From positions 12,298 through 59,308 of the IMG/VR virus record IMGVR_UViG_3300002120_000006: 47,011 nucleotides of DNA; one strand, written 5' to 3'. Origin of the DNA: a virus. The notes under the pieces are model-generated. The model ran no database searches and had not been told where the DNA came from. It worked only from the letters and a program-made list of their open reading frames with translations. The translations under genes and the position numbers were made by a program. This document shows, in pieces, positions 1-47,011 of this stretch (the stretch's first letter is position 1; each line of letters begins with the position of its first letter).

Positions 1-1089
1 AATATCTATGTTTTTTATAGAACATTAGTAACGGGTACATATGGTATTTTCTATGCCTATAGTTCTGATGGAGGGTCAAATTGGACTATAGACCAGACGG
101 TGGATTCAGGAACAGAGATAAGAGAACCATCCTTTTCAGTAACCTATTTTGAAGATGGTGCGAACAGTCAATTAGTTGTTTATATTTGCTGGATTGCACG
201 GACTGGTGGTGCTTCTGAAGAACAATTAAAAGTAAGACGCGGGACAATTGCTGATGCGAGTCAGACCATATCATGGGGGACAACTCAGAATCTCGCTGAC
301 AGATGTAAATATGTATCTATGGTTATAGATAATAATGGTTATTTACACATTGGATACCAGAAGTTCGATGGGACAAATTATCAAACGGCGATACGTTCTT
401 CTTCCAATGCATTTCCAACAGAAGGACAAATAGGTGCTTGGGGTGCAGAAACGACATTAGATACCGCTAATACAAACAGTCAAGGACATGTACCTACTTT
501 ATGCCCATCTGGAACTACTAGAGCTTTTACAGCCTTCTTTTATAATCAGAGTGCTGTTAATGTGGGTAATTATAGAGACTGGAATGGAACTGTATATTCG
601 AATACTGGTAGTTTTGATGATTCAAGTAATCGTATGGATGGTTCATTGGGGGCCGCTGCCATAAAAAATGGTGGTGATAATGCAATGTGGCTCCTATTTA
701 TTGATGTTATTAATTCACGTATAGAAACATCCAAATTTACTATTGGCACTGGATGGACATCTGCTGGAACATTGGTAAGAAATAATTATAGTGCTTGTAC
801 AATAGCACGAATATCTACAAATAAATTCTATAATCTATATACTGTAAGTTCTAATGGTGTTATCTATCTTCCTTCTGCAAATGCTGATGACAATACAACC
901 TTTGGTTCCGAAACAACAATTGATTCTGGTACTACACATAATCATCCTGCGGTGTCATTAAGGGATTATAGTGGAGATTTGTATATCGTTACAACAAAAA
1001 CCAATGGAGGAAACTGGGATTTAAGTTTCAATAGTATCAACGTAGGAACTACAGTATCGGCAAACCCATTCTTTTGGCAGTGGTGGTAA
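1..1089 (+). CDS. BNR/Asp-box repeat virion protein (5' partial)
   Basis: The frame is open to the left edge, so the gene begins before the window; the GTG at 100 is internal and not the start. The visible part is about 362 residues. Near the edge it reads SSDGGSNWT, which fits the Asp-box (S-x-D-G-G-x-x-W) of BNR/sialidase-like beta-propellers, and a degenerate copy, TNGGNWDLSF, lies close to the C terminus. Asp-box propellers in tailed viruses are usually glycan-binding or glycan-cleaving tail fibres. No catalytic residues can be assigned, so binding is as likely as hydrolysis. It is followed after 4 nt by another fibre gene, which supports a receptor-binding role. Confidence 0.7.
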   Translation, partial: NIYVFYRTLVTGTYGIFYAYSSDGGSNWTIDQTVDSGTEIREPSFSVTYFEDGANSQLVVYICWIARTGGASEEQLKVRRGTIADASQTISWGTTQNLADRCKYVSMVIDNNGYLHIGYQKFDGTNYQTAIRSSSNAFPTEGQIGAWGAETTLDTANTNSQGHVPTLCPSGTTRAFTAFFYNQSAVNVGNYRDWNGTVYSNTGSFDDSSNRMDGSLGAAAIKNGGDNAMWLLFIDVINSRIETSKFTIGTGWTSAGTLVRNNYSACTIARISTNKFYNLYTVSSNGVIYLPSANADDNTTFGSETTIDSGTTHNHPAVSLRDYSGDLYIVTTKTNGGNWDLSFNSINVGTTVSANPFFWQWW

Positions 1090-1093
1090 ATAA

Positions 1094-2392
1094 ATGACTG
1101 ACTCTTATGTTCAAGTACCTACGGATTCCACTGGTAAGAAATTAGATACTGAACAATTAGCAGTTGGGGCTAATACAGTAGAACGCGAACGGATGCAAAT
1201 TGCTGGTGCATCTGCTCTTGAAATTGCCCGCGTTCTTAATTCTGCTCCTGCTGGAACTGAGTATGCTTTAATTGTACGAAATATACCATCAGGAACACAA
1301 ACAGTATCAGGAACGGTAACGGCTAATGCTGGAACTGGTCCATTTGCAGTATCAGACAATTCTGGTTCTTTGACTGTAGATGCTCCTGTAGGGACTCCAG
1401 TTGCTGTTAGAATATCTGATGGTACTTCGTTCTTAACTACGACATCAGGAAGATTATCCGTTGATGGTAGTGGCGTTACACAACCTATATCTGGTACAGT
1501 TACGGCGAATGCTGGAACGGGAACATTCACTGTAGATTTAACAGACGAGGTAGCGAGAGAAGTTGGGTTAGTTAGAGGGAAAACAGGTGCTATAACATTA
1601 GGCGATGGAGAATCAAATAATATTGGTTCTTGGATTAATGATACTGGTGGAAGAGTAGTACAAGAAGTATTCCCAATGGTTTATAATGGTACTACATGGG
1701 ATAGAATACGGGGGGATATTACCAATGGTCTTGATGTCGATGTCACGAGAGTATCAGGTGTAGTCGATGTCACGCCCACTTCTCCTGTGGCTACAGATTA
1801 TCTCCCTGTCCGCGTAAGCGATGGTACTAGTTTCATATCTTCGCCAACATTCTCTCAGAATTTAGCCGATGATGTATCCAACACAATGGATGCTTATCGA
1901 CATTATTCTTTTCCCTTTATATTTGATGGTTCTACTTGGGATCGCACTCGTGGTGATTCTGCCAATGGAATGGATGTTGATGTAACACGGTTGAACGACG
2001 GTGGAAACAGCATTACCGTTGACCAAGCAACCCCTGCGAATTTACAAGTACAGGCAAGATTGGCAGACCAGACAAAAACAATATTACGAGCGATAATAGA
2101 TTTTACAGGTACTGGTGATAATACAATCGTTGCAGCCGATGTATCCAATAAAATAAAAGTCCTTGGATTTTCATTGGTTGCAGGTACGGCTACAAACTTA
2201 CGATGGAAATCTGGAGCAGCAACAAGTCTTTCAGGATTGATGAATTTTGGTGCAAATATGGGATGGGTTCAACCCCCTCCTGCTACACCAGATTTACATT
2301 GGATTGAAACGGCAGTAAACCAAGCATTGATATTAAATCAATCTGGGACCGCACAAGTTGGTGGTTTTATTACGTATTATAAGGAGGCGTGA
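1094..2392 (+). CDS. Modular tail-fibre/virion protein (432 aa)
   Basis: A Gly/Thr/Val/Asp-rich protein with no signal peptide or membrane segment. It is built of short beta-rich cassettes: an opening segment (YVQVPTDSTGKKLDTEQL), then RNIPSGTQTVSGTVTANAGTG, then repeats of DYLPVRVSDGTSF and W-D-R-x-R-G-D followed by D-V-D-V-T-R. The same cassettes recur in the gene at 2561, so the two are paralogous or exchange modules. Composition and location in the fibre block suggest an adhesin or fibre shaft; no enzymatic motif is seen. ATG at 1094 lies 4 nt after the previous stop. The AAGGAG at its 3' end serves the overlapping small gene. Confidence 0.7.
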   Translation: MTDSYVQVPTDSTGKKLDTEQLAVGANTVERERMQIAGASALEIARVLNSAPAGTEYALIVRNIPSGTQTVSGTVTANAGTGPFAVSDNSGSLTVDAPVGTPVAVRISDGTSFLTTTSGRLSVDGSGVTQPISGTVTANAGTGTFTVDLTDEVAREVGLVRGKTGAITLGDGESNNIGSWINDTGGRVVQEVFPMVYNGTTWDRIRGDITNGLDVDVTRVSGVVDVTPTSPVATDYLPVRVSDGTSFISSPTFSQNLADDVSNTMDAYRHYSFPFIFDGSTWDRTRGDSANGMDVDVTRLNDGGNSITVDQATPANLQVQARLADQTKTILRAIIDFTGTGDNTIVAADVSNKIKVLGFSLVAGTATNLRWKSGAATSLSGLMNFGANMGWVQPPPATPDLHWIETAVNQALILNQSGTAQVGGFITYYKEA

Positions 2393-2559
2393 TAAATATT
2401 CCTCTGGCATGGGCGCATTCATTATATTGGATGGACCAAGGGGAAGCACCACCAGAAGTTCCACAGCAATGGGGAATGGGATTCTTTAAAGGCCCTGCAT
2501 CATTGATGATGATAACAGTATATTTATCTATGATATTAACTCTATTAAAGGTGTTCTAA
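2389..2559 (+). CDS. Small one-helix membrane protein (56 aa)
   Basis: A short gene with a GTG start whose last bases overlap the previous TGA stop (GTGA), preceded by AAGGAG at 2381-2386, an ideal ribosome-binding site. The protein has a soluble N-terminal half with W-A-H-S-L-Y-W and a Pro-rich stretch (GEAPPEVPQQW), then a hydrophobic helix of about 20 residues at the C terminus (SLMMITVYLSMILTLLKVF). It ends 1 nt before the next gene. Function is unknown. A small membrane protein among fibre genes could be a holin-like or virion-associated peptide, but nothing proves this. Confidence 0.65.
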   Translation: MINIPLAWAHSLYWMDQGEAPPEVPQQWGMGFFKGPASLMMITVYLSMILTLLKVF

Positions 2560-2560
2560 T

Positions 2561-4885
2561 ATGGCGAATAACAGTATTGGACTCGATGAACCAGCCACAA
2601 TCGACAAGCGGCTTCAGACATATGATGGCACAGTTTCTGCTGTAACTGTACATCGTGAAGTTGTTGTATTAGGAGATTATACTACATTTGGTGATACAGG
2701 CGAAGGAACAGCACGGATTATGACATCCGCACCTGCTGGTACAGAAGGTGCTATCGTTGTCAGAAATATCCCAAGTGGCACACAGACTGTCAGCGGTACT
2801 ATCACGGCAAACGCAGGAACTGGTGTATTTGACGTTACTCCTGCATCACCACTAGCAAATGATTATTTGCCAGTTCGGGTTACAGACGGTACTAATTTTC
2901 TGGGAACCACGGCAAATCCTGTAATAACAAGGATTAGTGATGGAACAGATTCTGTTTTAGTAACAGCCGCTGGCGCATTAGTAGTCGATGGTACTGGTGT
3001 TACGCAGCCAGTATCTGGCACAGTTACTGCCAATGCCGGGACAGGAGTATTTGATGTAACACCAGTATCTCCCGTTGCAACAGACTATTTACCAGCACGA
3101 ATAACAGACGGTTCTGCATTTTTAGACCCAAGAGAAGGGGCTAGAGATACAATTGTAACGGGAAATATTACGGCTCTTAATGGAACTGTAGTCGCTACAA
3201 CGGAAGGAAAGTTAGGAGCGTCTGTACTTTTAAGTGGTACTTGGTCAGCCACGGCAGTTTTTGAAGTTTCTAATGACAATTCAACGTGGAAGTCTGTTTA
3301 TGTACAAGATGTTTCCATACCATTGCCAGTTTTAAATACCACATTTAATAATTTATATACATTTTATGATTTAAATGGAATATCTCATATTCGAGTTAGA
3401 GCAAGTATATTTACTAGTGGTCAAATTGATGTCAGATTTTTATTAAATAGCAATAAATCCACTATTCAACCATACGTATATTCAGAAAGTGCATCTGCAA
3501 CTTCTGTGTCTCCAATTGCAGTTGTAGGAGGAAAAACCGCTGCATTTTCTACAGAAGCAGTTGAAATTGCTACATCTGCGCCGGGCGGGGCTGCTCCGGG
3601 GTTTGTTGTTCGTAACATTCCTTCTGGTACTCAAACAGTCTCGGTGTCCAACGCCTTGACAATTACTACTTTTCCTGATAATGAACCATTTAATTTAAAT
3701 CAATATGGTGGAACGGCAACAACATTAGGTCAAAAGACAATGACAGCATCGATGCCTGTTGTTATTGCATCTGACCAATCTGCCGTTTCTGTATCTGGTA
3801 CGGGTGTTTTCGATGTAACACCAGCAAGCCCAGTAGCGACTGATTATCTACCTGCCAGAATCACCGATGGTTCAGTGTTCTTAGACCCAAGAGAGGGAGT
3901 ACGGGATTCAGTCACTACAGGAACAATGGCGGCGTTAGATGCTGCTGTTTCTGCTGTAGTCGAAGGGAAAAGAGGAGTATCAATATTATTAACGGGAACA
4001 TGGAGTGCCACTGTAAATTTCGAAGTAAGTAATGATGGCACAAACTGGTTTGTCTTCCCGATATATGGTTCTGATTTTTATAATCCATATCTTACAACAA
4101 CAGGGAATGGATTATTCTTTTTAATGGCTTCGGCAGGGGTTTCTCATGTCAGAGTCCGGTCAAATCCATATACTTCGGGAACTGTTAATGTCAGAATAGT
4201 GTTGACAGAAGATAGAACAACTATTCCCCTTGTCCGTGATGTAACATCAACATTCTTCGGACTTCCTATAGCTGGTTATGATACTACTTCCCAACCAAGG
4301 ACTTTGACACTCGCCAGTGGTGCACCCGGAGCCGGAGATTATGGTGTTGTAGTTCGTCAGGTTGGTTCTCTTGTTGTAACACAAGCAACAGCTTCAAGCT
4401 TAAATGCAGAAGTGCAAGGAAATGCTGCACACGATGTAGCAGTATCAGGCAACCCATTATTCATGGGAGCGAGAGCAAATGCAAACGAACCAACAGCCGT
4501 ACAAGATGGAGATAATACACATCTATGGGCTGATTTGTTAGGCCGTCTGGTTGTCGTTGATGGCCATCCAACAACGGAAGCTCCAGTTACAGCTAATGGA
4601 AGTGCATCAGGGACATCTGTTATTGCTGCCCCCGGCGCAGGCGTCAGTCTATATATCAAAAAAGGTTCCATGCATAACAGAGCAGCGACCGAAACGGTGG
4701 TAAGTCTAAGAGAAGGAGCAGCAGGGACGATACGATTTACTGCCAATTTAGCAGCAGATGGAGGAGGTACAATATTTGACTTTGGTTCTGCTGGATGGAA
4801 ATTACCAGCAAATACTGCTTTAATTGCAGATATAGGACAAGCAAGCGTAGATGTGAATATTACAGATTATTACATAGCAGCATAA
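2561..4885 (+). CDS. Large modular fibre protein with internal duplication (774 aa)
   Basis: It shares the RNIPSGTQTVSG / ANAGTG / DYLPVRVTDG cassettes with the gene at 1094. A long segment is present twice, at about 3045-3540 and 3802-4320: both copies contain a V/I-T-D-G-S-x-FLDPREG-x-RD motif, then GTWSATxxFEVSND, then SHxRVR...TSG. The GTWSA...FEVSND part resembles small beta-sandwich (BACON/Ig-like) folds of phage fibres. The C-terminal 100 residues form another beta-rich domain. Both 'copies' differ at many positions, so the duplication is old. The role is inferred as a fibre or adhesin. The start follows the preceding stop as TAATATG. Confidence 0.7.
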   Translation: MANNSIGLDEPATIDKRLQTYDGTVSAVTVHREVVVLGDYTTFGDTGEGTARIMTSAPAGTEGAIVVRNIPSGTQTVSGTITANAGTGVFDVTPASPLANDYLPVRVTDGTNFLGTTANPVITRISDGTDSVLVTAAGALVVDGTGVTQPVSGTVTANAGTGVFDVTPVSPVATDYLPARITDGSAFLDPREGARDTIVTGNITALNGTVVATTEGKLGASVLLSGTWSATAVFEVSNDNSTWKSVYVQDVSIPLPVLNTTFNNLYTFYDLNGISHIRVRASIFTSGQIDVRFLLNSNKSTIQPYVYSESASATSVSPIAVVGGKTAAFSTEAVEIATSAPGGAAPGFVVRNIPSGTQTVSVSNALTITTFPDNEPFNLNQYGGTATTLGQKTMTASMPVVIASDQSAVSVSGTGVFDVTPASPVATDYLPARITDGSVFLDPREGVRDSVTTGTMAALDAAVSAVVEGKRGVSILLTGTWSATVNFEVSNDGTNWFVFPIYGSDFYNPYLTTTGNGLFFLMASAGVSHVRVRSNPYTSGTVNVRIVLTEDRTTIPLVRDVTSTFFGLPIAGYDTTSQPRTLTLASGAPGAGDYGVVVRQVGSLVVTQATASSLNAEVQGNAAHDVAVSGNPLFMGARANANEPTAVQDGDNTHLWADLLGRLVVVDGHPTTEAPVTANGSASGTSVIAAPGAGVSLYIKKGSMHNRAATETVVSLREGAAGTIRFTANLAADGGGTIFDFGSAGWKLPANTALIADIGQASVDVNITDYYIAA

Positions 4886-4896
4886 GGTGAAAAAGA

Positions 4897-6885
4897 ATGG
4901 TAAGTGACTATCTGGCCGGATATGGTATACATTCTGTTGACTTCGACCAGTTTGTAGAAGCCATCAAAGCAAACGGCACAAATGGCGTAATTTCTGGTTT
5001 AGCAGTTGCACAACGTGGGGCCGGAGCAAACATGAGCGTGGATGTTGCTTCGGGAAAAGCACGAGTAAATGGGACTATACGTACATTTTCTTCTACTACC
5101 AATGTTGTAATATCTGCATCAGACCCAACAAACCCACGTAAAGATTTGATTGTAATCAATTCTGCTGGGACGCTTATTGCAAGAACTGGAACCGCAGCCG
5201 CAGCCGACCCAGTTGCGAATACAAAGAGAGAGACATTCTCACCAGACCCGCCAGAAATGACTGCTGGAGATATTGTATTGGCTGAGGTATGGGTGGGTGC
5301 AGGTGTTACTTCTATTCTTACAGCGGATATATCAGATCGTTCTCTGACAGCTATATTCCCTAACAATATAAGAGTGGCAAATGAATTTCCCGGAGCAGAT
5401 ATTGGAGCACAAGTTGGTGCTGCTAATACCGATATTGGTGGTGCTACACCGGGAGTAATCATTGTTCAACCGGGAACATATACATGGTCAACAGCAGCAT
5501 CGTTGAGTGATGATAGAGTTGTAATATTATATGGAACGTTCATAACTAATGGTTCTAGTGCAGGAACAACATTATTGACAATGGGAAATCGTAGTCTTGT
5601 TTTAGGTGGTGAATTTACAGGGGGTCCAACTGGTAATGGAACTCATATAATCATTACAAAATCTGCAAGAATTATTGGTACTACTTTCTCTGGGACTGCA
5701 ACAACTGGCGAAGCGGTATTATCGAATCCTGCCTCTACCGTAGATGGAGCACCGGGCGTGATAGGATGTTACTTCATAAGCTGCAATAGGGGGATTACAA
5801 CAACTGGTAGTACTGGACTCGTGACTTTTATAGCAAACAATAGTTTTCGTGCATGTACTACAGGAATCTCTGTTACACAGAGTTTCCGAATAGGACCAGA
5901 CAATGATTTTGCAATAACGAATGCGGCTCATGTTGGCATTTCGATTGGCTCTACAACACAGGGTTCTGTTTTCGATAATCACTTCATTTCGTCAACGACA
6001 GCTACTGCCATTGCTTATTCTAATTCTGTAGCCAATATAGATTTTCTATGTATTGAGGGAAATAACTTCACCGGCTCGAATAATATGGTTGGAATATCTC
6101 TAACTGGTTCTTCAAATGCTGATATTGTCAGGATATGTGAAAATACTTTTTATGGATGTGCTAAGGGTATAACATCAGGAGTCTCTGGTAGCGGGAATTT
6201 TGCTATTAATAGTAATGTTTTCAATGCATGTCAAACTGCAGATGTAGAATTTACTACTACAGTACCTTCATATATGTTATACAATAACAAAACTATAGCA
6301 TCTGCAAATGGTATCGTTTATACAGCAACTCCTACAACTGTTAATATAGCCTCAAACGAATCAAATCATGCGTCTTGGTTGAATAATGTTGCTGTAATAC
6401 CTAAATTCGCTGCATTAGTACCATCAGCAGCAATATTACCAGCATCGGGAGCACCTACACTAGCTCAAATTGATGGTACCAATGTATCTTACAAAGTACT
6501 AGATTTCGCTGATGCTGCAACTTCATCCTGTTATTGGGTTTTTGCATTACCTGTGGGATGGAAAGAACGAAATATCGTATTCAAGGTTCGATGGAGGGCC
6601 ACGGCAGCAACAACAGGAAACGTAGTATGGGATATCGCTGTCGCCGGAGTCATAGAAACTGAATCGTTAGACCCTGCATTAACTGCTTTTGGGAATACCA
6701 CTGGCGATGCAGCGGCTGGAACATTAGGGCAGATGAGCGAATTCACTATAACATTTGCATCTACTTCTTTTGCATTAGACGGTGGGGATTTATTATATGT
6801 CAGATTGCAACGTCTTGGAGCCCATGCAAACGATACCATGACAGAAAATGCAAGACTAGTACAAATAACTGTTGATTTGCAGTAG
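4897..6885 (+). CDS. Tail fibre/tailspike with right-handed beta-helix (662 aa)
   Basis: The N-terminal 130 residues resemble the virion-attachment region of many phage fibres, with the sequence V-x-S-G-K-A-R-V-N-G followed by DPTNPRKDLIVI and a later GDIVLAEVWVGAG. Residues about 170-480 are a run of short N/G/T-rich coils (for example NTFYGCAKGI, NVFNACQT) typical of a pectate-lyase-like parallel beta-helix. The last 150 residues form a separate beta-sandwich (WVFALPVGWKERNIVFKVRWRA) common at phage fibre C termini. Such proteins bind or depolymerise surface polysaccharide; catalytic residues cannot be assigned by eye. GGTGA precedes the ATG at a good distance. Confidence 0.75.
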   Translation: MVSDYLAGYGIHSVDFDQFVEAIKANGTNGVISGLAVAQRGAGANMSVDVASGKARVNGTIRTFSSTTNVVISASDPTNPRKDLIVINSAGTLIARTGTAAAADPVANTKRETFSPDPPEMTAGDIVLAEVWVGAGVTSILTADISDRSLTAIFPNNIRVANEFPGADIGAQVGAANTDIGGATPGVIIVQPGTYTWSTAASLSDDRVVILYGTFITNGSSAGTTLLTMGNRSLVLGGEFTGGPTGNGTHIIITKSARIIGTTFSGTATTGEAVLSNPASTVDGAPGVIGCYFISCNRGITTTGSTGLVTFIANNSFRACTTGISVTQSFRIGPDNDFAITNAAHVGISIGSTTQGSVFDNHFISSTTATAIAYSNSVANIDFLCIEGNNFTGSNNMVGISLTGSSNADIVRICENTFYGCAKGITSGVSGSGNFAINSNVFNACQTADVEFTTTVPSYMLYNNKTIASANGIVYTATPTTVNIASNESNHASWLNNVAVIPKFAALVPSAAILPASGAPTLAQIDGTNVSYKVLDFADAATSSCYWVFALPVGWKERNIVFKVRWRATAATTGNVVWDIAVAGVIETESLDPALTAFGNTTGDAAAGTLGQMSEFTITFASTSFALDGGDLLYVRLQRLGAHANDTMTENARLVQITVDLQ

Positions 6886-6899
6886 TGATAGTGATCATC

Positions 6900-7196
6900 A
6901 TGAAGGTTATTGGGTGGAGGATTTATTATACAGATGGAACTACATACGATTCAAATATGGGAGTATGGTCAGAGGCCCCATGCGATGGAGTCCAATTTGT
7001 GATAGAATATATGGAGGATGGAACTAAAAACATACATAGAGGAGAAGATTATTATATATATAGAGATGGGACATTGATGACACCTAACAATCTCAGGCCG
7101 TTCCTAATAGCTATAGGATTCAAGTTTGGGGAATGGACCAATCATGACAATTTTGCCAAAATACAAGAAATGGCGAACAATGATGGTGGATTGTAA
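6900..7196 (+). CDS. Small conserved-type virion/fibre-associated protein (98 aa)
   Basis: Begins MKVIGWRIYYTDGTTYDS and continues with YMEDGTKNIHRGEDYYIYRDG, a compact soluble protein with Trp/Tyr-rich strands. This pattern is often seen in small phage proteins next to fibre genes, but no function is known. The ATG at 6900 is preferred because GTGAT sequences lie just upstream; a GTG at 6885, overlapping the previous TAG, is also possible and would add five residues (MIVII). The gene ends in TAATG, overlapping the next start by one base. Confidence 0.6.
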   Translation: MKVIGWRIYYTDGTTYDSNMGVWSEAPCDGVQFVIEYMEDGTKNIHRGEDYYIYRDGTLMTPNNLRPFLIAIGFKFGEWTNHDNFAKIQEMANNDGGL

Positions 7197-7849
7197 TGGC
7201 TACAAGATTGTATTTACGTAATACAACACCGACGAATGACCCCGGAGAAACAGAACGTTCTACTGCATTGCCAGTACATGCAGATAATAGTGATTTTGGT
7301 ATTGCTGTTAAATCTCTCAGTGTTGTCAAAGGGGCATCACAGACATCGGTAGGAGGGAATTCTCTTGCAACTACAAACGCCCAAGATAATTTCTTCACAT
7401 CCTTTTCGTCTGCCGCTTTAGGTGCCCAGACGATTAATGCGAATACATGGACTTTAGCCGTGGCCACATCAGAAGCGAATGGTCAGGCTAATTCATTTAC
7501 AATTTGTTCTGTATATGTATTCAGAGAACCATCGACCGTAGTGGGATTTATTTATGATTCGGATACTGCGTTAGGGGCAGAATGGGGGGCATCGGAAGAC
7601 GGTCAAGTATTGACATTTTCTGGTGCTTCAGTAACGGCACAGGAGGGCGATTATCTGGTGTTGGAATTCTGGCGTCATGCTATACAAGGAATGACAACGG
7701 CGTATACACAGACATTGTATTATGATGGGACTACGGATGTTACTGATACCACATCGGCAGATGCAGCCAGTTATATAGAAACACCACAGAATCTTACCTT
7801 TTTCTCAGCAAATATACAAGTCAATACGCCACATGGCTTCTGGATGTGA
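7196..7849 (+). CDS. Beta-sandwich fibre-type structural protein (217 aa)
   Basis: A soluble beta-rich protein starting MATRLYLRNTTPTNDPGETERS, an opening seen in many virion proteins of uncultured tailed phages. The middle (WTLAVATSEANGQANSFTICSVYVFREPSTVVG, interrupted here) and the EGDYLVLEFWRHA strand suggest a jelly-roll or carbohydrate-binding-like fold. No enzyme motifs are visible. It is coupled to the upstream gene by TAATG and lies in the fibre block, so a minor fibre or decoration role is inferred. Confidence 0.6.
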   Translation: MATRLYLRNTTPTNDPGETERSTALPVHADNSDFGIAVKSLSVVKGASQTSVGGNSLATTNAQDNFFTSFSSAALGAQTINANTWTLAVATSEANGQANSFTICSVYVFREPSTVVGFIYDSDTALGAEWGASEDGQVLTFSGASVTAQEGDYLVLEFWRHAIQGMTTAYTQTLYYDGTTDVTDTTSADAASYIETPQNLTFFSANIQVNTPHGFWM

Positions 7850-7854
7850 TATAA

Positions 7855-7983
7855 ATGGCACAAGACGATGCTACGATAGGGAAATCCGTTATAGGTAATG
7901 TATTGATAAGTATGCCCGGTGCAGGGGCTCCCCCCGTAACATCCTCATTATACACAATGACTACCACAGGAGTTGGTAAGTAG
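7855..7983 (+). CDS. Small hypothetical protein (42 aa)
   Basis: A short frame starting MAQDDATIGKSVIGNVLIS and ending TTGVGK, with a Pro/Gly-rich centre (MPGAGAPP). It fills the gap between two fibre-block genes in the same direction, 5 nt after the previous stop and 3 nt before the next ATG. It may be a small virion peptide. No homology is recognised and the coding call rests on tight packing. Confidence 0.45.
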   Translation: MAQDDATIGKSVIGNVLISMPGAGAPPVTSSLYTMTTTGVGK

Positions 7984-7986
7984 TAA

Positions 7987-8169
7987 ATGCCAGCAGTAAT
8001 CCTGAAATATTTCCATTTACAACCAACATGGGTTCCGGGTGAAGAAGGACCCGCAGCAGATATCTTAGAAACAAGGGGTGAAGCGAATTATCTATCATTT
8101 GATGGTAAGATTATATTAGGTATTGTAGATATGGGTAGTGGAGATATAGTTATCACGCGGAGCACCTAG
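7987..8169 (+). CDS. Small hypothetical protein (60 aa)
   Basis: Starts MPAVILKYFHLQPTWVPGEE and ends DMGSGDIVITRST; soluble, no cysteine and no membrane segment. It is packed between the 42-aa gene and a 64-nt gap that contains a weak hairpin (GTTATT/AATAAC, 4-nt loop, around 8191-8206). Function unknown. Position suggests a virion-associated protein. Confidence 0.5.
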   Translation: MPAVILKYFHLQPTWVPGEEGPAADILETRGEANYLSFDGKIILGIVDMGSGDIVITRST

Positions 8170-8233
8170 AATTGCTTAGAATTAAATAGCGGTTATTTAA
8201 TAATAACTGGCGTGCTCTTATTAGTCTGATTTA

Positions 8234-9046
8234 ATGCCCGGTTTATCAATTAAACGGTTTTTCTATGATTGGGCCGCTGCTGCTCAATCCAAGTCATATC
8301 TAATCGATATTTTTGTTAAGAAACTGGGAGTTATAAAAGCATATATAATCGATGTTAATGTAGGCGAAGCAATTATTATTGAAAAGACAGAATCTCGTCT
8401 GGGCAGGGCTCGTCTTGGCACATTTAGGTTTGGGGAATTCGTTGTTTCTGGTGTATCTAGAACGATAGCGCGTCTTGGTGAGGCTCGCTTTGGTACATTC
8501 CGATTAGGCGAATTTATATCTGATATTATAAACCCGATAACATCGCCAAGATTTGGTATTGCACGATTAGGGACCTTCAGAATAGGTGTTCTTGGCCAAG
8601 GTCTGATGAATAAAATATATAATATAGATGTATTCACAAGGAAATACGATATAACAAAAACATACTTAACTAATGCTATTTTATTTAAGAGATTCACTAA
8701 GACGTATATTAATGATGTTATGATTAAGAGAATAGGTACTATTAAATTATATACGAACGATGTTATATTGAAAGCCACTGGTACGAATCCTAAAACGTAT
8801 CTATCAGACCTGTTATTAAGAGGAATGAGAAGCAAGGTATATCTAATTAATTTGATATTACAACAAAGTAATGCATCTAAAAATTATATATCCGGAATAA
8901 TCATAAATAAGAGGATTGATAAAGCATATACACTTGATATCTTAATATTAAAGAAGTCAGAAGGTAGAGTAATCGAAATATTTGAAAAGGATAAGGCAAT
9001 AAAAATAAAGGAACATGATAGAATCATAGAAATTGGTGCTGAATGA
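8234..9046 (+). CDS. Repeat protein with RLG modules and K-x-Y-x-x-D array (270 aa)
   Basis: Almost the whole protein is repeats. After an opening MPGLSIKRFFYDWA come two K-x-Y-x-x-D units, then three RLG modules (for example ARLGEARFGTFRLGEF), then about eight more K-x-Y-x-x-D units spaced 16-20 residues apart (TKTYINDVMIKR, IKLYTNDVILKA, PKTYLSDLLLRG). The C-terminal 35 residues are charged (EKDKAIKIKEHDRIIEI). The family is not recognised. Regular alternation of hydrophobic residues suggests short beta-strands stacked into a fibrous shaft. It overlaps the next gene by ATGA, and that gene carries the same repeats at its C terminus, so the two products probably assemble together. Confidence 0.65.
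   Translation: MPGLSIKRFFYDWAAAAQSKSYLIDIFVKKLGVIKAYIIDVNVGEAIIIEKTESRLGRARLGTFRFGEFVVSGVSRTIARLGEARFGTFRLGEFISDIINPITSPRFGIARLGTFRIGVLGQGLMNKIYNIDVFTRKYDITKTYLTNAILFKRFTKTYINDVMIKRIGTIKLYTNDVILKATGTNPKTYLSDLLLRGMRSKVYLINLILQQSNASKNYISGIIINKRIDKAYTLDILILKKSEGRVIEIFEKDKAIKIKEHDRIIEIGAE
8288..8960 (+). repeat. Coding repeat array: K-x-Y-x-x-D units and RLG modules
   Basis: The translated region has about ten units of K-x-Y-x-x-[DN]-x-x-[IL]-x-[KR] at a 16-20 residue period. They are interrupted at about 8394-8590 by three RLG modules with consensus R-[LF]-G-x-[AF]-R-[LF]-G-T-F-R-[LIF]-G. The repetition is clear in protein and weak in DNA, so it is maintained by selection on the protein rather than recent duplication. 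Confidence 0.65.
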
Positions 9047-11511
9047 CAATAGAAGGAGTACCCCCAAATCCATCTGGCGATACTATCATTAATCAGACTA
9101 CACGATGGATTGATGAACCTAATTTGAATCCGGGAGGAAACATTCTTCTTGGTTCAGCATCAAATAGAATTACCTTTGAAATTAAAAATTCTACGGTTAA
9201 TTTGAATGCTGGGGGAGGATATATACGACTTGGTAATACTGCGTCTAATTATAAACAAGTGACATTTAAAATATGGGATGATTCTGATATTAATTTTGGA
9301 GTATCTAATTCAAATGGAATTATAATGGAGAGAATTACAACAGGGGCAGATAGTGCTGGTCATATTTTCATCATAGAACATTCGACCGTGGAGGGCACTG
9401 TCTTATCATTGACAGACTATCCACTTGGAATAAAACTAGATAGTGGTGGCAGTGGGTACAGAAATTCTACGGTACAGTTTTATTATTCAATATTCCGAAA
9501 TATGGGTGATTATTGGAATTCACAGAGATTCATGATTGATACTTTGATAACAAGTGGAGCTTATAGTGTTTATACAACAGATTCTTATGTTAAACAATGT
9601 CAATTTTATGCTCCTGCTGCGCAAGGCAGCCCACCAGCAAGTACACATGGTCCGATGTTTCGTGGTGGCCCAGATTTATTATGTGAAAGAAATTTATTTT
9701 CTGGCGGATTCATGAACATTGGTTTCACTCGAAAAGCAAGATATAATTACATAGCTGGTGGTTGCAGAAAGAATTATGACCCATATTCAACTCTTAGTCA
9801 GCCAGCCTTACATGAATATAACGTTATTAAATTTACATCGAGTCTAGAACTTGGTGGTTGTAAGGATATTGATTTCTTCAGTTCTTACACTGAATTTGCC
9901 AATAATATTTGTCTTACAACAGGTATAAATGCTCAGGAAGGCAATGCTATTAATACATATGTTCATCATAATTCATTCGTTGGTCAAGCGCCGGGTATAA
10001 CTAACAGTACAGGTTCTAGAATAGTAGACAATATATCGTGGAATTATACTGAATTGACTGGCGCTTTTAATGATAGAGGACAAGGTAGCAATACAGTATC
10101 AAGGAATATTGTAAGGGGATGTGGTGCAAATGCTTTCAGACTTGAGCGACTCATAACAGATACGACTACTTATAACACTAATTCTGTTTATGAAGATAAT
10201 ATTGTTTATTCTTTCAATCAAAGTGCATATCAATCTGTTTACAATATGGCTATGAGATTAAGACGTTTAAATACTGCTAATATAAATAGGAATGTATTAA
10301 GTCATGGTGGTGCTTCTTCATCTGGTAATGAATATGGTATTTATGGTTATGATATAAGAAACACTTTATTTAAACAGAATAAAATATACGACACTGGTGT
10401 TGGAATACATCTAACATCCGAAATAAATGTAAGTTCGAATAATACTCTTGAAGATAATATATTCAGAAATATAAAAGGTACAACACATATCAGTTTGACA
10501 AATTCGACTGGTACAATAATCAAGAATCAAGAATTGGTAAATGGTTTGAAAGTCAATGCAACGGCCTCTAATGCTCTTACGTTTTCTTGGACCAATTTAA
10601 AGCCATCTTCATCTTATACATTTTATCAGGATACAGTATCATCTATTGTTAACACAGATGTAACTGGTGCAGCAACAAAAATTATAACACAACCAGCAAC
10701 AATTGTAACATATAGATTAATGGGTCCTGATACACGTTATTTATATCTCATTGGTACTATACTAAGAAAAAGCAATGCTGTCAAAACATATACTATCAAT
10801 ACCCAAATACAAAATGCAGTAAACATACAAAAATTATACACGATTAATGTCATTTTACAAATACCTCCTGCTTTATCAAAAGCATATTTTGTTGACTCTT
10901 TACTCAAAAAACATAATTTTACCAAATCATATATTCTTGATATTTTTACTGGTGTCTTCGAACAAACTCGTAGAAGTTCTCGTATAGGAGAATTTAGATT
11001 AAATGTTACTCGTCTTGGTGAGTATGTTCCATCTGGAAGTCTCATATCCAAAATCAAAACATATTTATCTGATGTATGGGTTCTAAAAACATTAATAGAA
11101 ACATATATTCTGGATTCATTTATTAAAAAATTGAATACTCAGAAAACATATGTCATAAATATGCGCTTATTAAAAATACAACTTAAAACATATATTACTG
11201 ATATCATAATACGCAATAGAAATACAGTTAAAACATATAATCTAAGCGTGCGATTATTGAATCCCGGACAGGTACTAAAGAGTTATCAAGTTAATACTCA
11301 TATTGGGCGAATACCATTTACAAAAGCATATACTATAGATACCATGTTATTATGCAGGTCTTTACCGAGTGCTACATTCGATAACCCCCCCGGTTTTGAT
11401 GTTTCTTCTTTCGATAATTCTTTAATTAAATGCTTTAAATCTTATACAATAGATTTATTTTTAATTAAAAAACATTTGAGAGGTAAAAGAACAAAAATAA
11501 TAAGACCGTAG
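9043..11511 (+). CDS. Beta-helix fibre with C-terminal K-x-Y-x-x-D repeat domain (822 aa)
   Basis: Residues about 15-500 are a parallel beta-helix, with many N/G/S turns and short coils such as NNTLEDNIFRNIKG and ENNICLTTG-like segments, the usual fold of polysaccharide-binding or cleaving tailspikes. A short beta domain follows (about 510-560; TFYQDTVSSIV). Residues about 575-822 carry roughly twelve K-x-Y-x-x-[DN] units, split by one RLG-like module (RIGEFRLNVTRLGEY). The upstream protein has the same architecture at its C terminus. The start overlaps the upstream stop as ATGA. The C-terminal repeat is not a domain I recognise; it may mount the beta-helix on a shared shaft. Confidence 0.75.
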   Translation: MTIEGVPPNPSGDTIINQTTRWIDEPNLNPGGNILLGSASNRITFEIKNSTVNLNAGGGYIRLGNTASNYKQVTFKIWDDSDINFGVSNSNGIIMERITTGADSAGHIFIIEHSTVEGTVLSLTDYPLGIKLDSGGSGYRNSTVQFYYSIFRNMGDYWNSQRFMIDTLITSGAYSVYTTDSYVKQCQFYAPAAQGSPPASTHGPMFRGGPDLLCERNLFSGGFMNIGFTRKARYNYIAGGCRKNYDPYSTLSQPALHEYNVIKFTSSLELGGCKDIDFFSSYTEFANNICLTTGINAQEGNAINTYVHHNSFVGQAPGITNSTGSRIVDNISWNYTELTGAFNDRGQGSNTVSRNIVRGCGANAFRLERLITDTTTYNTNSVYEDNIVYSFNQSAYQSVYNMAMRLRRLNTANINRNVLSHGGASSSGNEYGIYGYDIRNTLFKQNKIYDTGVGIHLTSEINVSSNNTLEDNIFRNIKGTTHISLTNSTGTIIKNQELVNGLKVNATASNALTFSWTNLKPSSSYTFYQDTVSSIVNTDVTGAATKIITQPATIVTYRLMGPDTRYLYLIGTILRKSNAVKTYTINTQIQNAVNIQKLYTINVILQIPPALSKAYFVDSLLKKHNFTKSYILDIFTGVFEQTRRSSRIGEFRLNVTRLGEYVPSGSLISKIKTYLSDVWVLKTLIETYILDSFIKKLNTQKTYVINMRLLKIQLKTYITDIIIRNRNTVKTYNLSVRLLNPGQVLKSYQVNTHIGRIPFTKAYTIDTMLLCRSLPSATFDNPPGFDVSSFDNSLIKCFKSYTIDLFLIKKHLRGKRTKIIRP
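10770..11500 (+). repeat. Coding repeat array, second copy of the K-x-Y-x-x-D family
   Basis: About twelve units such as VKTYTINTQIQN, SKAYFVDSLLKK, TKSYILDIFTG, QKTYVINMRLLK and TKAYTIDTMLL, again spaced 16-20 residues apart. At the DNA level the core AAAACATAT recurs many times, so these copies are more alike in DNA than those in the neighbouring gene. Confidence 0.65.
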
Positions 11512-11526
11512 AATAAAAAGACCAAA

Positions 11527-11550
11527 TAGTTATATGTATAGTTATATGTA
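11527..11550. repeat. 12-bp tandem direct repeat
   Basis: TAGTTATATGTA occurs twice without a gap, within the 78-nt AT-rich space between the repeat fibre gene and the next tailspike. More TATATA-like sequence follows up to the ATG at 11590, so the repeat may belong to a promoter or regulator site. No function is proven. Confidence 0.5.
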
Positions 11551-11589
11551 TTATCGTATATAATCATATATGTGTCATGTGGTATATAA

Positions 11590-13473
11590 ATGACAATTTT
11601 AAATAACCAAACTAGAGATGCTCCTGTTCCATCGACTGACTGGAATCAGATATTAAAAAATATTCAAGGTGCTATTAGTGGAACTAACTCGAATATAAAT
11701 GGAGCTTTGCTGGATGATGGTAAAAAAATAGTTGGTATCCGCATTGCTACGGAATTCGACACGACGAAACATGCGGGGACAGATGCTGATCCATGGAGCC
11801 GGAACGCCATTACCAATTCTATTATGGATTTGGGCGGCGCGGAGGGAACGATTCTTATCTCCGGTGGAGTTCATAGTATTGATTTGAGTTTGGTTGTGCC
11901 ATCGAATGTCCAACTTATCATTTCTAAAGATTCGAGACTACGAATCGCCACTGGTGTTACTTTTACAATCAACGGTACTTTGGATGCTTCATTAAACAAG
12001 ATATTCGATTTGGTGGGGACAGGGGTAGTAACGTTCGGGACAGTCATCAAGGAATTCTATCCAGAGTGGTGGGGTGCGAAGGGCGATGACGTAACTGATG
12101 ATGCTTCTGCAATTAACCAAATGGCATTGGCCGCTGCCGGAAAAGTATGGCATTTCACATGGGTCTATAGGATTGGTTCGACTATCGTGATATCGGGAAC
12201 CAATACAAGGCTTGTTGGTTCCTCATGGGCAAGTGAGATTAAAGCCATGGATAGTTGGACAACACCAAACCAACCTATGTTTTCTGTCACTGCCACAGGG
12301 GTATCTTTCTTTAATCTAAAGCTGAACGGAAATCGTACTGGGCGCGGACCTGTAACATCGGCCCATATAGTAAGATGCAACACTGATAATCTTTCAATTA
12401 CCAGTTGTTGGATAACGAATGATGCATGGGAAGCCATTCGGTCCATAACAGGAGGAACGCACAACCATTGGCTAATTGCTGATAACTTCATGGATCAAGG
12501 ATATGGAGGTTATGTAATCATTGCTGGTGGAACTAGATGTATTGTCTCACGTAATATCATGCTAACGAGTACATCAGACCCTCAAATCAACTTTGGTAAG
12601 CTAAATGCCCCAGTGGAGAATATCGTTGAAGGCAATGTTGTAGTAGGATCGCAGGACGTTGGAATTTCCTTCAACGTGGCGGGTTCAGCTAGGAATCTCA
12701 TTCGAGGGAATGTTATCATAGATTGTGTCAACGGACCCATTAATGCTTCCTCTAGCACCAATGATATCATCGAAGGAAACCTAACCAAAGGCGCGAACGC
12801 ATCCATAGTTTCAGGAACAAAAACAATTGTGCGGGGCAATAAAATTATTTTCATAAATCCAACTGGAACCGGGGATGGTATCTATACATCGACAGATAAT
12901 CTTATCGAAGGAAATACCATAGAGAATTCTCCGGGGAATGGTATTTCAGCCAATGCTGTACAGAGAGTTTCTATCCTTAACAACCATGTTCGTGGATCGG
13001 GGCAAAATGCCATCCGTAGAGAGATAAACATAAGAAATGGCTCTACTGATATCCTAGTTTTAGGGAATGTCTTGGGTGGCGGTGGGCCAAGTCTCGATTG
13101 GGGTATTCTTATTGAACATACTGGAACAGATAGAATTCGTGTTATCGGAAATGTCGTACAGGGGTACACCAATGCCATTCTCAAGACCTCAGCAACTGGG
13201 AATGATATACTTATCGCAGATAATCCGGGTTATAATCCAATTGGTGTCACATCTATAACAGTCACTGCTTCTCCATTCACCTATATAAATACTGATGGTC
13301 TTAGGGAACTTGTAAGTATTGATGGGGGTACAGTCACTACAGTTACAAAGAATGGAATAACGCTCTACAATTTTGGAGCCACTGCTGCCCGATGTGCTGT
13401 GTGGCTAGAACCGGGAGAAGCATTGATAGTGACTTACACGGTCGCACCGACGATGAACAAAGATAAGAAATGA
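11590..13473 (+). CDS. Pectate-lyase-like tailspike (627 aa)
   Basis: Residues about 150-200 contain EFYPEWWGAKGDDVTDDAS, the hallmark entry (W-G-A-K-x-D-D-x-x-D-x-x-A) into Pectate_lyase_3-type beta-helices of phage tailspikes and glycosidases. The following 350 residues are beta-helix coils with repeated I-x-G-N and N-x-I-x-G motifs. The N-terminal 100 residues should be the virion-binding part, and the C-terminal 80 residues (SITVTASPFTY...NGITLYNFG) a small beta domain. It probably degrades host surface polysaccharide. The gene looks richer in G and C than its neighbours, which may reflect recent acquisition; tailspikes are commonly exchanged. Confidence 0.8.
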   Translation: MTILNNQTRDAPVPSTDWNQILKNIQGAISGTNSNINGALLDDGKKIVGIRIATEFDTTKHAGTDADPWSRNAITNSIMDLGGAEGTILISGGVHSIDLSLVVPSNVQLIISKDSRLRIATGVTFTINGTLDASLNKIFDLVGTGVVTFGTVIKEFYPEWWGAKGDDVTDDASAINQMALAAAGKVWHFTWVYRIGSTIVISGTNTRLVGSSWASEIKAMDSWTTPNQPMFSVTATGVSFFNLKLNGNRTGRGPVTSAHIVRCNTDNLSITSCWITNDAWEAIRSITGGTHNHWLIADNFMDQGYGGYVIIAGGTRCIVSRNIMLTSTSDPQINFGKLNAPVENIVEGNVVVGSQDVGISFNVAGSARNLIRGNVIIDCVNGPINASSSTNDIIEGNLTKGANASIVSGTKTIVRGNKIIFINPTGTGDGIYTSTDNLIEGNTIENSPGNGISANAVQRVSILNNHVRGSGQNAIRREINIRNGSTDILVLGNVLGGGGPSLDWGILIEHTGTDRIRVIGNVVQGYTNAILKTSATGNDILIADNPGYNPIGVTSITVTASPFTYINTDGLRELVSIDGGTVTTVTKNGITLYNFGATAARCAVWLEPGEALIVTYTVAPTMNKDKK

Positions 13474-13548
13474 TGATTAAAATTAGAATTATTTTATAAA
13501 AATATTGTTTAAGAAGAGAATACGTGGGAAAAGAATTAAAATAACAAG

Positions 13549-13560
13549 GTTTTAATATAT
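13549..13560 (+). promoter_or_regulatory. Possible archaeal TATA-box promoter for neck/tail operon
   Basis: The only sizeable gap inside the left arm (13474-13575) ends with a purine-rich stretch and TTTTAATATATATAAGG, placed 15-25 nt before the ATG at 13576. It resembles an archaeal BRE/TATA element and would start transcription near the start codon. The spacing is slightly short and AT-rich sequence is common here. Confidence 0.35.
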
Positions 13561-13575
13561 ATAAGGATTGATAGT

Positions 13576-13899
13576 ATGGGAGATTTAATAGTCATTTATA
13601 AAGGCGATGAGGAATTCGAGCGTGAGTTTGAATTGAAAAACGCAGATGGCAGTCCCTATGACCTTACTTCTCATATTGCTAGATTTAAGATGGTTTCAGA
13701 TTATGGTTCTACATCAACTATCGACCAACCTGCAGAAATTGTAACGCCAGAAACAGATGGAAAAGTAAGATATAAATTTTCATCGACTGATACTAGTACC
13801 GTAGGACGTTATTATGCTGAAGTTGAAACAGAAGAAATTACAACTGGAAAAATATTAACATGGAAAATCGCAGCAGTAGAAATCAGACCAACTGTGTGA
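13576..13899 (+). CDS. BppU-N-like/Ig-like beta-sandwich protein (107 aa)
   Basis: Begins MGDLIVIYKGDEEFEREFELKN, continues with SPYDLTSHIARFKM and ends KILTWKIAAVEIRPTV. This matches the small beta-sandwich proteins related to the N-terminal domain of lactococcal-phage BppU, which often sit next to head-tail connector genes. It is likely a virion component at the neck or baseplate. Assignment is by sequence pattern only. Confidence 0.55.
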   Translation: MGDLIVIYKGDEEFEREFELKNADGSPYDLTSHIARFKMVSDYGSTSTIDQPAEIVTPETDGKVRYKFSSTDTSTVGRYYAEVETEEITTGKILTWKIAAVEIRPTV

Positions 13900-13908
13900 G
13901 GTATATAA

Positions 13909-14325
13909 ATGACAGTATTCTATGGAAATTTATCTGGTATAAAAGACCGATTGGGAACGATGGCAATAAATACTGATACATTAGATATAGACCTTAACAA
14001 GAAATTAGAAGATGCTTCTGACCTTGTTGTATTAAAATTAGAAGAATATCCAACTGTATTTCCTTCACCCACTACATTAACAGGTGGTGATAAAGTACGT
14101 TTAGATCGTATTACCGCAGATTTGTCATGTGCCCTTTATATTGAAGACCGTTCCCAGAGAGTAAGACAGAATGTATCACCAGATATGGAACGTTGGTCCA
14201 CCGTATTCAGGCGCAGGGCAACGATGGAATTAGAACAATTCATAAGAGTCAAAATAAAAGCTGCCGATTTAGGAGATTTTCCAGATATAGTAAGGATGCA
14301 GGGCCTGAAGTTGGGAGAAAGATAG
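13909..14325 (+). CDS. Head-tail connector/adaptor-like protein (138 aa)
   Basis: A mostly helical protein (LDIDLNKKLEDASDLVVLKLEEYP, interrupted) followed by a basic helix rich in Arg (ERWSTVFRRRATMELEQFIRVK). Size, helical content and position at the head of the neck-tail module fit the gp6-like head-tail adaptor family that binds the portal ring. GAGGT lies 7 nt before the ATG. The gene ends directly against the following ATG at 14326. Confidence 0.55.
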   Translation: MTVFYGNLSGIKDRLGTMAINTDTLDIDLNKKLEDASDLVVLKLEEYPTVFPSPTTLTGGDKVRLDRITADLSCALYIEDRSQRVRQNVSPDMERWSTVFRRRATMELEQFIRVKIKAADLGDFPDIVRMQGLKLGER

Positions 14326-14961
14326 ATGGTCATTGTTATAGAGATGCATATACAGGATGAAATAACTCCAAAATTACAGCGTATTATTCGTAGGCTTCCT
14401 ATGCATGTGATGGTCATCAAACAACACGCTACCAACATCATCACAGACGAATTGAAGAATACATTGAATCAAATGAGGGGAAAAAAGGGGTCTCAGGGGT
14501 TTAAATCAGTGAATCGTCTATTACGTGGAATAACTGTAGAATCTAAATCTGCAAATGAGAGTAATATCTATATCCAAGCCTCTGGTGCGATTGGCACAAT
14601 AGGGTCAGAGAAAGTAGTCGGTGTCCTGAATCGTGGTACAATACGACCTCATCCTATATTCCCAAGACGAGTTTCAGGATATAAAACAACCACTGCGTTC
14701 ATGCCAAGGGGTGCAAGAGCAGGCCCTAAAGGTAGACCACCTTATGTTTTGACATTAAAAAAGGATCGTTCAGAATCCGGTGCTGTGCCCAATATTGACC
14801 CGAGAGATTCAGCAGGTTGGCCTTATGTCGTCTTTGCTCGTTTCGTATTACGACATAAAGTTGCTGGACGATTTTTCTTCCAAAAGGCAATCAAAAAAGC
14901 TTCACCGAAAGTAAAAAGACAAACTGGTCATTTATTAAGAACCTTAATTAAACTAACTTAG
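14326..14961 (+). CDS. HK97 gp10-like neck/tail-completion protein (211 aa)
   Basis: A basic protein. The N-terminal helix (MHIQDEITPKLQRIIRRLP) is followed by beta strands, GTIGSEKVVGVLNRGTIRPHPIFPR, and a C-terminal YVVFARFVLRHKVAGRFFFQKAIKKA segment. Motifs of the G-x-x-F-F-x-x-A-I-x-x-A type at the C terminus are characteristic of HK97 gp10-like proteins that join head and tail. It is larger than the usual 120-150 residues. Neighbours (adaptor before, terminator after) agree with this. Confidence 0.6.
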   Translation: MVIVIEMHIQDEITPKLQRIIRRLPMHVMVIKQHATNIITDELKNTLNQMRGKKGSQGFKSVNRLLRGITVESKSANESNIYIQASGAIGTIGSEKVVGVLNRGTIRPHPIFPRRVSGYKTTTAFMPRGARAGPKGRPPYVLTLKKDRSESGAVPNIDPRDSAGWPYVVFARFVLRHKVAGRFFFQKAIKKASPKVKRQTGHLLRTLIKLT

Positions 14962-14971
14962 GAGAAATAAA

Positions 14972-15475
14972 ATGCCAATACCAACACTACCATTACGAGA
15001 ACATTATGGTGAATGGTGGAATTATATTGGTTATGTATTGGTAGAACGTTTAAGGGATTCCAAATTAAAATATTTAAATTCTGTTCAAGATTCCCAAATA
15101 ATATATGGTTTTACCGAAGAACCATTGAATTATCCAAATATCTATGTAATACCTATAAGTGAAGGTGGTTCTACACCAACAACTTCCGGCGATACAATAA
15201 TGGCTTCTTTTGTATATTGGGTGTTAATTGAGGATCGTTCAGAGAACTTAATAAAAACAGATGATAATATTAGATTGATAGTAGGAGATATATTAGCGGA
15301 AATATTACAAGACAGGAATTTAATGTATAATGACATAAGAACAGCATTGGATACATTTATAACTACTATAGACGCTGATTATTTACCCTCCGAGGAGGAT
15401 GTTAGTATTATGCGTTATCATCGAATTATATTAACAGTTACAAGGAAATTGGACTTATCTACTGTGACGGAGTAA
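14972..15475 (+). CDS. Tail terminator/tail completion protein (167 aa)
   Basis: Starts MPIPTLPLREHYGEWWNYIG and includes YPNIYVIPISEGGS, then FVYWVLIEDRSENLIKTDDNI, then a late RYHRIILTVTRKL strand. This alternating helix/strand layout and the order adaptor - gp10-like - this gene - tube fits tail terminator proteins, which cap the tail tube and join it to the neck. GGAGAA lies before the ATG. Confidence comes mainly from position. Confidence 0.5.
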   Translation: MPIPTLPLREHYGEWWNYIGYVLVERLRDSKLKYLNSVQDSQIIYGFTEEPLNYPNIYVIPISEGGSTPTTSGDTIMASFVYWVLIEDRSENLIKTDDNIRLIVGDILAEILQDRNLMYNDIRTALDTFITTIDADYLPSEEDVSIMRYHRIILTVTRKLDLSTVTE

Positions 15476-15495
15476 ATATAGAGAATAGAAACACA

Positions 15496-15510
15496 TAATA
15501 TATAAATAAG
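15496..15510 (+). promoter_or_regulatory. Possible TATA-box promoter before small gene and tail tube
   Basis: A 60-nt gap holds ATAATATATAAATAAG about 26-40 nt before the ATG at 15536, with a separate ribosome-binding site AAAGGAG close to the start. The spacing suits an archaeal TATA element giving a short leader. An extra promoter here would make sense for the abundant tail tube, but this is inference. Confidence 0.3.
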
Positions 15511-15535
15511 AATAGACATATTTAAAGGAGATAGC

Positions 15536-15712
15536 ATGAAAGTACGATATCTAGGTACTAGCCAAGGATATAATGAAATTCTTGGACTAGTAGAACCGGG
15601 TCAGATATACGAAGTCCCAAAGGATAGTGAAGCAAGATTTAGATATTTGGGTGATTATGATGTTATTAGTGATAAAAAGGAGAAGAAATTAAAGATTGAT
15701 GAAGGTGAATAA
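15536..15712 (+). CDS. Small tail-module protein (58 aa)
   Basis: MKVRYLGTSQGYNEILGLVE at the start, then PGQIYEVPKDSEARFRYLGDYDVI and a lysine-rich tail. The pattern (K-V-x-Y-L-G ... G-x-x-Y-E-V-P) resembles small SH3-like proteins that occur beside phage tail or head-completion genes. AAAGGAG precedes the ATG. Its last codons contain GGTGA, the likely ribosome-binding site of the tube gene 2 nt downstream, so the two are coupled. Confidence 0.6.
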   Translation: MKVRYLGTSQGYNEILGLVEPGQIYEVPKDSEARFRYLGDYDVISDKKEKKLKIDEGE

Positions 15713-15714
15713 AA

Positions 15715-16740
15715 ATGAGTAATGATTATGTCTCCTATGTAAAAGAAGCAACATTCGGTCTGAAGCCAACACTGTCTAATGTGGAATCTGCTAGTGTATT
15801 ATCAGAAGCTCTTAGACCTAGCCGTGCATTCGAAACGGATATGGGTACGTTCTATCCAAATGTTCGTGACCCTGTTTCCGGTCGTTTTAGCACAAGTGGG
15901 TCTATTCGATGGCAATTAGGTCCTGAAAATGGTATTGGGAAAGCCCTACAATCTATGTTAGGCCCAGATGTTTCTGTTGATGTAGGAGCCGGAGGGGGTG
16001 GAATAAGTCATACATGGTCAGATAATCCTACTGGTGGAATCCCTTCCTCTCTTTCTACCATGTCAATACTCACAACACGAGCTTATCAGTTAGCACAGTG
16101 GGATTATCTTGGACAAGCTTGTTCACGTATAAGATTGGAAGCAGTGCCAAATCAAACGGTACGCGCAGAAGCTGAATGGATGGGAGATTTTGAGACTATC
16201 AATGCTTCGCCAGATGCTCCTACAATTCCCACACAGCAACCATTCGCAGCACATGAAACAGATTGGAAGATTGGTGCATCTCCGACATCTGAGCCGCGCG
16301 TGGAAGGATGGTCAGTAGAAGTTTCTAGAGAAGTAGAAATTCCTCCATCTATCAGTGCAATTCGTAGTGGTGGGACTGGTTCTGTTCGACGGGTCTATGG
16401 TGGGGGGGTCACAGTCACGGGTCGTGCTGATATTGATTTCGATACCCTATTATATTATAAGAGATTTTATGGTGGGGACTCGGATGTAACACCCGCAGAC
16501 CGAGTAACAGCAAGAAATGTGCAGATTGATATTGTTTCACCAGACCTTACAGAAGCTGGCCAAAACTATCAATTGCTTGTGAAACTCCCCAAGATTGTGT
16601 TCGAAAATGTAGAAGCGAATCAGTCTGGACGAGATAGAATTGTTGGTGGTTTCCCATTCAAGGCATATTTCGATACAACGGCAGGATATAGTGTTCAATT
16701 CGTGTTGATAAATACTCGTTCACTGACATTCTATCAATAG
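15715..16740 (+). CDS. Major tail (tube) protein (341 aa)
   Basis: Begins MSNDYVSYVKEATFGLKPTL, a start typical of tail-tube proteins (Y-V-x-x-x-x-E-x-T-F-G). The body is beta-rich with repeated Val/Thr strands and Gly turns (GGISHTWSDNPTGG, RRVYGGGVTVTGRADIDFDT). Size, position directly before the chaperone pair and tape measure, and clean codon use all support the assignment. It would polymerise into the tail tube. The gene is followed by a 77-nt AT-rich gap containing a T-rich run (16769-16779), a possible partial terminator that would allow this gene to be transcribed more than those downstream. Confidence 0.7.
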   Translation: MSNDYVSYVKEATFGLKPTLSNVESASVLSEALRPSRAFETDMGTFYPNVRDPVSGRFSTSGSIRWQLGPENGIGKALQSMLGPDVSVDVGAGGGGISHTWSDNPTGGIPSSLSTMSILTTRAYQLAQWDYLGQACSRIRLEAVPNQTVRAEAEWMGDFETINASPDAPTIPTQQPFAAHETDWKIGASPTSEPRVEGWSVEVSREVEIPPSISAIRSGGTGSVRRVYGGGVTVTGRADIDFDTLLYYKRFYGGDSDVTPADRVTARNVQIDIVSPDLTEAGQNYQLLVKLPKIVFENVEANQSGRDRIVGGFPFKAYFDTTAGYSVQFVLINTRSLTFYQ

Positions 16741-16817
16741 ATTATATATTTGAAACAAAGACAAAACTTCTTATATTTTATTTAATATAATCAATGTAAT
16801 CTATAGAGGTATTTTGT

Positions 16818-17213
16818 ATGACAGAGACACAGATAACAACCGTGCAAAAATATAAGGAAAACTTGTATGAGACAGTGGAACTACCATCCGGCGCAGTTTT
16901 CAAGATGAAACGGAGACTAGGTTATGGAGATTATCTGGAACTTTTGAATGTATTAGGTGCTGTCTTGAATAAAGAACCATCAACTGAATTATTTGAAGAA
17001 GCATCAAAGAATTCCAAAGCGTTGGCAGAAATGATAGCATATATCGTTCCCAAGGTATGCATAGAACCCAAGATATCCTTGATGGAACAAAAGGATACAA
17101 TATTGTTATCTGATTTATCCTTGGATGATATGTTATTCATACAGAACAGAGCCCTACGCTTAGATGAGAGGGGGGAGGTAAACAAAGTGATGGAATCCTT
17201 TCGAAAAGAATAA
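16818..17213 (+). CDS. Tail assembly chaperone, upstream frame (131 aa)
   Basis: An acidic/helical protein: VQKYKENLYETVELPSGAVF, interrupted by KMKRRLGYGDYLELLNVLGA, then a helical C terminus. Opening with a short beta domain ('ELPSG..F.MKR') and lying between tail tube and tape measure is characteristic of the 'G' chaperone of tailed phages. AGAGGT precedes the ATG. A second reading frame begins at its end in the +1 frame without a good start, so the pair is probably expressed partly as a frameshift fusion, as in lambda G/GT. The 3' end carries an SD-like GGGGGAGGT inside the coding sequence. Confidence 0.65.
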   Translation: MTETQITTVQKYKENLYETVELPSGAVFKMKRRLGYGDYLELLNVLGAVLNKEPSTELFEEASKNSKALAEMIAYIVPKVCIEPKISLMEQKDTILLSDLSLDDMLFIQNRALRLDERGEVNKVMESFRKE

Positions 17214-17217
17214 TCAG

Positions 17218-17505
17218 TTGATACGTGGTGTAGTATATGTCGCTCATGTCTATGGTGAGCGACCTTCTAAGATATTGGGTGAATTAATGGAAACAGAATT
17301 TACTCCCGAAGAATCTATATTAATAGACTATGAATCACTTAAATATATAAGTGAATTGAATTCTGGTTCTTCTTTGGATGAAGATAGCATGGGGCAGAGA
17401 CAGTATCTGGAACAAAAATGGAAATATGAGGATATGAAAACAAAGAGAGAAATGGAACGACGTAAGAAAGAATATGAAAATATATTGAATAAGAGAGGAA
17501 AATAG
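17218..17505 (+). CDS. Tail assembly chaperone, downstream frame (T-like; probable +1 frameshift extension)
   Basis: The frame has only a TTG (17218) near its beginning and no convincing ribosome-binding site, but it is open back to 17191, overlapping the end of the upstream chaperone. Within that overlap the zero frame reads TCC TTT CGA AAA GAA TAA. A +1 slip at TTT-C would pair tRNA-Phe with TTC and join the frames. The product has RPSKILGELMETEFTPEESI, then a long charged coiled-coil helix (WKYEDMKTKREMERRKKEYE), much like 'GT' extensions. The tape measure follows after 1 nt. Reinitiation at TTG is the alternative. Confidence 0.6.
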   Translation: MIRGVVYVAHVYGERPSKILGELMETEFTPEESILIDYESLKYISELNSGSSLDEDSMGQRQYLEQKWKYEDMKTKREMERRKKEYENILNKRGK

Positions 17506-17506
17506 A

Positions 17507-19513
17507 ATGGCAACATCTGGTCCTCTTGGCGACCAAATTCAAATGATATTGAATTTGTGGGTCAAAACTACGGATGAACACAAACTCAAGGAACTATCAC
17601 GTAGTTTAAATCAACTATCAAAAGCAGAGGACAATATAACTAAAACAACTTCCAGAATGTCCATTGCGACAAACATTGCACGTATCAATCAGCGTGACTT
17701 TGGTTCTACACTGTTGATTCAGGGTATTCAAGCCCGGAGAGCAAGGGAAGAATTGGAACAGGGGTTCTTTACTTTTGAAAAGTTGACACAGCAAGTTACC
17801 GTTTTAGACGAAGAAATGAGAGGTTTGAGAGGTACAGTTGCAAGGACGGCCAACCAGATAGCACAGGATTTTGGTCTAGTACGTGAAGAAGCTGCCCAAG
17901 CACTCGTTAATGTCACAGCCTTGGGTATTGAATTTGAGGATGCCACGAGGATTGTCCGTATTGCAGCCCAAGGTGCCGCTGCGGGTATGGGTTCGATAGA
18001 CAATGCAGCTACATTATTGATTACCACGAATAGACAATTCGGGCTATCTATAGAGGATTCCGCCTCCACGATGGCCAAATTAGTTGCCGTATCCAACGAA
18101 ACATCATTCAATATTGACGACATGAAACAAGCTCTATCCACGGCTGGACCCGCTGCGGCGACATTAGGATTTAGTCTGGAAGAAACAGCTTCCGCCATGG
18201 CTATCATGCGAGATGCTGGTCTAGATGCATCAGAAGCAGGTACGGCAATGCGTAATTTCCTTATTCGTATCCAAGACCCGACATCTGAAGCAGGGAAATT
18301 GTTAGAAGAATTAGGAATAGAGACAACGGATTCAGGAGGCAATTTCCTAGATTTGCTTACAATATTGGATAATGTTGGAAAGGGGATGGAAGATTTAACA
18401 GAGGCAGAACGATTACAAACCCAAGCAACCATCTTTGAAATCCGTGGCCAGCAATTATTGAACATTGAGCGTATGCGTGGGCGTGGTCAATTAACTGATT
18501 TGATTAATGAAGTACAAAAATATAATGATGAACAAGTGGCCGAACATTTCCTATCTGATAAATCGTCTCAAATGACATCGACATTGGGCGCTCAATTTAA
18601 TAGGATGAAAGCGAGATTGGCAGAAGTCAATGATGCATATGCCCAAGCATTAATTCCTACAGAAATCTTTTTTATTGATGTACAAGCCAGACTAAAAAAT
18701 ACATTCGTTGCATTGCCGGGGCCGATGAGGGATATTGTCGGTGGGTTGATTGTATTAGGTAGTGAATTTGGTGTTGCAGCAGGACAGACAGCATTGTTAT
18801 TGGTTAACTTATCTGTATTATGGGAGAAAATGGGTCCAAGGATAATCAAGACATTATCATCGTTGGGAATAAATGTAACTGGTTTAGGAGCTAAAATTGA
18901 TGCATTAAAACTCAAATGGAATACAGCGATGTCTGGTATGGAATTCAATACCCAGAAATTCAGACGTTCATTGGCTGCTGTGGGATTGGCAGCAGCCGCC
19001 GCAGTAACAGGAATGCTAGCAATGCAAGAACAAGAACCGGGAATGCGGGCCTTTTTATCAGCATTGACTGGTTTGGAAGCTGCGTTGGCCGTAACGATGA
19101 TGATAAGTGCAGTTGCTAAATCTATTTCTGCCCATGCGTTGATTCCTATTGTTGGAGTTGGTATTGGTGTAGCATTGGGGACTTATGCATTAGCGCAATT
19201 TGCTGCTGCCAAGAGAACAGCAGAAGGAGTAGTAAATTCACAATATGGTGGTCTTTTCCCTGCAAGGCCAGGGAGTGGTACATTAGCCCGTGTTGGTGAA
19301 GGTGCAGGACCTGAGATTGTATCTCCTATACCAACCATGCGAGAGACTTTCAGAGAGGTAATAAGAGAAACAGGTGGTTCTGTGACCATAAATCCAACTA
19401 TCCATGTGGCCCCATTCACATCAATAAACAGAAATGCTTTGGATGTTCTGATAAAATCTATGACAAAGGAAACAATAAATGAATTACGACGAAGGGGAGT
19501 GACCATGAGATGA
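17507..19513 (+). CDS. Tail tape measure protein (668 aa)
   Basis: Residues about 95-330 match the TP901-type tape-measure core: repeated A-x-x-L-x-x-x-T-x-x-F-G-L motifs (DFGLVREEAAQALVNVTALG, NRQFGLSIEDSAS, TLGFSLEETASAMAIMRDAG) and GTAMRNFLIRIQDPTSEAG. Hydrophobic helices occur at about 480-570, as expected for the part that contacts the membrane at DNA delivery. With the usual ~0.15 nm per residue, tail length would be about 100 nm, moderately short. GAGG precedes the ATG. The stop overlaps the next start as ATGA. Confidence 0.9.
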   Translation: MATSGPLGDQIQMILNLWVKTTDEHKLKELSRSLNQLSKAEDNITKTTSRMSIATNIARINQRDFGSTLLIQGIQARRAREELEQGFFTFEKLTQQVTVLDEEMRGLRGTVARTANQIAQDFGLVREEAAQALVNVTALGIEFEDATRIVRIAAQGAAAGMGSIDNAATLLITTNRQFGLSIEDSASTMAKLVAVSNETSFNIDDMKQALSTAGPAAATLGFSLEETASAMAIMRDAGLDASEAGTAMRNFLIRIQDPTSEAGKLLEELGIETTDSGGNFLDLLTILDNVGKGMEDLTEAERLQTQATIFEIRGQQLLNIERMRGRGQLTDLINEVQKYNDEQVAEHFLSDKSSQMTSTLGAQFNRMKARLAEVNDAYAQALIPTEIFFIDVQARLKNTFVALPGPMRDIVGGLIVLGSEFGVAAGQTALLLVNLSVLWEKMGPRIIKTLSSLGINVTGLGAKIDALKLKWNTAMSGMEFNTQKFRRSLAAVGLAAAAAVTGMLAMQEQEPGMRAFLSALTGLEAALAVTMMISAVAKSISAHALIPIVGVGIGVALGTYALAQFAAAKRTAEGVVNSQYGGLFPARPGSGTLARVGEGAGPEIVSPIPTMRETFREVIRETGGSVTINPTIHVAPFTSINRNALDVLIKSMTKETINELRRRGVTMR

Positions 19514-21681
19514 CGGATTATGATATCAAATTAAACTCAGGAACAGAATTGAGCGCACTTTTGTCTCTTGGCGAATTCTCTGAAATAACCAAAAATAAAA
19601 CACTTTTTATCAGTGATTCTACAACATTGACATTGAATACTAACATACATGCAAATTCTATATTTGTTGGGACCGATGGCACTACACTATCGAACGAAAC
19701 AGGTACATTAAAATTACAATCACCATATCAGATTACATTTCCAGATGTACATCCTTTGACGGTTGACCCTCGTATCATATGGGCCACGGATGGGAGCAGA
19801 GAAGTAGATAGAGGCTCTGGTGTAAAAATAGATGATTTATCTGGGAATGGAAATTATGGTACACGAGGTTCAGGAACATATCAAACAGGCCCATGGCATA
19901 TTGCAGGTTTACAACTTTTATATGATATGCAGACTTTAGTAGAATCAGGCGCAAGTGTAGGTAAGATGAAAGATTTATCTGGTAATGCAAGACATGGAAG
20001 TTTCACTTCTGGTTGCATAACAGTAAAAGGTAAATTTGGGCAAGCGCAAGAATATAGAATAAATGATGATTATGGTGGACTTGTAAATGCATTCATTGAG
20101 AGTACGGATTTAGACCTATCACTTCCATTTTCATTAAGTGCATGGGTATATCGAAAACCTCAGACTGACACAATAGGCAGGATAATTGATAAGGGAACAA
20201 ATTATATATTAGCAATAAAGAATGACGGTGCTCTACATTTCCAGTTTACAGATGCTGGTCCTACAACTAGGATAGCTACTACAGCAGCATCTACAGTTCC
20301 TCTAAATACATGGACGCATGTTATCGTAAAAGTTGTAGCAAATACGACAAACACAGATGTAACTTTTTATGTCAATGGGGCACAAGTAGGATCAACTCAA
20401 ACATTGACGAATCAACCTACATTAAATAATACATTAGTACGTATAGGATCACATAATGGTGGTGAATTGTTTCAAGGAATTTTAGATGATGTTTCTATTT
20501 TTAATACTGCATTAACAGCAAAGCAGATTAGAATATTATCTGAAACTGGTTATATTGACTATGGATGGTATTTTGACTTTGATGCAAATGGCAGAATAGA
20601 TGTGACCAATACACAAATATTAAATCCTAAAAAGTTAACAATCTTATTTTGGTTAAAGAGATTTACTGATGGTTCAGGAGAATTTAGTATTGTCAGAAAA
20701 ACACCATCAGCCGCTCCTCCAATTAGTGGATTTGAATTATTACTGACAAACTCGAACAAAGTTAAATTTACTATAGCTAATGATGCAACATCAAAAGATT
20801 TGCTTCGTTCTACTTCTTCTAGTGGGTCTGTTACATCTGGTTCATGGAAACATGTTGCTGTTACGTATAATGGAACTAGTTTAAGAATATATATCGATGG
20901 TGTGTTGGATGTAGAGAGGACATATGACACATTTTTAGGTATACAAGAAAATACATCTAATTTATTATTCGGCAATTCTGGAAATGATTACATATTAGAT
21001 GAGTTTTATATGTTTAATGAAGCCTTAACCCCATCAGAGATATGGGCCTATAAGACTCTTTCAGAGAGTTCCGTGGGTAAGATGATTGGTCTTACTGTCT
21101 CAGAATCTGGCAATGTCATAACGGATACGACAACGAATCCTATATCCTTTGGTGCAGAATCCAACTTATATCCTACATTTACCGCAGAGAATGAAAATCC
21201 ACGTTATCGATATGATATGTTTGTACAGGGGACAGGATGGACAGCATCACATTATCTATTACGTGGTCATTCAGTTGGATTCGTATTGCAATCGACTACA
21301 TCGGGACTCAACGAGGATTTTATGTTTAATTATATACCGGAAGATATCCTGTCTATCAATGACAGTGGTGTTGACCCGCCAATAACTAATATTATCAATA
21401 GATTGGGCAATGTTAGTAGAATCAAGAAGATAGGTTATTCACCCAGAGAAGTTTCATTTGCTCTACGTTTGAGTTTAGAGGATTCTAGTGGTCTTTCATT
21501 ATATCGTAGATTCGAACAATTGGGTTCCACAACATATAAGGAATCTGATATATTCAATATTATCACAGACAAGAATGTGTTAATAGGATATCAACTGACT
21601 AATATAGATATATCACCAATTCAAAGTTCCAGATATAAATTAGTAGATATCAGCATATCATTTACTAAAAGAGTATTATAA
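19510..21681 (+). CDS. Distal-tail-like protein with two LamG-like inserts (723 aa)
   Basis: Coupled to the tape measure by ATGA. Residues about 135-345 and 350-520 are two LamG/concanavalin-like domains, recognised by their typical strands (LSLPFSLSAWVYRK, WTHVIVKV, VTFYVNGAQVG; then SGSWKHVAVTYNGTSLRIYIDGVLD). The first 100 residues and the last 170 (INRLGNVSRIKKIGYSPREV ... KLVDISISFTKRVL) look like the flanking distal-tail core. The gene after the tape measure normally encodes the distal tail protein, so the lectin-like domains were probably inserted to bind host glycans. GGGGAGTGA lies upstream. Confidence 0.65.
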   Translation: MTDYDIKLNSGTELSALLSLGEFSEITKNKTLFISDSTTLTLNTNIHANSIFVGTDGTTLSNETGTLKLQSPYQITFPDVHPLTVDPRIIWATDGSREVDRGSGVKIDDLSGNGNYGTRGSGTYQTGPWHIAGLQLLYDMQTLVESGASVGKMKDLSGNARHGSFTSGCITVKGKFGQAQEYRINDDYGGLVNAFIESTDLDLSLPFSLSAWVYRKPQTDTIGRIIDKGTNYILAIKNDGALHFQFTDAGPTTRIATTAASTVPLNTWTHVIVKVVANTTNTDVTFYVNGAQVGSTQTLTNQPTLNNTLVRIGSHNGGELFQGILDDVSIFNTALTAKQIRILSETGYIDYGWYFDFDANGRIDVTNTQILNPKKLTILFWLKRFTDGSGEFSIVRKTPSAAPPISGFELLLTNSNKVKFTIANDATSKDLLRSTSSSGSVTSGSWKHVAVTYNGTSLRIYIDGVLDVERTYDTFLGIQENTSNLLFGNSGNDYILDEFYMFNEALTPSEIWAYKTLSESSVGKMIGLTVSESGNVITDTTTNPISFGAESNLYPTFTAENENPRYRYDMFVQGTGWTASHYLLRGHSVGFVLQSTTSGLNEDFMFNYIPEDILSINDSGVDPPITNIINRLGNVSRIKKIGYSPREVSFALRLSLEDSSGLSLYRRFEQLGSTTYKESDIFNIITDKNVLIGYQLTNIDISPIQSSRYKLVDISISFTKRVL

Positions 21682-21693
21682 TGAGGAAATAAG

Positions 21694-24600
21694 ATGCCGT
21701 ACCCGCAAGCATGGAGATTTCTTATAAGGCCACAGGGATATAAGGAATTGTTTGGCCAGCCTGCACCAACAAGTTTGGAACACTCTAGTTGGACTGTAAT
21801 TCATAAAAAGAAAAGCGGAGAGAATTATAATCCTGCATGGGTATTGATAGAAGATACAAAAATAACAGGTTCTGCTTCAAATGGTACGATATATGATGAC
21901 CGTCTAGTATCCAGAGAATTCAAATTAGGTTCTAGGAATTTCACGTTTACTTTTGATTTGGCAATACCGCTAGTAACGAGTGGCAATTTGTCTGTTGGTC
22001 TTATTCATACGTCAGCACCGAGCACAGGTACAACAAATGAGTTTAAGAATTGCATATGGCTTAATTTCTCTAGTGATGTTAGTAATGGTTATGTTACATT
22101 ACGTGCAGCAGATACTACCACAACAGTATCATCCTCAGCAATCACTATTACATCCTTAGCCACAGAGAAATACTATACGCTTCAAAGAAATGGCAATACA
22201 ATCACATTGACGATATATACAGACAGTGGGCGAACTACGCAATTTGCCACACAATCAATCAACATATCATCGTTATCTATACATAATCTGAATTATATAC
22301 AGTTTGCGAATTATCCAGATGATGCTTCCTTTCCTTATACTGGTTTCAATGGTGAATTTAAAAACATCAAACTTGTAATAGACAAGTATATCGATATCAA
22401 TGAAAATTCTATATCGGGCCTAATGGACTTTAATCTAAATATCAGTAAAGATAAAGTAAAGACATTAGACCTGCAATTTGATGATTCGAATGATTTGTTA
22501 AGAGACATAGAATCCAGTGATGAAGTTCTTGCATGGCTCGATAATACATCTGATGGTCTTGTTCTTTCATATGATATGGAAAGCAAAGATGTAGATGGAA
22601 AGATGATAGATTTTTCTGGTAATGATTTCAATGGGACCATTACTGGCACTTCGTTAGTTGTTGGCAAAGTAGAACAGGGAACAGATTTTACTGTTAATAC
22701 ACATAATATATCCATATCTAATAATTCTACATTAAATTTGGGAACTAATTTTACATTAGCAACTTGGGTTAAAGTGGATACTCTAACGAACAATGCTACA
22801 ATCTTTAGGAAGATAATATCTACGCCTACTAGGGGATATCTATTACGTATACAGACAAATGGCTCTATCAATGCAGAGATATGGAATAATGGAAATGAAA
22901 CAGATTTTGTGACAGCAACGGGGGTTATAACAACAGGGATATTTTATCATATCATATTTACTCATGATAATGGTACTGGAAAAATATATGTAAATGGTAA
23001 GGAAATTGCTGTAACAAAGACTGGGACACAGACACAGCCAGAAGCGCATACAAATTCATTACTGATAGGGAAATCAGAAGGAGGGACTACTGAAACAATA
23101 GATGGTATTATTGATGAAGCTGTCATATATAGTCGTACATTATCTTCGACTGAAATAAGGGATTATTATGACAGAGCAGGAAGATGCCCTAAATTATATT
23201 TTGATGGTATTGTAGAGAATCTAAACAGAAAGAATGAAAATGTTTCAATAGAAGCTTCAGATAATTTGAATGAATTGACTGGCACAGAATTATATGATTT
23301 AATTGTCGAAGGACAGACATTAATTGCTACAAAGGGCGGTACATCTGACATCATAGCACATAGTTTTGGGACGTTTGAATCTCGAAGAATAGATACGATA
23401 CAAAATGGCGTATATAGAAAAGCCACAGTTACTCCTATTTTGGATTCTAATGGCGGATTATTATTAGATTCAACTTATAATGTAGAAAATATATATGTCG
23501 GTATCAATAAGGGATGTTCTAGTGTACCTGTGGGCAGTGAAATATTTGAATCGAATCTAAGTAATACGAATAGAGTGGATTTTGCTTTTACGGCGCAAAG
23601 TACAAGGATAAATTCAATCACTATTTTTCTTAATGTAAATTTAACAAATCTATCAACACAACATCTTTTAGTCAAATTATATGGAAATAAAGAAAACACA
23701 AGTACAGATGCTAAAGACATACCCGATACAGCCCGTACTATTATTTCAAAGACACACACATTTACAACAAGTGATAATATTGGCGATTTCATGCCAATAA
23801 CCATAGATTTGACAGGTGCTACATGGAATGAGGAATTAACTAAAAATGCAAAATATTGGTTTTCATTCATGACAGATTTTGTTGCTGGAACCCCTCCACT
23901 AATAAGAATCATGTTTTCTAACGCAGAATTTGAAATAAACACTGAGGTCCATGATAATCTTGGAGGGATAGATTCTTGGTATCGATATTTTTCTGCTCTT
24001 AAGAGTATTGTATATGACGATTTAGATGAAAGTTCTGAAGAACAATTGAATACTGAGTATACGATTAAATATTCAGATAATTATGTGGGTCTTCCAGTTA
24101 GTGATATATCAACGGGTACATGGACAACAACTCCCCTGTACCAAAAAATAGATGATGTGGTTATTAGTGATGCAGATTTTATAACTTGCAGTGGAATCAA
24201 AACAGCAGATACTGCCAACGTATTGTTATCTAATCTTGCGAATCCAAATACAAATATAAATCATACATTTACATTTAGGGCAAGAAAGAGCGCAATTGGA
24301 ACAATAACACTCCTTGTTAGACTGGTTGAAGGGGCGTCTATTAGAGCCTCTTATACGCCCACATTGACAACATCCTTTGCTACTTATTCGTATACATTAT
24401 CTACCGCCGAAGCAGATTCGATAGAAAACTATGGTGATTTAAAATTATTATTTTTATATACAGGTGATAATGCTTCCTCGTCTGTAGATGTATCATATGC
24501 TCAATTCTCACTCCCATTAGGTTGGCATTTAGAATGGAGATTAAGTCCAGATAAGTTTAATTGGTCTGAGATTTTACTTCCCGGCGGTAGTCAAAATGAG

Positions 24601-26205
24601 GTTATTTTCAACTTGCCGAATCATATTGTGATGGGTTATTATTATACAAAGAAATCAATGGTATTGAAAAATATCATAGAACGCATATTACGGAAAACAA
24701 AAAGACTAAGAGGACAATATTCTGGGAGATCGACAACACAAAATATTGGTCTATATTACGCACAGGGTAATACATTGTTAGAGAATATACGTAAACTATG
24801 TAATATAAGTAATTCACAGTATATCAATAAATATAGTAATATAATAACAATCGAGGATGCAAAGACCCGTTCTACATTATATAATGGTACGATGGAACAA
24901 AATACGGGTTGGACATATAGACAATCCGTGGGCAGTAATGGCATCAATGATGGATATATTGGAATTGCAAGGACAGGCAGCAGAGCTTATCGTTTACGCA
25001 TTGGGACGATAGCAGCATCAGAAACGGTGGAAATATATCAGGACATAGATAATTGGAGTGGAGATGTTTCAGCATGGTGCAAGATAAATACAGTCGATGT
25101 AAGTTGGACAGTAAAAATAGAAAAGGAAGATTATGGTGGTGGTGGAACGAGAAGCACAGTTGCCTCCATATCACCAACGACAACAGATTATACTAAATTA
25201 TCTGGTTCTGTTTCGAATATAAAATTCAGATTGATTCTGTCTTTAACGAAAGGGACAGACCCCTTGGAATTCCCAGAAACTAATTATGTGGATATCGATG
25301 ATGTATATCAAGGCCCTGTTTATTATGGTTTCAAGGATGGTTTTGCCACTAATGTCGGTCAGGACCCATTACAAGAAATATTCATTGGGTATGACAATCT
25401 ATCTCGGGAGGGGGAATTGGATAAAATAGTGAATCTTGGTGTTGTAACTGAAGAAACACAAAAATCATCATCTTTTAATAATAAGATTCCTATTTCTGCG
25501 TCTAAGAATATTAAATTATATGATAAATTTGGTCCTCGTGTTTCATTCAGAAAAGTAGGAAATATGAAACAAAGCGAAGATAGATATCTTGCAGCGAAGG
25601 CATTATTAAATACAGAATTCGAGGAAACCATATCTTTCCAAGTTTCAAATCAAATGGCGTTCTTGCTTGGTCAATCTATTTACGTTCTAGACCCTAATAC
25701 AAACATCAATGAATGGTCTTATTATAATATAGATAATGTTGTAATCGGGCCACATACAACAAAAATCAATAGTATTGAAATTAAGGCATTAGATATAAAT
25801 TATATACAGGCAATCAAAGAAAAAACAGAAGACGATACAACGATGGATGAAACGGAAACATTGTCCAAAACACTGAAATATATGGTTATAATGGACACAC
25901 AATTAGGAACAGGTAGTTCTATTGGTACTATATCATATGCAAAAATCTATTATGGTGCAACTGAATTCAAATCAAGATTGTATAATGTCCCAGATATTGG
26001 CGTCCATGTGTTTGAGTTCAAAAAGAAGGATACTCCGACGACATTCACTACAAATACGTATATGACCAAAATAGACATATTCAATACATTAGACGAGAAA
26101 GTGGGTTCGGCCACATTCTCATTGGGGGATCGTTTCGTGAAAACCAAGAATATGAACCTGATTATCATTCTATTTGACCGTAGGGTGTTGTTAGGTCTGA
26201 CGTAA
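21694..26205 (+). CDS. Very large tail-tip hub protein with LamG-like inserts (1503 aa)
   Basis: The longest protein in the window. Residues about 35-235 are a concanavalin-like beta-sandwich (RNFTFTFDLAIPL ... YYTLQRNGNTITLTIYTD). After a hub-like segment (LMDFNLNISKDKVKTLDLQF) comes a LamG domain at about 285-490 (TNFTLATWVKVD, IIFTHDNGTGKIYVNGKE). Then YFDGIVENLNRKNENVSIEA, typical of baseplate-hub beta domains, follows. The C-terminal third contains LLENIRKLCNISNSQYINKY and a hub-like YYNIDNVVIGPHTTKINSIEI segment. It is the last gene of the arm. The likely role is the central tail hub/adhesin. GAGGA lies before the ATG. Confidence 0.7.
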   Translation: MPYPQAWRFLIRPQGYKELFGQPAPTSLEHSSWTVIHKKKSGENYNPAWVLIEDTKITGSASNGTIYDDRLVSREFKLGSRNFTFTFDLAIPLVTSGNLSVGLIHTSAPSTGTTNEFKNCIWLNFSSDVSNGYVTLRAADTTTTVSSSAITITSLATEKYYTLQRNGNTITLTIYTDSGRTTQFATQSINISSLSIHNLNYIQFANYPDDASFPYTGFNGEFKNIKLVIDKYIDINENSISGLMDFNLNISKDKVKTLDLQFDDSNDLLRDIESSDEVLAWLDNTSDGLVLSYDMESKDVDGKMIDFSGNDFNGTITGTSLVVGKVEQGTDFTVNTHNISISNNSTLNLGTNFTLATWVKVDTLTNNATIFRKIISTPTRGYLLRIQTNGSINAEIWNNGNETDFVTATGVITTGIFYHIIFTHDNGTGKIYVNGKEIAVTKTGTQTQPEAHTNSLLIGKSEGGTTETIDGIIDEAVIYSRTLSSTEIRDYYDRAGRCPKLYFDGIVENLNRKNENVSIEASDNLNELTGTELYDLIVEGQTLIATKGGTSDIIAHSFGTFESRRIDTIQNGVYRKATVTPILDSNGGLLLDSTYNVENIYVGINKGCSSVPVGSEIFESNLSNTNRVDFAFTAQSTRINSITIFLNVNLTNLSTQHLLVKLYGNKENTSTDAKDIPDTARTIISKTHTFTTSDNIGDFMPITIDLTGATWNEELTKNAKYWFSFMTDFVAGTPPLIRIMFSNAEFEINTEVHDNLGGIDSWYRYFSALKSIVYDDLDESSEEQLNTEYTIKYSDNYVGLPVSDISTGTWTTTPLYQKIDDVVISDADFITCSGIKTADTANVLLSNLANPNTNINHTFTFRARKSAIGTITLLVRLVEGASIRASYTPTLTTSFATYSYTLSTAEADSIENYGDLKLLFLYTGDNASSSVDVSYAQFSLPLGWHLEWRLSPDKFNWSEILLPGGSQNEVIFNLPNHIVMGYYYTKKSMVLKNIIERILRKTKRLRGQYSGRSTTQNIGLYYAQGNTLLENIRKLCNISNSQYINKYSNIITIEDAKTRSTLYNGTMEQNTGWTYRQSVGSNGINDGYIGIARTGSRAYRLRIGTIAASETVEIYQDIDNWSGDVSAWCKINTVDVSWTVKIEKEDYGGGGTRSTVASISPTTTDYTKLSGSVSNIKFRLILSLTKGTDPLEFPETNYVDIDDVYQGPVYYGFKDGFATNVGQDPLQEIFIGYDNLSREGELDKIVNLGVVTEETQKSSSFNNKIPISASKNIKLYDKFGPRVSFRKVGNMKQSEDRYLAAKALLNTEFEETISFQVSNQMAFLLGQSIYVLDPNTNINEWSYYNIDNVVIGPHTTKINSIEIKALDINYIQAIKEKTEDDTTMDETETLSKTLKYMVIMDTQLGTGSSIGTISYAKIYYGATEFKSRLYNVPDIGVHVFEFKKKDTPTTFTTNTYMTKIDIFNTLDEKVGSATFSLGDRFVKTKNMNLIIILFDRRVLLGLT

Positions 26206-26230
26206 TATATACTTCTATTCTAGACAACAA

Positions 26231-26291
26231 TGTACATTTTAGTACACTGTAAGTATGTATAACAGGTCTATTTTAGGGCGTTTTAAGACCT
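26231..26291. terminator. Possible bidirectional terminator in the convergent junction
   Basis: The 94-nt space between the converging arms (26206-26299) is non-coding. It holds two inverted repeats: TGTAC/GTACA with a 6-nt loop (26231-26246) and AGGTCT/AGACCT with a 16-nt loop (26264-26291), both with T- or A-rich runs nearby. They could end transcription from both arms. The stems are short, so the call relies mostly on location. Confidence 0.4.
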
Positions 26292-26299
26292 CATTTAAT

Positions 26300-26509
26300 T
26301 CAGGCTGTATCTTTCATCATCTGATTAAATTTAGCCATGTATTCCTCACCTAATACGTTCTTAAGAGGGTATAGGCGATGACCACAGAAGGCACAGAACG
26401 TATAATTACCTGTCTGCCCCAAGACCCATACTCCATTGTGCTTATAACAGGATGGGCATATCTTCTTATTCTCCAATCCTCCACTTCCTTTGGGTCGCCC
26501 CCTTGTCAT
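26300..26509 (-). CDS. Small zinc-ribbon protein (69 aa)
   Basis: MTRGRPKGSGGLENKKICPS at the start, with CPSC and CAFCGH 18 residues apart, a four-cysteine zinc ribbon after a basic Arg/Gly-Lys stretch that resembles an AT-hook-like core (T-R-G-R-P-K-G). It may bind DNA or RNA. The start at 26509 is chosen because it follows the previous stop as TGATATG with GGGGGGA upstream; a longer frame back to 26590 would overlap that gene heavily. It is the last gene of the right arm. Confidence 0.65.
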   Translation of the reverse strand: MTRGRPKGSGGLENKKICPSCYKHNGVWVLGQTGNYTFCAFCGHRLYPLKNVLGEEYMAKFNQMMKDTA

Positions 26510-26510
26510 A

Positions 26511-26756
26511 TCAAGTCCCCCCACATTCTCTGTTATCCCCACATTCTTCGCACCTATCATACTGACAATGCCATCCTTCCCCACGCTCATATTTCAAAAA
26601 ATGTAAAAATGGTTTGAACCATCCCTTATTATCTTCGCCATCCTGTATATTATATTCCTCTTGGTCCAAATAATTCAATAGACCGTCTATCTGCTCGTCC
26701 GTAAAATGATAATGGTCACTTGGGCCTCTACAACCACATGCTCTCGGTTTATTCAT
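26511..26756 (-). CDS. Cysteine-rich small protein (81 aa)
   Basis: Begins MNKPRACGCRGPSDHYHFTD, with a C-G-C pair, and ends with CQYDRCEECGDNRECGG, so a zinc site formed by the two ends is likely. The middle is an acidic helix (DEQIDGLLNYLDQEEYN). The ATG lies 4 nt after the polymerase stop, which decides the start over a Met 19 codons upstream. Function unknown. It sits between DNA polymerase and another zinc-ribbon gene. Confidence 0.65.
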   Translation of the reverse strand: MNKPRACGCRGPSDHYHFTDEQIDGLLNYLDQEEYNIQDGEDNKGWFKPFLHFLKYERGEGWHCQYDRCEECGDNRECGGT

Positions 26757-26760
26757 ATTC

Positions 26761-29052
26761 TCACATCCACGTAGACAAATCCATCTGTTTCGTCTTCTCT
26801 TTTGGTTCATCACTCTTCTTCTCTATCAAAATTCCCAGTCTTTTGAACATTGGTACAAACTGACTGTTCCATATATATCTATATTGTTCCACTGTTAATT
26901 GTATGATTGTATCATCTGCAATGGGTAATATATTCTCTGGTTTCTTCCCTGTCTTTATGAATCCTATCTTCTCTCCCCTATGCATTATCAATTTACCCTG
27001 TTCTTCCAATATCCGTGCTGCTCTTAAATGTGCTGGTAATACCTCATAATCATCTGCATGTTTCCCCAATGCTTTATACATGACTAATTGTTGGTCTAAC
27101 GCACCAGATGCTAATTTATTCCAGTATTCCTCTGTATATTGATATAACTGTTCTATAGTATATCCATCTAATATCTTCTCCAATACTTCTTGTTGTGCTT
27201 GTCTCTTCGCTTCACTTGTATCATGTCTGACTATTTCAAACCCCTTTATCAATAATTTGTTTGTAGGACCATCACGCCATGTCATTCTAGCCACATACTT
27301 CTTTTTTGTTCCCTTCCCCTGTATATTGGCTGGAACATACATAACAGAACATAGTTTATCGATATCCAATTTAAAATGAGATGGATATATATCAGAAATT
27401 GCATGTAGATAATTCTTAGTCTCTGCTGTTAATTTATTCGCTAAATCCTTGGCTTTGTCTATATCCAAGTCTGGTAATTGCAAGAATACACTATCTGTAT
27501 CACCGCCAATGACTCTTATATTCATAGATTGTAGTGTTTCATCTAGGAATTTAATCACCATCTGGCCAGTCAGCGTGATATTCTCGGCTATGTCCTTATT
27601 GAAATATCTGCTATAGAACGACCCGATTACACCATAGATACTATTCGCTAGAACCTTATAGGCATTGTAGGTTGCATCGGCTACTATATATTCATCAGAT
27701 GTTGGCGATAATTCCATCTTTTTCTCCCGCCATTCATTCCGCGTTTTCAATACATAGGAAAGACCCTCAGAAAATACACTCTTTGGCGTGGATACGAAAC
27801 TTCCCCTGCCTATGGGAGATTTGATATCACCGATATTATCATCTCTATATGTCTCTGGCCCTATGTTAAATGACATTACAATGGTCGGGTACAGAGCATT
27901 GACATCAAGAACGGCTATGTTATTATGAACTCCGGGAATGGGATTTAAGACCATGGCCCCTTCATACTTTTCCTCACGTTCATCCTTATCATCCTCATAT
28001 TGTTGTTTAGTGGGCCATATGACTCTTTCCTTTCTATTTACAGACAGACGTAATATCAAGCCATCTACTGCCACAGAGTTATTGAATTCTTTCTTATTCT
28101 GTTTATGTACCTTCATTAAATCCCTGACATTGGTGTGGGTGATATTAGCAATATTGAATACGATATGGACCATATTCCATTTCTTGTCCAAGTCATATAT
28201 GATTCTAACATCATCTAGGTTATATTCTTTTAATGTATTGATATCATGTTCGAAATAATACAATAAATCCTTGATATTTATTTTTCTCTTCCTAGTTGGT
28301 AATTCTTCTTTATCTGCTATATGCTCCAGTGAGAACATGTCCCTTTGTATCAATAATATAAATTTGTACACGGCCCTCAAATCGATATGAATATGATTAT
28401 ACCACTCATATTCTATATCCAATATCCTACAACGATTAATCAAATATGGCCAATCGAAGTTATTACCATTGAATGTACATATGACTGGGTATTTATCGAT
28501 GAAAGCAAGACAGTCTCTAATTAATTGCGTCTCATTCCTATCGGAATAAAAGTATTCCTGCCCATCGTTTGTCTTGACAGCAATGGATAATATACGTTTC
28601 AGGGCCTGTTGTTCGTCGGGTATCCCATCTGTAGGGTCTGTCTCGATATCTATGAACAGCCATTTCTTAGGCAATTGCACACGCCAATCAAGGTCAATCA
28701 TCACCCTTCTATTATATGGGACATCCGCTTCAAAGGTATTTGTGATGCCTATCAATTGTCTTATCCTTGGAACTACACTAGGCGATGGCGTATTTATTTT
28801 AAGTAATTTCTTTCCTTGGTATGTAAATGGGACATCTTCGATTTCTATGATAGATGGAAGATTCATATTCTGGGCAATATCAGAATATGCTAAGAAATAT
28901 GGTTTGACTGGTAATGGTATTTCCTGCACAGGTAATCTATAACCATCATCATCTGTCGTATATAATCTGACTACAGGGTCCTCATATTCATTAAAATGCC
29001 AATCAATGTGGTAAAGATTGTTGGGTGGTTTCTGGTTTATCATAATATGCAT
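26761..29052 (-). CDS. polB: Family B DNA polymerase with 3'-5' exonuclease and PIP box (763 aa)
   Basis: Replicative DNA polymerase. All expected motifs are visible: ExoI D135-I-E137, ExoII N195...F199-D200, ExoIII Y277-x-x-x-D281; polymerase motif A DVNALYPTI (D383), motif B K466-x-x-x-NSIYG, motif C GGDTDS (D518, D520) and KKKY at 583-586. Both activities should be intact. The C terminus KQMDLSTWM fits the PCNA-interacting box Q-x-x-L-x-x-W, close to those of archaeal family B enzymes, implying use of the host sliding clamp. There is no intein or protein-priming (TPR) insertion evident. The start overlaps the upstream gene by 50 nt (or 41 nt if Met4 is used). Confidence 0.95.
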   Translation of the reverse strand: MHIMINQKPPNNLYHIDWHFNEYEDPVVRLYTTDDDGYRLPVQEIPLPVKPYFLAYSDIAQNMNLPSIIEIEDVPFTYQGKKLLKINTPSPSVVPRIRQLIGITNTFEADVPYNRRVMIDLDWRVQLPKKWLFIDIETDPTDGIPDEQQALKRILSIAVKTNDGQEYFYSDRNETQLIRDCLAFIDKYPVICTFNGNNFDWPYLINRCRILDIEYEWYNHIHIDLRAVYKFILLIQRDMFSLEHIADKEELPTRKRKINIKDLLYYFEHDINTLKEYNLDDVRIIYDLDKKWNMVHIVFNIANITHTNVRDLMKVHKQNKKEFNNSVAVDGLILRLSVNRKERVIWPTKQQYEDDKDEREEKYEGAMVLNPIPGVHNNIAVLDVNALYPTIVMSFNIGPETYRDDNIGDIKSPIGRGSFVSTPKSVFSEGLSYVLKTRNEWREKKMELSPTSDEYIVADATYNAYKVLANSIYGVIGSFYSRYFNKDIAENITLTGQMVIKFLDETLQSMNIRVIGGDTDSVFLQLPDLDIDKAKDLANKLTAETKNYLHAISDIYPSHFKLDIDKLCSVMYVPANIQGKGTKKKYVARMTWRDGPTNKLLIKGFEIVRHDTSEAKRQAQQEVLEKILDGYTIEQLYQYTEEYWNKLASGALDQQLVMYKALGKHADDYEVLPAHLRAARILEEQGKLIMHRGEKIGFIKTGKKPENILPIADDTIIQLTVEQYRYIWNSQFVPMFKRLGILIEKKSDEPKEKTKQMDLSTWM

Positions 29053-29287
29053 CCTGTAATTCTTTGCTCAGAAAATCCAACTGTCTGGCCTTTTCATTTC
29101 GTTTCTGGTATGTGGTACATTGAAAACGCCCATCTGTGAACATCTTTAATTTTATGGAATCGGCTTCACAACGCATTGTCTTATTGAAACGACAAGAGCG
29201 GGCAGGACACCATATGCGTCTCTTAAATTTGAATTTCTCTTTCTTTTGTTTTTTCTTCGTTTCCTTGCTGTCCATCTTTAATACCAT
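29003..29287 (-). CDS. Basic cysteine-containing small protein (94 aa)
   Basis: The N-terminal third is almost all Lys/Glu/Arg (SKETKKKQKKEKFKFKRR), followed by WCPARSCRFNKTMRCEADS and a later FQCTTY, giving four cysteines suited to one metal site, then a charged helix. It may bind nucleic acid. Both ends overlap neighbours: 65 nt of the upstream gene (53 if Met5 is the start) and 50 nt of polB. Such deep overlaps are unusual even here, but the frame has coherent composition. Confidence 0.6.
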   Translation of the reverse strand: MVLKMDSKETKKKQKKEKFKFKRRIWCPARSCRFNKTMRCEADSIKLKMFTDGRFQCTTYQKRNEKARQLDFLSKELQDAYYDKPETTQQSLPH

Positions 29288-29507
29288 CCATTTTCATAAG
29301 GCAGAATAATAGGATATTAATACCATCATATATATCATCATATTTCTTATCCAAGAAATCTATATCTATCCATCTGGCTCTCTTCACTTTGACCAAAGCA
29401 TATGCCAACAATTCCTCTAATGTGAATTCTTGCCAGATATCACCATAAGGAGATTTCTTATGGATTTCCAAAGCCTTTTCAATATGTTTCAATATATTAT
29501 CGTTCAT
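29223..29507 (-). CDS. DUF1599/Nmad1-like protein (94 aa)
   Basis: Starts MNDNILKHIEKALEIHKKSP, followed by YGDIWQEF, then VKVKRA and KYDDIYDGINILLFCLMKM. This fits the pattern of DUF1599 ('nucleotide modification associated domain 1'): K-x-x-x-Y-G-D-x-W, K-x-x-R, then D-x-x-D-x-x-N-Y-x-L-L. Family members occur in phages with modified DNA bases and are thought to act on nucleotides; the exact reaction is unknown. The start codon uses the discriminator base of the upstream tRNA-Gly as its A. A longer frame would begin inside the tRNA and is rejected. Confidence 0.6.
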   Translation of the reverse strand: MNDNILKHIEKALEIHKKSPYGDIWQEFTLEELLAYALVKVKRARWIDIDFLDKKYDDIYDGINILLFCLMKMDGIKDGQQGNEEKTKEREIQI

Positions 29508-29579
29508 GCGGCACCCCCGAGTCGAACAGGGACCTTCTCCTTGGAAGGGAGATATGCTGGCCATTGACACCAGTACCGC
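29507..29579 (-). tRNA. tRNA-Gly (anticodon TCC)
   Basis: Read on the minus strand: acceptor GCGGTAC pairs with GTGCCGC (one G-T), the anticodon stem TCTCC/GGAGA holds loop CTTCCAA, and T-arm CCCTG/CGGGG holds TTCGACT. The discriminator base is A, as usual for archaeal and eukaryotic tRNA-Gly rather than bacterial (U). No CCA is encoded. It reads GGA, a frequent codon in the structural genes. Confidence 0.93.
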
Positions 29580-29580
29580 A

Positions 29581-29652
29581 TGGACCTAGCCGGAGTTGAA
29601 CCAGCATCTTCAGGTTGCAAACCTGATATGTTTCCATTGACACCATAGGCCC
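29581..29652 (-). tRNA. tRNA-Ala (anticodon TGC)
   Basis: Acceptor GGGCCTA/TAGGTCC (one G-T), anticodon stem TCAGG/CCTGA with loop TTTGCAA, T-arm GCTGG/CCGGC with loop TTCAACT, discriminator A, no CCA. One base separates it from tRNA-Gly. The acceptor lacks the G3-U70 at its standard place on the 5' strand but has a G-T at pair 3 (G3-T70), the classic alanine identity element. Confidence 0.93.
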
Positions 29653-29665
29653 GTATTATTTTTGA

Positions 29666-29736
29666 TGGAATCGTCCGGAATCGAACCGGGTTCATACGGT
29701 CTTCAGCCGTGCGCTTTCCCATTAAGCTACAATTCC
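29666..29736 (-). tRNA. tRNA-Phe (anticodon GAA)
   Basis: Acceptor GGAATTG/CGATTCC (one T-G), D-arm GCTT/AAGC, anticodon loop CTGAAGA, T-loop TTCGATT, discriminator A, no CCA. Two pairs are broken (27-43 C/A and 49-65 C/A), so it is slightly degenerate yet probably functional. Its codons are TTT and TTC, which are also the codons of the proposed chaperone slip site. Confidence 0.85.
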
Positions 29737-29754
29737 TTATATTATCATCATTAG

Positions 29755-29826
29755 CGCAGGTGATTGGATTCGAACCAATACCCCCTTCGTTAACAGCGAA
29801 GTGCGCTACCATTGCGCCACACCTGC
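29755..29826 (-). tRNA. tRNA-Asn (anticodon GTT)
   Basis: Perfect acceptor GCAGGTG/CACCTGC, anticodon stem CTTCG/CGAAG with loop CTGTTAA, T-arm ATTGG/CCAAT with TTCGAAT, discriminator G as usual for Asn, no CCA. It is the first of four tRNA genes in a tight cluster read towards lower coordinates. Confidence 0.95.
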
Positions 29827-29837
29827 TTAATCTATAT

Positions 29838-30044
29838 TCAACGACAGTATAAATGACTTTCTAAAACTTCTCGGGCGTGCAGATTTTTAACATGTTCCAA
29901 TGCTTCAAAAATACCTTTCGGGCCTTCACAGGTTGGAGCAGGGGGATATGATGGGACCATAACCACAAAAAGAAAATATAGAGTATATAATATCACACCA
30001 ACAGTCGCCAAACTGATTAACAGTATTTTTAACCATAACTTCAT
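29838..30044 (-). CDS. One-helix membrane protein (68 aa)
   Basis: MKLWLKILLISLATVGVILY begins a strong N-terminal transmembrane helix, with a short Pro-rich linker (VPSYPPAPTCEGP) and a soluble helix (EALEHVKNLHAREVLESHL) after it. ATG at 30044 is preferred because GGTGAG lies 5 nt upstream; the GTG at 30053 would include that site. Two cysteines do not form a clear motif. Function unknown; it could be signal-anchored. Confidence 0.6.
   Translation of the reverse strand: MKLWLKILLISLATVGVILYTLYFLFVVMVPSYPPAPTCEGPKGIFEALEHVKNLHAREVLESHLYCR
29846..29853 (-). promoter_or_regulatory. Possible TATA box for the tRNA cluster
   Basis: On the minus strand TTTATACT lies about 20-27 nt before the 5' end of tRNA-Asn, the normal distance of an archaeal TATA box from its start site. 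It is located in the last codons of the upstream membrane-protein gene. The cluster could also be read through from upstream. Confidence 0.4.
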
Positions 30045-30065
30045 CGGACTCACCTTATTTATTTA

Positions 30066-30368
30066 TTAGACCTGCTTATATGGCTTATATATTACATATA
30101 TATTCCAGAGCGCTGGAACCCAAGAAATCAATACAGCACCAAGCCAAAACCATTCATTCTGATTGAAGAAACCACCAGCCGCCAAAAGACCTGCCATACC
30201 AGATTTAAACATTTGCAGACCTTTGATTCCCACTTTACTCAATAGCCAAGCCATTAGGGGGTTTCCTTCAACGGCATCATAATCTTCCAAGGCTCGTCTT
30301 GTAGTATACATATCTGCCATTTGGCCCGAGAATAATAACACGGCCCATAATTCTGGAGGTACGAACAT
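30066..30368 (-). CDS. DUF5658-like membrane protein (100 aa)
   Basis: Contains D-M-Y-T-T-R-R-A-L and V-E-G-N-P-L-M-A-W-L-L-S-K-V-G, the D-x-x-T-T ... E-x-N-P pattern of DUF5658-type membrane proteins, which are widespread in archaea, bacteria and viruses. About three hydrophobic segments follow: residues 5-18, 55-66 and 72-92. The role of this family is not known. It lies 12 nt from the downstream membrane-protein gene. Confidence 0.65.
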   Translation of the reverse strand: MFVPPELWAVLLFSGQMADMYTTRRALEDYDAVEGNPLMAWLLSKVGIKGLQMFKSGMAGLLAAGGFFNQNEWFWLGAVLISWVPALWNIYVIYKPYKQV

Positions 30369-30394
30369 AAATCTAATCCATATATTTCATGTTA

Positions 30395-30544
30395 TTAATA
30401 ATCTTCTTCCTCATACTCAAAAATATCATCATTATTTTGACATGGACGATATTTACAAACGGGACATATTGCATTACATTCTCCTAGTTCACAAGTACAT
30501 ATATAATCCTCAATATCTTCATCATCTTTATCAATAGTAGTCAT
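30395..30544 (-). CDS. Acidic mini zinc protein (49 aa)
   Basis: A gene too short for routine calling. It starts ATG after the previous stop (TGATATG) and encodes MTTIDKDDEDIEDYICTCEL, then ECNAICPVCKYRPC, then an acidic tail (DDIFEYEEEDY). Six cysteines in CTC, C, CPVC and C spacing suggest a metal site between two acidic arms. Acidic small viral proteins of this kind may mimic nucleic acid or bind basic host proteins, but this is speculation. Confidence 0.6.
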   Translation of the reverse strand: MTTIDKDDEDIEDYICTCELGECNAICPVCKYRPCQNNDDIFEYEEEDY

Positions 30545-30545
30545 A

Positions 30546-30917
30546 TCAATTTCCCTTCTTCATAATGAAATTATAGTGTTTCGATACTTTATCTTCTAGT
30601 TCTATTATCTTATCGAATGATACCTTTGGTGGCGATTCATCGGTATTATTCTCTTCAAAAACACCATGATTAGCCCAACTTCGTAATTCTGCGACAAATG
30701 ACTGTAGATGATATGGGTCTATAGGTATTAATGTTTCTCTTGTATCATCTTCGAATGGTGATGGGCATGAACAACCAGAATCTGTTTTATAATATAATGT
30801 ATCAGTGTCATTATTCCTCCATATGACGAACATATCAAAAGAATATGATAAATCCTGCTCAACCATTCCAAATATGGTTAAACCAAAATCCTCTGGATTA
30901 TAATAGATATTACTCAT
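30546..30917 (-). CDS. Widespread phage protein with SGCSCPSPF motif (123 aa)
   Basis: MSNIYYNPEDFGLTIFGMVE is followed by SYSFDMFVIWRNN and TDSGCSCPSPFED. This 'S-Y-x-F-D-x-x-V-x-W ... D-S-G-C-S-C-P-x-P-F' signature is common in phage proteins of unknown function (I associate it with DUF7574, not verified). The ATG at 30917 overlaps the previous stop as ATGAGTAA, so it is translationally coupled. An upstream Met at 30929 is less likely. Confidence 0.65.
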   Translation of the reverse strand: MSNIYYNPEDFGLTIFGMVEQDLSYSFDMFVIWRNNDTDTLYYKTDSGCSCPSPFEDDTRETLIPIDPYHLQSFVAELRSWANHGVFEENNTDESPPKVSFDKIIELEDKVSKHYNFIMKKGN

Positions 30918-31296
30918 TCTCCACATCACCTGTTAATTCGCTTATGATTTCATTTATTCGTACATCCACATGATTGAGAAAATGTTTGGTCATTCCATAT
31001 TCCTTATTATAATATCTACCTAATGCTTTTCCCAGATTGGAAAAAGCGGATTGAAATTCAGATAAGATTTTGCTATGTTCTTCGGTTAACGTATATTCGG
31101 TAGTGGGTTTCATAGGGACATAAATATCTCGTTCTATCGAATCCAATAACAATCTGGCATTCTTTCCTTGTTGGGTGTCAGGATGTTCCTCCGCTTGATG
31201 TTCCAAAAGACCATTAGTATCTATTGTATCATATACTATTTCATTACATACTATACACTTGATATTTCCAACTTCGAGCATACAATCATACTCCAT
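30910..31296 (-). CDS. Zinc-finger-like protein with helical C terminus (128 aa)
   Basis: The start of the protein has C-I-V-C-N-E at residues 14-17 and H-Q-A-E-E-H at about 33-38, a C2H2-type arrangement with 'L-L-E-H-Q-A-E-E-H' resembling classical fingers. A helical region follows (HSKILSEFQSAFSNLGKALG) ending in a coiled helix. A DNA- or protein-binding role is plausible. It overlaps the RecU-like gene by 11 nt. Confidence 0.6.
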   Translation of the reverse strand: MEYDCMLEVGNIKCIVCNEIVYDTIDTNGLLEHQAEEHPDTQQGKNARLLLDSIERDIYVPMKPTTEYTLTEEHSKILSEFQSAFSNLGKALGRYYNKEYGMTKHFLNHVDVRINEIISELTGDVENE

Positions 31297-31825
31297 TTCT
31301 GACTTTAATCACAACTGGGTCTAATTCCCATATCTTCTCTTTCATATTCCTTATGATTTTAAAGGAAGCGACTTTCTCTAACGTACCCCATTTGATACTG
31401 TTCTTATTCTCCATCACTTCCATGGCTTGTGTCAGTTCCAACGGTGTCAGAGCATAAGCCGACATATGAAACGGCACACGCCTGCAAATAATAAAATAAT
31501 AATGACTCCCTGCATCCATTATCTCAAAGCCCTTCTCCAACTGATGGGGCTTGATATAAGTGATGTTGTAACTCGTTGTATTTCTCGATGACTTTTCTTC
31601 AATGTAACAAGTCTTTCCTGCTACAATGAATATGTGGTCTGCTGGTACTTTGGGCATGATTACATTGGGGAATAGTGGAGAGAAACACTTCTGGCATTTC
31701 ATGCCATAGGATTTGGTGTCACTGATTCTTTCCCAATACAACAACTTGCCATATTTAGTCTGTTTTAGATGTTCTAAGGAGTCCTGTATCTCCTTTTGGA
31801 ATGCATAACCATGCTCATTACTCAT
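31286..31825 (-). CDS. RecU-like Holliday-junction resolvase/nuclease (179 aa)
   Basis: Fits the RecU branch of PD-(D/E)XK nucleases: G-Y-A-F-Q-K-E-I near the N terminus, P-A-D63-H-I-F, then C-Y-I-E76-E-K78-S-S, and K-P-H94-Q95 followed by AGSHYYFIICRR. The D...ExK catalytic core and the HQ motif are all present. An added C-Q-K-C (44-47) may bind zinc, which is unusual in RecU. It would resolve recombination or replication branches. The start at 31825 is chosen for the ATGAGTAA overlap with the upstream gene. Confidence 0.65.
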   Translation of the reverse strand: MSNEHGYAFQKEIQDSLEHLKQTKYGKLLYWERISDTKSYGMKCQKCFSPLFPNVIMPKVPADHIFIVAGKTCYIEEKSSRNTTSYNITYIKPHQLEKGFEIMDAGSHYYFIICRRVPFHMSAYALTPLELTQAMEVMENKNSIKWGTLEKVASFKIIRNMKEKIWELDPVVIKVRNGV

Positions 31826-33077
31826 TATAAACACCCATATATTTAAATAATTTTTTTGGTCTCATACGCCATAATATTCTTCCGGCTGTTCTTTCATCTC
31901 CTAATATTTTATTTTTTATTTCTGTGTCAGATAGTCTTTTACCGCCGGGAGCAATTAAATAATGTGCCTCCTTTGTGAACTCAGATAATATTTCTCTTGC
32001 TATATTATTCATACAAAATGATGTACAATAAGATTTTGAAAACCATTTGTGGGGTTCAAATCCTAATACTGTTAATTTATTCAAAAGAGATTTATTGGCT
32101 TTTGTTTCTATCTCGCCATCAAATCTCATACCAGCACGTTCAAATATAGGATTATACTTTGCCATTGCAGCAACAACATCAGCATTTGGATATTTCTTTA
32201 GATAATACTGAACGAGTAACTTACCAAAACCTATACCTCGATATGATGGATGTACGACAAGACGAGATATTCTTCTTCCACCGTCATGCATTCTATATGT
32301 TCCAATAAGAAATCCCACTGTTTTATCTTTGAATTGTAATCTAATATAATCTTTAATACCTCCTGTGTATTTACCTTTATAATGTAAAACACCAATTGGT
32401 TCTTTTTTATACCAATCTTTTGTTTCTTCTATTATTTTTAAATCATTATTGTTAATAAATAAGTTCTTATTATGTTCTTTATATTGTGGATATGCGACAT
32501 CCCATCTAGACGGAAATGCTTTACCAGCAATAATCAAATCTGGTTGTAAATAAGGTATTATATCAACATGGGCGCTCGCAATAATAGCCGTTAAATTTAA
32601 TTTTCTGACAATCTTTTGAAAGTTATAAGCAATGACAAAAGCTGTGTCTCTATCTAGAGAGGATAGAAATTCATCTATTATGATAGGACAATCATTCTTT
32701 GATTCCAAAATCATTTTAGATAAACGTGCCCTCATTTTCTGACTATCACTTAAATATTTATAAGGTGTTAAAAACATTGTAGCATCGCCAAGACCTACAA
32801 GAGATAAGATTTGTAATGTTTTTTCTAAAGTATCACCATATGTATAAAGTGGCTTATTTTCATCTATAAAAATCTTGGTTTCGTTTCCTAATGAGTTTAA
32901 TAATGTTGTTTTCCCGCATCCAGATTCGCCAGTTATATATACTAAACGGGGAAGTATATCAGGCAATTCTATATCTATGACATTATTTATAAATCCTTCA
33001 TCTATACCAAAAGATTCGCCAATTTCTATAGCTTCATCTGAATCGATTTTATAATTAAAGGTCTTTTTTATTTTCAT
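31818..33077 (-). CDS. ABC-type ATPase fused to GNAT acetyltransferase (COG2401-like, 419 aa)
   Basis: Residues 1-195 are a soluble ABC ATPase: Walker A GESGCGKT (50-57), signature LSDSQ (109-113), Walker B IIIDEF (D135, E136) and an H-loop at H170. Residues about 235-400 are a GNAT fold with the acetyl-CoA loop R-G-I-G-F-G (280-285). This order matches COG2401, an archaeal/bacterial family whose function is not established. GNAT-like enzymes such as Mom of phage Mu modify DNA bases, so a DNA-modifying role is one option; protein acetylation is another. No membrane segments occur, so it is not a transporter. The ATG at 33077 overlaps the previous gene by 23 nt. Confidence 0.85.
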   Translation of the reverse strand: MKIKKTFNYKIDSDEAIEIGESFGIDEGFINNVIDIELPDILPRLVYITGESGCGKTTLLNSLGNETKIFIDENKPLYTYGDTLEKTLQILSLVGLGDATMFLTPYKYLSDSQKMRARLSKMILESKNDCPIIIDEFLSSLDRDTAFVIAYNFQKIVRKLNLTAIIASAHVDIIPYLQPDLIIAGKAFPSRWDVAYPQYKEHNKNLFINNNDLKIIEETKDWYKKEPIGVLHYKGKYTGGIKDYIRLQFKDKTVGFLIGTYRMHDGGRRISRLVVHPSYRGIGFGKLLVQYYLKKYPNADVVAAMAKYNPIFERAGMRFDGEIETKANKSLLNKLTVLGFEPHKWFSKSYCTSFCMNNIAREILSEFTKEAHYLIAPGGKRLSDTEIKNKILGDERTAGRILWRMRPKKLFKYMGVYNE

Positions 33078-33192
33078 GGTTGCACACACATATCTTATTG
33101 GCGAACCATCCGTAACAATCCTTATGCATATTCACCTGACAACATACGCATTGTTTTTGTTCCTCATTGTCCCTTATGTACTCTTGTTTCAT
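33055..33192 (-). CDS. Mini zinc protein with CVCC and CVC motifs (45 aa)
   Basis: MKQEYIRDNEEQKQCVCCQV, then MHKDCYGWFANKICVCNH. Seven cysteines and two histidines in 45 residues point to a zinc knuckle. The start at 33192 has GAGAGGGGA just upstream. A longer frame up to 33282 is read through the neighbouring C2H2 gene and is less likely. It overlaps the C2H2 gene by 29 nt and the ABC-GNAT gene by 23 nt. Confidence 0.55.
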   Translation of the reverse strand: MKQEYIRDNEEQKQCVCCQVNMHKDCYGWFANKICVCNHENKKDL

Positions 33193-33307
33193 GTATCTTC
33201 TTTCCCCTCTCGGTCGGCAATTCTTTCCTGCACACACTACATATCCATGGTAGATGACTACCATTTTCATTGTTGTTCTCATTCGTCTCTTTCATCTCTT
33301 CATTCAT
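33164..33307 (-). CDS. Single C2H2 zinc-finger protein (47 aa)
   Basis: A short gene with an acidic/Asn-rich start (MNEEMKETNENNNENG), then one classical finger: C23-x2-C26-x12-H39-x4-H44 in a sequence ending KKIHETRVHKGQ. The Leu/Phe core is incomplete, but the spacing is canonical for archaeal-viral C2H2 proteins, which usually regulate transcription. The ATG overlaps the previous stop by ATGA, supporting real translation. Confidence 0.65.
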   Translation of the reverse strand: MNEEMKETNENNNENGSHLPWICSVCRKELPTERGKKIHETRVHKGQ

Positions 33308-33450
33308 GTTAACACCTTTCCACTACCATTGCATTCATAACAGAAATTTAGATGCGTTATTTCCACAGGATTGTTTTTATTATGTACATATCCCCTGCCA
33401 TTACAATAAGGACATGGTTTTGCAGTCTTACCACGGAATGAATCTCTCAT
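33304..33450 (-). CDS. DnaJ-type zinc-finger mini protein (48 aa)
   Basis: MRDSFRGKTAKPCPYCNGRG and later FCYECNGSGKV form two C-x-x-C-x-G-x-G motifs, the repeat of the DnaJ central zinc domain. There is no J domain, so it is a stand-alone zinc module, of the kind found scattered in phage genomes. It may be a chaperone-like or disulfide-related adaptor. The ATG overlaps the GMP-reductase-like stop as ATGA. Confidence 0.65.
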   Translation of the reverse strand: MRDSFRGKTAKPCPYCNGRGYVHNKNNPVEITHLNFCYECNGSGKVLT

Positions 33451-34505
33451 AATGTCGTCCACTTCTTCTTTTCTCTTAACTTTGAAATATTCTCAGAACC
33501 CATATATGCTAGACCGTGCTTGATTCCACCCACAAGTCTATTGATAATTGTTTCTGTCGTTTCCCCGGTATCTGGAATGTATACCGTTCTGCCTTCCGGG
33601 GCTTCAATGTGAGCAATAGTGGATGCATCTTCTCCTGTTCGTTTGATTCGTTCTCTTTCTGCATGTTCGCTTGCCATCCCGCTATAAATTACATATGTCT
33701 TAGTCCAAGGTAAATATGTATTATTAAATGTTACGCCGTCATCTGCCAATTGCCCTACGGTACGAGATGCGGGAGATTTATCTGTCGGAGCCAGTAATTT
33801 TCCTATGAATACCGTATCAGCACCAGCGGCCAGACATTTGACTATATCCCCACTATTTCGTATTCCGCCGTCTGATACTATCGGTGTTTCTGGATATCTT
33901 TCTCGTATCTTCTCAATAGCCACCAACTGGTTATAAGCAACACCAGTTGTAATCCTAGTAATACAAGACTGACCAGAACCAATTCCCACACGGAATCCGT
34001 CAATACCTGCGTCATAGTATCTCTCTGCGGCCTCTGTAGTGACTATATTTGCAGATATAATATCAATGCTATATATCTTTTTTATGTATTTCACCAAGTC
34101 ATAGCATTGTTTCATATCACCGTGGGCCACATCCATTGTCAATACATTACATCCAGCATTATACAACATATCAATGCGTTTCTCTTGGTTATTGACACTG
34201 ATAGATGCTCCGACATGTAATCCTGCGTCTCTGACTTTTTTGATTTGCTCTGCTTGTTCCCATTCAGGCATATAACGATGGATGATTCCTAGTCCACCAG
34301 AAGCTGCCATGAATGCGGCCATTTTGGTTTCTGTCACGCTATTCATTGGAGAGGAGATGATGGGATGTTTTAATTTAACATGACCGAACACAGTATCTAA
34401 TGATATCTGGTCCCTATTGGTCATTTCACTGTATTGAGGGACCAGCCAATATTTATCATAATCACTTTCTATTTCTGCGTTCAGTGATATCCACCCCCAT
34501 TGCAT
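33447..34505 (-). CDS. guaC-like: GMP reductase-like (IMPDH/GMPR family) enzyme (352 aa)
   Basis: A full TIM-barrel of the IMPDH/GMPR family: DKYWLVPQYSEM near the N terminus, catalytic loop GIGSGQSCITR (C181, T183), SDGGIRNSGDIVKCLAAGAD, YSGMASE, and EAPEGRTV near the end. The flap is short and lacks the Arg-Tyr dyad of IMP dehydrogenase, and there are no CBS domains. Both facts, and the length, favour GMP reductase (GMP to IMP with NADPH). Viral examples are uncommon. It would redirect guanine nucleotides towards adenine or a modified purine. The N terminus overlaps the upstream gene by 44 nt; no later start would keep the barrel. Confidence 0.85.
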   Translation of the reverse strand: MQWGWISLNAEIESDYDKYWLVPQYSEMTNRDQISLDTVFGHVKLKHPIISSPMNSVTETKMAAFMAASGGLGIIHRYMPEWEQAEQIKKVRDAGLHVGASISVNNQEKRIDMLYNAGCNVLTMDVAHGDMKQCYDLVKYIKKIYSIDIISANIVTTEAAERYYDAGIDGFRVGIGSGQSCITRITTGVAYNQLVAIEKIRERYPETPIVSDGGIRNSGDIVKCLAAGADTVFIGKLLAPTDKSPASRTVGQLADDGVTFNNTYLPWTKTYVIYSGMASEHAERERIKRTGEDASTIAHIEAPEGRTVYIPDTGETTETIINRLVGGIKHGLAYMGSENISKLREKKKWTTL

Positions 34506-34809
34506 TGAAACATATGGTACACCCGCTCTTTGGCCAGTGATTAACCCTATGTTTATTTAATGGATGTCGGCATGTATAACATATTATAATATTATTTTCT
34601 GTTATGAATGTCTTACCACATTGAAATAATGGGGCATTTATTAAAGGAGAGGAAGGAACAGGCCATGGAAAAGTAATATAAATTGGTGGATATGTTCCAG
34701 TTCCAGAACTATAGTCTGCGGTATTTGATGTTGGATAAATATAGGTATTATCACCGGACCCAGTGGCAGTAGTGGTACTCCAATATTTATAAGATATATT
34801 TACATTCAT
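34462..34809 (-). CDS. Low-complexity protein with C-terminal zinc site (115 aa)
   Basis: The first 55 residues are rich in Ser, Thr, Tyr, Gly and Pro (TATGSGDNTYIYPTSNTADY, then PPIYITFPWPVP). The rest contains FQCGKTF, then ICYTCRHPLNKH and GCTICFNAMG, so two CxxC pairs form a zinc ribbon. The mixed architecture is unusual. Function unknown. It overlaps the start of the upstream gene by ATGA and the downstream GMP-reductase-like gene by 44 nt. Confidence 0.6.
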   Translation of the reverse strand: MNVNISYKYWSTTTATGSGDNTYIYPTSNTADYSSGTGTYPPIYITFPWPVPSSPLINAPLFQCGKTFITENNIIICYTCRHPLNKHRVNHWPKSGCTICFNAMGVDITERRNRK

Positions 34810-35078
34810 AGTTTAATCTCCCTCATATCTATCAATTTGTTCTTTTTGCTTACAACATTAATTTTATCCACATTGAAGAACATATGACTATTTTTCTCAT
34901 CATCATATTTTATTTCCAGACTCCTATTATCAAAATCTATGAGTATTCCAATGATTCGTTCCCCACTTCTACGGCTCTTTGTTGTCTTATTTTTTGTTGT
35001 ATCTCTTCCAGATATTTTATTAGTTCTTGGAACCCGTATTCGTTTAGTGTTGTCTGTCTTAGATTTCTTAACATTCAT
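34806..35078 (-). CDS. Basic protein with small beta domain (90 aa)
   Basis: The first 40 residues are Lys/Arg/Thr-rich (KKSKTDNTKRIRVPRTNKI ... TTKNKTTKSRRSGE), likely disordered and nucleic-acid binding. Residues 41-90 form alternating strands (RIIGILIDFDNRSLEIKYDD) reminiscent of an SH3 or Sm-like barrel. A possible nucleic-acid-binding adaptor. The family is not recognised. The start overlaps the upstream stop by 11 nt. Confidence 0.6.
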   Translation of the reverse strand: MNVKKSKTDNTKRIRVPRTNKISGRDTTKNKTTKSRRSGERIIGILIDFDNRSLEIKYDDEKNSHMFFNVDKINVVSKKNKLIDMREIKL

Positions 35079-35316
35079 ATAGCCACTCCTGTATTATCAT
35101 GGAGCATGGTAATTTCATGCCTGATGGTATTGTACATCTCTTATAATTACTATGTTGTATTATCCATCCTCTATGGGTCCTTTTTTCCGTTTGGATATTA
35201 ATACGACATTTTTCATATATCCACCCTTCTAATTGACAAAGGGGACATATTACTTTTCCAGCCAATTGGAGGAATAGTACATTATCGCCCTTTCTCTTGA
35301 TTTTCCACTCTTTCAT
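35068..35316 (-). CDS. Small cysteine-pair protein (82 aa)
   Basis: MKEWKIKRKGDNVLFLQLAG leads into CPLCQLEGWIYEKC, then HRGWIIQHSNYKRC, and the end is a C-terminal C. Five cysteines and two histidines give one zinc site. It is basic and may bind RNA or DNA. It overlaps the SemiSWEET-like gene by 35 nt at its start and the downstream basic protein by 11 nt at its end. No family recognised. Confidence 0.6.
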   Translation of the reverse strand: MKEWKIKRKGDNVLFLQLAGKVICPLCQLEGWIYEKCRINIQTEKRTHRGWIIQHSNYKRCTIPSGMKLPCSMIIQEWLYEC

Positions 35317-35578
35317 ATCGACTCCTCACCCTGTAATATAACACTGTTATGAGCACTGCGAATATTGAAGTGACATTTAGGATACCGCCAATGAACCATA
35401 TCCATACATCTTCCTGCCATGCGTAGAGGAAGATGATAAAGACCCCTGTAAACAACATGACCTGCCATAACAGAGATACATCATTGGAACTCTTATTCTT
35501 ATACATTCTGTATATTGCAGGAATGCTAGACAGATTGAGCAATATGTATGCCAATATTGGGGTATACGAGGGAATCAT
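35282..35578 (-). CDS. SemiSWEET/PQ-loop-like three-helix membrane protein (98 aa)
   Basis: Three hydrophobic helices (about 5-22, 39-57, 62-82) with S-S-I-P-A-I-Y-R-M-Y-K-N-K-S-S-N-D-V-S after helix 1, W-Q at the head of helix 2, and G-G-I-L-N-V-T in helix 3. This is the P-[QA]-x-x-x-x-x-x-x-x-S-S-x-x-x-S / conserved-Asn layout of bacterial SemiSWEET and MtN3/PQ-loop proteins, which dimerise to carry small sugars across membranes. The Gln of 'PQ' is Ala here. A charged tail ends the protein. A transporter in a tailed virus is unexpected. It starts right after the stop of another membrane-protein gene. Confidence 0.65.
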   Translation of the reverse strand: MIPSYTPILAYILLNLSSIPAIYRMYKNKSSNDVSLLWQVMLFTGVFIIFLYAWQEDVWIWFIGGILNVTSIFAVLITVLYYRVRSRYERVENQEKGR

Positions 35579-35713
35579 TCAGAAAACCCATTTCAATACT
35601 AATAGACCAAGAAGAAGAACGGTAGTCCATATTGCATACACTAACAATCTGTCCGTATGAGCATTATACACTTTCACCGTGAAATCATTGACATACTTCT
35701 TGGATTTTCTCAT
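35579..35713 (-). CDS. One-helix membrane protein (44 aa)
   Basis: MRKSKKYVNDFTVKVYNAHT is followed by a C-terminal helix (LLVYAIWTTVLLLGLLVLKW). The basic N terminus should stay in the cytoplasm. The stop touches the start of the SemiSWEET-like gene (TGAATG), so both are probably translated together and may act together in the membrane. No family recognised. Confidence 0.55.
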   Translation of the reverse strand: MRKSKKYVNDFTVKVYNAHTDRLLVYAIWTTVLLLGLLVLKWVF

Positions 35714-35717
35714 ATAA

Positions 35718-36587
35718 TCACACACTTACATTGACATCTACACGCACACGCCCATCAAAGCGAAGGGCTGGACGCATCTGAATCAATGTTCCCCCTAATG
35801 AGACAGGGGTGAGCATCTTCTTTTCTATATATCCCCCTGCCGGATATCCTGCCTCATCAACACTACCCAAGTCATAGCCTTTGAGGAATCCACCAGTAAG
35901 TACAAGGTATCTGTTAATTGATTCATCAACAAAACTTCCGTTCTTAATGGAATATTCTACCCATGGAACGGCTGTTGCTGCTTTTCTATGAAAATGACCC
36001 ATCAAATAAATATTAGAGAAAAACGTTTTTGATATATGACCAAGTTTAGTCAAGCCAGCACCTTCTGAGATACCAGAACCCTGTCCATGATGCATAAATA
36101 TTTGACCATATACCGTCTGTTTCGTCTTGGGCTCTTGCATCTCTACAGCGATGATACCATTATCACCAAGAAATTGACAATCCAATGCCTTCGCCAATCT
36201 CAGGTCTGAAGTAGTACCGTCTGCAAAAGGCCAGTAGTGATGTCCCCTGACCAACCCTAGCCATCGTCCCTTGGTCTTTTTGAATATTTCCTCCATATCT
36301 TCTCCCATTTTACCAAAAGCCTTGGATATCGTGACATTGGCACTATCATACAAATTCGACTTGACACTCAATAACAATGCTCTGTTAGATGGTGATACGG
36401 TGTCGATATAATCTCCCATACCAACAAAATATGCATTTTGTTTCAGACCCCAATCCAGATAACGTTCTAGACGGTCTAAATCTGTTGCGCCACCGTATTG
36501 AATATCTCCTACTGGCAATATCCTAACTTCCTTCATTGGCAGGGTATCAGAATCCACTAACTTAGGTTTCACAACTGCTATTTCCAT
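35718..36587 (-). CDS. Calcineurin-like metallophosphoesterase (289 aa)
   Basis: Metallophosphoesterase motifs in order: V-G-D28-I-Q (H of the first motif replaced by Q30), G-D59-Y-I-D62, V-R-G-H-H (about 113-117, for the usual G-N-H-[ED]), then M-H-H-G-Q-G-S-G and G-H-F-H-R. Most metal ligands are present, though first-motif and third-motif changes may alter metal use. Related phage proteins are commonly annotated as phosphatases or nucleases acting on nucleotides or DNA ends; the substrate is unknown. It has a weak GGAG upstream of the ATG. Confidence 0.8.
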   Translation of the reverse strand: MEIAVVKPKLVDSDTLPMKEVRILPVGDIQYGGATDLDRLERYLDWGLKQNAYFVGMGDYIDTVSPSNRALLLSVKSNLYDSANVTISKAFGKMGEDMEEIFKKTKGRWLGLVRGHHYWPFADGTTSDLRLAKALDCQFLGDNGIIAVEMQEPKTKQTVYGQIFMHHGQGSGISEGAGLTKLGHISKTFFSNIYLMGHFHRKAATAVPWVEYSIKNGSFVDESINRYLVLTGGFLKGYDLGSVDEAGYPAGGYIEKKMLTPVSLGGTLIQMRPALRFDGRVRVDVNVSV

Positions 36588-36637
36588 GGCACTCTAGAAC
36601 TCCTGTTCTACGTTGGGTCTATATGTCATGGTCATTC

Positions 36638-37012
36638 TTATATCTTTGGTCTTTGTCTTACCCTTGGCGGACAGATGTTATGACTATAGAAACGTTTACA
36701 ATCTATACAATGCACTGAACTTTTATATTCGTGAACATTGGAATATTTAACATAACCTGCATATCGTTTAAATCCTCCTCTCTTTCCAGTTTTTAGATAT
36801 CTTCTTCTGGATTCTAAGTTACAATTTCGCTTATGTATAGAATAGTTAAATCCGATATGATTTGTTTTTGGGGTATATTTTATATTAATATAATATGCAA
36901 CTCCATTACTTAAATATATATTATTTAAATATTTTACATAACGAATAAAATTAGGATGATGTTTATCTTTAATGAGCCCTATTCGGACCACCCCTTTTAT
37001 ATCTTGTCTCAT
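36638..37012 (-). CDS. Basic protein with a C-terminal zinc site (124 aa)
   Basis: Starts MRQDIKGVVRIGLIKDKHHP and is rich in Arg, Lys, Tyr and Asn, with a Cys-poor middle and a C-terminal CIDCKRFYSHNIC. The start at 37012 is chosen because AGAGGA lies 3-8 nt upstream; a Met at 37063 is possible but would deepen the overlap. The pI and zinc site suggest nucleic acid binding. Not recognised. It overlaps the upstream acidic gene by 44 nt. Confidence 0.5.
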   Translation of the reverse strand: MRQDIKGVVRIGLIKDKHHPNFIRYVKYLNNIYLSNGVAYYINIKYTPKTNHIGFNYSIHKRNCNLESRRRYLKTGKRGGFKRYAGYVKYSNVHEYKSSVHCIDCKRFYSHNICPPRVRQRPKI

Positions 37013-37145
37013 ATTTCCTCTTGCGTTTATCCATCTCCTTGTAATATTCCTCCTCCCATGCATCCAAGGAATCCTCTATATCATAATCGTCCATGTTATC
37101 AGTATCATTATCATTAGATTGTTTATCCTTATTGCTGTCCTTCAT
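36969..37145 (-). CDS. Small acidic/charged protein (58 aa)
   Basis: MKDSNKDKQSNDNDTDNMDD starts a strongly acidic N-terminal half, followed by a charged helix (LDAWEEEYYKEMDKRKRKYE) and a basic C terminus. Likely disordered with one helix. It overlaps the preceding gene by 17 nt and the next by 44 nt. Function unknown; the coding call rests on overlap style and composition. Confidence 0.5.
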   Translation of the reverse strand: MKDSNKDKQSNDNDTDNMDDYDIEDSLDAWEEEYYKEMDKRKRKYETRYKRGGPNRAH

Positions 37146-37248
37146 TTACAATCTTCGTCCATTTACGACAGAATGGGCATTTGTCACTAAGTCTGTAACG
37201 TTCTATATGTTTGTCTAGCATATGTTCCTGCTGTTCTCTGAGATTCAT
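37129..37248 (-). CDS. Mini CxxC protein (39 aa)
   Basis: MNLREQQEHMLDKHIERYRL, then DKCPFCRKWTKI. A single CPFC knuckle after a helix; two histidines could complete a metal site. It starts 2 nt after the methyltransferase-like stop (TAG-TT-ATG) and overlaps the next gene by 17 nt. It is too short for a firm family assignment. Confidence 0.5.
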   Translation of the reverse strand: MNLREQQEHMLDKHIERYRLSDKCPFCRKWTKIVNEGQQ

Positions 37249-37250
37249 AA

Positions 37251-37796
37251 CTATCCCCATTGTTCTGCCATTGCTGATGCTATCCCGGTATAAAATCTGC
37301 TTCTATTTTTCCATCTATCTGGTGCTGGTGATTCATACCAAACTCTTGGTGTTCTTCCATTTACAATATCCGTTGGTCTAAGTTTAGGAAGATTTTTCAA
37401 CCATAGACATATAGACTTGGTTTCTCCATGTCCAAATTGCCATGGTTGTATGATTTGGTCAGGTTTTCGATATTTAGTTGACATGATACCTATGGGATTT
37501 TCAACGGCTATTTTGTCTATCGGTGCATTAATGAGGGACATAAAAAATAGGATTGCCTCTTTCTGTTCCTTTTCTTTATTCTTGAACCAACGTGCTCCAC
37601 TAGACGATAAATGCGTACATGGAGGAAATGCAATCATCATGTCCCATTTGTTATTTATTATATTTAATATATTATCTTGTATATGAGGACCATTTCGTTC
37701 ACTTTCTAACAAATCACAAGATATTGCATCATGTCCTTTCTGAATAAATATGTCACGGACTATACCACTAAATTCACAAGCTATTAGGATTTTCAT
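37251..37796 (-). CDS. Minimal C5-cytosine-methyltransferase-like protein (181 aa)
   Basis: MKILIACEFSGIVRDIF matches the SAM-binding motif I region (F-S-G). FPPCTHLSSSGARWF parallels the catalytic P-C motif IV, and I-A-V-E-N-P-I-G the E-N motif VI of DNA cytosine C5 methyltransferases. It is about half the usual length and lacks a target recognition domain. Proteins of this size are widespread in phages and annotated as DNA methyltransferases; activity on DNA, mononucleotides or none is unsettled. It is followed by a mini CxxC gene. Closely packed but not overlapping with its neighbours. Confidence 0.7.
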   Translation of the reverse strand: MKILIACEFSGIVRDIFIQKGHDAISCDLLESERNGPHIQDNILNIINNKWDMMIAFPPCTHLSSSGARWFKNKEKEQKEAILFFMSLINAPIDKIAVENPIGIMSTKYRKPDQIIQPWQFGHGETKSICLWLKNLPKLRPTDIVNGRTPRVWYESPAPDRWKNRSRFYTGIASAMAEQWG

Positions 37797-37842
37797 CTCC
37801 TACACTCCCAAATCCATTAATATCTGTCATATAACCACTTAA

Positions 37843-38655
37843 TCACTTCTTCAAATCAGTATGGTCAGGATGACATTTTTCCGTAAAAGGACAATAGATT
37901 GGCCTACATTTCCAACCTTCATCTTGGTCCTTCCAATCGATTTCTGGCTTTCCATTCGGCAAATAAATCTTTTTATCATTCACTGCTTCATATAATCCAA
38001 TCGCCCGTTCCTTCAATTTATTGATTATTTTGGTCTGGTCTATGATATTATCCTTGACATTGAATTCCTTGACTATTAAATCACCCAAATCCAGATAATA
38101 TATCCTGACTTTGGGGGCTCCGAAGATATATGCATACGTCATCAATTGAATGAAATGGTCCTTCTTGGCCCCCTGCTTCTTCACATACCATAGATTTTTC
38201 ACGGTCTTTAGGTCATTCACACAGGTTATTTTCCCATCTTCCACATCAAGCCAGTCTGCACGCCCGACGATGGAGATATTATACCCCCTGTCATTCTCTA
38301 CTGGTATATTGAAATCGACCTGACTATGAGGCATTGCCATCGAAAAAATAAGGTCGAATATGTTACCACGGAAGAAATAATATTGAGTCTGTAATGAGGG
38401 TTCTAATTGCTCTACGGTGTATCCTTCGGGTGGGTTACGGAGATAGGATGCCTTGGTGCAACATCCAATGAGTTCCGTGACATGGAATATATCATTAGAC
38501 CCCCATGTAGATTTAGATTCCTCAATGTTCTGTTTTATACGTTGTAGTTTAACATTGTCTGTTAATATACGAAAGAGAGCATCATCATCATATAATAAAT
38601 CCTTCATAGGGTCTGGTAAGTGTTCAATACCTTTTAATGTACGAGCTTCTTTCAT
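37843..38655 (-). CDS. Cas4-like PD-(D/E)XK exonuclease with Fe-S cluster (270 aa)
   Basis: RecB-family nuclease: G-R-A-D134-W-L, then V-N-D148-L-K150, then Q170-x-x-x-Y174, with a potential cluster cysteine at C65/C66 and three more in CRPIYCPFTEKC near the C terminus. That layout (one N-terminal and three C-terminal Cys) is typical of Cas4 and AddB-type 4Fe-4S nucleases. In viruses these usually act in recombination and DNA end processing; no cas1/cas2 or CRISPR array is present, so adaptation is not implied. It lies between the methyltransferase-like gene and a coiled-coil gene. Confidence 0.8.
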   Translation of the reverse strand: MKEARTLKGIEHLPDPMKDLLYDDDALFRILTDNVKLQRIKQNIEESKSTWGSNDIFHVTELIGCCTKASYLRNPPEGYTVEQLEPSLQTQYYFFRGNIFDLIFSMAMPHSQVDFNIPVENDRGYNISIVGRADWLDVEDGKITCVNDLKTVKNLWYVKKQGAKKDHFIQLMTYAYIFGAPKVRIYYLDLGDLIVKEFNVKDNIIDQTKIINKLKERAIGLYEAVNDKKIYLPNGKPEIDWKDQDEGWKCRPIYCPFTEKCHPDHTDLKK

Positions 38656-38681
38656 AAGAAAACAACAACCGTATTATGATA

Positions 38682-38942
38682 TTAACGATATGCCTGTTGA
38701 GTGTTGGAATTGATATTATCAGCATCTGATTTATATATTGTATTTTGTTCATTAGTATCCTTTAAAATCGATTGATGGTCCTTTGCTATCTCTATCAGTG
38801 TTTGAACAAAACCTGACAATACCAATAATCTCTTTTCTAATACTTCTTTATCCTGTTCCAAAGTCTCTATACGTTTAGATAGTTCCTCAAGTTTGTTTCT
38901 TGCTTCTTCATCCTTAGCATTTAGGCTCCAAGGCATAACCAT
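38682..38942 (-). CDS. Coiled-coil protein (86 aa)
   Basis: After MVMPWSLNAKDEEA comes a long heptad-repeat helix (LEELSKRIETLEQDKEVLEK, then LLVLSGFVQTLIEIAKDH), then a polar Asn/Gln tail. Likely a homo-oligomer. No enzymatic motif. It lies upstream of the Cas4-like gene and may be a structural or regulatory partner, but that is inference. Confidence 0.55.
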   Translation of the reverse strand: MVMPWSLNAKDEEARNKLEELSKRIETLEQDKEVLEKRLLVLSGFVQTLIEIAKDHQSILKDTNEQNTIYKSDADNINSNTQQAYR

Positions 38943-38955
38943 CTACATAATCCCC

Positions 38956-39297
38956 CTATTTCTTAATCTTTTTCTTTCTATGTTCTACCCAATAGAATTT
39001 AAGAGGATAGAAATCGTTGAAATGCCAATGATCTGCTTTATATTTATAGATACTATTGATTGGTTTGCGTAAAAACCTAGAACCCTTATATATAATCTGT
39101 CCACATCCAGCACAATATTGCTCTATTTGCCCCTTTATCTCTTTATCCTCATATACAGGCGATAAGTTTCCTTTCTCATCTTTAGCATAGTTTGTGATTA
39201 CCTTTAATTTTAATGGCCTTGTCAATATTTTCGGATGTTCCACGCCATCGCAAAATAGTTTCTGTTCTGTCTTATTTTCTTTATTTTCTAGGTTCAT
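38956..39297 (-). CDS. Small zinc-ribbon-containing protein (113 aa)
   Basis: Begins MNLENKENKTEQKLFCDGVE and has Y-C-A-G-C-G-Q-I-I near residues 61-68, then a Trp/Tyr/Lys-rich C terminus (HWHFNDFYPLKFYWVEHRKK). The lone CxxC plus C16 and C-terminal His residues may bind zinc. The start overlaps the upstream zinc-ribbon gene by 17 nt. No known family. Confidence 0.6.
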   Translation of the reverse strand: MNLENKENKTEQKLFCDGVEHPKILTRPLKLKVITNYAKDEKGNLSPVYEDKEIKGQIEQYCAGCGQIIYKGSRFLRKPINSIYKYKADHWHFNDFYPLKFYWVEHRKKKIKK

Positions 39298-39427
39298 CTT
39301 CCATCTCCCAAGGCAATACTAAACTTGATTTCTTGCATACTTTGCAATATTTCACCGTGTTTTGTTTTGTGATGTTATAAAACACGACAACATAATTAGA
39401 ACCACAACGAGAACATTTATACTGCAT
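39281..39427 (-). CDS. Zinc-ribbon mini protein (48 aa)
   Basis: MQYKCSRCGSNYVVVFYNIT then KYCKVCKKSS: two CxxC pairs 20 residues apart, a clean four-Cys zinc ribbon like those of transcription factor S or rubredoxin-like knuckles. It starts 4 nt after the stop of the AAA+ gene. The end overlaps the following ATG in a different frame by 17 nt. The function is unknown; ribbons of this type often contact RNA polymerase or nucleic acid. Confidence 0.6.
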   Translation of the reverse strand: MQYKCSRCGSNYVVVFYNITKQNTVKYCKVCKKSSLVLPWEMEDEPRK

Positions 39428-39431
39428 AATA

Positions 39432-40715
39432 TCATGTCTTACTCATATTGTTGTTATCCTTCTTATCCTCTAATTTGTTATCACTATCCTCTTTCATATA
39501 TTTCCATATATCAAACCATTCACTGCCCTTGGTAATCCATGTGACAGGTCTGCCCGGATTTGTTTGTTCTTTATGATGTTTTCTAAGCACTTGTCGAGCG
39601 ATAAGACTATTTATCCTTTCCGAAGATTGTGCAAATGTTATACCTAATGACTGTAATCGACGTTTTAATTCTGATAATGGCCAATCCCTCTCTCGTATCA
39701 ATTTTAATATCTGGACATTCATTGATTCGCCCATCATGATATTACGCCATGTCCATCCATATTCAAACATTTCCTTAAGTTGTTTATCTGCCTTTATAAT
39801 CAAATCTGTATCGTCATACTTGTAATTGGTCATCACATTATATCCGATTGCAAGTTTCTCGAATAATATAATTTCCGTATGTGTCATTCTGAGACTATAT
39901 GCAAGATTGTCATAAGAGGAATCAAATATCAACTGACCCGGTACGTTGAAATTATCGTATAAATATCCAAATTGGTCCCTTAAGGAACTGATTTTATTGA
40001 AATCTGGAAATACTCCTCTGCTCTTTCTATAGGCTTCAACATATGCTTGTACATCTCTTTCATCAGGCGTAGCATCTATAACGAATAAACGACGAGCCAT
40101 ACCTGATGCTAAGTCCAATCGTTCATTTTGCGTACCTGCGTGCATCGTCATATAAGATTGGAATTCTATCTTCCCATTCTTCAGGCGTTTCTCTACTTTA
40201 CCATCATCCAGCAGTTTAAGGAAAGCGACATCCAGATTGGCAGAATGCTCTTGTTTCATCGTCTGTGTCTGCGCTGCAAATTCTTCCGACCAGATGATAG
40301 CATTGTCATATTCTTCTGCCAAACCTAATATCTTTTTACCTTCCCCATCGAAAGAACCAACCAATCCTGCCTCTGTAATCATACCTACTTCTGTATTTGG
40401 ATATGTTGTAGCCACGCCATTATAAGTATTGAACAATAGATTCTGATTAAAACTTTTACTGAAGCCAGGGGGGGCTATTGTGATTAAATGCAATCGAAGG
40501 TCAGGAGTTCCACCAGCGACACCATAGAACAAATTACCCTTGCCCTTGTATTTCTTGTTCCGCAGATTGGCAATATGTGACCCAATAGAGGACAAAATGA
40601 ATGGGAAGTATCTTTCCACATAGAGCACGCCAACCTGTTTGAGATAGGATTGTGTCTCATCCCATAGTTGTTTAGGACTGGAATATGTTGGATTCTGTGT
40701 TATATCAATCTTCAT
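39432..40715 (-). CDS. MCM-like AAA+ ATPase, probable replicative helicase (427 aa)
   Basis: Walker A is I-A-P-P-G-F-S-K-S (81-88), Walker B AIIWSEE (139-145) and a sensor/arginine region reads AGTQNERLDLASGMARRLFVID. The T-E-A-G-L-V segment between them resembles the 'T-x-A-G-L' of MCM helicases. The last 90 residues form a winged-helix domain (LSELKRRLQSLGITFAQSSE), also typical of MCM C termini. The N-terminal MCM DNA-binding region is absent, so it is shorter than cellular MCM. Helicase function is inferred from this and from the nearby polymerase, recombinase and nuclease genes; a DUF3987-type ATPase is an alternative. AAGGA precedes the ATG, overlapped by an 11-codon ORF. Confidence 0.7.
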   Translation of the reverse strand: MKIDITQNPTYSSPKQLWDETQSYLKQVGVLYVERYFPFILSSIGSHIANLRNKKYKGKGNLFYGVAGGTPDLRLHLITIAPPGFSKSFNQNLLFNTYNGVATTYPNTEVGMITEAGLVGSFDGEGKKILGLAEEYDNAIIWSEEFAAQTQTMKQEHSANLDVAFLKLLDDGKVEKRLKNGKIEFQSYMTMHAGTQNERLDLASGMARRLFVIDATPDERDVQAYVEAYRKSRGVFPDFNKISSLRDQFGYLYDNFNVPGQLIFDSSYDNLAYSLRMTHTEIILFEKLAIGYNVMTNYKYDDTDLIIKADKQLKEMFEYGWTWRNIMMGESMNVQILKLIRERDWPLSELKRRLQSLGITFAQSSERINSLIARQVLRKHHKEQTNPGRPVTWITKGSEWFDIWKYMKEDSDNKLEDKKDNNNMSKT

Positions 40716-40746
40716 TCCTTATCGACCGCCATACCATCATCTGTCA

Positions 40747-40845
40747 TCAGATATAAGTTTGGTGGTATCGGCGTGTTATCAGCGTGTTATCAGGAGGAAA
40801 TAATATGTTAATATCATTATACCATACCCATTTCATCCTTTCCAT
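40747..40845 (-). CDS. Micro-ORF (32 aa) upstream of the MCM-like gene
   Basis: Encodes MERMKWVWYNDINILFPPDN and ends HQTYI. Its stop overlaps the start (TGATG) of an 11-codon ORF (40712-40747) that itself overlaps the MCM-like start as ATGA. The chain could couple translation into the ATPase gene. The ribosome-binding site is weak and coding is uncertain. An 11-bp tandem repeat lies inside. Confidence 0.3.
   Translation of the reverse strand: MERMKWVWYNDINILFPPDNTLITRRYHQTYI
40772..40793. repeat. 11-bp tandem direct repeat
   Basis: CGTGTTATCAG occurs twice in a row just upstream of the MCM-like ATPase gene. Short direct repeats next to a replication gene may mark a binding site or part of an origin (iteron-like), although two copies are too few to argue strongly. 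Confidence 0.4.
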
Positions 40846-40854
40846 TCTTTCTTC

Positions 40855-40950
40855 TTACAATGGGTCAGGCCCATCGCCCCATGCTAATAAACCAAATATA
40901 ATAATACCTATGAATAATAAGAATAATATAATAAATTCTATCTCAGACAT
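40855..40950 (-). CDS. Tiny one-helix membrane protein (31 aa)
   Basis: MSEIEFIILFLLFIGIIIFG with an acidic start and a short Asp/Pro-rich tail (AWGDGPDPL). The ATG touches the previous stop (TAG then ATG). A strong transmembrane helix of about 20 residues fills most of the protein. Function unknown. Confidence 0.5.
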   Translation of the reverse strand: MSEIEFIILFLLFIGIIIFGLLAWGDGPDPL

Positions 40951-41199
40951 CTATCTCACCATTATCTCATATGCGAAGTGTTCCAATGCTGATGGTTTGA
41001 TACTGTTCAATTCGTATGCAATGATAGCAAATATGGGCCATTCATGGTCTGTCTGCATTAAATGGATAGGTTTGCCCAACATCAAATCGTAGACATCATA
41101 TATGGCATCCTTCGGAAAATCCAAATTGTTTGTCAGAGAGTCCCACAAATCTTCCAAGAATGTGTCTTTCTTTATGTGTGCGTTCATATCATACACCAT
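40951..41199 (-). CDS. Hypothetical soluble protein (82 aa)
   Basis: Helical and acidic: FLEDLWDSLTNNLDFPKDAI then HLMQTDHEWPIFAIIAYELN. No motif recognised. The start could be ATG at 41199 or at 41187, the second having GGTG about 5 nt upstream. It ends directly before the tiny membrane-protein gene. Confidence 0.5.
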   Translation of the reverse strand: MVYDMNAHIKKDTFLEDLWDSLTNNLDFPKDAIYDVYDLMLGKPIHLMQTDHEWPIFAIIAYELNSIKPSALEHFAYEIMVR

Positions 41200-41203
41200 A
41201 TTA

Positions 41204-41308
41204 TTATTTAATTCGCAATATAAATCTCTTAGCGAACCAACGACCTAGGAAAACACCAGCAACAAATCCAATCATTACTTGTATTAAGAAGATATAATCA
41301 GGTGTCAT
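41204..41308 (-). CDS. Tiny membrane protein (34 aa)
   Basis: MTPDYIFLIQVMIGFVAGVF forms a helix with small residues (G-F-V-A-G-V-F-L-G), then a basic C terminus (RWFAKRFILRIK). It starts 3 nt after the previous gene with GATAAGATG nearby. Positively charged tail and one helix are typical for phage membrane micropeptides; a role in lysis, superinfection exclusion or membrane attachment is possible. Confidence 0.5.
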   Translation of the reverse strand: MTPDYIFLIQVMIGFVAGVFLGRWFAKRFILRIK

Positions 41309-41311
41309 CTA

Positions 41312-41710
41312 TCATCTTATCTCCGGCCCTATGATATTATTCTCTGATTCTTCCATCGCCCGTCTGAAATCTTCCAATTGTTCTTTCCCACTCTCTGCCG
41401 TCACGATGATTATCACTAGTTCTCCATAAAACGCTTCAAACTTATTTAACATTGCTATTACATCAGGGAAATTATCAGGATGTTGTATGGCCCAGTTGAT
41501 TATATTATCCATCCTCTCCATCCAATTTTTACGCCATTGCTCCAGATATTCGGACTTCTTCTCTTGCTTGACACCCTTCAAAAACGAGTCTAATTTCGCA
41601 TATACATTTCCATTGATAGTATGACCATGTTCCTCGTCTTGTTCATGCTCATGAGGGAAAATACTTCCCTTCAATGCCTTGCCTCCGAATATCATAGACA
41701 ATTTACTCAT
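41312..41710 (-). CDS. Hypothetical His-rich/helical protein (132 aa)
   Basis: MSKLSMIFGGKALKGSIFPH is followed by HEQDEEHGHTING, a His/Glu-rich stretch that could bind metal, and then helices (EYLEQWRKNWMERMDNIINW, LNKFEAFYGELVIII). No family recognised. It overlaps the upstream gene as ATGA. Confidence 0.55.
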   Translation of the reverse strand: MSKLSMIFGGKALKGSIFPHEHEQDEEHGHTINGNVYAKLDSFLKGVKQEKKSEYLEQWRKNWMERMDNIINWAIQHPDNFPDVIAMLNKFEAFYGELVIIIVTAESGKEQLEDFRRAMEESENNIIGPEIR

Positions 41711-41946
41711 TTTGTATTCTTAATCTCCTGTAGTTCTTGTAGTTCTTTCTTCGGAGCGAAGAATAACTGTGCTTGACGCAACATCAATAAACATCCACAT
41801 TGTTTACATTCATATCCGTTATCGGCATTCAATAATAATAAGCGATGTGGCGGACATAGTTGCACTGGTTCTAGCGTAGGTGCTGGCTTTAAATTCACTA
41901 GTTCGGGAGGCGCTTGTCTGGATTTTACTGACTTTTTCTTTGACAT
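41707..41946 (-). CDS. Zinc-ribbon protein (79 aa)
   Basis: MSKKKSVKSRQAPPELVNLK is a basic, Pro-containing start. CPPHR at about residue 31 and C-K-Q-C-G-C near 47-52 give a zinc ribbon. AAGGAGAAATT precedes the ATG. The C-terminal helix is charged. Unknown role. Confidence 0.6.
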   Translation of the reverse strand: MSKKKSVKSRQAPPELVNLKPAPTLEPVQLCPPHRLLLLNADNGYECKQCGCLLMLRQAQLFFAPKKELQELQEIKNTK

Positions 41947-41948
41947 AA

Positions 41949-42086
41949 TTAATTTCTCCTTTTCTTCTCTCCTTTACATATTTTTGAATGTTCTGTTATC
42001 AATATAGATAAGAGTCTTATCTTTTTATGTAATTGTTCATGTGGCCCAGTATAATATTCATTACAATCGTTACAGTATTCGCTCAT
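41949..42086 (-). CDS. Mini zinc protein (45 aa)
   Basis: MSEYCNDCNEYYTGPHEQLH has a CxxC and a H-x-x-x-H, and a later H-S-K-I-C; a C2H2-like metal site is likely. The C terminus is basic (KGEKKRRN). It starts after TGAT of the upstream membrane protein (TGATATG) and its end carries the AAGGAG of the next gene. Confidence 0.55.
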   Translation of the reverse strand: MSEYCNDCNEYYTGPHEQLHKKIRLLSILITEHSKICKGEKKRRN

Positions 42087-42087
42087 A

Positions 42088-42351
42088 TCAAAACCAAATT
42101 CCTATTACAACTAACAACGTGCCAAATAATACCCCGCCAAAGAAATTAATATTCCACCAGAATGCCGCATCTACATAAATCATCTTATGGAAAGGCAATC
42201 CTACACCCGGTCTTGGTGGTACTGGACCATTAACACGCCCTGCCTCATAAACCTGTGGTATCCAATCCTCCCAAGCCCTGTGTGCAAAATCTATACCCCA
42301 ACCTCCGAAGGCAATGAGAAAACCTCCTATAACTAATAACAACGGTATCAT
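42088..42351 (-). CDS. Two-helix membrane protein (87 aa)
   Basis: An N-terminal helix (MIPLLLVIGGFLIAFGGWGI) and a C-terminal helix (GGVLFGTLLVVIGIWF) bracket a Trp/Pro-rich extracellular loop (WEDWIPQVYEAG ... PVPPRPGVGLPFHKMIYVDA). Both ends are hydrophobic, with 20-40 residues outside. No family recognised. Membrane proteins with this shape in phages include holins, but the loop argues against a typical one. Confidence 0.55.
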   Translation of the reverse strand: MIPLLLVIGGFLIAFGGWGIDFAHRAWEDWIPQVYEAGRVNGPVPPRPGVGLPFHKMIYVDAAFWWNINFFGGVLFGTLLVVIGIWF

Positions 42352-42360
42352 ATTTTAATC

Positions 42361-42723
42361 TTAATCTCCTTCTTCTATAATTTTATTCAGATGTTTACGC
42401 ATTCTCCGATATGCTTTCAAATGCCATAGTTTGTTTTCGTCTGTATCCCATATTGACCCTTGAGCATCTTCTATCTCCTTATCCAATTGAGTTATGGTAT
42501 CCAAAACTAAATCATCTAATTCAGAATGTACTATCTCGGATTCAATAGGTAGGATATATTGCTCTAGAAACAATGCTACATTGATAGGACCAGATGTATT
42601 AAAGTCATTGGCCTTGGTTTTTAAGTTCTTTCTTAAAATTTTTACCATTGCCTGAAAGGCATCATATGTCATATCTGAAGCATTGTCACTATCGCCTGTT
42701 TTCGACAAACCCAAGTAGCCCAT
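42361..42723 (-). CDS. Hypothetical helical protein (120 aa)
   Basis: MGYLGLSKTGDSDNASDMTY, then DAFQAMVKILRKNLKTKAND and a long acidic helix with ...LDTITQLDKEIEDAQG. No motif. ATG 42723 is preferred, with AGGAAGTGAT ahead; the longer frame starts with TTG at 42744, inside the overlapping gene. Function unknown. Confidence 0.5.
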   Translation of the reverse strand: MGYLGLSKTGDSDNASDMTYDAFQAMVKILRKNLKTKANDFNTSGPINVALFLEQYILPIESEIVHSELDDLVLDTITQLDKEIEDAQGSIWDTDENKLWHLKAYRRMRKHLNKIIEEGD

Positions 42724-42737
42724 CGTATCACTTCCTG

Positions 42738-43196
42738 TCACCAAGACCTATGTTTTTCCACTATTCTTTCGTTGCCATCATATTCATCTATTTCCCATAT
42801 TATCTCATCAGGAATTTCCACTACTTCCAATCGAGCATGAGAACCCCATGATTTTTCTTTAAGAGTCTCAACGGCCTCTACAAGCAGAGGGTCGTCTCTT
42901 TGATAACCATAATATCCTTCTTCATGACCATAACCATAGAATTTTGGAAATTCATCTTTTTCTTCTGGATATTCTAATTTTAATTCTACATCTATTTCAA
43001 GCCATTTTGTTCTTTCTGGGTCACTATTGTCTGGCCATTTACTATTTTTTATTTTAAAGTCCACCAATCGTTTTCTTTCCATGTAGTCTGCTATCTCTCT
43101 TTTCGCTAATTCATGCCCACGTTCTGCCATGTATTTCGCGGCTTTTAGACTAATGGCGAAACCGCCGAAACATCTATTTACTACAATCTTGGTCAT
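42738..43196 (-). CDS. Widespread phage hypothetical protein, KIVVNRCFGGF type (152 aa)
   Basis: MTKIVVNRCFGGFAISLKAA, then RDDPLLVEAVETLKEKSWG, then VVEIPDEIIWEIDEYDGNER and a final EKHRSW. This opening (K-I-V-[IV]-N-R-C-F-G-G-F) and ending (EYDG-x-E ... E-x-H-R-x-W) are recurrent in phage and prophage proteins of unknown function. It is well formed and probably full length. It overlaps the upstream gene by ATGA. Confidence 0.7.
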   Translation of the reverse strand: MTKIVVNRCFGGFAISLKAAKYMAERGHELAKREIADYMERKRLVDFKIKNSKWPDNSDPERTKWLEIDVELKLEYPEEKDEFPKFYGYGHEEGYYGYQRDDPLLVEAVETLKEKSWGSHARLEVVEIPDEIIWEIDEYDGNERIVEKHRSW

Positions 43197-43555
43197 TTCT
43201 TTACCACCTGATAATGTTGTTCAGACCCATCCTCATAACATATCCAGCATTTATCGAAACCAAGTTCCCAGAATTGAGTTAACATATCCTCGGTAGGTTT
43301 CCAATCTAATTTAGTTTTTTTGAATTCAAAACTACAATCATAGTAATCAAAAGTTATATTCTCGCATGGTATGGATTCTAACATGATACCATTTTCATCA
43401 AAATCCTTAACACCTGCTATATGTAATAAAGCATCTTCCAACTCTCCTTGGAGAGCCAGTGCTGTTGCTTCTGCATCAAAAAACTTTTCGGCCATTGATT
43501 TGCCAAGGATGAAAGGTGTATCAAGCCGTTCCATTGTTTTCCTAGTAACTCTCAT
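43193..43555 (-). CDS. Hypothetical protein (120 aa)
   Basis: MRVTRKTMERLDTPFILGKS, then FFDAEATALALQGELEDALL, then ENITFDYYDCSFEFKKTK and FWELGFDKCWICYEDGSEQH. The C terminus shows C-W-I-C with a nearby H, a possible metal site. The N-terminal part is helical. It overlaps both neighbours (ATGA downstream). Not recognised. Confidence 0.55.
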   Translation of the reverse strand: MRVTRKTMERLDTPFILGKSMAEKFFDAEATALALQGELEDALLHIAGVKDFDENGIMLESIPCENITFDYYDCSFEFKKTKLDWKPTEDMLTQFWELGFDKCWICYEDGSEQHYQVVKK

Positions 43556-43763
43556 CTATCCGACACTCCCAACATTGACCGTTTTCAAACACATCATCAT
43601 ATGGATTCACAAGACAGAATGGACATAATTTATTCTTTCTTTTTCTCTGCTCTAATTTATCTACAATATTATCCAAATCTACAATATGTTGATATAAGTG
43701 TAATACCAATGTTTCCTTCCTGTCATCATATCCAAGACAATTTTCAACAGGACAGATTTCCAT
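43542..43763 (-). CDS. Small zinc protein with two cysteine clusters (73 aa)
   Basis: MEICPVENCLGYDDRKETLV opens with a C-x4-C and then H-L-Y-Q-H (C2H2-like spacing), a helix and a basic stretch, then LCPFCLVNP and GQCWECRID (two CxxC pairs). This is a double zinc module. DNA or RNA binding is plausible. It overlaps the next gene by 14 nt. Confidence 0.6.
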   Translation of the reverse strand: MEICPVENCLGYDDRKETLVLHLYQHIVDLDNIVDKLEQRKRKNKLCPFCLVNPYDDVFENGQCWECRIDESY

Positions 43764-43772
43764 GTTATCACC

Positions 43773-43988
43773 CTATTCACATTTGTAGCATTCATCCATT
43801 TTGGTCGGATGAATGTTAGAATGCCATACTTCCCATGATTCTATTGTCTTTTCTAAATCTTTTATCATATCTACTAAGTCATCATAATCTTTTGTGTTAT
43901 TTGCATATTCTTCATATTCATTTATTTGCTCTTCTAATTCTTCTACATTCTTCAATATTTGTTTTATATTATAATCCATCTGGGGCAT
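43773..43988 (-). CDS. Coiled-coil protein with C-terminal CxxC (71 aa)
   Basis: MPQMDYNIKQILKNVEELEE starts a coiled coil (EQINEYEEYANNTKDYDDLV, then MIKDLEKTIESWEVWH), then H-P-T-K-M-D-E-C-Y-K-C at the end. Possible zinc-linked dimer. It follows the preceding gene as TAGATG. Function unknown. Confidence 0.5.
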   Translation of the reverse strand: MPQMDYNIKQILKNVEELEEQINEYEEYANNTKDYDDLVDMIKDLEKTIESWEVWHSNIHPTKMDECYKCE

Positions 43989-44303
43989 CTATATCACCTT
44001 ATTTTTCTTCTGTAGATTTTCCAGTGCCTCATTCGGTGTATTTCCTACAGCAATCCAAGGTACGAATTTTATCATATATCCAAACTCTCCGGCGGTAATA
44101 TCATCAGAATGAGTACCCTCAAAGGCAAGTTCATAATGAGTCTTATGATAATGTTCTGTCTCAACTATTGTATTATCATACATATCACTATTGGCCACGG
44201 CTATCCATTTACCACCAGAGTATACACCAGTATATCTATCTTCGAATATAGATATGGGATACAATGTAGTATCTATATAATAATCATGTGGGACTGGTGG
44301 CAT
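43989..44303 (-). CDS. Phage conserved-type protein, PISIFEDRYTGVYSGG (104 aa)
   Basis: After a short start come L-Y-P-I-S-I-F-E-D-R-Y-T-G-V-Y-S-G-G-K-W-I-A-V, a motif seen in many phage early proteins, then HSDDITAGEFGYMIKFVPWI and AVGNTPNEALENLQKKN. I recall this family as functionally uncharacterised. The gene ends 0 nt before the next start. No membrane segment. Confidence 0.6.
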   Translation of the reverse strand: MPPVPHDYYIDTTLYPISIFEDRYTGVYSGGKWIAVANSDMYDNTIVETEHYHKTHYELAFEGTHSDDITAGEFGYMIKFVPWIAVGNTPNEALENLQKKNKVI

Positions 44304-44314
44304 TAGAAATCTCC

Positions 44315-44683
44315 TTACTTCAATTTCCCATGTTTATATGGACGAGTCTCATTATAACGATGTTTCACTTCTAACACTTCTTCCAAATCCCATTCCATCT
44401 GCCCAAAATAATCAAATATTCTGATTAATGTATCCACCAATTCAACAGACGGGCCTTCTGGTTTGTCTTCCTTTAAATATAGATTACCACTATATATTCC
44501 ATTCTCATTTAAATTAGACATCATATCGGCGTCTCTGAAACATTCAACTGCTTCGCTCACTTCAGAATGTAACAAAGCCATAATATGCAAGTCATCCCTC
44601 GGGTCATCCCACCATCCCTTAGATTTGGCCAAATTGTGAATATTCTCAACCCATTCATTCAGGGTCTTTCTCTTCTTACCCAT
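44315..44683 (-). CDS. MazG-like nucleotide pyrophosphohydrolase (122 aa)
   Basis: All-alpha NTP pyrophosphatase pattern: W-V-E-N-I-H-N-L near the start, H-I-M-A-L-L-H-S-E-V-S-E-A-V-E (metal-binding E-x-x-E), then V-E-L-V-D-T-L-I-R-I-F-D-Y (E-x-x-D) and H-R-Y-N-E-T-R-P-Y-K-H-G. These residues bind Mg2+ and cleave (d)NTPs to (d)NMP plus PPi. Phage versions clean or redirect nucleotide pools or blunt host alarmone signalling. It is soluble and of normal length. Confidence 0.85.
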   Translation of the reverse strand: MGKKRKTLNEWVENIHNLAKSKGWWDDPRDDLHIMALLHSEVSEAVECFRDADMMSNLNENGIYSGNLYLKEDKPEGPSVELVDTLIRIFDYFGQMEWDLEEVLEVKHRYNETRPYKHGKLK

Positions 44684-44689
44684 TCTATA

Positions 44690-44740
44690 CTACACCACCA
44701 ATAAGACTAGGAATATTAGTATTATAATTATAATTTTCAA
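44690..44740 (-). CDS. Possible 16-residue hydrophobic peptide
   Basis: A 17-codon frame starting with TTG that overlaps the previous stop (TTGA). The peptide is almost purely hydrophobic (MKIIIIILIFLVLLVV), a potential membrane anchor. It fills the 53-nt gap between two genes exactly. The unusual start and size leave the call weak. Confidence 0.3.
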   Translation of the reverse strand: MKIIIIILIFLVLLVV

Positions 44741-45042
44741 CGACCAGAAATCTTCTTCTGTTCGATTATCCATTGTTCATACTCCCTTTCTGCTTGTTCA
44801 TGTGCCATATCCCATTTTTTCTGAGCCCAATGCCCTTGTTTGTATCTACGACTTCCACTGCCACGACCGCGCACAGATTGACCACATCCACACAAACATA
44901 TATTCGGGGTGTCTAGTTTCTTGAGAATCTGTAACTCTGGTTTAGGGGGATATAACGCAGTGCCCTTTAAAGACCCAAAGGACATGAATATTTCATTGGC
45001 TCTAGAACGAACCCAAGAAGGATATTTAGATTTACTACTCAT
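44737..45042 (-). CDS. Zinc-knuckle protein with CLCGCGQ...RRYKQGH motif (101 aa)
   Basis: Positions 48-72 read I-C-L-C-G-C-G-Q-S-V, then a Gly/Arg/Ser-rich turn and R-R-Y-K-Q-G-H-W. This C-x-C-x-C-G-x-x-V ... R-[YF]-x-x-G-H pattern is the compact zinc knuckle often found in phage HNH-type proteins, here without a clear HNH catalytic site. The rest is charged helix (HEQAEREYEQWIIEQKKISG). DNA-associated role likely. The start follows an upstream gap of 29 nt. Confidence 0.6.
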   Translation of the reverse strand: MSSKSKYPSWVRSRANEIFMSFGSLKGTALYPPKPELQILKKLDTPNICLCGCGQSVRGRGSGSRRYKQGHWAQKKWDMAHEQAEREYEQWIIEQKKISGR

Positions 45043-45071
45043 AATATCATCACCAAATTATCTTCTACTAT

Positions 45072-45242
45072 TTACAAATCCTTGACCCATTGGCCATCGA
45101 ATGTATCTAAAAACATATGACAATCATCGCATTGTGCCATAAATGCCACATCATTCAACCATGTTATATTCTTATGGACGCATCGGGAAGAATATAATAG
45201 ACCATTTGACTTCCTTATATCTGTTGTTGGTATTGCCATCAT
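45072..45242 (-). CDS. Small Cys/His protein (56 aa)
   Basis: MMAIPTTDIRKSNGLLYSSR then C-V-H and Q-C-D-D-C-H-M-F, giving a CxxCH and a C-x-H: possible zinc site. The ATG at 45242 is preferred because GGAG lies 6 nt before it. It overlaps an upstream small frame (45172-45303) by 71 nt, so at least one of the two may not be translated. Confidence 0.45.
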   Translation of the reverse strand: MMAIPTTDIRKSNGLLYSSRCVHKNITWLNDVAFMAQCDDCHMFLDTFDGQWVKDL

Positions 45243-45303
45243 ATCGTACTCCAATCATAGGGGACATCACCATATCCTGTAGCGTATTAAGTCTTTGTGC
45301 CAT
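45172..45303 (-). CDS. Possible small protein (43 aa)
   Basis: MAQRLNTLQDMVMSPMIGVR, then YDGNTNNRYKEVKWSIIFFP. The frame is AT/GC balanced like its neighbours and overlaps the CxxC gene extensively. It begins 27 nt after the stop of the 133-aa gene upstream. Without homology, treat as provisional. Confidence 0.35.
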   Translation of the reverse strand: MAQRLNTLQDMVMSPMIGVRYDGNTNNRYKEVKWSIIFFPMRP

Positions 45304-45330
45304 TGTTATTATTCGTACATTGTTATAATA

Positions 45331-45732
45331 TTATGACCAGTACCCATTGGTATTCAAAAGCAACGAAGAACCCCAAAATGAATCCTTTATCCACCATTTT
45401 CCATCCTCTGCGAAACATGACAACCTGAAAATATTCTTATGTAGGGTGTCTATATTCACATTTCCCTGTCTAAGCAAGCAATGGTCATGCCATCCCATAT
45501 CATATATTATTTTTTGATTATCATCCACGCCCAAGGCACAAATAAAAGGATATCCAGAATCATGTCTATATCTTGGATTATGGACAATCAATAGTACATA
45601 ATCTATATGTATTATCATGGAAGTAAAATGCTTCTTAAATCCAGAAGGAATATGTTTTTTAGGATGGACAATATTATAAATGATATTCCATTCTTTCTTT
45701 GTTATTCCGCGTGGTTTTTGAAGTCTGCTCAT
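45331..45732 (-). CDS. Hypothetical protein (133 aa)
   Basis: MSRLQKPRGITKKEWNIIYN, HIPSGFKKHFTSMIIHIDYV and a Trp-rich end (DGKWWIKDSFWGSSLLLNTN). The alternation of strands with histidines (DMGWHDHCLL) may form an enzyme-like core, but no motif is certain. It overlaps the upstream coiled/zinc gene by 59 nt. Confidence 0.5.
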   Translation of the reverse strand: MSRLQKPRGITKKEWNIIYNIVHPKKHIPSGFKKHFTSMIIHIDYVLLIVHNPRYRHDSGYPFICALGVDDNQKIIYDMGWHDHCLLRQGNVNIDTLHKNIFRLSCFAEDGKWWIKDSFWGSSLLLNTNGYWS

Positions 45733-45883
45733 TCACTTCCCCCCTCAGTATGGTAATCTCATTCCTCAATTGTGCTATCTCATCACAACGCCAATCGTGA
45801 CTAATTGTAATTTTGGCGTGCTTACATATTGGACAAGTATCCCATACAGGGTCTTCAAATATATCATATATATCATTACTCAT
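45674..45883 (-). CDS. Small CxxC protein with coiled helix (69 aa)
   Basis: MSNDIYDIFEDPVWDTCPIC, a further C after a His-containing stretch, then a helix (DEIAQLRNEITILRGEVNEQ). The CPIC...H...C arrangement may be a zinc site. The start is fixed by the ATGAGTAA overlap with the upstream stop. The C terminus overlaps the next gene by 59 nt in another frame. Confidence 0.55.
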   Translation of the reverse strand: MSNDIYDIFEDPVWDTCPICKHAKITISHDWRCDEIAQLRNEITILRGEVNEQTSKTTRNNKERMEYHL

Positions 45884-46061
45884 CTTCATCCTCCAACGTT
45901 TCTAAGAAAAGTTCATAATCGTTGGTATAGACAATAGGTTCTTTGTTAATGATGGCTATTGTCTGTCCCACCATGAATTTATTGAATTTCTTCTTGTTCG
46001 CTGGCGTCAACCCTTTCTCTATATCTGTCCACCGATATCCAATATCATTTACCTTTTCCAT
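45876..46061 (-). CDS. Hypothetical small protein (61 aa)
   Basis: MEKVNDIGYRWTDIEKGLTP, then KKKFNKFMVGQTIAIINKEP and an acidic end (ETLEDEDE). Soluble, no cysteine. It overlaps the upstream coiled-coil gene by 17 nt and the next by ATGAGTAA. No family recognised. Confidence 0.55.
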   Translation of the reverse strand: MEKVNDIGYRWTDIEKGLTPANKKKFNKFMVGQTIAIINKEPIVYTNDYELFLETLEDEDE

Positions 46062-46266
46062 CTTCTTTCAACCTCCTTGCTATTTCACTAATCTCTTCTA
46101 AAAGTTCCAATATCCTCTTATCCTTCTCATCGATAAGTTTGCGAAGATTTTCCAATTTCTGTTCTTGGTTTTGTTTTGATTTCATTGGAATATATTGTAG
46201 TTCTGGTTCCTGTGAAACTAATGTCTTTGATGACTTTCCTGTTCTTCGATGTTTAAACCATTTCAT
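46045..46266 (-). CDS. Coiled-coil small protein (73 aa)
   Basis: MKWFKHRRTGKSSKTLVSQE is basic; the rest is a charged heptad helix (ENLRKLIDEKDKRILELLEE, then ISEIARRLKEDGKGK). The ATG at 46266 follows the recombinase stop (TAATATG) with AAGGA upstream; a Met at 46275 is possible. May bind DNA as a dimer or bind the recombinase; unproven. Confidence 0.5.
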   Translation of the reverse strand: MKWFKHRRTGKSSKTLVSQEPELQYIPMKSKQNQEQKLENLRKLIDEKDKRILELLEEISEIARRLKEDGKGK

Positions 46267-46267
46267 A

Positions 46268-47011
46268 TTAACCATCCTTTATATTCATATCCTTCGTTCT
46301 TTGCAATAACTCAGACAATGGTTCACCTATGACCAAATCCAATCTCTTCTTTTCTTCATCCCATTCTCTGATAAAGATATGCTCCCTAGTATCTGCATTA
46401 GCCAATCTGATATCTTCGACACGAAATACACGCATCTTAGAACCTAGTTCAAGTCCAAGATCGTTAGCGGCCCATTTATTAAGTGTCTCTGTGCGGATAA
46501 CGAAAGAACCATCCATATCATGGACAATCCCAAGACCACCTAATACGGATTCATCGTCCCTTTTGTCATAAGTTGAGGCTTTCTGGTTGACACACAAGAC
46601 GACAGGATACTTCTCCGTATTGTAGAATATCTCCTTAATCCCGAACATCATACGTTGGGCAAACACGAATGCCTGTGCTGGATAGGCTCTGATGAATTTG
46701 GTCAAAGAATCAATGACAATCAATTTGGGTTTGTCATGTTTATCGAGCCATGCTTGTATCGGATTTAATATACTCCTATCTACAAAACTCTCAATGACAT
46801 TATATCCTGCTGACCCCGGTTGCAATCTATGACGGTCTATGAATGTCAAATGTGGGGTGTGCAACATCTTCCTATCCACGTTTAAATCCTGTCTGTGTTT
46901 ATCGACAATTCTCATGAATTCTTTCTGTATAGATTCGTTGTACATATAAAGTACGTCGTCTTCACGAAGGGCCATGTTAATTGCTTCATAGATGGCCATT
47001 GTGGTATTATG
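46268..47011 (-). CDS. RecA/RadA-family recombinase-type ATPase (5' partial)
   Basis: The frame is open at the right edge, so the N terminus is outside the window and the Met at 46999 is internal. The first visible residues are HNTTMAIYEAINMAL, which align with the end of a RecA Walker A (normally G-K-T-T-L-A). Walker B follows as K-L-I-V-I-D-S-L-T, then V-V-L-C-V-N-Q (sensor Gln) and L-G-G-L-G-I-V-H, as in archaeal RadA/RadB (A-G-G-x-x-L-x-H). It probably promotes strand exchange or annealing. The apparent K-to-N change in Walker A needs the missing sequence to interpret. Confidence 0.75.
   Translation of the reverse strand, partial: HNTTMAIYEAINMALREDDVLYMYNESIQKEFMRIVDKHRQDLNVDRKMLHTPHLTFIDRHRLQPGSAGYNVIESFVDRSILNPIQAWLDKHDKPKLIVIDSLTKFIRAYPAQAFVFAQRMMFGIKEIFYNTEKYPVVLCVNQKASTYDKRDDESVLGGLGIVHDMDGSFVIRTETLNKWAANDLGLELGSKMRVFRVEDIRLANADTREHIFIREWDEEKKRLDLVIGEPLSELLQRTKDMNIKDG

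Follow-up and report, generated by a model that had tools for sequence, protein, structure and literature searches.

Two adjoining genes of an uncultivated tailed virus, here p1 and p2, carry arrays of a short motif, raising the question of which repeat family they belong to and what the arrays might build. Both genes lie on the plus strand of a 47,011-nucleotide stretch (37.5% GC) of IMG/VR record IMGVR_UViG_3300002120_000006, referred to as the window. The open reading frames of p1 (8234..9046, 270 residues) and p2 (9043..11511, 822 residues) are both present and overlap at ATGA, in agreement with the coupling proposed in the original prediction.

Repeat units in p1 and p2

The motif K.Y..[DNS]..[ILVFMT] matched nine times in p1 and 11 times in p2, where all matches fall within residues 581-799, as against means of 0.06 and 0.19 (maxima 2 and 3) in 2000 shuffles of each protein. 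Two looser units, KNYISG in p1 and ETYILD in p2, raise the totals to 10 and 12, and with these included the predicted counts of about ten and twelve were borne out. The predicted unit length of 16-20 residues was too long; the measured spacing is 14-16, with successive spacings of 15, 14, 15, 16, 14, 15 and 14 residues in the main run of p1, and of 16, 16 and 15, then 14, 15, 14, 15, 16 and 15, in p2.

On the plus strand of p1, units 1-2 (8291..8377) are followed by three copies, spaced by about 25 residues, of another motif, R[LFI]G..R[LFI]G (8396..8599), and then by units 3-10 (8612..8962). As this RLG element occupies residues 55-122, p1 is mostly array rather than almost all repeat, as had been described. 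In p2, an N-terminal region of about 570 residues precedes the 12-unit array, which is confined to the last 250 residues and runs, also on the plus strand, from units 1-4 (10783..10971) through a single degenerate RIG/RLG element that aligns with that of p1 (10972..11040) and units 5-11 (11056..11370) to unit 12 (11437..11478), close to the C terminus. The beta-helix said to precede the array was read from the look of the sequence and had no match in Pfam (E up to 0.1 and 1) or among PDB sequences (E up to 1). The two arrays are paralogous (E=2e-15), so that one repeat is common to both proteins as proposed. Units within an array are 27-29% identical in p1 and p2, the p2 figure taking in one false unit at residue 447, compared with 31-68% in the other array ORFs described below.

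A 14-residue repeat family in other viruses

The repeat shared by p1 and p2 is not limited to the window virus. Using DNA patterns, we located arrays with the 14-residue consensus K-T-[FY]-T-x-D-A-[IL]-L-x(4)-T, and confirmed them by a profile built on 220 triple units from outside the window. Arrays of this family occur in one MAG contig and in 40 virus records, a count to which the window and near-duplicates contribute; by inspection, these virus records contain near-identical sequences from different samples (L033/L053/L063, L038/L041/L042, L040/L057, L048/L054/L069 and L035/L055). The family profile scored 64.2 bits against p1 (top single match 30.4 bits, residues 141-184, within units 3-10), 47.6 against p2 and 56.7 against the last 252 residues of p2 alone, while the best of 2000 shuffles reached 8.5 bits. 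When the anchor residues were held fixed, 0 of 500 shuffles attained the real score for either p1 or the C-terminal part of p2 (maxima 51.3 and 37.2). The window arrays contain at least three head-to-tail units at 13-17 residues, and judged by sequence they are a divergent branch of this widespread family. Among 613 adjacent spacings of 13-17 residues, 491 were of 14 and 104 of 15. Canonical arrays, such as those of L043, L050 and L063, share with the window arrays the anchors K1, Y/F3, D/N6 and hydrophobic residues at 8-9, the head-to-tail arrangement at a spacing of 14-16 and a linked gene of about 190 residues, whereas the window units have Tyr instead of Phe and are less regularly spaced, and no array protein other than p1 and p2 showed the RLG element.

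Arrays were present in 37 of 42 stretches of one candidate set and in 11 of 16 of another. Five stretches were dropped by eye as low-complexity before counting (L046, L070, L076, L077 and L078) and five for having no array ORF (L031, L032, L036, L052 and L073). A pattern run on genome contigs gave 13 stretches, with arrays of the family in L026 only; inspection by eye assigned the runs in L017, L019, L022, L024 and L027 to other kinds of simple repeat. For the Methanosarcinales virus vir525, tblastn pointed to a possible degenerate array (E 4.7e-5), which was left out of the counts because it scored 1.0 and 4.3 bits with the profile.

As the original prediction held, the unit matched no known repeat convincingly in Pfam (p1, p2 and 40 array proteins), PHROGs (p1, p2 and seven array proteins), NCBIfam (six array proteins) or the PDB, and profile searches gave no solved relatives of note for the arrays or the 190-residue family. 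Summed over the repeats, Pfam Polo_box_4 reached 7e-7 in L012, over its cut-off, and 2e-8 in one of the 40 proteins, and phrog_13412 and phrog_8522 reached 3.3e-6 and 1.1e-6; we read such low summed E-values, in which no stretch passes alone, as artefacts of repetition. A single stretch of p1 matched phrog_37813 at E=0.021. Searches by tblastn, whose low-complexity filter may mask arrays, gave nothing in 50,697 phage records for p1, p2 and L012 (limit 0.01) or L050 (limit 1), and no match in a plasmid collection for L012 (0.01) or L043 (1). A match of L043 in an Oceanospirillum phage (E 3e-3) proved on reading to be a TPADA repeat and was rejected. Literal motif strings were not found in the open-licence PMC literature, and nothing on the repeat was found in the part of the literature available to us.

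Repeats of this kind could in principle be low-complexity products of recent tandem DNA duplication with no specific structure. The 37.5% GC of the window and, in L055, L061 and L064, slightly more shared codons than expected would suit such an origin, but at same-residue sites the frequency of identical codons fell within 0.05 of what the codon use of the array itself predicts in 48 of 51 ORFs, near-duplicates being counted, and in L039, with a unit identity of 68%, it was 0.40 observed against 0.40 expected. Apart from the three arrays with an excess, synonymous codon choice varies almost at random from unit to unit although the residues stay, and therefore selection keeps the protein motif. 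Considering further that the DNA repeats of the window arrays are imperfect (60-83% identity to the reference copy) and that the motif recurs across 40 records, we regard recent duplication as very improbable.

The 190-residue partner gene and the head module

The partner gene of the window virus (G000:10120-10716) lies outside the window, about 9.8 kb before p1. It clusters with 15 other contigs by phmmer and matches the partner profile, of which it is itself a row, at E=9.7e-76; the underlying alignment A5 leaves out one of 17 cluster members, a 170-residue second copy in L055. A gene of about 190 residues is present in 31 of the 40 array records, two further window-virus records being left out of this count, and in eight of the nine misses the array is at a contig end. 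Conversely, 25 of 29 records found by the 190-residue gene, a set overlapping with the 40, contain arrays, 21 in the flank and four elsewhere in the record. The protein is likely an anchor or adaptor of the array proteins. L106 has the gene and no array, vir525 carries a homologue, and among 395 genomes of the phylum to which the L026 MAG belongs, the family was found in one, the MAG itself. A candidate second partner family of about 130 residues (A6) gave an hhalign probability of 1.2 (E 0.046) against a 162-residue gene adjoining the 190-residue gene, and 6.7 (E 0.0054, only 15 columns aligned) against 6885-7196.

The position of the array gene favours the head module. In L083, L094 and L104 the order is portal, head protein, 190-residue gene and array, with differing head-protein PHROGs. 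The array gene lies between the major head protein and the tail tube (or phrog_290) in L083 and the window virus, between head protein and head-tail adaptor in L094, and after the head protein in L104. We tallied 142 of 163 listed neighbour ORFs, ten duplicate or short loci having been skipped beforehand; most had no PHROG match, and 17 among the 25 families listed of 59 were head, protease, neck or adaptor. The window neighbour 4897-6885 also hits a PHROG annotated as head protein (3.3e-10), but its N-terminal domain follows the tape measure in HRTV-4 and Butyrivibrio virus Ceridwen, which would instead agree with the arrays being baseplate-associated linkers or stalks. In L026 (677 residues) and L011 (645 residues), units stand on both sides of a domain resembling, in L026, phrog_1160, a baseplate protein (2.5e-5), and phrog_22472, of unknown function (2.1e-4), and in L011, phrog_6277, likewise unknown (6.5e-6), and phrog_22472 (0.024). 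Furthermore, a small BppU_N-domain protein (13576..13899, plus strand; Pfam 3.1e-10) is encoded beside the window cluster and has relatives in three other array contigs, whereas p1 and p2 have no phrog_1160 or BppU domain at E up to 0.1. A baseplate location is thus a substantial possibility, to which we give somewhat less than even weight. The next gene after p2 (11590..13473, plus strand, 627 residues) encodes a beta-helix protein (Pfam NosD 2.5e-6, PHROG tail spike 1.5e-12), and its product may form the head group of the appendage that contains the arrays.

Possible fold and role of the arrays

Two structure models, including p1 from the window pair with canonical arrays in its alignment, showed about one beta-strand per unit (pLDDT 61.4 and 44.9). 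Foldseek gave no match under 0.001 for these models. By VIA-align, the best solved relatives of both were the SufB/SufD parallel beta-helices, at 5-11% sequence identity on weak models and with a Z of 10.4 for p1, under the trust level of the tool (about 13 for repeats); families missing from its lists are not thereby ruled out. SufB and SufD are not known as short-repeat stalks. A two-unit periodicity was absent in sequence and spacing, lag 2 exceeding lags 1 and 3 in 27 of 48 runs. Based on the models, the arrays are possibly a two-sided parallel solenoid. Each unit would form a strand and a brief turn; one face would carry F/Y3, x5, A7 and L9, the opposite face T2, T4, D6 and I8, and stacked units may form a long all-beta rod with ladders of K and D.

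Instead of a one-chain solenoid, the arrays could form an interwound trimeric beta-shaft. The triple beta-spirals of adenovirus and reovirus have a shaft repeat of about 15 residues, marked by Gly or Pro at the turn of each unit. The period of 14-15 residues and alternating hydrophobics seen here resemble the beta repeat of these thin fibres, and low monomer confidence would suit an obligate trimer. However, the conserved turn is missing: across the columns of 634 distinct units, Pro never exceeds 3.2% and Gly never exceeds 15.5%. A trimeric shaft of a different type may still fit, but overall we consider a trimeric shaft rather unlikely.

Our preferred reading, held with moderate confidence, is that p1 and p2 carry divergent arrays of a widespread repeat, and that array proteins serve as stalks of virion-surface adhesins with a 190-residue anchor. 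Architecture and gene position agree with the predicted fibre role, and p1 and p2 are probably fibre parts. The stalk role would follow from varied N-terminal regions being mounted on a common rod. In the 40 array proteins these regions matched four Pfam families at 1e-5 (in two, one, one and one proteins), two of them implausible, and 26 of 52 array ORFs, some of them cut, have fewer than 100 residues ahead of the first unit. Proteins that consist of little but array, p1 among them, may lengthen the stalk or partner with p2-like proteins; co-assembly of p1 and p2 is plausible because loci with two array ORFs recur, at seven loci plus the record of L039 and L066. The two-ORF locus of L011 is perhaps a single frameshifted gene. 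A more elaborate and doubtful proposal is a modular adhesin display, in which the 190-residue adaptor combines with zipping 14-residue arrays, unrelated binding domains that can be swapped and p1-like setters of length or stoichiometry; such a system is not named in the libraries searched.

The profile makes a stalk-like repeat missed by the annotation libraries checked searchable, and the partner gene makes the module findable. Since the units are short and modular, array and adaptor could be expressed to test how fibres assemble, and the N-terminal regions hint at candidate binding parts in viruses that lack cultured hosts. As regards the host, terminase identity was 24-29% among the 15 matches listed, and a reverse transcriptase, found in none of eight IMG/VR records, is present once in vir525.

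Homologous arrays and their repeat family

The window covers bases 12,298-59,308 of an IMG/VR virus record 59,308 bases long. Both genes of the original prediction were present, p1 at window 8234-9046 (plus strand, 270 residues, mostly array) and p2 at 9043-11511 (plus strand, 822 residues, array in the C-terminal part), and their ATGA coupling was seen. The repeat is established in both proteins, where counts of K-x-Y-x-x-[DN] far exceeded those of shuffled controls and the copies in p2 lay only at residues 581-799. The predicted numbers of about ten and twelve units were recovered (10 in p1 and 12 in p2 once two looser units were included), while the predicted unit of 16-20 residues had to be shortened, as the spacing inside runs was 14-16. 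Aligning the two arrays established their homology (E=2e-15, 237 columns, 27% identity). Because the arrays are homologous and the RLG element of p1, an R[LFI]G..R[LFI]G motif, also aligned with p2, p1 appears to be a stand-alone paralogue of the p2 C-terminal part, or vice versa. Both genes recurred at 100% identity in two further IMG/VR records. A second repeat (R[LFI]G.[AF]R[LFI]GTF-like) is nested in the arrays, occurring in p1 three times at intervals of about 25 residues (window 8396-8599) and in p2 once, in degenerate form (10972-11040). Among the loci scanned, no other array protein had this RLG-type repeat; at locus L030, a short FRVG-FRVG run was found, but in another frame region.

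Using a three-unit DNA pattern, we found the same array type in three further viral records as well as in a single contig of a Deltaproteobacteria MAG. Fixed-period patterns in IMG/VR returned 42 stretches at 14 residues (37 with array ORFs) and 16 at 15 residues (11 with array ORFs). The consensus of 642 distinct copies was K(88%)-T(57%)-[FY]-T(53%)-[IAV]-D(91%)-A(50%)-[IL]-[LI]-x-x-x-x-T(43%); because a motif was used to choose the copies, the high frequencies of K, F/Y and D are built in. Among 613 adjacent spacings of 13-17 residues, 491 were 14 and 104 were 15. Membership of p1 and p2 in this family is established: a profile of 220 triples containing zero window sequences scored 64 bits on p1 and 48 bits on p2, against a maximum of 8.5 in 2000 shuffles. 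To answer the motif-based selection of units, a second control kept the anchor residues fixed, and none of the 500 shuffles of p1, nor of the 500 of the p2 C-terminal part, reached the real score. Considering that the best anchored shuffles reached 51 and 37 bits, respectively, the anchors supply a good part of the profile signal.

Selection on the protein motif is likewise established, and it is residues, not DNA, that are being kept. Between units of one array, the rate at which the same amino acid had the same codon was close to that expected from codon use in the array itself: the two differed by no more than 0.05 in 48 of 51 ORFs, a count that includes near-duplicates. Observed and predicted values were 0.54 and 0.52 in p1 and 0.67 and 0.63 in p2. 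At L039, where units were 68% identical in residues, codon coincidence was 0.40 against a predicted 0.40; L055, L061 and L064 had an excess of 0.06-0.09. Direct DNA repeats inside the window arrays were imperfect (60-83% identity to the reference copy).

As the original prediction had held, the unit matched no recognised repeat, here in the libraries searched: p1 and p2 gave no meaningful Pfam or NCBIfam score and no useful PDB sequence match, and phrog_37813 matched p1 weakly (E=0.021). A small number of Pfam and PHROG models reached low E-values on further array proteins through summed weak repeated matches, with no stretch passing alone; we treated these as artefacts. The repeat is an unnamed, recurring, stalk-like one with a linked partner gene, though ordinary in type.

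A linked gene of 190 residues

When array neighbours were clustered, 16 contigs (this virus among them, at G000:10120-10716) shared a family of proteins about 190 residues long, and 13 shared another about 130 residues long. The 190-residue family was found in 29 IMG/VR records, 21 of which had an array in the flank examined (the weakest at L110, L098 and L105, with 21, 34 and 44 bits), always on the same strand (21/21) and downstream except at L108. Four more (L089, L090, L100 and L109) had arrays outside that flank, at loci L045, L058, L043 and L005, and less than 1.8 kb of downstream sequence was examined for L088, L091 and L096. L106 was a true miss, as tblastn with a canonical KTFTADAIL-type array detected none across the whole 57-kb record. 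Conversely, 31 of 40 array records contained the 190-residue gene; of the nine records without it, eight have their array at the end of the contig, where hardly any upstream sequence or none is left, the exception being G424 (L057), with about 3 kb upstream lacking the gene. The linkage is established within a set of lineages and is no independent census, because the two tests overlap in many records and the query was drawn from array-bearing contigs. The gene lay about 9.8 kb from p1 in this virus and mostly 0.3-5 kb from arrays elsewhere.

Among 50,697 phage records, the family had a single match, in the Methanosarcinales virus vir525. Near that homologue, vir525 encodes a protein whose sequence resembles a degenerate D-x-x-[IL] pattern (BK063673.1 28878-30689; L080:19709-21520), and the record also encodes a reverse transcriptase. 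The 190-residue protein had no match in PHROGs (one member), Pfam (two members) or the PDB (profile). In this virus, the adjacent 162-residue gene was not confirmed as the 130-residue partner. One 48.9-kb record (3300025889_000183; L039/L066) has two 190-residue genes towards opposite ends, with array genes near each.

Gene order and array protein architecture

Head genes preceded the arrays at L083 (portal, protease, major head protein, 190 aa, 130 aa, two array genes and a protein of phrog_290, which the window's tail tube also matches), at L094 (portal, head protein, 190 aa, 130 aa, a 1557-aa gene, array, head-tail adaptor) and at L104 (portal, protease, head protein, 190 aa, array, with unassigned genes interspersed), and the head-protein PHROGs were not the same among the three. 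The order in this virus fits their pattern: DUF2213 protein, head protein, 190-residue gene, fibre-like genes including p1 and p2, BppU_N gene, tail tube and tape measure. For its major head protein (L008:7751-8659), the encapsulin family Linocin_M18 (5.2e-11) was a better match than the capsid families of phages. Among 142 array neighbours, most of which matched no PHROG, the 25 families listed of 59 comprised 17 head, protease, neck or adaptor, 2 minor tail, 2 endolysin and 4 unknown families, a few proteins supplying several.

The arrays of 26 of 52 ORFs were preceded by at least 100 residues; among the remaining 26, several were cut by the locus end and several (e.g. L029, L043, L050) were nearly all array, as is p1. 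Pfam searches of the N-terminal regions of 40 array proteins returned Laminin_G_3 in two, Gly_rich_2 in one and two implausible single matches. Two or more array ORFs occurred at seven loci, and two also in the record of L039 and L066; two overlapping frames among the three at L011 are possibly one frameshifted gene. At L026 (the Deltaproteobacteria contig) and L011, units lay both before and after a domain, which matched baseplate-type PHROGs at L026 (phrog_1160, 2.5e-5; phrog_6, 0.006) and PHROGs without assigned function at L011. Each array ORF at L013:8948-9790 and L013:5877-6881 terminates in a second tandem repeat, KPTASGRQ.

The neighbour at 4897-6885 matched a PHROG labelled head protein (3.3e-10), and its N-terminal domain follows the tape measure in both HRTV-4 and Ceridwen. 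This placement, the baseplate fusions and the BppU_N gene oppose a purely head reading, and we lean only slightly towards arrays on the capsid rather than the baseplate.

Structure models and further genes

AlphaFold2 modeled about one β-strand per unit in both p1 (pLDDT 44.9, pTM 0.40) and a canonical array (pLDDT 61.4, pTM 0.59), in which residues 127-196 were a single unbroken strand run by DSSP. In VIA-align, where scores under roughly 13 may carry little meaning for repeats, SufB/SufD β-helices ranked top for the canonical array (Z 16.9, rmsd 3.9, 210 aligned; next unrelated row 11.6) and for the p1 model (Z 10.4, rmsd 3.5, 193 aligned; next 6.0), the latter among only 27 chains compared. 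Foldseek alone gave nothing below 0.001 for array models. The models hint at an all-β, elongated form and, more faintly, at a two-strand coil, for or against which sequence periodicity does not decide. The arrays probably form a β rod, and a β-solenoid may be entertained tentatively. We consider it likely that they are the stalk of surface adhesins, for which the 190-residue protein may be the anchor; the co-assembly of p1 and p2 is somewhat doubtful.

Elsewhere in the window, an IMP dehydrogenase/GMP reductase-like gene (33447-34505; Pfam 5.6e-79) is a possible auxiliary purine gene, and a single ORF at 31818-33089 joins an AAA ATPase-like half to a GNAT acetyltransferase half. Four clustered tRNA genes (Gly, Ala, Phe and Asn; 29506-29826, minus strand) lie immediately upstream of a family B DNA polymerase gene.
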